Source of the DNA: an uncultured Clostridiaceae bacterium
Lineage (GTDB): Bacteria > Bacillota > Clostridia > TANB77 > CAG-465
NCBI GenBank assembly: GCA_947381905.1
Contig: CANCXL010000001.1
Coordinates: forward strand, 1-41,969
Length of the DNA: 41,969 bases
Reading direction: 5' to 3'
Below the pieces are notes generated by a model. It worked only from the letters and a program-made list of their open reading frames with translations. It was not told where the DNA came from and made no database searches. Positions 1-41,969 of this stretch are shown here, piece by piece (the stretch's first letter is position 1; each line of letters starts with the position of its first letter). The translations under genes were made by a program, and so were the position numbers.

Positions 1-926
1 TTCAAGAAGAGCTTCGTGCAGAAAATAAAATTGGAACAACAGCAAGAGGAATTGGGCCTGCATATTCAGATAAATTTGAACGCTCTGGAATTAGAGTAGA
101 AGATTTTATATCTTCAAGATTTGAGTCTATAGCAAGAGAAAATATAGAAGAGAAAAATAATATATTTAAGCTATATGGAAAAGAATTACTTAATGCTGAT
201 GAGATAATTTGTGAATATAAAAAGTATGCACAATATTTAAAACCATATGTTGTGGATACTGTGGATATGATTCACGAAATGTTAGATGAAAATAAAAAAA
301 TTGTATGTGAAGGAGCTCAAGCTACACTTTTAGATATAGATTTTGGTAATTACCCTTTTGTAACATCTTCAAATCCTACTATAGGTGGAGTATGTACTGG
401 TACAGGAATTGGAGCTACACAAATAGGTGAGGTTTATGGTGTACTTAAAGCATATTCTTCTAAAGTTGGAGAAGGTTTGTTTATGACAGAGCAAAATAAT
501 GAGATTGGTGATACAATTCGTGAACTAGGTCATGAGTATGGAACAACAACTAAAAGACCAAGAAGATGTGGTTGGTTAGATTTAGTTGCTTTAAAATATG
601 CTTCAAGAATAAATGGACTAACAGGTCTTGCTATAAATCATGTGGATACAATAGGAAAGCTAGATAAAATAAAACTTTGTGTTGGATACGAATATGAAGG
701 TAAAAAGACAATGAAATTTAGCACAAACAACGAGTACTTAAATAAATGTGTACCAATATATGAGGAGTTTGATGGAAACTTTGGAGATTTATCTGGAATA
801 AATAAAAGAGAAGATTTACCAGAAAATGCACAAAAATATTTAAATAGAATAGAAGAAATTGTTAATGTTCCAATAAAATTTATAGGTACTGGAGCAGATA
901 GAAATGATATGATTATAGTAGAATAG
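1..926 (+). CDS. purA: Adenylosuccinate synthetase, 5' part outside window
   Basis: The reading frame is open from base 3 and ends at TAG 924-926, giving about 307 residues. The family is usually near 430 residues, so roughly the first 120, with the N-terminal GTP loop, lie outside the window. The enzyme joins IMP and aspartate using GTP, the first step from IMP to AMP, in the cytoplasm. Visible family motifs are IGTTARGIGPAYSDK near the window start, the GTGIGATQIGEVYGVLKAY stretch, RRCGWLDLVALKYA, and FIGTGADRNDMI at the end. The gene for the next enzyme, purB, follows after 8 bases, so the two are almost certainly co-transcribed. An ATG at 252 is internal and not the start. Confidence 0.97.
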   Translation, partial: QEELRAENKIGTTARGIGPAYSDKFERSGIRVEDFISSRFESIARENIEEKNNIFKLYGKELLNADEIICEYKKYAQYLKPYVVDTVDMIHEMLDENKKIVCEGAQATLLDIDFGNYPFVTSSNPTIGGVCTGTGIGATQIGEVYGVLKAYSSKVGEGLFMTEQNNEIGDTIRELGHEYGTTTKRPRRCGWLDLVALKYASRINGLTGLAINHVDTIGKLDKIKLCVGYEYEGKKTMKFSTNNEYLNKCVPIYEEFDGNFGDLSGINKREDLPENAQKYLNRIEEIVNVPIKFIGTGADRNDMIIVE

Positions 927-934
927 GAGATATT

Positions 935-2293
935 ATGGATTTAAATAATTATTTTTGCATATCGCCAATAGATGGTAGATATAGAAATATTACAGAAGAT
1001 ATATCTAAATTTTTTAGTGAATATGCATATATAAAATATAGAATAAAAATTGAAATTGAATGGCTAAAGTATATACTTACTAGTGAGATTTTTGGATATA
1101 ATGTTAAAAATGTGGATAGTATAGATGAAATTTATACAAAATTTAATTTAGAAGAGTGCATTAAAGTAAAAGATTATGAGAAAATAACAAATCATGATGT
1201 TAAAGCAATCGAATACTACGTTAGAGAAAAGCTTGAGAAAACTAAATTTTCAAAATATGTATTTCTAGTGCATTTTGCATGTACATCGGAAGATATAAAT
1301 AATTTAGCTCAAAGTCTTATGATAAAAGATTGTTTAAGTCAAATAATTATTCCATCAGTTAGTGAGCTAATTCAAAACGTAAATAATAAAGCGATTGAAT
1401 ATAAGAATGTAGCAATGCTTGGTCATACACATGGTCAAGCTGCAACACCTACAACAGTAGGAAAAGAATTAGCTATTTATGTATATAGGTGGAAATATAT
1501 ACTAGATAAAATATTAAGTATAAACCTTAAGGGAAAATTTAGTGGTGCTGTAGGAAATTTTGCTGCTCATAAGATAGTTTATGATATTGATTGGATAAAT
1601 ATATCTAAAGAATTTATTAATTCTTTAGGAATAGAGTTTAATCCTCTTTGTGCGCAAATAGAGTCTCATGATACAATGTGTGAATTATTTAGTTATTTTA
1701 AATTATTTAATAATATTACTTTAGACTTTAATTCAGATATGTGGATGTATATTTCTATGGGATATTTTAAACAAAGGAAAATAGACACTGAAACTGGTTC
1801 ATCAGTTATGCCACATAAAGTAAACCCAATAAATCATGAAAACTCTATGGCAAATATTCATATGTCAAATAGTATCATAGATAATTTTACTAATAATTTA
1901 CAAATATCAAGAATGCAAAGAGATCTTAGTGATTCCTCTAATTTAAGAAATATAGGTGTAATGCTTGCACATATGCTAATAAGTGTTAAGCAGACTATAA
2001 TTGCATTTAATAAAATGGAGCCAAATTTTGATATTCTAAATAAAGATTTAGAAGAAAATCCAGAAGTAATAGCAGAGGCAATTCAAACTATGCTAAGAAA
2101 AAATGGATATAACAATGCCTATGAAATATTAAAAGATTTTACTAGAGGAAAGAAAGTAACTTTGCAAGAATTAAAAGCATTTATTAATACATTGGAAATT
2201 AATGACAATGATAAAGAAACATTACTTAAATTAGAACCAAATAATTATGTTGGACTATCTAGTGAACTTGTTGATTATTTTAACAATATATAA
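935..2293 (+). CDS. purB: Adenylosuccinate lyase, E. coli-like subtype
   Basis: This 452-residue enzyme releases fumarate from adenylosuccinate (giving AMP) and from SAICAR in purine synthesis. It belongs to the fumarase/aspartase superfamily: the signature loop reads SSVMPHKVNPINHEN (about residues 288-302), and the catalytic histidine region reads GHTHGQAATPTT near residue 163. The VNPINHEN form and the start SPIDGRYRNIT match the E. coli-type PurB better than the shorter Bacillus type, whose loop usually reads MPHKRNP. The start is set by AGGAGA just upstream and the 8-base gap from purA. It ends in a strong hairpin terminator. The product assignment is secure; the subtype remark is from memory of the family. 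Confidence 0.96.
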   Translation: MDLNNYFCISPIDGRYRNITEDISKFFSEYAYIKYRIKIEIEWLKYILTSEIFGYNVKNVDSIDEIYTKFNLEECIKVKDYEKITNHDVKAIEYYVREKLEKTKFSKYVFLVHFACTSEDINNLAQSLMIKDCLSQIIIPSVSELIQNVNNKAIEYKNVAMLGHTHGQAATPTTVGKELAIYVYRWKYILDKILSINLKGKFSGAVGNFAAHKIVYDIDWINISKEFINSLGIEFNPLCAQIESHDTMCELFSYFKLFNNITLDFNSDMWMYISMGYFKQRKIDTETGSSVMPHKVNPINHENSMANIHMSNSIIDNFTNNLQISRMQRDLSDSSNLRNIGVMLAHMLISVKQTIIAFNKMEPNFDILNKDLEENPEVIAEAIQTMLRKNGYNNAYEILKDFTRGKKVTLQELKAFINTLEINDNDKETLLKLEPNNYVGLSSELVDYFNNI

Positions 2294-2297
2294 TACA

Positions 2298-2333
2298 AAA
2301 GAGAATAAGAAATAAATTTTTCTTATTCTCTTT
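2298..2333. terminator. Bidirectional terminator between purB and the histidine kinase gene
   Basis: A perfect 14-bp stem (2298-2311 with 2320-2333) closes an 8-base loop. T-rich sequence follows on the plus strand and A-rich sequence precedes it, so it can serve both convergent genes. Confidence 0.85.
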
Positions 2334-2337
2334 ATTT

Positions 2338-3663
2338 TTATGCTTTTTCTATTATTATGTTTTGAGTAAAAACATTATTCTCATATTCTGCATATATTTG
2401 AGCATTTTTAGTTTTAGAAATTATTTTTCTTACTTCCCAAAGACCAAGTCCAGATTTAACTTTTTTTGAAGATACTCCTTTATTAAATATATTATTAACA
2501 TCTATGTTCACACCATCTTTTACTGTGTTTTTAATTTGAATTGAATCCGCATTTTTTCTTTTATTATAGGTAAATGATATAGATACTTTTTTGTCTTCGC
2601 TTTTTTCTGCTGCTTCTATTGCGTTATCTAATAATATTCCCAGTATTCTAGAAAGATTAGTAAAATCAAAGTCTATAGATTTTATATCAGTTGTAACATC
2701 TATATTAAATTTCATCTTTTTATCTGCAGCAATGAAGTATTTATCTCCAACTACACCATAAATAGCAGGTTGATTTATTATATTTGGACTAACTGATTCT
2801 ACTGATGATATACTTCTTGCACCTTTAGTAAGTTTTTGAATATGTGTGTCTAGTTCTTCATATTGTTTAGTTAATATATATCCATTTATTGCTTGTAAAA
2901 TATTATTATAATCATGTTTTAGTAATCGTAGACTATCTACTATTTCTAATAACGCTTTATTATATATATTAGCTTGATTTAACTCAACTTTAGTTTTATT
3001 ATAGTATATTACATTTTTTATAAAGAAAAATAGTAATAAAGCAGTAAGTGATAAGTAAATAACGTAGATTAAAAGTATATACATTTCATATTCTACTCTA
3101 TTAAAGTTAAAACTAAATATTAAAGGTACTATTGCAAGAATCGATAAAGAAGATATAATAAAGTTTTCTTTGGTATTTAAATTATCTATAACTAGATTTA
3201 TTTTTTCTCTATTTCTTTTAATAAACGAACCTATTGCTAATAAAAGAATAAGAAATGCTTCTGCAGTTAGAATCGAATATTCATAAAAATGCATTGTAGG
3301 TATTGAAAAATATGAAATAGATAAGGCACTATATACTTTTATAATTAAGCAACTAATCATTTGACTTAATGATAAATTTATATAGAACAAAATTATGCAT
3401 ATAGTTGTATAGCCAGTAGAACATTTTAATATATTTCTGTAAGCATATACTAATGGAATAATACATATAACATATCCTAAATCTTTAATGTTATAGTTAC
3501 ATATTTCTAATAATGATGCAGTTGTAAGTAATACAATAAATAATTCTATCTTTTCTTTAGTATCCATATCTTTATTTCTGTACTTTCTTGTAATTTGTGA
3601 TACGAATAAAAATAATATTATAAAATGAAATAGTATTCTTGCCATTGGCATAGTAATTCCCAT
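2338..3663 (-). CDS. GHKL-type sensor histidine kinase (AgrC/ComD-like architecture), orphan
   Basis: The protein has 441 residues. About the first 230 are hydrophobic with six or seven predicted membrane segments. The kinase core follows: the phospho-acceptor box reads LRLLKHDYNNILQAING, the N box LGILLDNAIEAAEKS, and the G box SGLGLWEVRKI. This order and the HD..N box are typical of the quorum-sensing HPK10 group (AgrC, ComD, FsrC). The start was set at 3663 because GGGAGG lies 8 bases upstream; an ATG at 3696 lies upstream of that ribosome binding site. No response regulator or signal-peptide gene is adjacent, so its partner must be encoded elsewhere. The ligand is unknown. Confidence 0.85.
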   Translation of the reverse strand: MGITMPMARILFHFIILFLFVSQITRKYRNKDMDTKEKIELFIVLLTTASLLEICNYNIKDLGYVICIIPLVYAYRNILKCSTGYTTICIILFYINLSLSQMISCLIIKVYSALSISYFSIPTMHFYEYSILTAEAFLILLLAIGSFIKRNREKINLVIDNLNTKENFIISSLSILAIVPLIFSFNFNRVEYEMYILLIYVIYLSLTALLLFFFIKNVIYYNKTKVELNQANIYNKALLEIVDSLRLLKHDYNNILQAINGYILTKQYEELDTHIQKLTKGARSISSVESVSPNIINQPAIYGVVGDKYFIAADKKMKFNIDVTTDIKSIDFDFTNLSRILGILLDNAIEAAEKSEDKKVSISFTYNKRKNADSIQIKNTVKDGVNIDVNNIFNKGVSSKKVKSGLGLWEVRKIISKTKNAQIYAEYENNVFTQNIIIEKA

Positions 3664-3696
3664 TAGTTTGTCCTCCCTTTTTTTGACAATGTGCAA

Positions 3697-3725
3697 ATGA
3701 TACTATAGTTTGGGTCAAATGTCAA
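3697..3725 (-). promoter_or_regulatory. SigA-type promoter for the histidine kinase gene
   Basis: On the minus strand TTGACA (3725-3720), a 17-base spacer and TATCAT (3702-3697) are followed by the GGGAGG ribosome binding site of the kinase gene. Confidence 0.7.
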
Positions 3726-3812
3726 CTAAAAATATTCATAAAATTGTTTTTTCTACATTTTTAGCAATTTTTTTAAGAAATTGTCTTCTTTTTACAATTT
3801 TTGTCTATTGTA

Positions 3813-3840
3813 TTGCTCCTGATATTTTAAAGAGTATAAT
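3813..3840 (+). promoter_or_regulatory. Promoter for the paired unknown genes
   Basis: TTGCTC, a 16-base spacer and a perfect TATAAT (3835-3840) lie 22 bases before the ATG at 3863. Confidence 0.55.
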
Positions 3841-3862
3841 TTAGGCATATGGAGGGAATAAT

Positions 3863-4327
3863 ATGGGAAATATAGAGAGTATATATGAAATAATATTAAA
3901 GACAAAATTAGAATTTTTAATGAAAGATGTCTTAAAAGATATAAATGTAATAGATTTTGCAATTCTAAGTTTAAATGTAGATTATAAATCCAAAGTATAT
4001 AATGTAATGATAGATAAGTATATCTATGATTTAGATAGAGTTGGTTTTACAAAAGCTATGGGTATTTGTTTAGAAAATATGGATGTTTCTAACTTATCTG
4101 AAGAGTCAATTATTAGAAATAGCTTAAGTGTGCTTAGAAGGTGGATAATAAGATGTAGTGGATATATGTGTGTAAGAAAAATAGCTGAGGAAACGATGGA
4201 AGAAGGAATTGATCTCTATATGAAAAGATATTCGTTAAGTGAAGATATAACAGATTTAAATACACTTAACTCTAGATTGGAGGATATAGATGAAGATATA
4301 TTGTCTTGCCTTAAAGAATGTATATAG
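3863..4327 (+). CDS. Unknown protein, first of a tandem pair
   Basis: A 154-residue soluble, mostly helical-looking protein that I do not recognise. GGAGGG lies 7 bases before the ATG, and a TATAAT box sits just upstream, so expression is likely. It has no signal peptide or membrane segment. It shares a weak pattern with the next gene: an 'ID.AI' near residue 30, a lysine-rich stretch before a KYIY/KYYI run, and a long helix with an RxWIIR or FFIRM core near residues 92-112. They may be an ancient tandem duplication. Together they form a two-gene operon, with the second start 9 bases downstream of this stop. Confidence 0.7.
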   Translation: MGNIESIYEIILKTKLEFLMKDVLKDINVIDFAILSLNVDYKSKVYNVMIDKYIYDLDRVGFTKAMGICLENMDVSNLSEESIIRNSLSVLRRWIIRCSGYMCVRKIAEETMEEGIDLYMKRYSLSEDITDLNTLNSRLEDIDEDILSCLKECI

Positions 4328-4335
4328 GAGGTATT

Positions 4336-4758
4336 ATGGAACAAAGCGAAGAAATTTACAAGAAAATAAAAGAATATGATTTAGAAGAGAACAATGAAAT
4401 GATAAAAAACATTATTTCAATTGATGGTGCAATAGTGCAGGAAAGTAGTTTGGGATTTAAGCAAAAGTTGTATACTGATTTGGAAAATAAATATTATATA
4501 GAACTTTCTAAATTAAAGTATTATACATTTGTAGAAAAAGTTAAGGAAAAAAATGATGATTTTGTAGATAGTGAAGCCAAAAGAATAAATGCACTTTTAG
4601 GAATGCTAAAGCTATTTTTTATTAGAATGGCTGCATTTAATATTGTAAAAGATAAAGAAATCACAGAACTTAAACAAAAGATAAGTAAAGAAGATAAATA
4701 TAAAGAGTTAAATGATTTATATGAGAAAGTAGATTATAAGCTTTTAAAGTCGGTATAA
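4336..4758 (+). CDS. Unknown protein, second of a tandem pair
   Basis: A 140-residue charged helical protein of unknown function, with no membrane segment and no motif I know. The start at 4336 was preferred over the upstream ATG at 4318 because a full AGGAGG (4326-4331) lies between them, correctly placed for 4336. The C-terminal 40 residues are rich in lysine and glutamate and could form a coiled coil. It resembles the preceding protein faintly in the middle region, which suggests divergence after duplication; only a profile comparison would settle this. Confidence 0.7.
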   Translation: MEQSEEIYKKIKEYDLEENNEMIKNIISIDGAIVQESSLGFKQKLYTDLENKYYIELSKLKYYTFVEKVKEKNDDFVDSEAKRINALLGMLKLFFIRMAAFNIVKDKEITELKQKISKEDKYKELNDLYEKVDYKLLKSV

Positions 4759-4808
4759 GTATTGTTTAAAGTTACTTTTCTTGTTATTATACTAGAGGAG
4801 GGATTTAT

Positions 4809-5561
4809 ATGAGAGCATTAATTACAGGCGCTTCTTCTGGTATAGGAAGAGATATAGCAAAGGAACTATCAAAAAGAGGATATGAATTAGTCATTGTTGC
4901 AAGAAATGAGGAAAAATTAAATGAATTAAAATCCCAGATTAGTACTAAAGTAGATGTGATAAATATGGATTTAAGCATAAAGGAGAATTGTTATAAACTA
5001 CATGAAAAAGTAGGATTTGTAGATATTTTAGTAAATAATGCTGGATTTGGCACATTCGGAAAATTTCAAGATACTAGTTTGGATAAAGAGCTAAAGCTAA
5101 TTGACACAAATATTGTGGCAGTTCATATATTAACCAAATTATTTTTAAAAGACATGATTAAAGAAAATAGCGGTTATATTTTAAATGTATCATCTATTGC
5201 AGGACATCTACCTGGTCCACTTATGGCTGCATATTATTCTTCAAAGCATTATGTATCAACATTGTCCGAGTCGATAAACGAGGAATTAAATAAGTCTAAA
5301 ATTAATGTAAAGATTGGTACACTAAATCCAGGACCTGTTAGAACGAATTTTAATAATGTAGCTAATGTAAAGTTTGAACTTAATTCCTTGTCTAGCGAGT
5401 ATGTTGCAAGATATACTGTAGATAAAATGTTAAAAGGGAAAACAGATATTACTCCAGGATTTAGTATAAAACTTGCAAGAATTGCTGGAAAAGTATTTCC
5501 TAATAATATAATAGCTAAATTTGTATATAGATCTCAAAAGAGAAAAGAAAGCAGTAATTAA
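4809..5561 (+). CDS. SDR-family NAD(P)-dependent oxidoreductase
   Basis: A 250-residue classical short-chain dehydrogenase. The nucleotide-binding turn TGASSGIG is at residues 6-13, LVNNAG follows near residue 80, the catalytic serine lies in LNVSSIAG near 130, and the YxxxK pair is in YYSSK near 150. The PGPVRTNF loop after the active site is also standard. The substrate cannot be inferred; this sub-branch includes many DltE/YqjQ-like proteins of unknown substrate. AGGAGG lies 7 bases before the start. It stands alone: the next gene has its own promoter directly after the stop codon. Confidence 0.9.
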   Translation: MRALITGASSGIGRDIAKELSKRGYELVIVARNEEKLNELKSQISTKVDVINMDLSIKENCYKLHEKVGFVDILVNNAGFGTFGKFQDTSLDKELKLIDTNIVAVHILTKLFLKDMIKENSGYILNVSSIAGHLPGPLMAAYYSSKHYVSTLSESINEELNKSKINVKIGTLNPGPVRTNFNNVANVKFELNSLSSEYVARYTVDKMLKGKTDITPGFSIKLARIAGKVFPNNIIAKFVYRSQKRKESSN

Positions 5562-5562
5562 A

Positions 5563-5591
5563 TTGACATAAATATAGAAAAATGATATAAT
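5563..5591 (+). promoter_or_regulatory. Perfect consensus SigA promoter (trio, first)
   Basis: TTGACA, a 17-base spacer and TATAAT: exact consensus for both hexamers. The predicted leader is about 50 bases and ends in AAGGAGG. Confidence 0.85.
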
Positions 5592-5647
5592 ATCTTTGGT
5601 AAAAAAGTATATTTTAACTTTTTTAACTAAAGAAGGAGGAATGTATA

Positions 5648-6295
5648 ATGTTTAATAACAGAGTACAAAATGGGAAGAGTGAATTTCAAAATTTTATGGA
5701 AGGACAAGACAAGAAGCTAAAAATAGGAATTAGCAAAAGAATTTATTGTGAATATGCTTTTTTTATTGATAGTTCAGATCAAGACAATATTATGGATGTA
5801 GTATCTATCATAAGTAAAAATATCTCAAACGTATCGTTAACTTATGACATGATTGAACAAATCAATAACAATTCTACAAAAGTAACACTTAAAATATTAT
5901 TTGAAGGTGTATCAGTAAGACCAAAGACATGCTTTTTAAATATAGCAAATTTTTTGACTCACATGAAGGCAATACTAGATAAATATTCAAAAGATATTGC
6001 AAAAGAGTTTAGCATGAATATTTCCTTTTTTGTAAAAAGGATAGAAGATTACAACACAGTTTTAGTTAAATATCTAAATGACGACGAGATTGTAGAATAT
6101 AAAGAAAAAATGCTTCCTAAGAATTTTAGTAAATACACAACACATATTAATTACAACATCAATACATTCAAAAATATAATCTCTCTAACTGGGAGTACTG
6201 GAAATATTGATGGTCTTGGATTTGCGGAAACTTTTTATGAAATTGTAAATAATATTATTCAATTTAATAATGAGATTGTGTGCAATATGAAGTAA
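5648..6295 (+). CDS. Unknown 215-aa protein, first of three similarly organised units
   Basis: I do not recognise this protein. It has no signal peptide or transmembrane segment and alternates beta-like and helical stretches, consistent with a cytoplasmic globular protein. The ATG at 5648 was chosen because the ATG at 5641 sits too close to GGAGG. It is transcribed from an exact-consensus promoter and closed by its own terminator, so it is a single-gene unit likely to be strongly expressed. The next two genes have the same layout and similar size (206 and 215 residues), which suggests related roles, although I see no convincing sequence similarity between the three proteins by eye. Confidence 0.75.
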   Translation: MFNNRVQNGKSEFQNFMEGQDKKLKIGISKRIYCEYAFFIDSSDQDNIMDVVSIISKNISNVSLTYDMIEQINNNSTKVTLKILFEGVSVRPKTCFLNIANFLTHMKAILDKYSKDIAKEFSMNISFFVKRIEDYNTVLVKYLNDDEIVEYKEKMLPKNFSKYTTHINYNINTFKNIISLTGSTGNIDGLGFAETFYEIVNNIIQFNNEIVCNMK

Positions 6296-6299
6296 AACT

Positions 6300-6329
6300 G
6301 AATGAAAGAATATTTCATTCTTTTTTTTT
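6300..6329 (+). terminator. Terminator of the first trio unit
   Basis: An 8-bp stem (6300-6307 with 6313-6320) with a 5-base loop is followed by nine T residues, starting 4 bases after the stop codon. Confidence 0.85.
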
Positions 6330-6350
6330 ATTTTCAATTAAAATTATGAG

Positions 6351-6379
6351 TTGACATAATTTAAGACGGATGGTATAAT
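6351..6379 (+). promoter_or_regulatory. Perfect consensus SigA promoter (trio, second)
   Basis: TTGACA, 17 bases, TATAAT. The bases around the boxes (TTGACATAA and ATGGTATAATA) are nearly the same as in the third trio promoter. The predicted leader is about 80 bases. Confidence 0.87.
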
Positions 6380-6464
6380 AATAAATGTAGTTAAAATATA
6401 TAATTTTTTCCTACACAGGGGGTTTCATTTTTTACTATATTGTTTTAGAGAGGAGAATATAAAA

Positions 6465-7085
6465 ATGAAACAAGCTAATGTAAAAAAAGAAAATGAAAGA
6501 CTTATAATTAGTCTTTCAATTAAAAAGATAGGGGGATATGGCGTAGCAAAGGAGATTGCTAAAAGATTTAAAGAAAATGGAATTCATTATGATGATTTCA
6601 GAAAAACTAAATATTCTGTAGTTTATGCTTGGCAAGATTGGTATTTAAAAGTATTTTTTCCAGGATATGAGAATGGAATAATTGAGTTAAATATTACAAA
6701 ACCTAATCCTGAAATTAAAAAAACAATGGATTTAATTATGGATTTAATATCAAATGTGGTTGTAAGATCTGAGAAGAATAAAGTTTTCTTAAGTTCATAT
6801 CAAACATTCGAGTCATTAAATAAGACTATATGTGCTATCAATACTAAATCATATGAAGATTATGTATTTAATGATGAGAGCAAAATAGGAAGTATGTCTT
6901 TGATGAAAACTTATAACCTTACAATTAAGAGAATGAATTCTTGTAGAGTAAAATGTGAGGATAGAGTTACTGTTTCAATGAGACTTGAACTTGGTATGAT
7001 TACATTTTTACCTAATATTATTTCAAAGTTTTTTAGTGAAGCTTCAAACACACGCTTACAAATATTAGAAAGAATAGAAGACTAA
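6465..7085 (+). CDS. Unknown 206-aa protein, second of three similarly organised units
   Basis: An unrecognised, basic, probably cytoplasmic protein with no membrane segments. Residues 10-110 contain a repeated basic pattern (SIKKIGGYGVAKEIAKRFK) and an aromatic-rich strand (VVYAWQDWYLKVFF). AGAGGAG lies 9 bases before the ATG. The stop codon lies in the loop of the terminator hairpin. The leader of about 80 bases carries a GGGGG run and a T tract but no fold that I can identify. Function unknown; see the note on the three strong promoters. Confidence 0.75.
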   Translation: MKQANVKKENERLIISLSIKKIGGYGVAKEIAKRFKENGIHYDDFRKTKYSVVYAWQDWYLKVFFPGYENGIIELNITKPNPEIKKTMDLIMDLISNVVVRSEKNKVFLSSYQTFESLNKTICAINTKSYEDYVFNDESKIGSMSLMKTYNLTIKRMNSCRVKCEDRVTVSMRLELGMITFLPNIISKFFSEASNTRLQILERIED

Positions 7086-7104
7086 ATCTATTCTTTCTTT
7101 TTTG
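7067..7104 (+). terminator. Terminator of the second trio unit
   Basis: A perfect 12-bp stem (7067-7078 with 7087-7098), loop of 8 bases holding the stop codon, then a T run. Confidence 0.85.
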
Positions 7105-7110
7105 CCTTAT

Positions 7111-7139
7111 TTGACATAAAACGAAACTAATGGTATAAT
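7111..7139 (+). promoter_or_regulatory. Perfect consensus SigA promoter (trio, third)
   Basis: TTGACA, 17 bases, TATAAT, with ATGG directly before the -10 box as in the second trio promoter. The leader is about 65 bases. Confidence 0.87.
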
Positions 7140-7212
7140 ATCAGGCGTATAAACAATTAAATAATTCATCCAGATAAATTTATACAGATAATTCAAAGGA
7201 GGGATGATTTTT

Positions 7213-7860
7213 ATGCTAAATAGCAAAGAATCAAAAGAAGTTAAGAAAAATATTGAGGGAGATATTGCAAATTTAGAATACATCAAGCTTGAACAGGTAA
7301 TAAACATTGCAAAATCAAGTCAAAAAGATGTGAGTGAACTATTAAAAATTGCTAGAGACAAACATATTGATGGTCATATGCGCAATTATTTTGAAGAAAC
7401 TGTTAAATTTGATAATAATACCCAACAAATGCTTGAAAATGAAACAATACAACTTAATGTTGAAATCAAAAATATTAGCGATGATATTTTTCAAGTTGCT
7501 TGTATGGATATGAGTGCAGATGTGGATGTATTAGATAGGACATTAAAACAATATATTTTAAGTGATTATTCTAATGGAATCTCACTTACACTATGTTTTA
7601 ATGTGGAAAATGTGGATAAATTCTTTTTAAATCTAGATAAAAAATTAGTATTTGATGGTTTTCAAAAATTATATAATATTCATGAGTCTTATACTAATTT
7701 TATTGGTAGAACAACAACCACAATTAAGCTTTCAAAAACAGATATTGTATTATATTTAGAAATGTCATATGATAAATGTGAAGGAATGAAATCTGCATAT
7801 TTTGAAATATTAAAAACAGCAAATGATATTTATAAGAAATATCTAAAAGGGATAAAGTAA
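7213..7860 (+). CDS. Unknown 215-aa protein, third of three similarly organised units
   Basis: An unrecognised protein with an acidic, helical N-terminal third (residues 1-70, lysine/glutamate rich) and a mixed C-terminal part with the phosphate-contact-like stretch GRTTTTIKL near residue 165. The start at 7213 is preferred to the ATG at 7204, because the latter directly abuts the AGGAGGG ribosome binding site whereas 7213 is 9 bases away. No membrane segment or signal peptide. It has its own exact-consensus promoter and a terminator whose stem begins in its last codons, so it is an independent unit. Confidence 0.75.
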   Translation: MLNSKESKEVKKNIEGDIANLEYIKLEQVINIAKSSQKDVSELLKIARDKHIDGHMRNYFEETVKFDNNTQQMLENETIQLNVEIKNISDDIFQVACMDMSADVDVLDRTLKQYILSDYSNGISLTLCFNVENVDKFFLNLDKKLVFDGFQKLYNIHESYTNFIGRTTTTIKLSKTDIVLYLEMSYDKCEGMKSAYFEILKTANDIYKKYLKGIK

Positions 7861-7877
7861 TAGCTTTATCTTTTTTT
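7850..7877 (+). terminator. Terminator of the third trio unit
   Basis: The stem GATAAAG with CTTTATC, extended by G-T pairs, surrounds the stop codon and is followed by seven T residues. Confidence 0.75.
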
Positions 7878-7955
7878 GTTTAATTTTTTATATATTATTA
7901 TCTTTATTTTTTCTAATAAACATGATATAAGTATTAAAAAATAAGGAGAAGATTT

Positions 7956-8600
7956 ATGAAAGTTAAAGATTTGAATGTTTATTATGATAAGCTACAATTA
8001 GAATATGGAGAACCAAGTATTTCATCTATATATAATGGAGGATGTGAAAAAAATCCAGATGTTTGCTTTATATTTATGAATCCAACAGGTAGGAATATAG
8101 CATCAACCAAAGAATGGAAAGGAAGAAGATCTCCTTGGATTGGAACAAAAAATATATGGAAATTATTTTATAGGGTAGGACTTCTTTGTGAAGATACATT
8201 TAATACTATACAAAATATGAAACCTATAGAGTGGACTGAGGAATTTGCAGATTATGTTTATAGTGAAATAGAAAAAAATAAAATATTTATTACTAATCTT
8301 GGAAAATGCACACAAATAGATGCAAGACCATTACCAGATAAGGTTCTAAAAGAATATCTTGATTTACTATATAAAGAAGTTGAAATAATAAAGCCTAAAA
8401 AGATAGTAGTATTTGGAAATCAAGTAAGTAGTATATTTCTAAATAAAAAGATATGTGTCAAGAGCGTAAGAAAAGAAGAATTTCAAATAGAAATTGCTGG
8501 AAATACATATCCTGTATATGCAGTATTTTATCCAATAGGAAATGGTATGAGAAATATAGACTTAGCAGTTGAAGATTTAAAATATATATTAAGTGAATAA
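7956..8600 (+). CDS. Uracil-DNA-glycosylase-superfamily protein
   Basis: A 214-residue protein with the two landmark loops of the superfamily in altered form: FIFMNPTGRN near residue 34, where family-4 enzymes carry GEAPG, and YPIGNGMRN near residue 193, where they carry HPSP. The central strand reads KKIVVFGNQVSSIF, and FITNLGKC precedes it, both usual for the fold. The missing acidic residue in the first loop and histidine in the second mean that glycosylase activity is uncertain; it could act on another base or nucleotide. There are no N-terminal cysteines of the iron-sulphur family-4 type. AAGGAG precedes the start. Confidence 0.75.
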   Translation: MKVKDLNVYYDKLQLEYGEPSISSIYNGGCEKNPDVCFIFMNPTGRNIASTKEWKGRRSPWIGTKNIWKLFYRVGLLCEDTFNTIQNMKPIEWTEEFADYVYSEIEKNKIFITNLGKCTQIDARPLPDKVLKEYLDLLYKEVEIIKPKKIVVFGNQVSSIFLNKKICVKSVRKEEFQIEIAGNTYPVYAVFYPIGNGMRNIDLAVEDLKYILSE

Positions 8601-8708
8601 TTTAATTAAATATTATAATAAAAATGGAGCATTGCAAATTGGTAATAATGATGGAGTTTTAGTATTTATGATTTCATTAAAAAAGTGGAGTGAAGAAAAT
8701 AACAAAAA

Positions 8709-8737
8709 ATAAGAGCAAAGTTTATCTTTGCTCTTAT
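8709..8737 (-). terminator. Terminator of the DUF308 gene
   Basis: A perfect 12-bp stem (8709-8720 with 8726-8737) with a 5-base loop includes the minus-strand stop codon and is followed on that strand by a T run. Confidence 0.85.
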
Positions 8738-9270
8738 GCTTTTAATAAAAGGAAAATTGACTCAACAATGTTTCCTATTTCTGTAACAAGTAATATTAAA
8801 CCTGCAATAGTTGTTACTGCAACAATTGATGCAAATGGGTTTAATAACATTACTAAACCAAAAATTAAATGTAAAATTGAACTTATTAGCATTATTGACC
8901 ATGTTGGTGAAGATACTGATTTTAAGTTAAATGAAAATTGAAATTTAATTATGAATTGTATAACAAGCCATGCTCCAACAATTATTGCTAAAAATTCATT
9001 TAAAATATTTGGTTTAAAGATTAAAAATAATCCTATAATTGCATATAATGTTCCTTCTATTAATTCTGTACTCATAGCTTTAAATTCTTTATTAGATGTA
9101 AAATATGATACCATATGGATAATTCCTACTAGTGCCATAAATACTCCAATAACAATTACTATAAAGTTAAGTGATGCTTCTGGCTTAAAAATTAAAAACA
9201 TAGAAAATATTATTAGTAATATAGAAGTTGCAATAGATGTTTTTTCATAGTTTTTTATATTATCTACCAT
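8734..9270 (-). CDS. HdeD/DUF308-family membrane protein
   Basis: A 178-residue integral membrane protein with six hydrophobic segments arranged as three two-helix units, each containing a G.xxL.xxP-like turn (LIFKPEASLNF, LIFKPNILNEF, LLNPFASI). This three-fold repeat is the hallmark of the DUF308 family, whose best-known member is the E. coli acid-resistance protein HdeD; the function in Firmicutes is not established. AAGGAGG lies 9 bases before the ATG. It is a single-gene unit, convergent with the glycosylase-like gene and divergent from the phosphatase gene. Confidence 0.88.
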   Translation of the reverse strand: MVDNIKNYEKTSIATSILLIIFSMFLIFKPEASLNFIVIVIGVFMALVGIIHMVSYFTSNKEFKAMSTELIEGTLYAIIGLFLIFKPNILNEFLAIIVGAWLVIQFIIKFQFSFNLKSVSSPTWSIMLISSILHLIFGLVMLLNPFASIVAVTTIAGLILLVTEIGNIVESIFLLLKA

Positions 9271-9419
9271 ATATTTCCCTCCTTATTATTTTAATTTATA
9301 TTATCATAACTAAGTAAAATATTCAAGAATATTTATATGTACAAATTGCTTGATTGTGTCATAAATATTATGCTACAAATTTACACATAATATTTACAGT
9401 TATGTAAAACCTTATATAA

Positions 9420-9448
9420 TTGACTTTAATGGTTAAATGTGATAAGAT
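9420..9448 (+). promoter_or_regulatory. Promoter for the phosphatase-rpiB operon
   Basis: TTGACT, 17 bases and TAAGAT lie 33 bases before the ATG at 9481. Confidence 0.65.
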
Positions 9449-9480
9449 TATTTTGATTATTTTATGGAGGAATATAATAA

Positions 9481-9939
9481 ATGAAAGGAATTATGTTTGT
9501 GTGTACAGGAAACATCTGTAGAAGTGCAATGGCACACCAATATATGCAAAAAAGACTATATGATTTGCAAAGAGAAAATGAAATCTTTGTTTCTTCATGT
9601 GGAACTTCCGCTCAAACTGGTGATATTTCTACTCAAAATGCAATTATGGTTATGAAAAACTATGATGTGGATTTAGTTAAACATAGAGCTACAAGTATGT
9701 TTGATATTGATGTAGAAAACTATGATTTGATTCTTTGCATGACAGAAGCACATAAATTTAATTTTTTAACATATTTTCCTAAAATGAATGGAAAAGTATT
9801 CACACTTAAAGAATATGTCTATGGAGAAAATGAAAAAAATATTAACATATCAGATCCATGGGGATATGACATAAAGGTCTATAGTAGTTGTGCAAAAGAA
9901 ATTGTTGATTGTGTGGATAAACTTCTAGAGAAAATATAA
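9481..9939 (+). CDS. Low-molecular-weight protein-tyrosine phosphatase
   Basis: A 152-residue cytoplasmic phosphatase of the arsenate-reductase-like fold. The P-loop VCTGNICRS (residues 7-15) has the catalytic CxxxxxR with Cys8 and Arg14, and the general-acid loop is SDPWGYD near residue 122. The length is normal for the family. In Gram-positive bacteria these enzymes dephosphorylate protein arginine or tyrosine residues; which one is not decidable here. It heads a run of genes (rpiB, TagO-like, yqeY) with gaps of 13, -17 and 39 bases. GGAGG lies 10 bases before the start. Confidence 0.93.
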   Translation: MKGIMFVCTGNICRSAMAHQYMQKRLYDLQRENEIFVSSCGTSAQTGDISTQNAIMVMKNYDVDLVKHRATSMFDIDVENYDLILCMTEAHKFNFLTYFPKMNGKVFTLKEYVYGENEKNINISDPWGYDIKVYSSCAKEIVDCVDKLLEKI

Positions 9940-9952
9940 AGGAAGTGGATGT

Positions 9953-10420
9953 ATGATAGTAATCGGTTCTGATCACACTGGAATTGAGCTTAAAAAAAAG
10001 ATAATTGAACATTTAAAACTAAATAATATACAAGTAAAAGATGTTACTAATTTTGATGATCAATCTGGAGACGACTATCCAGATATTGCATATATAATTT
10101 GTAAAAATGTATTGAAAGAGGATGCTATGGGAATTGCAATCTGTGGTACAGGAATTGGTATTTCAATAGCATGTAATAAAATGCATGGAATAAGAGCTGC
10201 TGTATGTACAGATAAATATATGGCTCAGATGACTAGACAAGATAATAATGCAAATGTTTTATGTTTGGGATCAAGACTTGAAAATACAAAAGTAATTGAG
10301 ATTGTTGATGAATATTTAAATACTGAATTTGCAGGAGGAAGACATCAAAGAAGAGTAGATAAAATTCATAGAATTGAGCAATGTCAAAAGGATGGTGTAG
10401 AATATGGCGATAGTATATAG
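9953..10420 (+). CDS. rpiB: Ribose-5-phosphate isomerase B
   Basis: A 155-residue enzyme that interconverts ribose-5-phosphate and ribulose-5-phosphate in the pentose phosphate pathway. The start IGSDHTGIELK and the loop GIAICGTGIGISIACNK are the RpiB/LacAB signatures; the substrate-binding H..R pattern near the end (GGRHQRRVDKI) is present. The catalytic cysteine is expected at the C of AICGTGIG. AAGGAAG lies before the ATG. Its 3' end overlaps the next start by 17 bases, implying translational coupling. Confidence 0.94.
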   Translation: MIVIGSDHTGIELKKKIIEHLKLNNIQVKDVTNFDDQSGDDYPDIAYIICKNVLKEDAMGIAICGTGIGISIACNKMHGIRAAVCTDKYMAQMTRQDNNANVLCLGSRLENTKVIEIVDEYLNTEFAGGRHQRRVDKIHRIEQCQKDGVEYGDSI

Positions 10421-11477
10421 TATAACAATAATCGCTTTTATATGTTGCTTATTAATGACACCTTTTGTAATTTCTATGTGTAAAAAACATGGGCTTGTAG
10501 ATGTTCCTAAAGATAGTAGAAGAGTACATTCTAAACCAATGCCAAGATGTGGAGGAATCGCTATATTTGCTTCATCTATGATTGGATTACTTATATACTA
10601 TTTGCTTACTAAAGATATACCATCAATTGCGTTTAACATGCAGTTTGTTGGATATTTGATTGGAGCAATATTAATATTTGCTATGGGAATAATAGATGAT
10701 ATATTTACGTTAAGAGCAAAATATAAATTCGTCTTTGAGCTTGCATCGATTCTTGTTGTATATTTTTTTGGAATAAGAATAGAGAGTATAGGAAATTTAA
10801 ACTTAGGATTCATGTCTTTACCAATTACATTTTTATGGATAATTACAGTGCAAAATGCAATGAACTTAATAGATGGTCTTGATGGGTTGGCGGCTGGAAT
10901 TACTTCAATATCTGCTCTATCATTTTTAATGCTTTTTATTTCAACATCAACAAGTTTAGAAGCAATTATAATAACAGCAGCTATTGTTGGCGCAGGTGTA
11001 GGATTTTTACCATATAATTTTAATCCTGCAAAGACATTTATGGGAGATTGTAGTTCTAACTTTTTGGGATTTACAATGGCTACAGTAACAATACTAGGAT
11101 TTTCAAGAGGATATACATCAGTTGAATATTTAGCACCAGTTTTAATTCTTGGTGTACCTATATTTGATACTATTTTTGCAATGGTAAGACGTGCTGTAAA
11201 AAGAAGACCTTTATTTGCACCTGATGGTGGACATGTTCACCATAGATTAATTAAAGCTGGATTTACACAACGTCAAGCAGTACTTATATTATATACAATT
11301 ACAAGTACACTTTGCATTATAGCAGTATCATTAATAACAATGGATATTTGGAAACTTGTTTTGCTTATAGCTATGTCTACAATATTTATTACACTATGGC
11401 TTGCAAGTATGATCAAGTCAAGAGATGTTAAAGGTGATGAAACAGTAAATAATAATTTTAAGGCAAATAATCCTTAA
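10404..11477 (+). CDS. Undecaprenyl-phosphate N-acetylhexosamine-1-phosphate transferase (TagO/WecA family)
   Basis: A 357-residue polytopic membrane enzyme with about ten hydrophobic segments. It transfers a sugar-1-phosphate from a UDP-sugar to undecaprenyl phosphate, starting wall teichoic acid or other surface-polymer synthesis. Diagnostic motifs are PRCGGIAIF near residue 48, the aspartates in IIDDIFTL near 97, NLIDGLDGLAAG near 153, FMGDCSSNFLGF near 212 and the cytoplasmic HVHHRL loop near 291. The 17-base overlap with rpiB marks the same operon. TagO and WecA cannot be told apart from sequence alone. Confidence 0.92.
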   Translation: MAIVYSITIIAFICCLLMTPFVISMCKKHGLVDVPKDSRRVHSKPMPRCGGIAIFASSMIGLLIYYLLTKDIPSIAFNMQFVGYLIGAILIFAMGIIDDIFTLRAKYKFVFELASILVVYFFGIRIESIGNLNLGFMSLPITFLWIITVQNAMNLIDGLDGLAAGITSISALSFLMLFISTSTSLEAIIITAAIVGAGVGFLPYNFNPAKTFMGDCSSNFLGFTMATVTILGFSRGYTSVEYLAPVLILGVPIFDTIFAMVRRAVKRRPLFAPDGGHVHHRLIKAGFTQRQAVLILYTITSTLCIIAVSLITMDIWKLVLLIAMSTIFITLWLASMIKSRDVKGDETVNNNFKANNP

Positions 11478-11516
11478 ATTATTTCATATAATACTAATGA
11501 AGGGAGATAATATATA

Positions 11517-11960
11517 ATGAAAGAACAATTATTACAAGATTTAAAAGAGGCAATGAAAAATAAGGATACATTAAAAAAAGATACAATTACTATGCTTAGA
11601 GCAGCTATTCTTCAAGTAGAAAAAGATTCTCAAAAAACATTAAATGATGATGAAATTTGTGCTATAGTTGCAAAAGAAGTTAAAAAGAGAAAAGAATCTG
11701 TTAAAGAGTATGAAGATGCTGGAAGACAAGATATAGCAGATGGACTAAAAAGAGAAGTAGAAATTTTAACTAAATATTTACCAGAACAATTAAGCGAAGA
11801 TGAGATTAGAAAAATGGTAGAAGAAGCTATTGTAGAATCTGGTGCAGCTTCACCTAGAGATATGGGTAAAGTTATGGGGATATTAAGACCAAAAACCGCT
11901 GGAAAAGCTGATGGTAAACTAGTAAGTGATATAGTAAAAGAAAAACTTGCTAATATGTAG
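11517..11960 (+). CDS. GatB/YqeY domain protein
   Basis: A 147-residue helical protein with the full YqeY pattern: EAMKNKDTLKKDTITMLRAAI at the start, KEVKKRKESVKEYEDAGRQD in the middle, and the C-terminal YLPEQLSEDEI and MGKVMGILRPKTAGKADG motifs. The C-terminal half resembles the tRNA-binding tail of GatB amidotransferase. The stand-alone protein has no firmly known role, although tRNA-related activity is suspected. It ends the phosphatase-rpiB-TagO run and is followed directly by a terminator. Confidence 0.93.
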   Translation: MKEQLLQDLKEAMKNKDTLKKDTITMLRAAILQVEKDSQKTLNDDEICAIVAKEVKKRKESVKEYEDAGRQDIADGLKREVEILTKYLPEQLSEDEIRKMVEEAIVESGAASPRDMGKVMGILRPKTAGKADGKLVSDIVKEKLANM

Positions 11961-11963
11961 TAT

Positions 11964-11990
11964 AAAAAGCCAAGATAGTCTTGGCTTTTT
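11964..11990 (+). terminator. Terminator after the yqeY-like gene
   Basis: A 12-bp perfect stem (11964-11975 with 11979-11990) with a 3-base loop, its 3' side ending in five T residues. Confidence 0.9.
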
Positions 11991-12013
11991 ATTATGAGAA
12001 AGAGAGGAATAAA

Positions 12014-13255
12014 ATGAAAATATACAAAATAAACGATAATAAATTTAAGAGTATATATATATCATATAATTTTACTATGCCAGTAGAGTCAAATGATATA
12101 TTTTCAAATAATTCAGTTCTTGGCGCACTAATGGCAAAAAGCTCAATGAAATTTCCAAATCAAAAAGAAATAGAAAGATATTTAAATGGGCTATATGGTG
12201 CAAGCTACGATGTAAATGTAGAAAAGTTTGGGGATTTATATAATTTAGAATTTAGAGCGGAAGTTATAAATAAAAAATTCTTGCCAGAAAAGGAAGATGT
12301 TTTAGAAGACATGCTATCATTTATTAGCTCTATGATTTATGAACCTGCAGATTGGACTATAGAAAATATTTCAAGGGAAAAGGAGTTTATTCTAGAGAGG
12401 ATAAATGAGAGAAAAGACGAAAAATTAAAATATGGTGTTCAAAAAATGGAAGAATTGCTTTGTGGAGGAGAACCTTTTGGCAACTTTTTATTTGGAAATG
12501 TGGAAGATGTATTAAAAATAGATAAAAATATATTGATAGATTCATATAAAAAATTAATTTATGCACCAGTAACAATTATTGTATCTGGAAATCTAGATGG
12601 ATATGATAATATAGATGAGTTATTTAATAAATATTTTAAAAATAAAATTAAATCAAATGATATATGTGCATTAGATTATAATACTAGAAAAAATAATGAT
12701 ATAAAATTTGAAGAAGTAAAAGAAGAACAAGATACAACACAAAGTATATTATCTCTTGGATTTAAAGTTATAGATTCTTCTATGGAAGATTTTTATGCTT
12801 TAAATTTATATAATGCTATACTTGGTACAACACCTTCTTCTAAATTGTTTCAAAATGTAAGAGAAAAAGAGTCGCTTGCCTATACAGTAAGATCTAGATA
12901 CTATAGATTTAAAAGTATGCTTGTAATTTATGCTGGAATAAATAAAGAAAATTATACTAAAGCTGTTGACTTGATTAAAGAGCAGATTGAAAGTATGAAA
13001 AAAGGAGAAATAACAACTGAAGAGTTTACAAGTGCCAAAGATAGCTTAATGGCTGATTTAAATGAGTGGAAAGATTCAAAAGTTGCCATGGCTAAAATGG
13101 TGTTTTCTAATATAATAGCATATAATGATTCTAATATTACAATCGATCAAATGAGAGAAAACATAAATAAAGTAACATTAGAAGATGTTATAAGAGTGGC
13201 AAATAAAGTAAACTTAGAAAAAATCTTTTATTTAGGAGGTAGCACAAATGAATAA
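12014..13255 (+). CDS. M16-family peptidase-like protein, YfmF type (no zinc motif)
   Basis: A 413-residue protein of the insulinase/mitochondrial-processing-peptidase fold that lacks the HxxEH zinc site: the corresponding segment reads LGALMAKSSMKFPNQKEIERYL. The later halves keep the family's ILGTTPSSKLFQNVREKESLAYTVRS motif. It pairs with the next, zinc-containing gene, as in the YfmF/YfmH (YmfF/YmfH) pair of Bacillus, which other work ties to modification of elongation factor P. The start at 12014 follows AGAGAGG; the ATG at 11993 frame upstream would lie in the terminator hairpin. It overlaps the next gene by 8 bases. Confidence 0.88.
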   Translation: MKIYKINDNKFKSIYISYNFTMPVESNDIFSNNSVLGALMAKSSMKFPNQKEIERYLNGLYGASYDVNVEKFGDLYNLEFRAEVINKKFLPEKEDVLEDMLSFISSMIYEPADWTIENISREKEFILERINERKDEKLKYGVQKMEELLCGGEPFGNFLFGNVEDVLKIDKNILIDSYKKLIYAPVTIIVSGNLDGYDNIDELFNKYFKNKIKSNDICALDYNTRKNNDIKFEEVKEEQDTTQSILSLGFKVIDSSMEDFYALNLYNAILGTTPSSKLFQNVREKESLAYTVRSRYYRFKSMLVIYAGINKENYTKAVDLIKEQIESMKKGEITTEEFTSAKDSLMADLNEWKDSKVAMAKMVFSNIIAYNDSNITIDQMRENINKVTLEDVIRVANKVNLEKIFYLGGSTNE

Positions 13256-14540
13256 GATATCAGTTGAAGTGTCAGAAGAACTAGATGAAAGCACATTTTC
13301 TACAAAGCTAGATAATGGACTAGAAATATATATATGTAAAAAGAAAAATTTTACTAAAAAAATAGGTATGTTTGGAACTAAATATGGTTCTGTAGTAAAT
13401 GATTTTATAGATATAACTACTGGAAAAAGAATTAAAGTACCAGATGGAATTGCTCATTTTTTAGAACATAAATTGTTTGAAAAAGAAGGTGCAAATGCTT
13501 TAGATTTATTTTCTAAGATAGGTGTGTCATCTAATGCATATACCTCTTTTGATCAAACAGTATACTATTTTGAAACATCAGAAAAATTTGCTGAATCTAT
13601 CGCCATGCTTGTAAAACTAATTAAAGAACCATATTTTACTGATGAAAATGTTGAAAAGGAACAAGGAATTATTGGACAGGAAATAAGCATGTATGATGAT
13701 GATCCAAGCTTTATGGTATATTTTAATACATTAAAAGCTATGTATCAAAAAAATCCTGTACGAATAGATATTGCTGGAACAATAGAATCTATATCGCATA
13801 TAACAAAAGATTTATTATATACTTGTTATAATACTTTCTATAGTCCTCAAAACATGTTTTTTGTAGTAGTTGGGGATGTTGATATCGATGAGACAATAAA
13901 ACTAATTAAAGAGAATATGTCTAAATATGAAAAGGATAGAAAAGGTGAGAATAAAAAAATAGAAAAGTTTTATCAAATTGAGCCAGAAGAAATTGCTCAA
14001 AAACAAATTACACAAAAAATGGATGTGTATTTACCACAATTATGTATAGGATATAAACTAAATTTGTGTGATGGGTATGAAATTGCTAAAAATGAAATTA
14101 TAGTTAGTATTCTTTCAGATATGTATTTTTCTAAACAATCAGATTTTTTTGAAAATGAATATAATTTAGGAAGAGTAAATGATTCTATATATATGCAATA
14201 TGAAGGAAGCGAAACTTTTTCTCATGTATTAATCTCAACTACAACTACTGATGTGGACTTAGTAGAACAAGATATATTGACTTATATTAATAAAATAAAA
14301 AGTGAAGAAATAGATGAAGAGTTGTTTAATGTAATAAAGAGAAAGAAAATTGGTGAATCTATTCTTGCATCAGATAATTTAAATATTTGTTATAGGAGAT
14401 TGATTGATTCTATAATAGATAATACAAATGTTTATACAGATATAGAAGTTTTAAAGAACTTGAAAGCAAATGACTTGAAAGAATTTTTAAATAAATTAAG
14501 CGAGAAAAATCGCGTTACATCAAAAATAATAGCAAAATAA
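13248..14540 (+). CDS. M16-family zinc peptidase, YfmH type
   Basis: A 430-residue zinc peptidase. The inverted zinc site HFLEH is near residue 74 and the distal glutamate is expected in EQGIIGQEISMYDD near residue 145. The following AGTIESI region and the late lysine/arginine-rich half are typical of the family. AGGAGG precedes the ATG inside the upstream gene, with which it overlaps by 8 bases, so a heterodimer of one active and one inactive subunit is likely. Bacillus homologues were linked to EF-P 5-aminopentanol modification, but no efp gene is visible here to confirm that. Confidence 0.9.
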   Translation: MNKISVEVSEELDESTFSTKLDNGLEIYICKKKNFTKKIGMFGTKYGSVVNDFIDITTGKRIKVPDGIAHFLEHKLFEKEGANALDLFSKIGVSSNAYTSFDQTVYYFETSEKFAESIAMLVKLIKEPYFTDENVEKEQGIIGQEISMYDDDPSFMVYFNTLKAMYQKNPVRIDIAGTIESISHITKDLLYTCYNTFYSPQNMFFVVVGDVDIDETIKLIKENMSKYEKDRKGENKKIEKFYQIEPEEIAQKQITQKMDVYLPQLCIGYKLNLCDGYEIAKNEIIVSILSDMYFSKQSDFFENEYNLGRVNDSIYMQYEGSETFSHVLISTTTTDVDLVEQDILTYINKIKSEEIDEELFNVIKRKKIGESILASDNLNICYRRLIDSIIDNTNVYTDIEVLKNLKANDLKEFLNKLSEKNRVTSKIIAK

Positions 14541-14605
14541 ATAGAATAATATTGGCACAATAATAGTTGAAAATATATGGCATAAACTATTCTTGATGGG
14601 GTACA

Positions 14606-14624
14606 TTGTCGAAACTTGCGATGA
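14606..14624 (+). promoter_or_regulatory. Spo0A-box-like motif (copy 1)
   Basis: TTGTCGAAACTTGCGATGA contains an exact TGTCGAA Spo0A box followed by a degenerate second half. It lies 29 bases upstream of the -35 box of the Spo0E-like gene. Copies 2 (15762-15780) and 3 (35955-35972) share the TGTCGAAA..(T/C)GCGA(T/C)GA layout. Confidence 0.65.
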
Positions 14625-14643
14625 GTTTTCATGCAAAACTCAT
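14621..14643. repeat. 9-bp inverted repeat next to the -35 box
   Basis: ATGAGTTTT and its exact complement AAAACTCAT are separated by 5 bases. The repeat overlaps the end of the Spo0A-like motif and touches the first base of the -35 box, which suits an operator; no regulator is identified. Confidence 0.55.
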
Positions 14644-14671
14644 TGACTAATTGAGAAGATAATGGTATAAA
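14643..14671 (+). promoter_or_regulatory. Promoter for the Spo0E-like gene
   Basis: TTGACT, 17 bases and TATAAA, 24 bases before the ATG at 14696. Confidence 0.7.
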
Positions 14672-14695
14672 TAGAAAAAAAGAGGAGATATTTGT

Positions 14696-14845
14696 ATGAT
14701 TATAGAAAAAATAGACGAATTAAAACAAAAATTAGATTTACAAATAGAACAAGGATGTCCATATGATGTTATACTTAAAACAAGTAGAGATATTGATGAG
14801 TTATTAGCGCAATATTATTTAGAAGAAATTAAGAATATCACTTAA
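14696..14845 (+). CDS. Spo0E-like aspartyl-phosphate phosphatase (49 aa)
   Basis: A 49-residue protein below the size normally tracked by gene finders. It is two helices with the pattern IDELKQKLD at residues 6-14 and the core SRDIDELLAQYY at residues 30-41, which matches the Spo0E family signature SxxLDxLIxxYY. Family members dephosphorylate Spo0A~P and so delay sporulation. AGAGGAG lies 9 bases before the ATG. A TGTCGAA box sits upstream, which would allow feedback control by Spo0A itself. Its last 27 bases overlap the end of the convergent minus-strand gene, with no terminator between. Confidence 0.75.
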   Translation: MIIEKIDELKQKLDLQIEQGCPYDVILKTSRDIDELLAQYYLEEIKNIT

Positions 14846-15148
14846 ATTTACATTAAGGAGTATTAGACCAAGAATTATAATTAATGCATAGTTTTTTTCA
14901 GATTGCATGAAAAGCAATATTATTAATCCAATTATAATTAAGTCGTCAACTTCTAAATTTAAACCAAATAAAGAGAGTGAGTGTGAGTCGTTGTGTGTCT
15001 TTTCGCACACTTCATTATTAAAAGGTATTGTATCATTATTTGATTCAATATCTTTTTTTACCTCATATTGGTTTGATGTATTAAAATTGTACATATTATT
15101 TGGATAATATGGTCTTCTATTATATGCAAAAAAATTAGGATAAAACAT
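14819..15148 (-). CDS. Unknown small membrane protein, third gene of the minus-strand triplet
   Basis: A 109-residue protein with a polar, tyrosine/asparagine/proline-rich first half (MFYPNFFAYNRRPYYPNNMY) and a hydrophobic C-terminal third (LIIIGLIILLF and ALIIILGLILLNV) that could form two membrane segments. I do not recognise a family; the composition recalls small clostridial spore-associated proteins, which is only an impression. The start at 15148 was preferred because the upstream gene stops one base before it (TAG-T-ATG), giving translational coupling, and GGTAGTGAG serves as a weak ribosome binding site. Confidence 0.65.
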   Translation of the reverse strand: MFYPNFFAYNRRPYYPNNMYNFNTSNQYEVKKDIESNNDTIPFNNEVCEKTHNDSHSLSLFGLNLEVDDLIIIGLIILLFMQSEKNYALIIILGLILLNVNLSDILNFF

Positions 15149-15149
15149 A

Positions 15150-15542
15150 CTACTCACTACCTTTATTTGAAAAACTTTCAATAATTGATATTACGCTAAG
15201 AATAGTTAAATAATCACTCATCTTATCTTGTCTTGATTTCCTTAAAAAAGGTTTAAGAGACATAAGTAAGTCTTTTTGAGGGGTGTTACTATTCATTGCA
15301 CTCATTATCTTTTGTATTTTTAAGAAGATACTTGGATCTATATTAAATCCTGAATCATCATTATTATTAGATGTTTTTTCGTTTTCATTGCCATTATCTT
15401 TTTTATTTAAGGTATTAAGCAATGAGGAAAAATCTGGACTAGTATTTGCTGTGTTATCTGAAGTATTAGGATTATCATTTCCCATTTTTTCTTGTATGCT
15501 AGCAATAAGGTTGTTTAATGCATCTTTATTTTCTTCATTCAT
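15150..15542 (-). CDS. Unknown protein, second gene of the minus-strand triplet
   Basis: A 130-residue hydrophilic protein. Residues 1-70 are rich in asparagine, aspartate, serine and glutamate and look disordered; residues 70-130 look helical (FLKIQKIMSAMN, DLLMSLKPFLRKSRQDKMSDYLTILSVISIIESF). No signal peptide. It is coupled on both sides: the gene before it ends with TAA one base before its ATG, and its own TAG lies one base before the next ATG. I cannot name a family. Confidence 0.65.
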   Translation of the reverse strand: MNEENKDALNNLIASIQEKMGNDNPNTSDNTANTSPDFSSLLNTLNKKDNGNENEKTSNNNDDSGFNIDPSIFLKIQKIMSAMNSNTPQKDLLMSLKPFLRKSRQDKMSDYLTILSVISIIESFSNKGSE

Positions 15543-15543
15543 A

Positions 15544-15705
15544 TTATTTATTTTTATTATTCATGCCAAACATTTTTGCTAAATTATTTAAATCATTGCT
15601 AGACATATTTTGTACCATTCTTGTTACTTGTTCTATCTTATCTTTATCTAAGTTTCCAAGCATGCTCATAAGTTTTTGATTTAATTCGTTATTGTTATCA
15701 TTCAT
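15544..15705 (-). CDS. Unknown 53-aa protein, first gene of the minus-strand triplet
   Basis: A small ORF of 53 residues, rich in asparagine, methionine and leucine (KLMSMLGNLDKDKIEQVTRM near the middle). Its second half resembles part of the next protein in composition. TAGGAG lies 8 bases before the ATG. The stop is followed by T-ATG of the next gene, exactly as between genes two and three. That repeated one-base spacing and a possible TATACT -10 box at 15734-15729 support a real three-gene operon. Confidence 0.6.
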   Translation of the reverse strand: MNDNNNELNQKLMSMLGNLDKDKIEQVTRMVQNMSSNDLNNLAKMFGMNNKNK

Positions 15706-15728
15706 ATTATCAACTCCTATATAGTTTA

Positions 15729-15734
15729 AGTATA
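15729..15734 (-). promoter_or_regulatory. Candidate -10 box for the minus-strand triplet
   Basis: TATACT on the minus strand, 23 bases before the ATG at 15705 and 28 bases downstream (on that strand) of Spo0A-like motif copy 2. No good -35 box is visible, as expected for an activator-dependent promoter. Confidence 0.4.
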
Positions 15735-15761
15735 TGCTATTTTTTTAACTTTGTGATTAAC

Positions 15762-15780
15762 TTGTCGAAAGTTGCGATGA
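15762..15780 (+). promoter_or_regulatory. Spo0A-box-like motif (copy 2) in a divergent control region
   Basis: TTGTCGAAAGTTGCGATGA differs from copy 1 in a single base. It lies 29 bases before the -35 box of the VirB4-like operon, the same distance as copy 1 from its promoter, and between two divergent operons, so it could act on both. Confidence 0.65.
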
Positions 15781-15798
15781 AAAATAAGTAAAAAAATG

Positions 15799-15827
15799 TT
15801 GACGCAAAGCAGAAATGGTGGTATAAG
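15799..15827 (+). promoter_or_regulatory. Promoter for the VirB4-like operon
   Basis: TTGACG, 17 bases and TATAAG, about 20 bases before the start region at 15848. Confidence 0.65.
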
Positions 15828-15847
15828 ATATACATGAAAAGGAGGGA

Positions 15848-16384
15848 GTGCATATTAAATATAATAATATTAAACAATTATATAATATTACATCTGTTGC
15901 AGATAAGTATATTTTTGTAAAAGAAAGAGATGTAATGAAAAAAGTATACTTATATGAAATAGAACCAGTTACATTTTTAAATTTTTCTATAGATATTCAA
16001 TCTAATATTTTAAATCTATATAACGAATTTCTTCGTGAATTAAATCTAAATTTTCAAATTTATATTTCAAATAAAAAGGTAAATATTCAAAACTATATAC
16101 AAAATATAAAACAAGCAATTAATAGTTTAGACAATCCAATTGTCCAAAATTTATCTGAAAGGTATGTAAACAGCATTTCTGAAGAACTAGAAAACCAATC
16201 TATTTTTACAACTAAATATTATATAGTAATATCTGTTAGTACAAATGAGGATATTAACATGGATAATGTGGATAACATTATATCAAAATTAAATTTTATA
16301 GGATGTAATGTTAATAAAATATGCGATAAAAATATATTAAAGAATATATTATATGAAAGTATAAATAAGGAGGTGATAGTATAG
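15848..16384 (+). CDS. VirB4 N-terminal-domain-like protein (separate subunit)
   Basis: A protein of about 176-178 residues. Residues 45-130 (FLRELNLNFQIYISNKKVNIQNYI, then FTTKYYIVISVS) follow the pattern of the N-terminal domain of TraC/TrsE/VirB4 ATPases, where a short helix-strand unit is followed by a long helical stretch and a conserved 'YYIV' strand. Here that domain is a separate gene directly before the ATPase. The start is unusual: GTG 15848 is only 2 bases after AAGGAGG, while an in-frame ATT at 15854 has ideal spacing of 8, and no ATG is suitably placed. It overlaps the next gene by 4 bases if that begins at 16381. The family assignment is by pattern only. Confidence 0.6.
   Translation: MHIKYNNIKQLYNITSVADKYIFVKERDVMKKVYLYEIEPVTFLNFSIDIQSNILNLYNEFLRELNLNFQIYISNKKVNIQNYIQNIKQAINSLDNPIVQNLSERYVNSISEELENQSIFTTKYYIVISVSTNEDINMDNVDNIISKLNFIGCNVNKICDKNILKNILYESINKEVIV
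16367..16383 (+). promoter_or_regulatory. Strong ribosome binding site before a candidate ATA start
   Basis: AAGGAGGTGAT, nearly the full complement of the 16S rRNA tail, lies 7 bases before ATA 16381, which opens the VirB4-like frame and overlaps the previous TAG. Confidence 0.5.
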
Positions 16385-18063
16385 ATGAGATAGATTTTTT
16401 ACCAGATGTTTTAGAAGATTTAAATTTTAAATATATAAAAGTGGATAATAAATATATAACAAATCTATGTATTAAGACACTTCCAGAGACAATATATTTT
16501 AGTGATATATTTAAGATTTTACCATATAATTTTCAGTACGACTTCTCTATATTTGTTAATAAAATAGATGCAATTAAGGCAATTAATGATATTACATATA
16601 ATATAGGTTCAACTATATCAGATCTTAAAACTATAAGTCAAAATTCAAGGGATATAGATATAATAGATAGAACCAAGGAAGAGACTTTAGAACTAAGAAA
16701 GAAGATACAAACGGAAAATCAGGAAGTATATTATTTAAATTTAATCATAACATTTTATTCATACAATTTTAACGAATTAGTTAAATTTTTATCAGAATTT
16801 AAGTCAAAATTATATTCAAAAGGAATTTTATCAGAAATTACAAATTTTAGGCATAAAGATGCATATTTATCAAATCTTCCAATTTATTTAAAAAAACCAA
16901 AACTATTAAAAGATATTGTAATAACAACTGATGCATTATCTAATTTATTCCCATTTTTCAAAAATAACGTCATGGATATAAATGGAATAATTATTGGAAA
17001 AAATAATCAAAATCAAATATGTAAATTAGATATTTGGGATAAAAAATATGAAAATTCTAATATGTGCATTTTTGGAAGTAGCGGTAGCGGAAAATCTTTT
17101 TTTACTAAATTGTTTTGTATAAGAAATTATATTCAAGGAACATGCCAAATTATATTAGATATCGAAGAAGAATATATATCTATGTGTAAGTCTTTACGTG
17201 GACAAGTAATGTTTGATAATTCATATTATAATATCATGCAGATAACATATAGCGATTTAGAGAAACAAAATTATTTAAAAGAAAAAGTAAATAAAATTGT
17301 TTCTTTTCTATCTATATTTAGAAATATAGATAAAGATTATTTTTATAATAAAATAATGTCTTTATATAATTTATATGAAATAACTAATGAGAGAAATTCT
17401 GTTTTAATTTCAAATATAGGAGATAAAGTTATTTTAGATGAAGTGATAAGAGATAAAAAAGACTTTCCGTCACTTACTAATTTACTTTCATATATAGATG
17501 ATGAAAAACAATATACAATACTTAGTGATTTAATAGATAATGAGCTTAAATATTTATCTCAAAGTACTACTATAATTGAAAATAGTAATTTATACGTAAT
17601 TAATACAAAAAATATTATAATGTATCCAAAATTGTTACAATATATTTTAAAGAATATAGTAAATCAAAAGCAAAAACATAACACATTAGTTATTATTGAT
17701 GAAGTGTGGAAGTATGCTAAAATAGAAGATATTTTAGATGAGATATTTAGCCTATACAAAACAATTAGAAAAAGGAATGCAGCTATTATGTGTATTACAC
17801 AAGATGTAAATGATTTTTTTGAATATAAAAATGGTTTTTATGCAAATAGCATATTAAATAATTGCAACTTTAAAGTTTTCTTTAAACTTACATATAAAGA
17901 AAGTAATATGTATATAAAGTTTCCTCAAAAAGTGAATTTAAAGTTGTTAGATAAAGGTGAAGGAGTACTTTGTATAAATGAAAATTATTTAAAGTTTAAA
18001 GTGGAGATAAATGCATTTGAAAGAGAGATTATAAATGAAAATGATTCTTGCAATAAAAAATAA
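16381..18063 (+). CDS. VirB4/TraC-like ATPase
   Basis: About 560 residues. Walker A is FGSSGSGKSFF near residue 235 and Walker B is TLVIIDEVWKYA near 440; the later LNNCNFKVFFKL segment is usual in VirB4. Such ATPases power type IV secretion or related translocation. The frame is open and coding-like upstream of GTG 16441 (DEIDFLPDVLEDLNFKYIKV), so the true start is earlier. The only well-placed codon is ATA 16381, 7 bases after AAGGAGG, in the overlap with the previous stop; the ATG at 16385 is out of frame and stops after two codons. No relaxase, VirD4, VirB6 or pilin gene is next to it. Confidence 0.8.
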   Translation: MDEIDFLPDVLEDLNFKYIKVDNKYITNLCIKTLPETIYFSDIFKILPYNFQYDFSIFVNKIDAIKAINDITYNIGSTISDLKTISQNSRDIDIIDRTKEETLELRKKIQTENQEVYYLNLIITFYSYNFNELVKFLSEFKSKLYSKGILSEITNFRHKDAYLSNLPIYLKKPKLLKDIVITTDALSNLFPFFKNNVMDINGIIIGKNNQNQICKLDIWDKKYENSNMCIFGSSGSGKSFFTKLFCIRNYIQGTCQIILDIEEEYISMCKSLRGQVMFDNSYYNIMQITYSDLEKQNYLKEKVNKIVSFLSIFRNIDKDYFYNKIMSLYNLYEITNERNSVLISNIGDKVILDEVIRDKKDFPSLTNLLSYIDDEKQYTILSDLIDNELKYLSQSTTIIENSNLYVINTKNIIMYPKLLQYILKNIVNQKQKHNTLVIIDEVWKYAKIEDILDEIFSLYKTIRKRNAAIMCITQDVNDFFEYKNGFYANSILNNCNFKVFFKLTYKESNMYIKFPQKVNLKLLDKGEGVLCINENYLKFKVEINAFEREIINENDSCNKK

Positions 18064-19141
18064 TAATCTTGAAGAAAAGATAATTAATAAATATTATTCA
18101 AAATATGAAATATATATAGCATCAAATAAAACTATGATTAAAAAGTTACTTTGCAGTAATTGTATTCTAATAATTAGAGATGAAGTTATAAATATTAATG
18201 AAATAGAACGTTTTATTATATCAATTAAAGAAAAATATAATAAAATCCAAATTATAATAATTGTAAAAAAATTAAATCAAGAATTAAAGGAATTTTTGTT
18301 TTCTAAAGAAGTATTTAATATTATTGAAGGAACAAGTTTTTCTTTTAATTGTCTTGCTGAAATGATAGACAAGCCTAAAATGGTTGTATACAAAGATAAA
18401 AAAACAAACGAAAATAGTAATGTTGTAATAGTTACAGGTGGATTTTCCACTGGTAAGTCTACAATTTCTAGGCTTCTTGCAATGTATATTGCAAGAGACA
18501 GTAAAGTACTATTAATAGATATGAATTATACGCATCCAACAATTGATTTATATGTTAATTCTGGTAGAAATTATGCTATTGAAGAGTTGGTAAATGATAT
18601 TGAGCAAAATGATTATATAGATATAAATAAATATATAACAAACGATGAGAGGATAATTAATCTTAAATATATTTTAAATAAAGGAAATACATGTATTCCA
18701 AGGGATAATATTATAATAAAAATTATAGAGATTGCTAAAAAATATTTTGAATACGTAATAATAGATACATCTTCTTTTATGATTACTAAAGTATATAATA
18801 TATCTCAAAAAAATAATTATAATTTAATACATATTATAGAACCAAATATACGTGGAATAAAAAACTATATGGAGGATATAAAATATATAGATAAAACATA
18901 TATACAAAGTTCAATTATTATTTTAAATAAGTATATAAATTTATTAAAAATAAATAGGTTTGAAAAAAGATACAAATTTAGGAATAGTATACCTTTAAAG
19001 TTATCGTTTATTTTAATATATACAAATAAACTGAGCCTATTTATATTTTATGCTAGTATAAGAAAAATTGTTAAGAAAATAAAAGCTAAGGATAAAAAGA
19101 ATTTTATTAATTTTAATAACAGGAGGAATAAACATGAATAA
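18035..19141 (+). CDS. MinD/TadZ-like P-loop ATPase
   Basis: A 368-residue protein. Residues 1-110 look like a receiver-like alpha/beta domain (ILAIKNNN, CILIIRDEVI, IQIIIIVKK, VFNIIEGTSF). The ATPase domain begins at VVIVTGGFSTGKSTISRLLAMYI near 130 and continues KVLLIDMNYTHPTIDLY and YVIIDTSSF, the layout of MinD/ParA proteins; the signature lysine before the loop is replaced, so it is a divergent member. Receiver-like plus ParA-like is the architecture of TadZ/CpaE, which places secretion machines at the cell pole. The C terminus is hydrophobic then strongly basic, possibly membrane-binding. It overlaps the VirB4-like gene by 29 bases. Confidence 0.75.
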   Translation: MKMILAIKNNNLEEKIINKYYSKYEIYIASNKTMIKKLLCSNCILIIRDEVININEIERFIISIKEKYNKIQIIIIVKKLNQELKEFLFSKEVFNIIEGTSFSFNCLAEMIDKPKMVVYKDKKTNENSNVVIVTGGFSTGKSTISRLLAMYIARDSKVLLIDMNYTHPTIDLYVNSGRNYAIEELVNDIEQNDYIDINKYITNDERIINLKYILNKGNTCIPRDNIIIKIIEIAKKYFEYVIIDTSSFMITKVYNISQKNNYNLIHIIEPNIRGIKNYMEDIKYIDKTYIQSSIIILNKYINLLKINRFEKRYKFRNSIPLKLSFILIYTNKLSLFIFYASIRKIVKKIKAKDKKNFINFNNRRNKHE

Positions 19142-19820
19142 CGAAATAGTAGAAAAAAACAAGAAAGAAATAATTCAAATTATTGAAAATACAATAGATA
19201 AAGGAGCAAACTATATTATACGCTCTATGCCAGTAAATAAGCATATTAAAGAGATTCTAGTTAATATTAAACAAGTATTAAAAGATGGAGATTTTTCAAG
19301 TGTAATTAAAGTTGCACTAGTAAGCAGTATTAACGAAGCAAAAGGATATTTAAATGACAAAAATAATGATTTAAATAATATAGAAAATATGGTTAATATG
19401 GCATTTGATGGAGGTATCACATCATCAATAAATATTGGCATAGATATGATAGAAAATACTAAAAAATATGGACATCTTTTTTATAATTATATTGAAGACT
19501 TTTTTGTTAATTTAAAAGGTTTCATTGCTAGTAAAGAATTTAAAAATAAAGTGTATTGTGGTGTGTCTAAATGTTTAAATAAAGTGGATAACTTTAAAAA
19601 AATATGTAGTGATTGGTATAGTGCATATGACGATTTTAATATTGATTCAATAAAAGAAATTGCTACTAAACTTAATAAAATGAAAGGTAAAGTATCATTT
19701 GATACAAGCTGTATGAATGAGAACTCAATAATTCAAAATGTTACAGAACTAGTATCAAGAAATAAAAAGAAGCTTACAAGTACTCAATTTGCTATATGCA
19801 CAGAAGTAGAAAAAATATAA
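19134..19820 (+). CDS. Unknown 228-aa protein, last gene of the VirB4-like operon
   Basis: A largely helical, hydrophilic protein that I do not recognise. The first 20 residues are very charged, then comes a segment around IIRSMPVNKHIKEIL and a mildly hydrophobic part (MAFDGGITSSINIGIDMIENTKKYG) that may be buried rather than membrane-spanning. There is no signal peptide. AGGAGG lies 7 bases before the ATG, which overlaps the stop of the ATPase gene by 8 bases, so it belongs to the operon. Its role is unknown; by position it is a candidate structural or regulatory partner of the two ATPases. Confidence 0.7.
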   Translation: MNNEIVEKNKKEIIQIIENTIDKGANYIIRSMPVNKHIKEILVNIKQVLKDGDFSSVIKVALVSSINEAKGYLNDKNNDLNNIENMVNMAFDGGITSSINIGIDMIENTKKYGHLFYNYIEDFFVNLKGFIASKEFKNKVYCGVSKCLNKVDNFKKICSDWYSAYDDFNIDSIKEIATKLNKMKGKVSFDTSCMNENSIIQNVTELVSRNKKKLTSTQFAICTEVEKI

Positions 19821-19879
19821 TAATTCTATTTAAAAAATAGGATAGATGTAGTATAATAATTGCAGAAAGGGTGATTATA

Positions 19880-20218
19880 ATGAATTTTTATGATAATATA
19901 AACAATTTAGTTTCTTCTTTTAAAAAGACAGAAGAATATACTGAATATTTAAAATTAAAAGAATCTTTAAAATCAAATTCTGACACATATAATATGCTAA
20001 AAGATTTTAAAGATAAACAGAATGAAATGCAAATTGCATATATTAATGGACAAGAGGTAACTAAAGAAAAACAAGAGGAAATGGAAAATTTATATTCTAT
20101 TATTATTCAAAATGAAGAATGCAGAAAAATATTAGAATGTGAAATGAAAATAAATATAATACTTGCAGATCTTCAAAAAGCAATGGGTGAAGCAATAGAA
20201 GAATTAATAAAGTTTTAG
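19880..20218 (+). CDS. YlbF-family protein
   Basis: A 112-residue all-helical protein. Residues 1-60 (FYDNINNLVSSFKKTEEYTEYLKLKESL) and the later LADLQKAMGEAIEEL tail follow the YlbF/YmcA family, in which helical proteins associate with YaaT and RNase Y in Bacillus and affect mRNA maturation, competence, biofilm formation and sporulation. ATG 19880 was preferred to the in-frame GTG at 19871, which sits too close to AAAGG. A TATAAT box at 19852 suggests separate transcription from the VirB4-like operon. It is followed after 9 bases by a 51-aa gene. Confidence 0.82.
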   Translation: MNFYDNINNLVSSFKKTEEYTEYLKLKESLKSNSDTYNMLKDFKDKQNEMQIAYINGQEVTKEKQEEMENLYSIIIQNEECRKILECEMKINIILADLQKAMGEAIEELIKF

Positions 20219-20227
20219 GAGAGCAGT

Positions 20228-20383
20228 ATGTGGGTAAAAGATGTAAGAAACTATGAAGTAGAAATATATGAAGGTGAAGAACTATTATATTCTGGAAATG
20301 TAAATGATGCCCCAGATGAACTAAAAGAAAGAGAGACTAAAACAATGAATTTGGAACATAAAAAAATATTAATATATATATAA
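20228..20383 (+). CDS. Small unknown protein (51 aa) co-transcribed with the YlbF-family gene
   Basis: A short ORF opening with MWVKDVRNYEVEIYEGEELL, acidic, with a likely beta-hairpin (EVEIYEGEELLYSGNV). TAGGAG overlaps the previous stop codon and lies about 5 bases before the ATG, which supports translation. I have the impression that similar small acidic proteins occur in other Clostridia, but I cannot name a family. Confidence 0.55.
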   Translation: MWVKDVRNYEVEIYEGEELLYSGNVNDAPDELKERETKTMNLEHKKILIYI

Positions 20384-20429
20384 TATATATTATGAAATTA
20401 ATTTATGTAAAATAATTATTGCTATAGTA

Positions 20430-20458
20430 TTGTAAAAAAAGCAAAAATATGGTATAAT
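20430..20458 (+). promoter_or_regulatory. Promoter running straight into a hairpin
   Basis: TTGTAA, 17 bases and TATAAT. The expected transcription start (about 20465) lies inside the left arm of the hairpin described next. Confidence 0.6.
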
Positions 20459-20459
20459 A

Positions 20460-20504
20460 AAATCCAGTGGAAATGTAAAAAATATTTCTATTGGATTTTT
20501 TTTT
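20460..20504 (+). terminator. Terminator or attenuator before the nucleotidyltransferase gene
   Basis: A 15-bp stem (20460-20474 with 20484-20498, two G-T pairs) with a 9-base loop, followed by T residues. It could end the ylbF-like unit or attenuate the promoter it overlaps. Confidence 0.7.
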
Positions 20505-20525
20505 AGTAAAAATGGAGTATAAAAT

Positions 20526-21299
20526 ATGAATTATAGAGAAGCTTTAAACAAATTTATTGATGAAATGAATTATTTAAAAAATGATGAAGTTGAAGGAATT
20601 ATTTTTTATGGAAGCTTTCATACAGATACATACAATGAATTTTCAGATATAGATTTAATGGTACTTTTTGATGATGATTCGTATGCAAATCAGATAAAGG
20701 GATTTAAAACTGTAAATGGTATACAAGTCGAATATTTCGAAAGAACTATATCAAAAATATATGAAAGAGCAAATTCAGATTACATGAAATGTGAGGATTC
20801 ACTTTTATCTATAGTTGGATTTGGAGAAGTAATCTTTGATAGAAATGGAAAAGTTAAGGATTTAATAGATTATGTTAAAGGGAAATATAGTAGGCCTTTA
20901 CCAGGATATACTAGACATGAAGCAATATATCAAATAGCATCTATTAGAAAAGCAGTCCTTGCTACAGAAGAACTAAGAGTACAAAATGATCCATATTTTG
21001 AAAATTACTATTTTTTAACAATAGAGAGAATAAGAGATTTTTATCACAAGTTAAAAGGCTTTTCAAATTTATCTCAGACTAAAATATATAAATTATATAC
21101 AAATGAAAAGCTACAACAGGCACAACATAAAAAAGTTCCAGAGCAAGAATTTATTAATTTATTTATCAAAGCTATTGAAGAAGGAACTTCAAAAGAAGAG
21201 AAAGTTAAAAGAGTGAATGAATTTTTTAATTATACGATAAGAGAATTTAAGATAAACTTTGATGATTTGAGGATTGATTTAGGTAGAAAAAGGTATTAA
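20526..21299 (+). CDS. Nucleotidyltransferase-domain protein
   Basis: A 257-residue protein. The N-terminal domain has the polymerase-beta-type signature: GIIFYGSFHTDTYNEFSDIDLMVLF near residues 25-49, with the GS and DxD metal ligands, and a third acidic position probably in VEYFERTI. The rest is helical, like substrate-binding domains of aminoglycoside or nucleotide-adding enzymes. The substrate is unknown. It begins a three-gene run with radical SAM and Nudix genes (gaps of 27 and 10 bases), and the set resembles a small modification or biosynthetic pathway. Confidence 0.85.
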   Translation: MNYREALNKFIDEMNYLKNDEVEGIIFYGSFHTDTYNEFSDIDLMVLFDDDSYANQIKGFKTVNGIQVEYFERTISKIYERANSDYMKCEDSLLSIVGFGEVIFDRNGKVKDLIDYVKGKYSRPLPGYTRHEAIYQIASIRKAVLATEELRVQNDPYFENYYFLTIERIRDFYHKLKGFSNLSQTKIYKLYTNEKLQQAQHKKVPEQEFINLFIKAIEEGTSKEEKVKRVNEFFNYTIREFKINFDDLRIDLGRKRY

Positions 21300-21326
21300 A
21301 AAAAATTGAAAGTGAGGAAGAAGTAA

Positions 21327-22220
21327 ATGTTACAATTACCAAAAAATGAATTTAGAATTTCTATAACTTCTGGTTGCAATATGAAATGTGTTTATTGCCA
21401 CAATGAAGGAAATCATGTTATTAATCAATTAAGTAAAAATGATATTGAAGATTTAATTAAAAATTCATATGATTTAGGTTTAGAGCAGGTAAGAATAACA
21501 GGAGGAGAACCTTTAATTCATAAAGAGATTTTTGATATTTGTCAAATGCTTGCTGAAAAGTATCATTTAAAAGTTGGAATCAATACTAATATAATAGAAA
21601 TTGAAAAACTTATGTATATGATTAATAAAGGATGGATATATAGGGTTGTAGTAGGATTAGATTATTTTGATGCACCAATTTCTAAGCAATCTCCTGTAGG
21701 CATTAGTTCAAAACAAGCTTTGGAAAATATATTAAGAGTAAAAGAATCAGGAGTTAATGTTACTATATCAACAGTTTATAATGGAGATTATGATAATTTA
21801 TATAAATTAGTAAATTGGGCTCATGAAAATAAAATTAGAATTAAAATTCTTGAAGAAGTAAAAAACGAAGTGGCTGATTGTCCTGATCCAAATTATCTTA
21901 AAATGAAAGAAAGAATTTTATCTGATTTTAATTTATCAACAAGATATGATGATAACTTTAAAGAATGGCATGGTATGGATGGAGATTTTACAGCTGTAAC
22001 ATTCTTCCATTCTCATTGTAGAATAAGAGAATGTGATGTTTGTAAAAAAATGCATTTAAGAGTAACAAGTTGTGGTAGTTTAAAGCAATGTATACAGTCT
22101 GAAGAAGATGATATAGACTTTAGAAAAGGAAATATTAGAGAGAATATAATAAAAGCCTTGACACAACCAGTAAATTTTGATGTTAAGCCAGCAAGGTATG
22201 TAGATACATCTTTAATATAA
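21327..22220 (+). CDS. Radical SAM protein, MoaA-like
   Basis: A 297-residue enzyme. The cluster motif CNMKCVYC at about residues 17-24 has the CxxxCxxC pattern, followed by the SAM-binding RITGGEPLIH near residue 55. The C-terminal part has a further cysteine group (CRIRECDVC ... TSCGSLKQC, residues 225-255), as in MoaA-type enzymes with a second iron-sulphur cluster. MoaA itself acts on GTP in molybdopterin synthesis, but no other mo genes are nearby, so another substrate is more likely. AGTGAGGAAG lies before the start. It is co-transcribed with the flanking nucleotidyltransferase and Nudix genes. Confidence 0.85.
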   Translation: MLQLPKNEFRISITSGCNMKCVYCHNEGNHVINQLSKNDIEDLIKNSYDLGLEQVRITGGEPLIHKEIFDICQMLAEKYHLKVGINTNIIEIEKLMYMINKGWIYRVVVGLDYFDAPISKQSPVGISSKQALENILRVKESGVNVTISTVYNGDYDNLYKLVNWAHENKIRIKILEEVKNEVADCPDPNYLKMKERILSDFNLSTRYDDNFKEWHGMDGDFTAVTFFHSHCRIRECDVCKKMHLRVTSCGSLKQCIQSEEDDIDFRKGNIRENIIKALTQPVNFDVKPARYVDTSLI

Positions 22221-22230
22221 GGTAAGTGTA

Positions 22231-22716
22231 GTGAATAAAGATATTAGAATTAAATGTGAAGAAGGAAGTTTTAAATACAGAGTATCAGGAATATTAATTA
22301 GTAATAATAAAGTTTTAACTGTTCAAATGAATGATAATGGCTTTTATTGTTTGCCTGGTGGTCATGTAGAATTAATGGAAAAATCAAGTGATGCTATTAT
22401 TAGAGAATTTTATGAAGAAACAGGAATTCAAGCTAAAGTTGAAAAATTATTGTATGTTACTGAAAACTTTTTTGAGGGAAATTTAGGAAAATGTCACGAA
22501 TTAGGAATGTATTATTTACTATCTTGTAAAAATATTAATATAAAAGATTATACCACGATTGAACATGATAAGAATGGTGACATGAAATTAGAGTTTAAAT
22601 GGCTAGATATAAATAATCTAAATAACTTTAAACCTGAATTTATTAAGTCTGAAATTGTTAATATTAATGAAGAAATAAAACATTTTATTATACAAAATAA
22701 TATTGAAAAATCTTAA
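22231..22716 (+). CDS. Nudix hydrolase
   Basis: A 161-residue pyrophosphohydrolase. The Nudix box is complete: GHVELMEKSSDAIIREFYEE then TGI (residues about 47-69), with G-x5-E-x7-REFYEETGI. Such enzymes cleave nucleoside diphosphates linked to another moiety. The GTG start is preceded by AAGGTAAG. It ends the run with nucleotidyltransferase and radical SAM genes, and its stop codon sits in the terminator hairpin. The substrate cannot be inferred from the sequence. Confidence 0.9.
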   Translation: MNKDIRIKCEEGSFKYRVSGILISNNKVLTVQMNDNGFYCLPGGHVELMEKSSDAIIREFYEETGIQAKVEKLLYVTENFFEGNLGKCHELGMYYLLSCKNINIKDYTTIEHDKNGDMKLEFKWLDINNLNNFKPEFIKSEIVNINEEIKHFIIQNNIEKS

Positions 22717-22748
22717 AAATGAAAATTTTTAAGATTTTTTTGTTTTTT
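22706..22748 (+). terminator. Terminator after the Nudix gene
   Basis: A perfect 15-bp stem (22706-22720 with 22725-22739) with a GAAA tetraloop, then a T run. Confidence 0.9.
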
Positions 22749-22816
22749 TGTGACGTTTTCTAATATATATTAGCCTATATAAATAGATGAGGAGTTTAAG
22801 TTGTTTTGGAGGAGTT

Positions 22817-23533
22817 ATGAAAAAGAGAATTTGTATATTAGTTAGCATAGTGGTTATTATTAGTGTTATAGGAGCTATTAATGTAATTTGTTTTAAAAAT
22901 GTAAAAGAATATAATGTGAAAAGTTATATTACAGAAGACATTAGAAAAAATTGCAAAGATTTATATGCAGATTTGTGTTTAGCATATGAATATACTCCAG
23001 AAGTTGTAACAAGCTATGCAGATAATATTGTTCTTGCAACCGTAATATCTATAGACAGTATGAATCCAGATGAAGGTCTTTTTGGAACCACTAATGGAAA
23101 GATATTGATACAACAAAATCTAAAAGGAAATTTACAAGAAGGACAAGTCGTTCAGTACTTAAAAAATGGTGGAGTGATGAAAATGGAAGATTGGGAAAAA
23201 AATCAGCCACAAGCTTCTATTGATAAAAGAAACTATTTAAGACAACAAAGTAATGCTAAAGAGTCTGATGGATATATAAATATTTGTTTATCAGATGATA
23301 TAGAAATACATGAAGGATATACATACTTAATTAATTTAAAAAAATTAGATGATAGATATGAAATAGTAGGCCTTGGTCAAGGTTTAAGAGAAGTCAATAT
23401 AAATTATACAAGTAGAGTCTCTTGCAATGTATTAGATACTAATACGTTAAAAATTAAGAATAACAAAACAAATGAATTTGAATCATTACAATTATATATT
23501 AATACGTATATTAATAATAATGAAAAGGAATAA
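22817..23533 (+). CDS. Unknown membrane-anchored or secreted protein
   Basis: A 238-residue protein with an N-terminal hydrophobic segment (ILVSIVVIISVIGAINVICF, after a KKR start) that is a signal anchor or signal peptide; no lipobox is clear. The rest has strand-rich stretches (IVLATVISIDSM, GKILIQQNLKGNL, YTYLINLKKL), which suggests an extracytoplasmic beta-rich domain. The start at 22817 follows GGAGGAG; the ORF extends to 22787 but that start has no ribosome binding site. I do not recognise the family. It is followed by a terminator and then by an ECF sigma factor operon. Confidence 0.7.
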   Translation: MKKRICILVSIVVIISVIGAINVICFKNVKEYNVKSYITEDIRKNCKDLYADLCLAYEYTPEVVTSYADNIVLATVISIDSMNPDEGLFGTTNGKILIQQNLKGNLQEGQVVQYLKNGGVMKMEDWEKNQPQASIDKRNYLRQQSNAKESDGYINICLSDDIEIHEGYTYLINLKKLDDRYEIVGLGQGLREVNINYTSRVSCNVLDTNTLKIKNNKTNEFESLQLYINTYINNNEKE

Positions 23534-23540
23534 GTTATTT

Positions 23541-23572
23541 GTGAGACTTAGTATACTAAGTCTCACTTTTTA
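23541..23572 (+). terminator. Terminator: 26-bp perfect palindrome
   Basis: Bases 23541-23566 form a perfect palindrome (13 bp per arm, centred at TA|TA) followed by TTTTT, 7 bases after the stop codon. Confidence 0.8.
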
Positions 23573-23613
23573 TGTTATAATAGTTATTATAATATAAAAA
23601 AGAGGATGCATAT

Positions 23614-24126
23614 ATGGAAGAGGAATGGGTAAAGAAAGCTAAAAAAGGGGATAAACTGGCTTTTGAGAAGTTAATTGAATTTTATATGAAAGACATGTAT
23701 ATGATTGCAAGATCTAAACTTAATAGTTATGCTGATGTAGAAGATGCAATTCAAGATACAATTTTAGAAATCTATACTGGGCTATGGATGTTAAGAGATA
23801 ACTCAAAATTTAGAGCATGGATGGCTAGATCGTTAGTAAATAACTGCAATGATATATTAAGACAAAATAAAAAATATGAATATTTAGATGATGAAGAAAG
23901 TATTGTTAGCACATATAATGATGGTATTGAAGATCATGAATTCTTTGACATGATTGAATTCTTAAAAGAAGAAGACAGAACTATTTTGATTATGAAGTAT
24001 TTTCAAGGCTATAAGTTTGTTGAAATTAGCAAAATATTGAAATTAAAAGAAAGTACTGTAAGAATGAGGGCATTAAGAGTAAAAGAGAAAATTAAACAAA
24101 GATTAGGAGAAGATGAAATTGGGTAG
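23614..24126 (+). CDS. ECF-type RNA polymerase sigma factor
   Basis: A 170-residue sigma-70-family factor with only regions 2 and 4: region 2 is LAFEKLIEFYMKDMYMIARSK through AIQDTILEIYTGLW to KFRAWMARSLVNNCNDILRQ, and region 4 is DRTILIMKYFQGYKFVEISKILKLKESTVRMR near the end. It recruits core polymerase to a stress or surface-related promoter set that cannot be inferred here. AAGAGG precedes the start. The next ORF overlaps it by 14 bases, the usual place for an anti-sigma factor. Confidence 0.92.
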   Translation: MEEEWVKKAKKGDKLAFEKLIEFYMKDMYMIARSKLNSYADVEDAIQDTILEIYTGLWMLRDNSKFRAWMARSLVNNCNDILRQNKKYEYLDDEESIVSTYNDGIEDHEFFDMIEFLKEEDRTILIMKYFQGYKFVEISKILKLKESTVRMRALRVKEKIKQRLGEDEIG

Positions 24127-24295
24127 TAAAATTAGTGAATTATATAATCAAGTTAAAGTACCAAAAAAATTATTTCATATAGATTTTGATTATTTGGATA
24201 ATAAATTAAAAGCACTAAAAACGATTGTATTTTTGTGTAGTGTATGTATATTCTCTACAATGATTTTGTGTATAATAACATATATTATGCGCTAA
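24113..24295 (+). CDS. Small membrane protein overlapping the ECF sigma gene, possible anti-sigma
   Basis: A 60-residue protein with a 37-residue polar N terminus (KISELYNQVKVPKKLFHIDF) and one C-terminal transmembrane segment (IVFLCSVCIFSTMILCIITYI). It lacks the HxxxCxxC zinc motif of ZAS anti-sigma factors and is very short for an anti-sigma domain. Position and a cytoplasmic-N, single-membrane layout nevertheless suit a membrane-tethered sigma binder. The ATG is 14 bases inside the sigma gene and has AGGAGA upstream, so translation is probably coupled. Confidence 0.7.
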   Translation: MKLGSKISELYNQVKVPKKLFHIDFDYLDNKLKALKTIVFLCSVCIFSTMILCIITYIMR

Positions 24296-24351
24296 AACTA
24301 TATGAATTATTTTAACATTTCATACATAGTATATACTAGGTGAAATGTATA

Positions 24352-25062
24352 ATGAGAAAAGCGAAATACTTAGTATTACCAATAGTGATTTTAAGCGTGT
24401 TAAGTATAATGATTTTTAATATTACAAAAAATACTGAAAAAACTATTGCTACAAATTCTACCCCAATAACATCTCATGTGGTTGTAATTGATGCAGGGCA
24501 CGGAAAGCCAGATGAAGGGGCAGTCGGAATGTATGGTACTACTGAGGAAGCAATTAATTTAAAGATATCTCTAAAATTACAAAAGCTAATAGAGCAAAGT
24601 GGAGGTAAAGTCTATTTAACCAGAAGTGACGAAAATGGAATATATTCACAAGATAGTGTAAATATTAAGCAAAAAAAAGCAAGCGATATAAAAAATAGAG
24701 TAAATATTGGAAGTCAGGAAGATGTTGATGTGTTCGTATCAATTCATTTAAATAAGTATCCTGAAAGCATTTATAAAGGATGGCAAACTTTTTACCAAGA
24801 AAGCAGTGAAGATAGTAAAAACCTTGCTACATTTGTTCAAAATGGAATAAGTAATACAATAGACATTGAAAATAATAGAGTACCATTACCTATCAAGAAT
24901 ATATATATAATGGATCATATGACAAAGCCTACTATAACAGTAGAATGTGGTTTTTTATCTAACGAGGATGAGGTAAAGAGGCTTGGCGATGATGAATATC
25001 AAAATAAGCTAGCATGGGGAATTTATATTGGAATACAAGATTATTTTCAATCTAAAAAATAA
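24352..25062 (+). CDS. cwlD: N-acetylmuramoyl-L-alanine amidase, CwlD type
   Basis: A 236-residue zinc amidase of the Amidase_3 family with an N-terminal membrane anchor (YLVLPIVILSVLSIMIF). The zinc ligands are expected at DAGHGKPDEG (residues about 48-57), the glutamate of EAINLKIS near 65 and VFVSIHLN near 125; the catalytic glutamate is in TVECGFLSNEDE near 205. In spores CwlD removes peptide side chains so that muramic lactam can form in the cortex. ATG 24352 was preferred to GTG 24340, since AGGTG is then well spaced. It ends at a shared terminator. Confidence 0.88.
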   Translation: MRKAKYLVLPIVILSVLSIMIFNITKNTEKTIATNSTPITSHVVVIDAGHGKPDEGAVGMYGTTEEAINLKISLKLQKLIEQSGGKVYLTRSDENGIYSQDSVNIKQKKASDIKNRVNIGSQEDVDVFVSIHLNKYPESIYKGWQTFYQESSEDSKNLATFVQNGISNTIDIENNRVPLPIKNIYIMDHMTKPTITVECGFLSNEDEVKRLGDDEYQNKLAWGIYIGIQDYFQSKK

Positions 25063-25087
25063 AGCAGAAGAATTTATTCTTCTGCTT
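25062..25087. terminator. Bidirectional terminator between cwlD and the ClpP-like gene
   Basis: A perfect 11-bp stem (25062-25072 with 25077-25087) with a 4-base loop between two convergent genes. Confidence 0.85.
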
Positions 25088-25670
25088 GAATATTTTGTAC
25101 TAACATGTCAAATAAAAGCGTTTGCTCTTCATCTATATTAATATTTTCTCGTACATATAAATCATCCCATGAAGTAAATATATTAGTTGCTATTTTATAT
25201 TTTTTGCAATTTTTAGCAGTAATATATAAATCATTTCCTTCTTTGAAAGCATAGTTTAATTTATCTTCAGGTATTTCTGTTCCTTTTGTGATATATGATT
25301 TATATAGTCTAAGTGATGAAGAAAGCTTATTTTTAGTGTAGTGCAAGTCTGATACATTTTGATATCCTTCGGTCATAGGAGCCATTGGTTGGTGAACCAT
25401 GTAAGAAGTATGTGGCGAAATGTATCTACTCTTTCCACAACTAAAAATCATTGCGCCAGCACTAGCACATAAACCAATAGCAACAGTTATAACAGGATTA
25501 GGTATATTGTTAAGTAAGTCACATATTGCTATTGCGTCTGTAAGTGAACCGCCATTAGTATTTAGTAAAACAATAATAGGTTCATGAGTGTCTTTTAAAT
25601 TAAATATTGCGCTTTCTACGATACTTGATGCTTGAGAGCCAATCGTTCCCCATAATTTAATCTTGATCAT
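25074..25670 (-). CDS. ClpP-like serine protease
   Basis: A 198-residue member of the ClpP/crotonase fold. The catalytic serine lies in GLCASAGAMIF near residue 66, the histidine in YMVHQPMAPM near 91 and the aspartate probably in the GNDLYITA segment near 150, so the triad seems complete. The N terminus (MIKIKLWGTIGSQASSIVE) lacks the axial loop used by ClpP to dock ClpA/ClpX, so it is a ClpP-like paralogue rather than the housekeeping ClpP; phage prohead proteases look similar, but no phage genes are near. AGGAGG lies 8 bases before the ATG. Confidence 0.85.
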   Translation of the reverse strand: MIKIKLWGTIGSQASSIVESAIFNLKDTHEPIIVLLNTNGGSLTDAIAICDLLNNIPNPVITVAIGLCASAGAMIFSCGKSRYISPHTSYMVHQPMAPMTEGYQNVSDLHYTKNKLSSSLRLYKSYITKGTEIPEDKLNYAFKEGNDLYITAKNCKKYKIATNIFTSWDDLYVRENINIDEEQTLLFDMLVQNIQAEE

Positions 25671-25759
25671 AATGAATACCTCCTATTTATTAATCTTTGG
25701 AGCATAAAATCATTGTAGGAAAATGATTATATCATTATTAAGTATACATGACAATAAAA

Positions 25760-25785
25760 AAAGAAAAAGTTTTAACTTTTTCTTT
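25760..25785 (-). terminator. Terminator of the HD-domain gene
   Basis: An 11-bp stem (25760-25770 with 25775-25785) with a 4-base loop, followed on the minus strand by T residues. Confidence 0.75.
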
Positions 25786-25793
25786 AAAAAACA

Positions 25794-26510
25794 CTATAAA
25801 TCTTCATTAGAATTATTATGATTTATGTTATTTTTGGCAGTAATAAAAATATCTTTGAAATTTTTATTTTGTGCATGATAGTATAAATTTGTAAAAGGTA
25901 TTTTTATTTTAGAACCATCATTAATAAATTTTGGTTCATCATATTTAAAAGCAATTTCTGATGTGTTTAAACCATTATCTAACATTTCTTTTACTTTAGG
26001 GCTTGATGATACATGTGCATCTATTTCTTTGTCTAGTATGATCTCATTATTATCATAATATATCTTCATTTGTAAATCAAAATCAAGTTTATCACAATAA
26101 TATGCAAATGATGCATCGTTTGTTTTTCTTTCGTTAAATTCATCGAGTAATTCTATATATTCGTCTTCATCCTTTAATAAAGATAATATTTTTACTACTG
26201 CTTTACGTCCCATTGTAATTCGTTCACTTTCAGTTATATTGTCAAATGGAGTAATGTCTCCAATTATAACTTCTTCAAGTTCGTGTATAATAAGCATCTT
26301 TAATATTTTATCAATATTTATTTCTTTTAAATAATCTTCTTTAAATTCTGAATAAATACTAATTGCTAAAATACATGTACTATATATGTGATCAGCTACA
26401 CTTTGAATCTTTTTCTCAGATACGTTCCAATAGATAAATCCTTGTCTTAACCTACTTTTTAATGATCCCGCCAATAAATAAAATTCTAATATTTTGTTAT
26501 ATGAATTCAT
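25794..26510 (-). CDS. HD-domain protein, YfbR-like with HE instead of HD
   Basis: A 238-residue cytoplasmic protein with a metal-binding HD-superfamily layout: H in SVADHIYST near residue 41, the second motif in MLIIHELEEVIIGDITPFD near residue 75, and a D in YCDKLDFDLQMK near residue 140. The canonical HD pair reads HE here, with a further GD after it. YfbR-type enzymes are 5'-deoxynucleotidases; the HE change may alter metal use, or be a trait of this subgroup. The last 60 residues are an extra tail that I cannot assign. GAGGTGG lies before the ATG. Confidence 0.75.
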   Translation of the reverse strand: MNSYNKILEFYLLAGSLKSRLRQGFIYWNVSEKKIQSVADHIYSTCILAISIYSEFKEDYLKEINIDKILKMLIIHELEEVIIGDITPFDNITESERITMGRKAVVKILSLLKDEDEYIELLDEFNERKTNDASFAYYCDKLDFDLQMKIYYDNNEIILDKEIDAHVSSSPKVKEMLDNGLNTSEIAFKYDEPKFINDGSKIKIPFTNLYYHAQNKNFKDIFITAKNNINHNNSNEDL

Positions 26511-26623
26511 AACACCACCTCTTTCTAAATTATTAACTAAGATGAATATTATTTATGCGACTAAATTATAGCATAAACAATGCTATTTTTCAACATTGGT
26601 GACATTTGGAAGTGTTATGTTTA

Positions 26624-26651
26624 TTGACTTTTTCATACTTTGTGATATGAT
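26624..26651 (+). promoter_or_regulatory. Promoter for the activase gene
   Basis: TTGACT, 16 bases and TATGAT, 40 bases before the ATG at 26692. Confidence 0.65.
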
Positions 26652-26691
26652 ATATATGTCAAAAAATGTAATAAATTGAGGTGGAAAAAAT

Positions 26692-29600
26692 ATGAAAAAA
26701 GTACTACATGTTGGATTAGACGTTGGTTCTACCACAGTAAAAATCGTAGTAATGAACGACAATTTAGAAAATTTATATACAAATTATACAAGACACCATT
26801 CTGATACAAAGAATACAATATATGGAGTTTTAAGTAAGCTTGCAAAAGATTTTCCAAATACATCATATACAATGGCTCTTACTGGATCTGGGGCTCTTGA
26901 AATATCTAAAATATTAAATATTCCTTTTATACAAGAAGTTATTTCATGTAAAAGAGCAGTCGAAAAGTATATACCACAAACTGACGTTGTAATAGAATTA
27001 GGCGGAGAAGATGCAAAAATAATCTATTTTGATAAATTTATTGAGCAGAGAATGAATGGAACTTGTGCAGGTGGGACAGGTGCATTCTTAGATCAAATGG
27101 CATCACTTTTAAATACAGATACAGCGGGATTAAATGAGTTATCTAAAAATCATGAAATTATATATCCTATAGCGTCAAGATGTGGCGTTTTTGCAAAAAC
27201 AGATATTCAGCCACTAATTAATGAAGGTGCTAAAAGAGAAGATATAGCAACATCTATCTTTCAGGCTGTTGTAAATCAAACAATAAGTGGTCTTGCTTGT
27301 GGTAGACCAATTAAAGGAAAAGTTGCTTTTTTAGGTGGACCTTTAAATTATTTACCAGAGCTTAGAAATAGATTTATTGATACATTAAAACTTATAGATG
27401 AGGAGATTATTGTTCCTGAAGAGGCACATTTACTTGTTGCAAAAGGTGCAGCACTTGCGTCTATTGAAAGTGATTCATTTACAACAAGACAATTACTAGA
27501 AAAATTAGATAGTTTTAAAGATGCAAAATATACAGAGACAAAACCTCTTGATCCTCTTTTTAAATCTGAAGAAGAGTATAATAGTTTTAAACAAAGACAT
27601 GATAAAGCTAAGGTAAAAAGAGGAGATATATCTAAAGTAAATGGAGACATATTTGTTGGAATAGATGCAGGTTCTACTACAACAAAATTAGTAGCAATAG
27701 ATAAAGATGGAACATTACTATATTCATTATATGGAAGTAATAATGGAAATCCATTATCTAGTGTTATTTCAATGGTAAAGGAATTATATACAAAAATACC
27801 AGATACTGCTACTCTTAGATTTGCAGGTGTAACTGGTTATGGTGAAAAACTTATTCAAGCAGCGCTTAATATAGATTTAAGTGAAATTGAGACAATTGCA
27901 CATTATACAGCAGCTAAAGAGTTTATGCCTAATGTTAATAGCATTATAGATATTGGCGGTCAAGATATGAAATATATTAGACTTAAAAATAATGCTATAG
28001 ACAATATTATGCTAAATGAAGCATGTTCTTCAGGATGTGGCTCTTTTATAGAGACTTTTGCAAAGAGTCTTGGAATTTCTATTGAAAAATTTGTAAGTGA
28101 GGCAATAAAATCTAAAGCTCCTGTTGATTTGGGTTCTAGATGTACAGTATTTATGAATTCTAGAATAAAACAAGCTCAAAAAGAGGGAGCAACTGTAGGA
28201 GATATTTCTAGTGGTCTTTCTTATTCTGTAGTAAAAAATGCTATACAAAAAGTAATGAAAATAAGAGATGTAAGAAAACTTGGAAAAAACATAGTTGTAC
28301 AAGGCGGTACTTTTTATAATGATGCAGTATTAAGGAGTTTTGAAAAAGTTACAGGAAGAGATGTAATAAGACCAGATATTGCAGGACTTATGGGAGCATA
28401 TGGTGTAGCTTTGCTTGCAAAAGAACAGTTTATTGCAAATGAGGATGATTATTATGTGTCATCAATGTTAAAGTCTGAAGAAATAGATAAGTTAGATATT
28501 AAAATTACACATGCAAGGTGTGGAAAATGTGAGAATAATTGCAGACTTACAATTAATCAATTTGGTAATGGAAAAAGATTTATATCTGGAAATAGATGTG
28601 AAAAAGGTGCTGGAAATACAGAAAAGGCAAAAGATTTGCCAAATATGTATAAATATAAAAACGAAAGATTATTCTCATATGAACCTCTTTCTCCTAATAA
28701 TGCTCCACGCGGAACTATAGGAATACCTAGAGTATTAAATATGTATGAGGATTATCCATTTTGGTTTACATTCTTAACAAAGCTTGGATTTAGAGTAATA
28801 ATATCTGAAAAAAGTAATAGAAAAACATATGAAAAAGGAATGGAATCAATGCCTTCTGAATCAGTATGTTATCCAGCAAAACTTGCGCATGGACATATTA
28901 TGAGTCTAATTAATCAAGGTATTAATACAATTTTTTATCCTTGTATATCATATTCAAGAAAAGAATTTGATGAAGCAGATAACAAGTATAATTGTCCAAT
29001 TGTTGCATCATACTCTGAGGTAATACGTAATAATGTAGAGGAATTAAAAGGAATTAAATATATAAACCCATTTTTACCTTTTGAACCTAAAAAACTTGCA
29101 AAAGCTGTTATGGATCTACCAGAGTTTGCTGAATATAACTTTAGCAAAGGTGAAGTGTTAAATGCTGCAAAAGAAGCAGAAAAAGAATATCAAAAATATA
29201 GAGATGATGTACATAAAAAAGGACAAGAAATTGTAGATTATATTAAAGAAAATAATTTAAGAGGAATTGTTCTTGCAGGACGTCCATATCATGTTGATCC
29301 TGAAATAAATCACGGAATCGATACATTAATTACAAGCTTAGGATTATGTGTATTATCTGAAGATAGTGTTTCAGATAAAGCAGAAGTAAGACGACCAATT
29401 AGAGTTGTAGATCAATGGGTATATCACTCAAGATTATATGCAGCAGCAGAGTACGTTGGAAGAAATGACTTTCTAGAGATGATACAATTAAACTCATTTG
29501 GTTGTGGTGTTGATGCTGTAACAACAGATGAGGTTGAAGAAATATTAACAAGTTATAATAATATGTATACATTAATAAAAATTGATGAAATTAATAACTT

Positions 29601-31014
29601 GGGCGCAGTAAGAATACGTATTAGATCTTTACTTGCAAGTATGAATAAACGTATACAAATCAATCAAGGAAAAGAAAATAAGCCTAATGAGAATATAAAT
29701 CTAGGTGAATATGAGATAGATAAAGTAAAATTTACTAAAGAAATGAAAGAGGATGGGTATACAATACTTGTTCCACAAATGGCACCAATACATTTTGAAC
29801 TACTAATAGGAGCCCTTGAATCAGAAGGATATAATGTAAAATTACTAAGAGAATGTACAGAGCATACTATTGAAACAGGGTTAAAGTATGTAAATAATGA
29901 TGCTTGCTATCCATCAATAATTACAACTGGTCAAATGATTGAAGCGCTTGAAAGTGGTGAGTATGACCTAAATAAAACCGCATTAATGATGTCTCAAACT
30001 GGTGGTGGATGTAGGGCAACAAATTACATAGGATTTATTAGAAAAGCTTTAAAAGATGCTGGATATCCTAATATTCCAATAGTTTCATTTAACGTTAAAG
30101 GAATGGAAAAAGCTAGTGGATTTAAAATTACTTTACCTCTTGCAATAAAGATGTTAAAAGCAATTGTTTATGGAGATTTACTACAAAAGATGCTACTTAA
30201 AAATAGAGCATATGAAGTAAAAAAAGGGGAAGCTCAAAAAACATATGATAAATGGATTAAAAAAGGCTTTGAAATAGTAAAAAATGGAACTAATAAAGAT
30301 TTTAAAGAAGGCATTTATCAAATGGTAGATGATTTTGAAAATATTCAAATAAAAAAAGATATAATAAAACCTAAAGTCGGTATAGTTGGAGAAATCCTAA
30401 TTAAATATCATCCTTATGGAAATAATTTTGTTATTGACGTTCTTGAAAAAGAAGGTGCAGAAGTTGTAATGCCAGATTTTATGGGATTTGTAAAATATAT
30501 GGGTACACATGCTGTTACAATAAATAAATTATTAAAGAAAGATAAAGCAATGGCTCAAATTAGTAAACTTGCTATTAAACTTATGGATGAATTTGAAAAA
30601 GATGCTAAAAAAGCTCTTGAAAAATCTAAAAAGGGATATTTACCTCCATGTGACATTTGGCATTTGGAAGAAAAAGTTCAAGATATACTTTCTATTGGAA
30701 ATCAAACTGGTGAAGGATGGTTTTTAACAGCAGAAATGATTGAATATATTGAATATGGTATTCCAAATATAGTTTGTGTTCAACCATTTGCATGTCTACC
30801 AAATCATGTAGTAGGAAAGGGTGTAATAAAGACTATAAGAAAGAAATTTCCAGAATCAAATATTTCACCAATAGATTATGATCCAGGTGCAAGTCAAACT
30901 AATCAGATTAATAGAATAAAATTATTAATTACTGTCGCAAAAGATAATTTAAAGAGAAAAGAAATAGTAAAAAAATATTCTGTAAGTAATAAGAAAATGA
31001 AAGTTAAAAAATAA
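26692..31014 (+). CDS. Giant acyl-CoA dehydratase activase fusion (two BadF/HgdC domains plus DUF2229/HgdB-like part)
   Basis: A 1440-residue protein. Two ASKHA ATPase domains follow in tandem: residues 4-260 (GLDVGSTTVKIVV, VIELGGEDAKI, NGTCAGGTGAFLDQM) and about 320-585 (FVGIDAGSTTTKLVAID, IIDIGGQDMKYIRL, EACSSGCGSFIETF), each with the cluster-ligand cysteine of HgdC activators. A CGKCENNC motif comes next near 623, then a DUF2229 region and a long cysteine-bearing part related to HgdB dehydratase subunits. Simple activators drive ATP-dependent electron transfer to 2-hydroxyacyl-CoA dehydratases; fused forms of this size occur widely in Clostridia with unknown substrate. It is a single-gene unit with its own promoter and terminator. 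Confidence 0.9.
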   Translation: MKKVLHVGLDVGSTTVKIVVMNDNLENLYTNYTRHHSDTKNTIYGVLSKLAKDFPNTSYTMALTGSGALEISKILNIPFIQEVISCKRAVEKYIPQTDVVIELGGEDAKIIYFDKFIEQRMNGTCAGGTGAFLDQMASLLNTDTAGLNELSKNHEIIYPIASRCGVFAKTDIQPLINEGAKREDIATSIFQAVVNQTISGLACGRPIKGKVAFLGGPLNYLPELRNRFIDTLKLIDEEIIVPEEAHLLVAKGAALASIESDSFTTRQLLEKLDSFKDAKYTETKPLDPLFKSEEEYNSFKQRHDKAKVKRGDISKVNGDIFVGIDAGSTTTKLVAIDKDGTLLYSLYGSNNGNPLSSVISMVKELYTKIPDTATLRFAGVTGYGEKLIQAALNIDLSEIETIAHYTAAKEFMPNVNSIIDIGGQDMKYIRLKNNAIDNIMLNEACSSGCGSFIETFAKSLGISIEKFVSEAIKSKAPVDLGSRCTVFMNSRIKQAQKEGATVGDISSGLSYSVVKNAIQKVMKIRDVRKLGKNIVVQGGTFYNDAVLRSFEKVTGRDVIRPDIAGLMGAYGVALLAKEQFIANEDDYYVSSMLKSEEIDKLDIKITHARCGKCENNCRLTINQFGNGKRFISGNRCEKGAGNTEKAKDLPNMYKYKNERLFSYEPLSPNNAPRGTIGIPRVLNMYEDYPFWFTFLTKLGFRVIISEKSNRKTYEKGMESMPSESVCYPAKLAHGHIMSLINQGINTIFYPCISYSRKEFDEADNKYNCPIVASYSEVIRNNVEELKGIKYINPFLPFEPKKLAKAVMDLPEFAEYNFSKGEVLNAAKEAEKEYQKYRDDVHKKGQEIVDYIKENNLRGIVLAGRPYHVDPEINHGIDTLITSLGLCVLSEDSVSDKAEVRRPIRVVDQWVYHSRLYAAAEYVGRNDFLEMIQLNSFGCGVDAVTTDEVEEILTSYNNMYTLIKIDEINNLGAVRIRIRSLLASMNKRIQINQGKENKPNENINLGEYEIDKVKFTKEMKEDGYTILVPQMAPIHFELLIGALESEGYNVKLLRECTEHTIETGLKYVNNDACYPSIITTGQMIEALESGEYDLNKTALMMSQTGGGCRATNYIGFIRKALKDAGYPNIPIVSFNVKGMEKASGFKITLPLAIKMLKAIVYGDLLQKMLLKNRAYEVKKGEAQKTYDKWIKKGFEIVKNGTNKDFKEGIYQMVDDFENIQIKKDIIKPKVGIVGEILIKYHPYGNNFVIDVLEKEGAEVVMPDFMGFVKYMGTHAVTINKLLKKDKAMAQISKLAIKLMDEFEKDAKKALEKSKKGYLPPCDIWHLEEKVQDILSIGNQTGEGWFLTAEMIEYIEYGIPNIVCVQPFACLPNHVVGKGVIKTIRKKFPESNISPIDYDPGASQTNQINRIKLLITVAKDNLKRKEIVKKYSVSNKKMKVKK

Positions 31015-31019
31015 AAAAC

Positions 31020-31048
31020 GAAGCGCTAGAAATAGCGTTTCTTTTTTA
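31020..31048 (+). terminator. Terminator after the activase gene
   Basis: A 9-bp stem (31020-31028 with 31033-31041, one G-T pair) with a GAAA tetraloop and a T run. Confidence 0.85.
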
Positions 31049-31125
31049 ATAATATTTAATATTTATTAAAGTATTTCCTATTTTATTATGTTTTGATATA
31101 ATATACATATATGGAGATAATATTT

Positions 31126-31476
31126 ATGAATAACGAGAATGAATTTAATTGGTATCAGATAGTTGCAATAATATTTCTGATTTTATATGCAATTGGTGCT
31201 ATGTTTATAATAGTTGAAAATGATATGATAGATTTTTCTGTTATAGCAACTTATAGTATAATAGGAATAATATCATTTCTATTTATATATGGAATTGGTA
31301 AAATTATACAATTGCTATCATCAATTAACACTAAATTATCTAATATTTTATATCAAGAAAAAAGAAAATCACAAACTGATAATTCAAAAAAAGAACAAGA
31401 TATAAATAAAGTTGAACCTAAAATTAGTCCTGATGCAATGCAAAGTGAAACTAAAGACACAAAATTCTTTAAATAA
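31126..31476 (+). CDS. Small two-helix membrane protein of unknown function
   Basis: A 116-residue protein with two transmembrane segments (IVAIIFLILYAIGAMFIIV, then VIATYSIIGIISFLFIYGIG) and a charged cytoplasmic tail of about 45 residues, rich in lysine and glutamine. I do not recognise it; the shape resembles many small Firmicute membrane proteins. ATG 31126 follows GGAGAT at a good distance; the ATG at 31111 has no ribosome binding site. Confidence 0.65.
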   Translation: MNNENEFNWYQIVAIIFLILYAIGAMFIIVENDMIDFSVIATYSIIGIISFLFIYGIGKIIQLLSSINTKLSNILYQEKRKSQTDNSKKEQDINKVEPKISPDAMQSETKDTKFFK

Positions 31477-31480
31477 AAAT

Positions 31481-31518
31481 AATCTCTGTAAGTCTAAGAT
31501 AAAAGACCTACAGAGATT
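31481..31518. terminator. Bidirectional terminator between the small membrane protein and tRNA-Arg
   Basis: A 10-bp stem (31481-31490 with 31509-31518), then one mismatch and 4 further pairs, is flanked by T-rich sequence on both strands. Confidence 0.8.
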
Positions 31519-31526
31519 TTTAATTT

Positions 31527-31603
<77 letters not shown>

Positions 31604-31645
31604 AATAACAATTTATATTATACACTAAATATATGTAAATTTCAA

Positions 31646-32065
31646 CTATTTTCTACGTAGTTCTTTAAAGAACTGTTGAATAATGTTTAGGCATCTATCA
31701 TCTTTAATATATATGCATTTTTCATCTATATTAGTTATATTTTCTCTATTTGCAGCATATATAACAGTATTAATTCTTGATTCTTTAATTGCTCCTAAAC
31801 ACATATTACATGGATATAATGTAACATACATTATACAATCATCTAATCTCCAGTTGTTTATTTTTTTACATGCCTTTTCTATGCATAATATTTCTGCATG
31901 GGCTAGAGGACTCTTCTTCTTTTCCTTTAAGTTATGAGCCTTTGCTATTACTTTTCCATCTTTTACTATAACAGCTCCAACAGGAACTTCTCTTTTTTTA
32001 TATGCCCTTTGAGCTTCTTTATATGCTATATTGATAAAATTATCCACATTGTTCACCATAAACAT
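31646..32065 (-). CDS. tadA: tRNA-specific adenosine deaminase
   Basis: A 139-residue zinc deaminase that converts adenosine 34 of tRNA-Arg(ACG) to inosine. The catalytic motif is HAEILCI near residue 57 and the two zinc cysteines are in LYPCNMC near residue 88; EVPVGAVIVKDG and the N-terminal AYKEAQRAY are typical. Length is as usual for TadA. The exact start is uncertain (32065, 32059 or GTG 32056): a TATAAT box on this strand lies right at 32065, which would leave almost no leader. The substrate tRNA-Arg(ACG) lies directly downstream. Confidence 0.93.
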   Translation of the reverse strand: MFMVNNVDNFINIAYKEAQRAYKKREVPVGAVIVKDGKVIAKAHNLKEKKKSPLAHAEILCIEKACKKINNWRLDDCIMYVTLYPCNMCLGAIKESRINTVIYAANRENITNIDEKCIYIKDDRCLNIIQQFFKELRRK

Positions 32066-32107
32066 TATACTATATAAACTAAAAAAATGAAAGATTAATA
32101 TTTTGTC

Positions 32108-32135
32108 TTGAAATAACAGGTAAAAATGATATAAT
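32108..32135 (+). promoter_or_regulatory. Promoter for tRNA-Arg(CCT)
   Basis: TTGAAA, 16 bases and TATAAT, 8 bases before the tRNA. Confidence 0.7.
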
Positions 32136-32143
32136 ATTAGTAT

Positions 32144-32219
32144 GCATCTGTAGCTCAGTGGATAGAGCAGCGACCTCCTAAGTCGTTGGTCGGACGTTCG
32201 ATTCGTCTCAGGTGCACCA
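32144..32219 (+). tRNA. tRNA-Arg(CCT)
   Basis: A 76-base cloverleaf with an encoded CCA end. The acceptor arms are GCATCTG and CAGGTGC (one G-T pair), and the anticodon arm GCGAC-CTCCTAA-GTCGT gives CCT, which reads the AGG arginine codon. A T arm with GTTCGATTC follows. It has its own promoter and terminator. Confidence 0.95.
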
Positions 32220-32223
32220 TAAT

Positions 32224-32261
32224 AAAAAGGTCACACAAATATTTTGTGTGGCCTTTTTGTT
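32224..32261 (+). terminator. Terminator of tRNA-Arg(CCT)
   Basis: A 16-bp stem (32224-32239 with 32243-32258, one G-T pair) whose 3' side ends in five T residues. Confidence 0.9.
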
Positions 32262-32282
32262 ATTCTGTCTTTGTAGTATTTT

Positions 32283-32501
32283 TTATTTCAACCTCCTGTT
32301 CTTGATGCATAAAATTATGTATACGATAAAACTAATTAAAAGAGCAATAATTCCTGCTATTAATATGCCGCCAATCATAGGGACTAAACAAAACGGAAAA
32401 AATGGTCTACAAAAAATGCTTGAAGAAATAATTATAGTTATGATAAAGACTATAATTGTTAGGATTAAAAGTTTAATCCAATCAACAAACATTTTCTTCA
32501 T
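32283..32501 (-). CDS. Small two-helix membrane protein
   Basis: A 72-residue protein with two long hydrophobic segments (LLILTIIVFIITIIISS; GGILIAGIIALLISFIVYII) around a short cysteine/proline loop (CRPFFPFCLVP), and a basic C-terminal tail. AGGAGG lies 7 bases before the ATG. No family is recognised. The upstream region, shared with the divergent gene at 32799, holds two dyad-symmetric sequences. Confidence 0.7.
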   Translation of the reverse strand: MKKMFVDWIKLLILTIIVFIITIIISSSIFCRPFFPFCLVPMIGGILIAGIIALLISFIVYIILCIKNRRLK

Positions 32502-32798
32502 AATACTACCTCCTAAATGTTAGTTTTAGTTTTTTCTCATACCTAATTATCTGTATGAGTGCTAGAAAATTTTCTCACTAAAATTATAATAGTTTATACG
32601 TTTTATGTCAAGTGATTATTCTTGTTTGTGATAATTTTATGAAAAAAACGTGTTCAAAAAGGATAAAAATAGTTATGTAATATTTAATTCTTAAAAAAGC
32701 CTTTAAATTGCATTTTTTCTATGTTATAATATAGACATGAAAAGTTGTGTAGCAACAAAACTAAATATAACTATATTTTTTGGATGGGAGGCTTTAAA
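32502..32798. other. 297-bp gene-free divergent region
   Basis: No gene is seen here. It holds the two dyads, a candidate promoter for the gene at 32799 (TTTAAA, 17 bases, TATAAT 32725-32730) and otherwise AT-rich sequence. No cloverleaf or riboswitch fold was recognised. Confidence 0.6.
32536..32559. repeat. Inverted repeat in a divergent intergenic region
   Basis: CTCATAC and GTATGAG (7 bp) are separated by 10 bases. A second dyad, AGTG-CT-AGAAAATTTTCT-CACT (32558-32579), overlaps its end. Both suit operator sites. Confidence 0.4.
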
Positions 32799-33380
32799 AT
32801 GAAGGCTATAAGAAAAGAAAACGACAACATGGTTGCCTATGTAAAAAAGCGGGATGTGGAAATCTTAAGTAGTATGCCTGATATGGTTGATTCTAGATTT
32901 TTCCAAGAAGAATCAATAGTAAATGGTATTGTTGACGAAAATGGATATTATAGGATAACTGACAAAAGAAATGTTGGATACTTGGCAAGTTTGCCATTTA
33001 TTCCTGATTATGATGATCTTGTTGAAATGGATTGTCGTGAACTATATGCTTTAGTTCAAAGAAATGGTATGTATTCATACGAAGTTAATGCTATTTTCAT
33101 TAAAGATGAAGCATTATCTCAGGATGATATAACCTTTTTAAGAAAGCTAGAGCCTGTAAATCACGATGACTTAGATGCGTTGCAAAACGCTACAACACAA
33201 TCACAGCAGGAATATTTAAGATATTGTATCAGACAACAGATCAGATGCTATAGTTATTCTATAAGAGAAATGATTAGTCACAAAGAAAAAGCTATTAAAG
33301 AGGAAGAAGAAAGAATCAAAGAAGAGAAGAAACATCGTTTCGTTAAGGCTTTAAGAAGAATAGGTACCAATAAAAAATGA
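32799..33380 (+). CDS. Unknown hydrophilic protein
   Basis: A 193-residue soluble protein of unknown function. The first 100 residues contain several aspartates and tyrosines in short strand-like units (GYYRITDKRNVGYLASLPF); the C-terminal 60 residues form a long lysine/glutamate helix, probably a coiled coil. There is no signal peptide or membrane segment. ATG 32799 follows GGGAGG at a good distance; the ORF upstream of it lacks a ribosome binding site. Its promoter lies about 70 bases before the start, leaving a long leader. It ends at a strong terminator shared with the convergent dockerin gene. Confidence 0.7.
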   Translation: MKAIRKENDNMVAYVKKRDVEILSSMPDMVDSRFFQEESIVNGIVDENGYYRITDKRNVGYLASLPFIPDYDDLVEMDCRELYALVQRNGMYSYEVNAIFIKDEALSQDDITFLRKLEPVNHDDLDALQNATTQSQQEYLRYCIRQQIRCYSYSIREMISHKEKAIKEEEERIKEEKKHRFVKALRRIGTNKK

Positions 33381-33418
33381 TAGGAAGAAATGTAGATTTA
33401 CATATTCCTATCATTTTT
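33373..33418. terminator. Bidirectional terminator
   Basis: A 14-bp outer stem (33373-33386 with 33405-33418) plus a 5-bp inner stem, with T runs on both strands, between convergent genes. Confidence 0.85.
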
Positions 33419-33421
33419 CAA

Positions 33422-33760
33422 TTAGTTATTAGTATAAAGATCTAATATTAAAGATGCATCAACTGAATTAATTACACCATTATCATCCATATCAGCAGCT
33501 TCTACATATTCAGCATCACTGTTATTATATAGATCTAGTACCATAGCGGCATCAACTGAGTTTATAACTCCATCTCCATTAAGATCTCCTTTTAGAAGTA
33601 TGTTATCTGGAGTTATTTCAGGATGAGCAGAAATTTTAATATCTGGATCTTCTTCTAAAATAGCGCCTTGAAATGTTTTGGCATTAATCACATTCATACT
33701 AAAAACTATTGAAAATACTGCGATTATCATTAAAAAGCCTAATATTTTTTTATTTCTCAT
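33422..33760 (-). CDS. Secreted dockerin-only protein
   Basis: A 112-residue protein that consists of a signal peptide (KKILGFLMIIAVFSIVFSMNVINA, cleaved after about residue 27), a 30-residue linker and a type I dockerin. The dockerin has the two calcium-binding repeats GDLNGDGVINSVDAAMVLDLY and ADMDDNGVINSVDASLILDLY. Dockerins bind cohesins on scaffoldins, as in cellulosomes, but no enzyme or carbohydrate-binding domain is attached here, which is unusual. AGGAGG lies 8 bases before the ATG. A second dockerin protein follows upstream on the same strand. Confidence 0.88.
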   Translation of the reverse strand: MRNKKILGFLMIIAVFSIVFSMNVINAKTFQGAILEEDPDIKISAHPEITPDNILLKGDLNGDGVINSVDAAMVLDLYNNSDAEYVEAADMDDNGVINSVDASLILDLYTNN

Positions 33761-33830
33761 AACTTAACCTCCTGGTTAAATGATAACATAATTTAGTAAA
33801 AATAATCAATAAAAATTACAATAAATAAAA

Positions 33831-33865
33831 AATATAGGAAGATATGTTACAAATCTTCCCATATT
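33831..33865 (-). terminator. Terminator of the second dockerin gene
   Basis: A stem of 7 bp (33837-33843 with 33853-33859), one mismatch and 5 further pairs, followed on the minus strand by T residues. Confidence 0.7.
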
Positions 33866-33868
33866 TTG

Positions 33869-34774
33869 TTATATACCGCTCATATATATGTCTAAAATTA
33901 AAGCAGCGTCAGTTGAATTAATTATATTATTTTGGTCTATATCGCCAATTTCTATATCAATATTTGTAGCGTTATTGTTATTATATAAATCAAGTGCTAT
34001 AGCAGCGTCATTTGAATTTATAACACCATCTCTATTTAAATCTCCCTTTTTATATTTAAAATTTCTAGGATATAGTATAATTTCTATATCTAAATCATTT
34101 TTGTCAATAACAAATGGTACAGTTACCATTTCATAATCTGAAAGTTCTTCTGGAGTTGCAACTATAGTAAAGTAATACACTTCATTTAATTCAAATAAGT
34201 CTAAAGGAATATAGAAAATTCCTCTTTCATCTGTTTGAGCTTGTATAAGTGCATTATCCTCTTTGTCAGTTATTTTATATATTGACGAAGGAACACAGTT
34301 GTTATCATATGTTTTAAGGTTAGGAACAATTATTGGTGGCCCTATAATTGCATCTTGTTCATAGTAGAAGTGAATACTAGTATGAGTAGTTGCTTCTAGT
34401 GTAAAACTATAATATTTATCTTCTATAAGTTCAAATGGTGAATCTATTATATTTATATAATAGGTACCAGCCGGAAAATCGCCAAGATGAGAAACTCCTG
34501 ACGAATCTGTTCTAAGATAATCTATTAAATTTCCATATTCATCAGTAATTTCAAAAAAAACATCAGATGCATTTTTGTCGGATAAATTATCTAGTATATA
34601 AAGAGGAAACGAAAGTGTTATAGCAGGAGTTCCAATTGCTCCAGTATGTATTTGTATAGATTTATTATATATATTATTATGTGTATATACAGCTGCATTT
34701 ACAAAAATTGTATTAAACATAATTGTAAATATTGATAGTAATAATAAACAATATATGATTTTTATATTTTTCAT
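33869..34774 (-). CDS. Secreted dockerin protein with prealbumin-like domains
   Basis: A 301-residue secreted protein. A signal peptide (IIYCLLLLSIFTIMFNTIFVNA) is followed by two strand-rich modules that look like SpaA/Cna-B-type folds: DEYGNLIDYLRTDSSGVSHLGDFPAG near residue 85 with YYINIIDS, and DNALIQAQTDERGIFYIPL near 185. The C-terminal dockerin has calcium repeats GDLNRDGVINSNDAAIALDLY and GDIDQNNIINSTDAALILDIY. Start 34774 follows AGGAGG; the ORF upstream to 34831 has no ribosome binding site. No catalytic domain is seen, so it is probably a structural or adhesion component of a dockerin/cohesin assembly. Confidence 0.85.
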   Translation of the reverse strand: MKNIKIIYCLLLLSIFTIMFNTIFVNAAVYTHNNIYNKSIQIHTGAIGTPAITLSFPLYILDNLSDKNASDVFFEITDEYGNLIDYLRTDSSGVSHLGDFPAGTYYINIIDSPFELIEDKYYSFTLEATTHTSIHFYYEQDAIIGPPIIVPNLKTYDNNCVPSSIYKITDKEDNALIQAQTDERGIFYIPLDLFELNEVYYFTIVATPEELSDYEMVTVPFVIDKNDLDIEIILYPRNFKYKKGDLNRDGVINSNDAAIALDLYNNNNATNIDIEIGDIDQNNIINSTDAALILDIYMSGI

Positions 34775-34919
34775 ATTATAGCCTCCTAAAAAAATAGTAA
34801 CATAATTAGAAAAAATATACAAATAAATCATATGTTAATTTGAAAAATTCGGTTATATATAATATAATTCTATATATATTAACTAAAATACACATAATAA
34901 TATATAGGGAGTGAATGCT

Positions 34920-35360
34920 ATGTATAGAAGAGCAAGTAGAATAGATTTAGAAACTGTATCAAAATTACCTGGAATAAATAAATCTGTTGAGGAATTAGAA
35001 AAATATATTAAAAAAGGATATAAGTTCTTATATGTATATGAAAATATGGAAAATAGCATCATAGGAGCAAGCTTTTTTGGCGCAGATGATGTAGAGGATG
35101 ATGCTTATGACTCTGAAATATATGGAATTTATACTAAAAATGTAAAAAATAAAGATAATATTACAGCAGAAATTTTATTTAATACTAAACAAGAACTATT
35201 TAATCTTGGATATAGAAATTTAATTGTTTGGTGTGAAGATAATAATAAGTTTCAAAAATGTTTAACATCTTCTGGAGGAAGAGAGACTAAAAAAAGAGAA
35301 ATTGATGGAAAAATACAGACTGCCTATACGTATGATTTGGTAGATATGAATATAAATTAA
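34920..35360 (+). CDS. GNAT-family acetyltransferase-like protein
   Basis: A 146-residue protein with the size and rhythm of GNAT enzymes: RRASRIDLETVSKLPGI at the start, FLYVYENMENSIIGASFFGAD as the central strands, a Y-S-x-x-YGIYT segment, and the motif-A/B region LFNTKQELFNLGYRNLIVWCEDNNKFQKCLTSSGG, with the N-KF pattern of the CoA-side helix. The R/QxxGxG loop is not evident, so the CoA site is unclear. ATG 34920 was preferred to the GTG at 34911, which overlaps the ribosome binding site GGGAG. Confidence 0.75.
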   Translation: MYRRASRIDLETVSKLPGINKSVEELEKYIKKGYKFLYVYENMENSIIGASFFGADDVEDDAYDSEIYGIYTKNVKNKDNITAEILFNTKQELFNLGYRNLIVWCEDNNKFQKCLTSSGGRETKKREIDGKIQTAYTYDLVDMNIN

Positions 35361-35386
35361 AATAAAGCCTTTATAGGCTTTATTTT
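35359..35386. terminator. Bidirectional terminator between the GNAT gene and the HAD gene
   Basis: A 12-bp stem (35359-35370 with 35375-35386) with a 4-base loop. It contains the stop codon of the minus-strand gene. Confidence 0.85.
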
Positions 35387-35954
35387 TGTATAATATTTAA
35401 TATGTTTTCTAAACCATTTAAATCTTTTATTTTTATATGAGAAGTTTTTTGATTTAATTCTCTATCAATAAGAATTGGAATGAATCCAAATTCTTTGGAG
35501 ATATCTACTAAATCTAATCTATCATCAATAAAATAATTTTCATCGTTTATTGATATATCTTCTAATGCAATTTCAAACAACACTTTATCTGATTTTTTAA
35601 ATCCTAGTTCTGAAGAGATATACACTTTTTTAAATAACTGTAATAAATCATTTTCTTTTAGAATTCTGTATGTAGAAGGCCAAGCATCAGATATAATATA
35701 TAGATTATATTTTAAAGATAAATCTCTTAATTTTTTCTTTACCTCTGGATAGAATATGATTTTATCGTTATTGTATACATTATCATAAGCTAGAGCTTGA
35801 ATTATTTCAGATGATATGTTTTTATAGTTCATGCACTTTAAAACATTTAAGTAAAACTTGCAGAACATATCAAATTCTTCATCTTCTGTATTTATTTCTC
35901 TTTCATCTAGTAAATGAAAGCTATTTTTTTATATACTAGGAAAAATCGATTTTG

Positions 35955-35972
35955 TGTCGAAAATCGCGACGA
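35955..35972 (+). promoter_or_regulatory. Spo0A-box-like motif (copy 3) inside the insertion
   Basis: TGTCGAAAATCGCGACGA holds an exact TGTCGAA box and a second, near-exact CGACGAA box 12 bases on. It matches copies 1 and 2 except at three positions. It lies 55 bases before the -10 box (59 in the other copies) and in the loop of a small dyad CGATTTT/AAAATCG. Confidence 0.6.
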
Positions 35973-36009
35973 AAAGTAGCTGAAAATAAAGAAAAATTCG
36001 TTCTTAGTA

Positions 36010-36015
36010 TATAAT
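36010..36015 (+). promoter_or_regulatory. -10 box for the structured RNA
   Basis: A perfect TATAAT (with TAGTA before it) and no recognisable -35 box, as in activator-dependent promoters; transcription would start near 36022. Confidence 0.55.
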
Positions 36016-36021
36016 GTAAAC

Positions 36022-36216
36022 ATCAGCTGATAATGCTATATCTAGATAGTAATCCAAACCTAGAAATAGCGATGGATAATGGTCGAGAACAACGACCAAT
36101 TAAGAAAAGGGTGGCCTAAATATTTAGGTGGAAACTTAAATACAATATCTTAATAAAAAATCCAAAACTATGAAATAGTTTTGGAGCGTAACAAAGTTAT
36201 TTGTTACTTTTGTTCT
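36022..36216 (+). ncRNA. Candidate Spo0A-linked structured RNA (about 195 nt), possibly raiA-like
   Basis: No ORF is present, but several helices can form: 36036-36046 with 36060-36070 (10 pairs around one A-A mismatch); 36081-36085 with 36093-36097; 36100-36104 with 36135-36139, enclosing the hairpin CCTAA/TTAGG at 36115-36128; an 11-bp perfect hairpin at 36161-36185; and a terminator stem at 36188-36207. A 4-base loop contact (ATCC 36052 with GGAT 36074) could make a pseudoknot. The size and clostridial setting resemble the raiA motif, but I cannot verify the family without a covariance model. Confidence 0.6.
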
Positions 36217-36217
36217 T
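36188..36217 (+). terminator. Terminator of the structured RNA
   Basis: GTAACAAA (36188-36195) pairs exactly with TTTGTTAC (36200-36207), followed by TTTTGTTCTT. Confidence 0.65.
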
Positions 36218-36441
36218 GCATCTAGTACTATATCTAAATCAATATATCCTAAAATATTAAAAAAATTTGGAGTGATAAACCAGTTCTCAGTTAATGGGTG
36301 ATGGAGTGTGCTTCCTACATCAAAAAATAAATTTATTTTCATAATATACCTCGATATAAAAGTTTTATCATAAAATTATATATTAGCACAATAAATATGT
36401 ATAAATATATTTCATGTTAGTATAATTTATTGAGGTGAAAT

Positions 36442-37017
36442 ATGAAAATCGTATGGTCATCTATAATTATTATATGTATAATATTTAGTTTAATTATAAG
36501 TAGTCCAAGCGCAGTTTTAGAGTCTATTACAAAAAGTTCTAAAACTTCAATTGAAAGTATAGTTACAATTGCTAGTATGTTATTGTTTTGGAGTGGAATA
36601 TTTAATATTTTATCTAACACTAATATTATTTCAAAAATATCTACTAAGATTTATAGCATCTTTTCTTTCTTATTTAAAAAAGATGAGGTATCTTCAAAAG
36701 CAAAAGAATATATTAGTTTAAATATTGCGTCAAATTTGCTAGGAATTGGAAATGCTGCAACAATAAATAGTCTAAATGGAATAGAAGAGCTTCAAAAATG
36801 CAATAAAAATAAAGATAGATTAAATAAGTCTATGGTTACATTTATTGCTTTAAATACCGCATCTATGCAAATTATACCAACATCAATGATATCTCTCAGA
36901 ACACTATATAATTCAAGTAATCCAGAACTAATAATCTTACCTGTAATTATCGTTTCTTTTATATCGTTATGTATATCTTTAATATCTGTAAATATACTAT
37001 GGAGAAGATATGAGTAG
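36442..37017 (+). CDS. spmA: Spore maturation protein A
   Basis: A 191-residue integral membrane protein with four or five hydrophobic segments. It keeps the nucleoside-recognition-like gate features: SIESIVTIASMLLFWSGIFNIL near residue 40, NIASNLLGIGNAATINSLNGIEEL near 95, and SMVTFIALNTASMQIIPTSMISLR near 133. SpmA and SpmB act together in dehydration of the developing spore core in Bacillus. GAGGTG lies 6 bases before the start. It overlaps spmB by 8 bases. No certain SigE-type promoter was identified. Confidence 0.92.
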   Translation: MKIVWSSIIIICIIFSLIISSPSAVLESITKSSKTSIESIVTIASMLLFWSGIFNILSNTNIISKISTKIYSIFSFLFKKDEVSSKAKEYISLNIASNLLGIGNAATINSLNGIEELQKCNKNKDRLNKSMVTFIALNTASMQIIPTSMISLRTLYNSSNPELIILPVIIVSFISLCISLISVNILWRRYE

Positions 37018-37483
37018 TTATATTATACCGCTATTTATTTTAATAGTAATACTTATTGGAATTTTCGAGAAAAAAGATGTTTATGAATTATTTATAGAAG
37101 GTGTTATAAAAGGATTAAAAACAGTATATAATATATTTCCATATATATTTGCTATTACAATAATTTCAGGACTATTAAGAGATATTGGAATTCTTAATAT
37201 ATTTAATATTGGAGAAATACTACCATTAATTATAATGAAGCCATTATCTGGAGGGGCTTCTACAGCTATTGTGTTAGATATATTTAAAAATAACGGAGCG
37301 GATAGTTTTTTTGGACTTTTTTCATCTATTATTATGGCATCTACTGAGACTACATTGTATGTTATTTCAATTATGTCTAGTAAGATTAAAATTAAAAATA
37401 TGAAAATTCCAATTGTTTGTGGTTTAATTGGAGATGCAACTGCAATAATACTAGGACTAATAATTACTAAAATTTTAATATAA
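37010..37483 (+). CDS. spmB: Spore maturation protein B
   Basis: A 157-residue membrane protein, the usual partner of SpmA. Conserved features are YELFIEGVIKGLKTVYNIFP near residue 26, MKPLSGGASTAIVLDIFKNNG near 79 and SSIIMASTETTLYVISIM near 103. The start lies inside the end of spmA, indicating coupled translation. The promoter of the next gene overlaps its stop codon. Confidence 0.92.
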   Translation: MSSYIIPLFILIVILIGIFEKKDVYELFIEGVIKGLKTVYNIFPYIFAITIISGLLRDIGILNIFNIGEILPLIIMKPLSGGASTAIVLDIFKNNGADSFFGLFSSIIMASTETTLYVISIMSSKIKIKNMKIPIVCGLIGDATAIILGLIITKILI

Positions 37484-37485
37484 TA

Positions 37486-37514
37486 TTGAAAAATAATATA
37501 AAATAGTATATAAT
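37486..37514 (+). promoter_or_regulatory. Promoter for the zinc-ribbon gene
   Basis: TTGAAA, 17 bases and TATAAT, giving a leader of about 100 bases. Confidence 0.65.
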
Positions 37515-37543
37515 TTAAATATGTTAATTAGAAAATTTAAATA

Positions 37544-37608
37544 TCCTTTAAGAAAAAAGAAGTTCTAAAGAAAATTTAAAAAAGTATAATAACAAATTTC
37601 TTAAAGGA
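37544..37608 (+). promoter_or_regulatory. Leader hairpin that sequesters the ribosome binding site
   Basis: A perfect 12-bp stem (37544-37555 with 37597-37608) spans a 41-base loop. The 3' arm includes AAAGGA of the AAAGGAGG ribosome binding site (37603-37610). Opening the stem would be needed for translation of the gene at 37621. Confidence 0.65.
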
Positions 37609-37620
37609 GGAACATATATC

Positions 37621-37782
37621 ATGGAAGATAAAACAATCGTATGCAAAGATTGCAATAACGAATTTGTTTTTACTGCTGGTGAGCAAGAATTTTATGCTGA
37701 AAAAGGTTTTTCAGAACCTGTTAGATGTAAAGCTTGTAGAGATGCTAGAAAAGCTAGAAACAATCAAAATAACAATCAATAA
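37621..37782 (+). CDS. Small zinc-ribbon protein (zf-trcl type)
   Basis: A 53-residue protein. Four cysteines in two pairs, CKDC (residues 8-11) and CKAC (36-39), surround the conserved block EFVFTAGEQEFYAEKGF. This is the small zinc-ribbon family common in Firmicutes, of unknown role; a zinc-binding, perhaps nucleic-acid-binding, protein is likely. AAAGGAGG lies 10 bases before the ATG but inside a 12-bp hairpin, so translation is probably regulated. It has its own promoter and terminator. Confidence 0.88.
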   Translation: MEDKTIVCKDCNNEFVFTAGEQEFYAEKGFSEPVRCKACRDARKARNNQNNNQ

Positions 37783-37792
37783 TTAGAAAAAT

Positions 37793-37818
37793 AACTGGAG
37801 AAATCCAGTTGTTTTTTT
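37793..37818 (+). terminator. Terminator after the zinc-ribbon gene
   Basis: A 7-bp stem (37793-37799 with 37804-37810) with a GAAA tetraloop, then G and seven T residues. Confidence 0.85.
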
Positions 37819-37831
37819 ATATATTGATTTG

Positions 37832-37860
37832 TTGATTTTTTTGTCATTTTTTGATATAAT
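37832..37860 (+). promoter_or_regulatory. Promoter for mutS
   Basis: TTGATT, 17 bases and TATAAT, 24 bases before the ATG at 37885. Confidence 0.65.
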
Positions 37861-37884
37861 GAACACGTTTAAGGGGGCAGAAAT

Positions 37885-40488
37885 ATGGCACAAGTTACGC
37901 CAATGATGCAATGTTATTTAGATACTAAAGAAAAATATAAAGATTGTATTTTATTTTATAGATTGGGCGATTTTTACGAGATGTTTTTTGACGATGCAAT
38001 AACTGTTAGTAAGGAATTAGAACTAACATTAACTGGTAAAGATTGTGGACTTGAAGAAAGAGCGCCTATGTGTGGTATTCCTCATCACGCAAGAGATACA
38101 TATATTCCAAAACTTGTTGAAAAAGGATATAAAGTTGCTATATGTGAACAACTTGAAGATCCAAAGTATGCAAAAGGAATAGTAAAAAGAGATGTTGTAA
38201 AAATTGTTACACCAGGAACAATAACAGATTTGTCTATGTTAGATGAAAAACGTAATAATTATATTGCATGTATATATATGGACAAAAAGGAATGTGCAAT
38301 CTCATTTTGTGATGTTTCTACAGGTGAATTTTACATATCAAGTATTGGTGGTGTAGATGTTAATACTAAAATATTAAATGAGATATCTAGAATTTCACCA
38401 TCTGAGATAATACTATCAGATAATACAAAGGAAAATTCAATATTTTTTAAAGAATTTAATAGGGTATTTAATATATATATAAGTACATATAATAATGATG
38501 AGAAAAACGATGTATTAAATAATATTTTATGTAATCAAAAATTAGAATTAAACAAGATAGAAAATGAGGCATCAACCCTTTTAATAAATTATATTGAAGA
38601 AACTCAAAAAAGCTCTATTGAACAAATTAATAATGTAAAAAAATATGAAATAGAAAGATATATGCAATTAGATACAAGTACAAGAAAAAATCTTGAAATA
38701 CTTGAAGCAAATAGAGAACATACCAAAAAAGGTAGCTTATTATGGGTATTAGATGAAACTGTAACAGCTATGGGAGGACGTGCTTTAAGACATTGGCTTG
38801 AGTCGCCTCTTCTAAATAAAGATGAAATTATCAAAAGACAAGATGCTGTAGGAGTACTTGTTGAAAATAATATTTTTAAAGATGAGTTAAGAGAGACTCT
38901 AAAAACAGTATATGATATTGAAAGATTAATATCTAAAGTGGTTGGTGGAAGTGTAAATGCAAGGGAACTTACTTCACTTAAAAATTCACTTAAGAAATTG
39001 CCAGAATTAAAAAAATTAATAAAACAAATTATAGATAAGACTAATGATGAATATTTTACCGAGTTTTACAATAATCTAGATACTCTTGAGGATGTATATA
39101 CTTTAATAGATAAAGCCATAATAGAAGATGCAGGAGTTACTATTAAAGAAGGTGGAATTATACGTGATGGATTTAGCAATCAAGTAGACGAATATAGAAA
39201 CGCATCTACTAAGGGTCAAGAATGGCTAATGGAACTTGAAGCTAAAGAAAAAGAGTTAACTGGAATAAAAGGGAAATGGTTAAGAATAGGATATAATAGA
39301 GTGTTTGGATACTATATTGAGGTTACTAATTCATATAAAAACCTTGTACCAGAAGATAGATATATACGTAAACAAACTTTAGCAGGAGCTGAAAGGTATG
39401 TTACAGAAGAATTAAAAGAAATTGAAGAAAAAATACTAGGAGCAAAAGAAAAACTAGTAGATTTAGAATATGATTTGTTTTGTAAGATAAGGGAAGAAGT
39501 TGCAACACAAGTTATTAGAATTCAAAAGACTGCATCTATTATTTCTATACTTGATGTGTTATCATCTTTTGCAACTGTAGCGGTTAACAATGGTTACGTA
39601 AAGCCAACTATGACAGATGATGGAGTAATAGATATAAAAAATGGAAGACACGCTGTTGTAGAAAAAGCGTTAAAAAATGATCAGTTTATTCCTAATGATT
39701 CATATTTAAATAATACTACAGACAGATTTTTAATAATTACTGGACCAAATATGGCTGGTAAGTCTACATATATGAGACAAGTGGCGATAATAACTTATAT
39801 GGCACAATTGGGCTCTTTTGTTCCAGCAGATAGTGCAACAATATCAATAGTAGATAGAATATTTACAAGAATTGGTGCATCAGATGATTTAGCCATGGGA
39901 CAATCAACTTTTATGGTTGAGATGCAAGAGCTTTCTAATATTTTAGAAAATGCAACAAAAAATAGTTTGGTTATTTTAGATGAGATAGGAAGAGGAACTT
40001 CGACTTATGATGGTCTTGCTATTGCTTGGGCAACAGTTGAACATATGGCAAGCCTTGAAAAAGTAGGGGCAAAAACTCTATTTGCAACACACTATCATGA
40101 ATTAATAGAGTTAGAAAGCAAGATTGAAGGAGTAAAAAATTATTCTGTAGATGTTAAAGAAAAAGGCGATGAAGTTATATTTTTAAGAAAGATAACACCA
40201 GGTGGAGCAGATGAATCATACGGTATATATGTTGCAAAACTTGCAGGAGTAAAAAAGAGTGTTATAACAAGAGCAAAGGAAATACTTAAATATTTGGAAA
40301 ATATTGACCTTGCTAAAAAGACAATAGATCAAAAAAAGAAAAGAATAACTACTGAAGAAGTTCAAGTAGATATGTTTAACTATAAAATGGCAGGTGTAGT
40401 ATCCACTCTTGAAAAAATAGACTTAGACGAATTAACACCTAAAGATGCTTTAGAAGTATTATATAAGTTAAAAGAAAAATTAGATTAA
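37885..40488 (+). CDS. mutS: DNA mismatch repair protein MutS
   Basis: An 867-residue full-length MutS. The mismatch-contact motif FYEMF (Phe-x-Glu) is near residue 31 in RLGDFYEMFFDDA; the clamp and lever domains fill the middle; the Walker A GPNMAGKSTYMRQ is near 618, the Walker B VILDEIGRGTSTYDG near 700, and the signature ATHYHELIELE follows. It binds mismatches and recruits MutL. GGGGG lies 8 bases before the start. The final MFNYKMAGV region resembles the MutS beta-clamp-binding tail. A CmpB-family gene separates it from mutL. Confidence 0.97.
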   Translation: MAQVTPMMQCYLDTKEKYKDCILFYRLGDFYEMFFDDAITVSKELELTLTGKDCGLEERAPMCGIPHHARDTYIPKLVEKGYKVAICEQLEDPKYAKGIVKRDVVKIVTPGTITDLSMLDEKRNNYIACIYMDKKECAISFCDVSTGEFYISSIGGVDVNTKILNEISRISPSEIILSDNTKENSIFFKEFNRVFNIYISTYNNDEKNDVLNNILCNQKLELNKIENEASTLLINYIEETQKSSIEQINNVKKYEIERYMQLDTSTRKNLEILEANREHTKKGSLLWVLDETVTAMGGRALRHWLESPLLNKDEIIKRQDAVGVLVENNIFKDELRETLKTVYDIERLISKVVGGSVNARELTSLKNSLKKLPELKKLIKQIIDKTNDEYFTEFYNNLDTLEDVYTLIDKAIIEDAGVTIKEGGIIRDGFSNQVDEYRNASTKGQEWLMELEAKEKELTGIKGKWLRIGYNRVFGYYIEVTNSYKNLVPEDRYIRKQTLAGAERYVTEELKEIEEKILGAKEKLVDLEYDLFCKIREEVATQVIRIQKTASIISILDVLSSFATVAVNNGYVKPTMTDDGVIDIKNGRHAVVEKALKNDQFIPNDSYLNNTTDRFLIITGPNMAGKSTYMRQVAIITYMAQLGSFVPADSATISIVDRIFTRIGASDDLAMGQSTFMVEMQELSNILENATKNSLVILDEIGRGTSTYDGLAIAWATVEHMASLEKVGAKTLFATHYHELIELESKIEGVKNYSVDVKEKGDEVIFLRKITPGGADESYGIYVAKLAGVKKSVITRAKEILKYLENIDLAKKTIDQKKKRITTEEVQVDMFNYKMAGVVSTLEKIDLDELTPKDALEVLYKLKEKLD

Positions 40489-40503
40489 CAAAAGAGGAAT
40501 ATT

Positions 40504-41052
40504 ATGGAAAAAAGTAACAGTAAATTTTCTAAAGAACAATTAATAGAATTATTACAAGTTTTGTCTTTGCTATTTTTTATTGGTGGAGTATTTGGATTTA
40601 TATATGAAGAATTATTTTATAGAATAGATCTAGGTTATTGGGTAAAAAGAGGTACAAGTTTTGGTCCGTGGATCCCAATATATGGATTTGGTTCAATGTT
40701 AATATTTATTTTTACCTATATCTTTCGTAAAAGGCCTATTGTAGTATTTTCTTTAACATGCATTGTAACTGCGATTTTAGAATTTACTACAGGATATATG
40801 CTAGATAAAATTTGCAATTTAAGACTTTGGAATTATAACGAAGAAATCTTAAATTTTGGCAATATAGGAGGATATGTATGTTTAAGGTCTATATTGTTCT
40901 TTGGAGTATCTGGACTTTTACTTATGTATGTAATATATCCAATAATTAAATTATTTAGAGAAAAATTTAATAAATTAGTATATAATTTAGTTTGTTTTAT
41001 TCCGTCTATCATATTTGCAATTGATTTTGGAATAAATGTTATAGTGTTTTAA
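40504..41052 (+). CDS. CmpB-family (putative ABC permease-like) membrane protein
   Basis: A 182-residue integral membrane protein with about five hydrophobic segments (LLFFIGGVFGFIYEELFYR; FGSMLIFIFTYIF; VFSLTCIVTAILEFTTGYML; SILFFGVSGLLLMYVIYPII; VCFIPSIIFAIDFGINVIVF). The pattern IYEELFYRIDLGYWVKRG, RGTSFGPWIPIYGFGS and DKICNLRLWNY matches the family labelled putative ABC transporter permease (CmpB-like); function unproven. AGAGG precedes the start, 15 bases after mutS, so it is probably co-transcribed with mutS. Confidence 0.85.
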   Translation: MEKSNSKFSKEQLIELLQVLSLLFFIGGVFGFIYEELFYRIDLGYWVKRGTSFGPWIPIYGFGSMLIFIFTYIFRKRPIVVFSLTCIVTAILEFTTGYMLDKICNLRLWNYNEEILNFGNIGGYVCLRSILFFGVSGLLLMYVIYPIIKLFREKFNKLVYNLVCFIPSIIFAIDFGINVIVF

Positions 41053-41086
41053 ATAAAGAGCTTTTATCACAAAAAGCTCTTTATTT
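41051..41086 (+). terminator. Terminator after the CmpB-family gene
   Basis: A 15-bp perfect stem (41051-41065 with 41072-41086) with a 6-base loop, overlapping the stop codon. Confidence 0.85.
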
Positions 41087-41092
41087 CATGTC

Positions 41093-41121
41093 TTGTAAAA
41101 TCTACAAAAACATAGTATAAT
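41093..41121 (+). promoter_or_regulatory. Promoter for mutL
   Basis: TTGTAA, 17 bases and TATAAT, 25 bases before the ATG at 41147. Confidence 0.65.
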
Positions 41122-41146
41122 TTAGTAGAAATTAAGGAGAGAAAAT

Positions 41147-41969
41147 ATGGGAGATATAGTTTTATTAGATGAACAAACAATAAATAAAATTGCTGCTGGA
41201 GAAGTTGTTGATAGACCAGCCTCAATTGTTAAAGAGTTAGTAGAAAATTCAATAGATGCTAAAGCAACTTCAGTTACTGTTGAGATTAGAAAAGGTGGTA
41301 TAAGTTATATAAAGATAATGGATAATGGTGTTGGATTTAAATCTGATGACATAGAACTTGCTTTTGAAAGGCATGCAACAAGTAAGATAAGAAAAGAAGA
41401 AGATCTTCAAAGTATTACATCTATGGGATTTAGAGGTGAAGCATTAGCTTCTGTTGCTGCTATATCTAAAATATCTCTTACAACTAAAAATATAAATGAA
41501 GAAATTGGTACAAAAGTTAGAGTAGAATCTGGAGAAATTAAAAACAGACAAGAAGTTCCATGTATGACAGGAACAACTATAGAGATTTTTGATGTTTTTT
41601 ATAATGTACCTGCAAGATTTAAATTTTTAAAGAAAGATTATACAGAAGCAGGTTATATTGAAGATGTAATGACAAGACTTTCATTGTCATATCCACAAGT
41701 AAGTTTTAAATATATCAATAATGGAAAGACTGTTATACAGACATCAGGAAATGGGAACTTACATGATGCAATATATGATGTGTTTGGAAAAGAAATATAT
41801 AATGCTGTAATTCCAATAGATTATGAAATAAATGACATGAAAGTTTTTGGAATGATTGGAAAACCATCAGTTTCTCGTTCAACAAGAATGCATCAATTTA
41901 CTTTTTTAAATAATAGATATATTAAAGATAAAACAATTTCTTCTGCAATAGATAGAGCTTGTGAAGAAA
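41147..41969 (+). CDS. mutL: DNA mismatch repair protein MutL, 3' part outside window
   Basis: The first 274 codons of MutL, cut by the window end; the family is usually 600-650 residues. The N-terminal GHKL ATPase motifs are all present: KIAAGEVVDRPASIVKELVE then NSIDA (motif I), IMDNGVGF (motif II), FERHATSKI and TSMGFRGEALASVAAI (motif III), and PCMTGTTIEIFDVFYNVPARFKFL. It couples mismatch recognition by MutS to strand removal. AAGGAGAG lies 6 bases before the start. It has its own promoter after a terminator, so it can be expressed apart from mutS. Confidence 0.97.
   Translation, partial: MGDIVLLDEQTINKIAAGEVVDRPASIVKELVENSIDAKATSVTVEIRKGGISYIKIMDNGVGFKSDDIELAFERHATSKIRKEEDLQSITSMGFRGEALASVAAISKISLTTKNINEEIGTKVRVESGEIKNRQEVPCMTGTTIEIFDVFYNVPARFKFLKKDYTEAGYIEDVMTRLSLSYPQVSFKYINNGKTVIQTSGNGNLHDAIYDVFGKEIYNAVIPIDYEINDMKVFGMIGKPSVSRSTRMHQFTFLNNRYIKDKTISSAIDRACEE

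Follow-up and report, generated by a model that had tools for sequence, protein, structure and literature searches.

A 285-bp insert in a HAD hydrolase gene of an uncultured Clostridiaceae bacterium is, taken as a whole, very probably best explained as a non-autonomous, PATE-like derivative of an IS200/IS605-type tnpB element, the insertion of which inactivated the gene. It lies in a stretch of 41,969 nt, here called the window. An earlier note, made from the sequence alone, had described a self-contained regulatory-RNA cassette that moved into a gene; the insert is indeed a small mobile non-coding element with RNA-forming sequence, but the self-contained cassette gives way to a tnpB-deleted IS200/IS605-type element. 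What appeared to be a mystery RNA cassette thus becomes a well-defined tnpB-deleted transposon with a conserved, predicted guide-RNA scaffold.

The two minus-strand ORFs flanking the insert are two parts of one HAD gene, as had been proposed. Excision exactly at the element ends yields an in-frame protein of 225 aa, the length of its orthologs, reading ...LDIVLDAKKNSFHLLDERE... across the join. The comparison with related genomes that the earlier note suggested turned up intact HAD alleles: uninterrupted genes were found in nine relatives, and 9 of 9 align through the site with no gaps and no stops. Since these nine orthologs are gap-free, there is no target duplication at the HAD site, in agreement with the exact excision, and the empty allele should read AAGCTATTTTTTTTTGCATC, likewise without duplication. 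The boundaries had previously been placed at two 14-bp repeats, TCTTTCATCTAGTA (35899-35912) and TCTTGCATCTAGTA (36214-36227). These near-identical repeats do exist (13/14 identical, spacing 315) and the DNA between them is non-coding; however, joining the ORFs at the repeats, which was thought to restore a normal-length HAD protein, gives 215 aa and loses 10 residues present in every ortholog, and the insert is 285 bp long rather than 315 bp. The first two bases of the right-hand repeat (36214-36215) are element sequence, and the left repeat largely coincides with an arm plus the loop of the hairpin that precedes the T7 tract. Nine direct-repeat families of similar or greater length, the 14-bp pair included, are present in 1.2 kb, the other eight being mostly longer and less exact; the 14-bp repeat is no feature beyond chance. 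The nine gap-free orthologs rule it out as a target duplication or recombination site.

To compare the insert with its relatives, the interval was searched by BLAST against its own genome; near-full matches came up at three further places and partial ones at several contig ends. The core therefore occurs at other sites with different flanks, the second check that had been proposed. At one place in the same genome (L016) and one in a sister species (L021), the left and right parts lie ~1.26 kb apart, with a 424-aa ORF between them. The protein encoded at L016 carries OrfB_IS605 (PF01385) and Cas12f1-like_TNB (PF07282) domains and is TnpB, with an intact reading frame in this genome. In the alignment of copies, the left end starts with [AG]TATACTAGG or close variants, right behind a T run, and the right end is TTTTGTTC; the window's left and right ends are 92% and 95% identical to those of L016, respectively. 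Everything from the last 24 codons of tnpB through the right end is kept in the window insert. One deletion junction is common to five copies (C1, which is the window copy, C2, two on C9, and C55, which is cut by a contig end), and the flanks of these five are unrelated; therefore, the deleted form itself has moved. Its occurrence at several loci bears out the small non-autonomous element that had been considered as one route. The insert contains neither terminal inverted repeats nor a transposase, as observed earlier. This is normal for the IS200/IS605-type family, which lacks both terminal inverted repeats and target duplications (PMC7290912); the transposase would act in trans.

Features of the insert, the disrupted HAD gene and the full-length copies (window positions unless a locus is named)
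Feature	Position	Strand	Basis or remark
Complete 285-bp non-autonomous tnpB-type IS200/IS605 (PATE-like) element	35931..36215	+	Alignment to sister copies C2, C9 (two), C55 and full-length L016/L021
Left end	35931..35980	+	Conserved in all copies; source of Spo0A-like motif
Imperfect left-end hairpin CGATTTT-GTGTCG-AAAATCG	35947-35966	+	
-10 box TATAAT, former tnpB promoter	36010..36015	+	Alignment
Linker marking the shared internal deletion, ATCAGCTGATAATGCTATATCTA	36022..36044	+	Junction shared by five copies at separate loci
tnpB 3' end, final 24 codons plus stop	36045..36119	+	tblastn against 424-aa TnpB, residues 401-424
Predicted omega-RNA (reRNA) scaffold	36069..36215	+	Folding, compensatory changes, covariance model
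Stem A	36081-36085/36093-36097	+	
Loop GAACAA, complementary to UUGUUC	36087-36092; 36210-36215	+	
Stem C	36099-36105/36148-36154	+	
Two scaffold hairpins	36161-36185; 36188-36207	+	
ORF, 68 aa	36136-36342	-	HAD gene part
ORF, 162 aa	35380-35868	-	HAD gene part
HAD gene 5' part	36216..36342	-	DVGST motif
HAD gene 3' part	35380..35930	-	PF13419
Terminator-like hairpin of HAD gene, CTTTCAT-CTAGTAA-ATGAAAG, 7-bp	35900..35920	+	Precedes T7
T7 tract, target motif and presumed TAM	35924..35930	+	Immediately left of element
HAD sequence in guide position, TTGCATCTAGTACTATATC...	36216..36235	+	Directly 3' of right end
tnpB, full-length copies	L016:630-1904; L021:426-1700		

With the element defined, the regulatory signals that had been read in the insert find other explanations. 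The Spo0A-like motif, taken for a regulatory site, belongs to the conserved left end in all copies, those that carry tnpB included. The -10 box is present, but as a remnant of the tnpB promoter rather than the promoter of an RNA cassette of its own: four sister copies keep TTTACA-N17-TATAAT, whereas a 13-bp deletion in the window copy takes out the -35 box TTTACA. The window copy may thus be transcriptionally weak. The supposed terminator did not hold up, the sole terminator-like match in the insert being on the minus strand and the plus-strand hairpin being part of the RNA scaffold. The prediction of a foldable RNA, by contrast, was correct. The right end folds far above shuffles both as RNA (z -5.57) and as DNA (z -7.36); the left-end hairpin of the window copy is a weak fold, no better than shuffles (z -0.51). 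Among the four full mini-copies, 14/168 columns are variable in the right part vs 28/116 in the left (odds ratio 3.5, p 0.0003); left ends evolve faster in full elements too.

Conserved RNA structure spans the 3' end of tnpB and the right end and stops at the element boundary. Across 21 distinct copies, which come from several genera, stem A is confined to tnpB codons and stem C joins codons ahead of the stop to the 3' untranslated region; compensatory changes are seen in both stems. The covariation score of 0.098 was reached in 0/500 shuffles, and when the stems were slid, pairing dropped to 38-56%. The complementarity between GAACAA and UUGUUC is invariant and hence without covariation support; it suggests a pseudoknot adjoining the guide. 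The two remaining hairpins are strongly stable; their sequence differs among relatives, with pairing kept in single-sequence folds. A search of Rfam with the insert returned no family at gathering and no credible match up to E 5. Judged by these features of sequence and predicted fold, the foldable part of the insert is a putative omega-RNA scaffold with flanking DNA in the guide position, and a trans-acting guide function is plausible. By analogy with the system described in PMC8612924, the adjoining HAD sequence would serve as the guide; it has no further genomic match with <2 mismatches.

A T-run of 4-8 adjoins the left of every left end examined. Among 29 distinct left junctions (those of loci L016-L091 and of the window), 18 have a hairpin and T-run directly before the junction, compared with an expectation of 2.9 derived from length-matched T-runs in the window. 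Because 12/50 intergenic T6+ runs in the window have such a hairpin, intergenic survival accounts for part, but probably not all, of this excess. These data show that the family strongly prefers sites with a hairpin and T-run resembling an intrinsic terminator. At the HAD site, the T7 tract is presumed to be the TAM, by analogy with ISDra2 (PMC8612924).

The TnpB of the full-length copy has the first and last RuvC Asp (SIDLG and NADIN), and the canonical RuvC-II Glu is replaced by Gly (IGDL, aligned to the Glu of Cas12f). In the TnpBs of L016 and L021 the zinc-finger Cys is absent and a displaced Glu is present (SEKYTSGVS), with six residues between this Glu and the first zinc-finger Cys position, here Ser. 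By motif, this is the alternative spacing of the RuvC-II Glu described for other TnpBs (PMC10711439). Given the RuvC Asp residues and the alternative Glu, nuclease activity is plausible. No intact tnpA was found in the 97%-complete draft assembly of this genome. Its only Y1 match is a 41-residue transposase fragment in an internally deleted IS200-like remnant (L040:1321-1720, G000:C5), which belongs to an IS200-like element other than the window family. Among 20 Y1 loci checked in relatives, none has matching ends, and the transposase that moved the mini-element was found neither there nor in the draft genome.

A covariance model of the omega-RNA core, R1, was run on 28 genomes of the genus and found 36 copies in 13 of them. 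Full-length tnpB reading frames number seven, spread over six genomes, and one of the seven contains a stop; the ratio of 36 to 7 is approximate, because repeats of this kind interrupt draft assemblies. Deletion types of independent origin that keep the left end and the omega-RNA core are present in G000, G021 (at least two), G015, G038 and G050/G052, and several independent derivatives in different genera retain the last 24-70 tnpB codons. The core is partly lost in derivatives of G007/G019 (L060/L061 among the partial-core loci) and at L054 and L026. A scan of genome contigs gave one near relative, an uncultured Clostridia MAG, and little else. Two mini-elements of G021, both on one 9.5-kb contig, share a captured internal stretch of ~190 bp (L052, G021:C49) that by eye resembles an IS3-type orfA fragment. 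At another locus (L069:254-1468, G003:C62), the tnpB promoter is separated from the first ~20 bp of a left end by an IS91-like transposase gene (PF04986, PF14319). This arrangement was met once and could be a nested insertion or a composite element; we take it as a nested insertion and rejected the IS91-like transposase as a partner of the family.

These observations provide the basis for a model of how the insert arose and spread. An internal deletion took nearly all of tnpB. What stayed is the left end, the promoter region of tnpB and 170 bp on the right, the last of these comprising the transposition hairpin and the predicted TnpB omega-RNA scaffold. The mini-element would then have spread via transposition in trans by a Y1 TnpA. 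One copy inserted behind the hairpin and T7 inside the HAD gene, inactivating it with no target duplication. That a trans-mobilised mini-element broke the HAD gene is established or close to it. Past this point the model becomes more speculative. The right end could encode an omega-RNA with adjacent HAD sequence as its guide, and the TnpB of a full-length copy could cut an empty HAD allele, which offers both the T-tract TAM and the target; such cutting would favour retention of the element. Transposon retention driven by TnpB/IscB was reportedly described in a 2023 Nature paper. It is possible, if short of probable, that the element has been retained partly through omega-RNA and TnpB in trans. 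We speculate, tentatively, that mini-elements are selected as hitchhikers consisting of a guide RNA only, their omega-RNAs programming TnpB made elsewhere to destroy empty sites. If true, one nuclease gene would protect a fleet of non-coding elements.

The chief alternative contests only the guide-RNA step. The insert may be a dead-end decay product that moved in trans in the past and whose right-end RNA is functionless. On this view the right part is conserved only because TnpA needs the DNA ends and because the copies descend from a recent common ancestor; the demands of transposition may by themselves account for the conserved right end. We give this reading a little less than an even chance. 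Loss of the -35 box in the window copy, absence of an intact tnpA from the assembly and partial loss of the omega-RNA core at L060/L061, L054 and L026 are all consistent with it. On the other hand, independent derivatives in different genera keep terminal tnpB codons that TnpA should not need, compensatory changes occur in stems outside the terminal hairpin, and the four sister copies have kept their promoter.

Three further explanations concern the nature of the insert itself. The TGTCGAA-like motif, the -10 box and the foldable DNA are all present, as would befit a Spo0A-controlled regulatory-RNA cassette moved by recombination between the 14-bp repeats, but the motif is left-end sequence also found in full-length tnpB elements, no Rfam family matches, and the HAD orthologs refute both the repeats and the boundaries. 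Moreover, the repeats enclose 10 genuine HAD residues in addition to the element, which also disposes of short-repeat recombination as a route; we regard this explanation as very improbable. It is equally hard to credit that the insert is an IStron, or some other intron that splices itself out and keeps the HAD message whole. In IStrons, IS605-type ends do occur together with a group I intron (PMC4227781), but no group I or II intron was detected in Rfam even up to E 5, the left part is just ~115 bp, and the element is antisense to HAD. Several family members lie at contig ends, which might point to a chimeric assembly joined at a repeat; however, a false join would give unrelated flanks, whereas the two HAD halves stand on either side of the element in the right order and join exactly and in frame, making an assembly error most unlikely.

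The mini-element reading also has precedents. Both PATE-like anatomy, as described in the relevant parts of PMC7290912, and TnpB right-end RNAs (PMC8612924) were already known; what stands out here is unusually clear repeated formation and spread. The PATE-like IS605 element of Halanaerobium hydrogeniformans, as presented in those parts of PMC7290912, has the same anatomy: a short left end with a hairpin, the last 58 nt of tnpB, a complete 160-nt right end and no tnpA. It is described there in one copy, whereas we find five with one deletion and further deletion types in relatives, and guide-RNA content, considered here, goes unmentioned in the same parts. As in the ISDra2 TnpB-reRNA system (PMC8612924), the RNA would derive from the tnpB 3' end and right end, with flanking DNA as guide and a TAM on the left. 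In contrast to ISDra2, the family has a T-tract in place of TTGAT, a different scaffold sequence and a TnpB without the canonical RuvC-II Glu and zinc-finger Cys, and the window copy is without tnpB altogether. The displaced Glu six residues upstream of the zinc-finger motif is shared with the alternative-Glu TnpBs (PMC10711439), which differ in having DPG where this protein has DLG and Cys where its first Cys position is Ser. The IS605-type ends are also those of IStrons (PMC4227781), unlike which the intron is absent. This IS605-type family shows a strong preference for terminator-like sites together with RNA structure that overlaps tnpB codons, and it offers a natural test of TnpB action in trans on guide-RNA-only elements, in that the scaffold is kept in several independent deletion types and partly lost in a few.

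Elsewhere in the window (33422-34831, minus strand), two neighbouring secreted-looking proteins have, by eye, ends with dockerin-like repeats (GDLNGDGVINSVDAA...).
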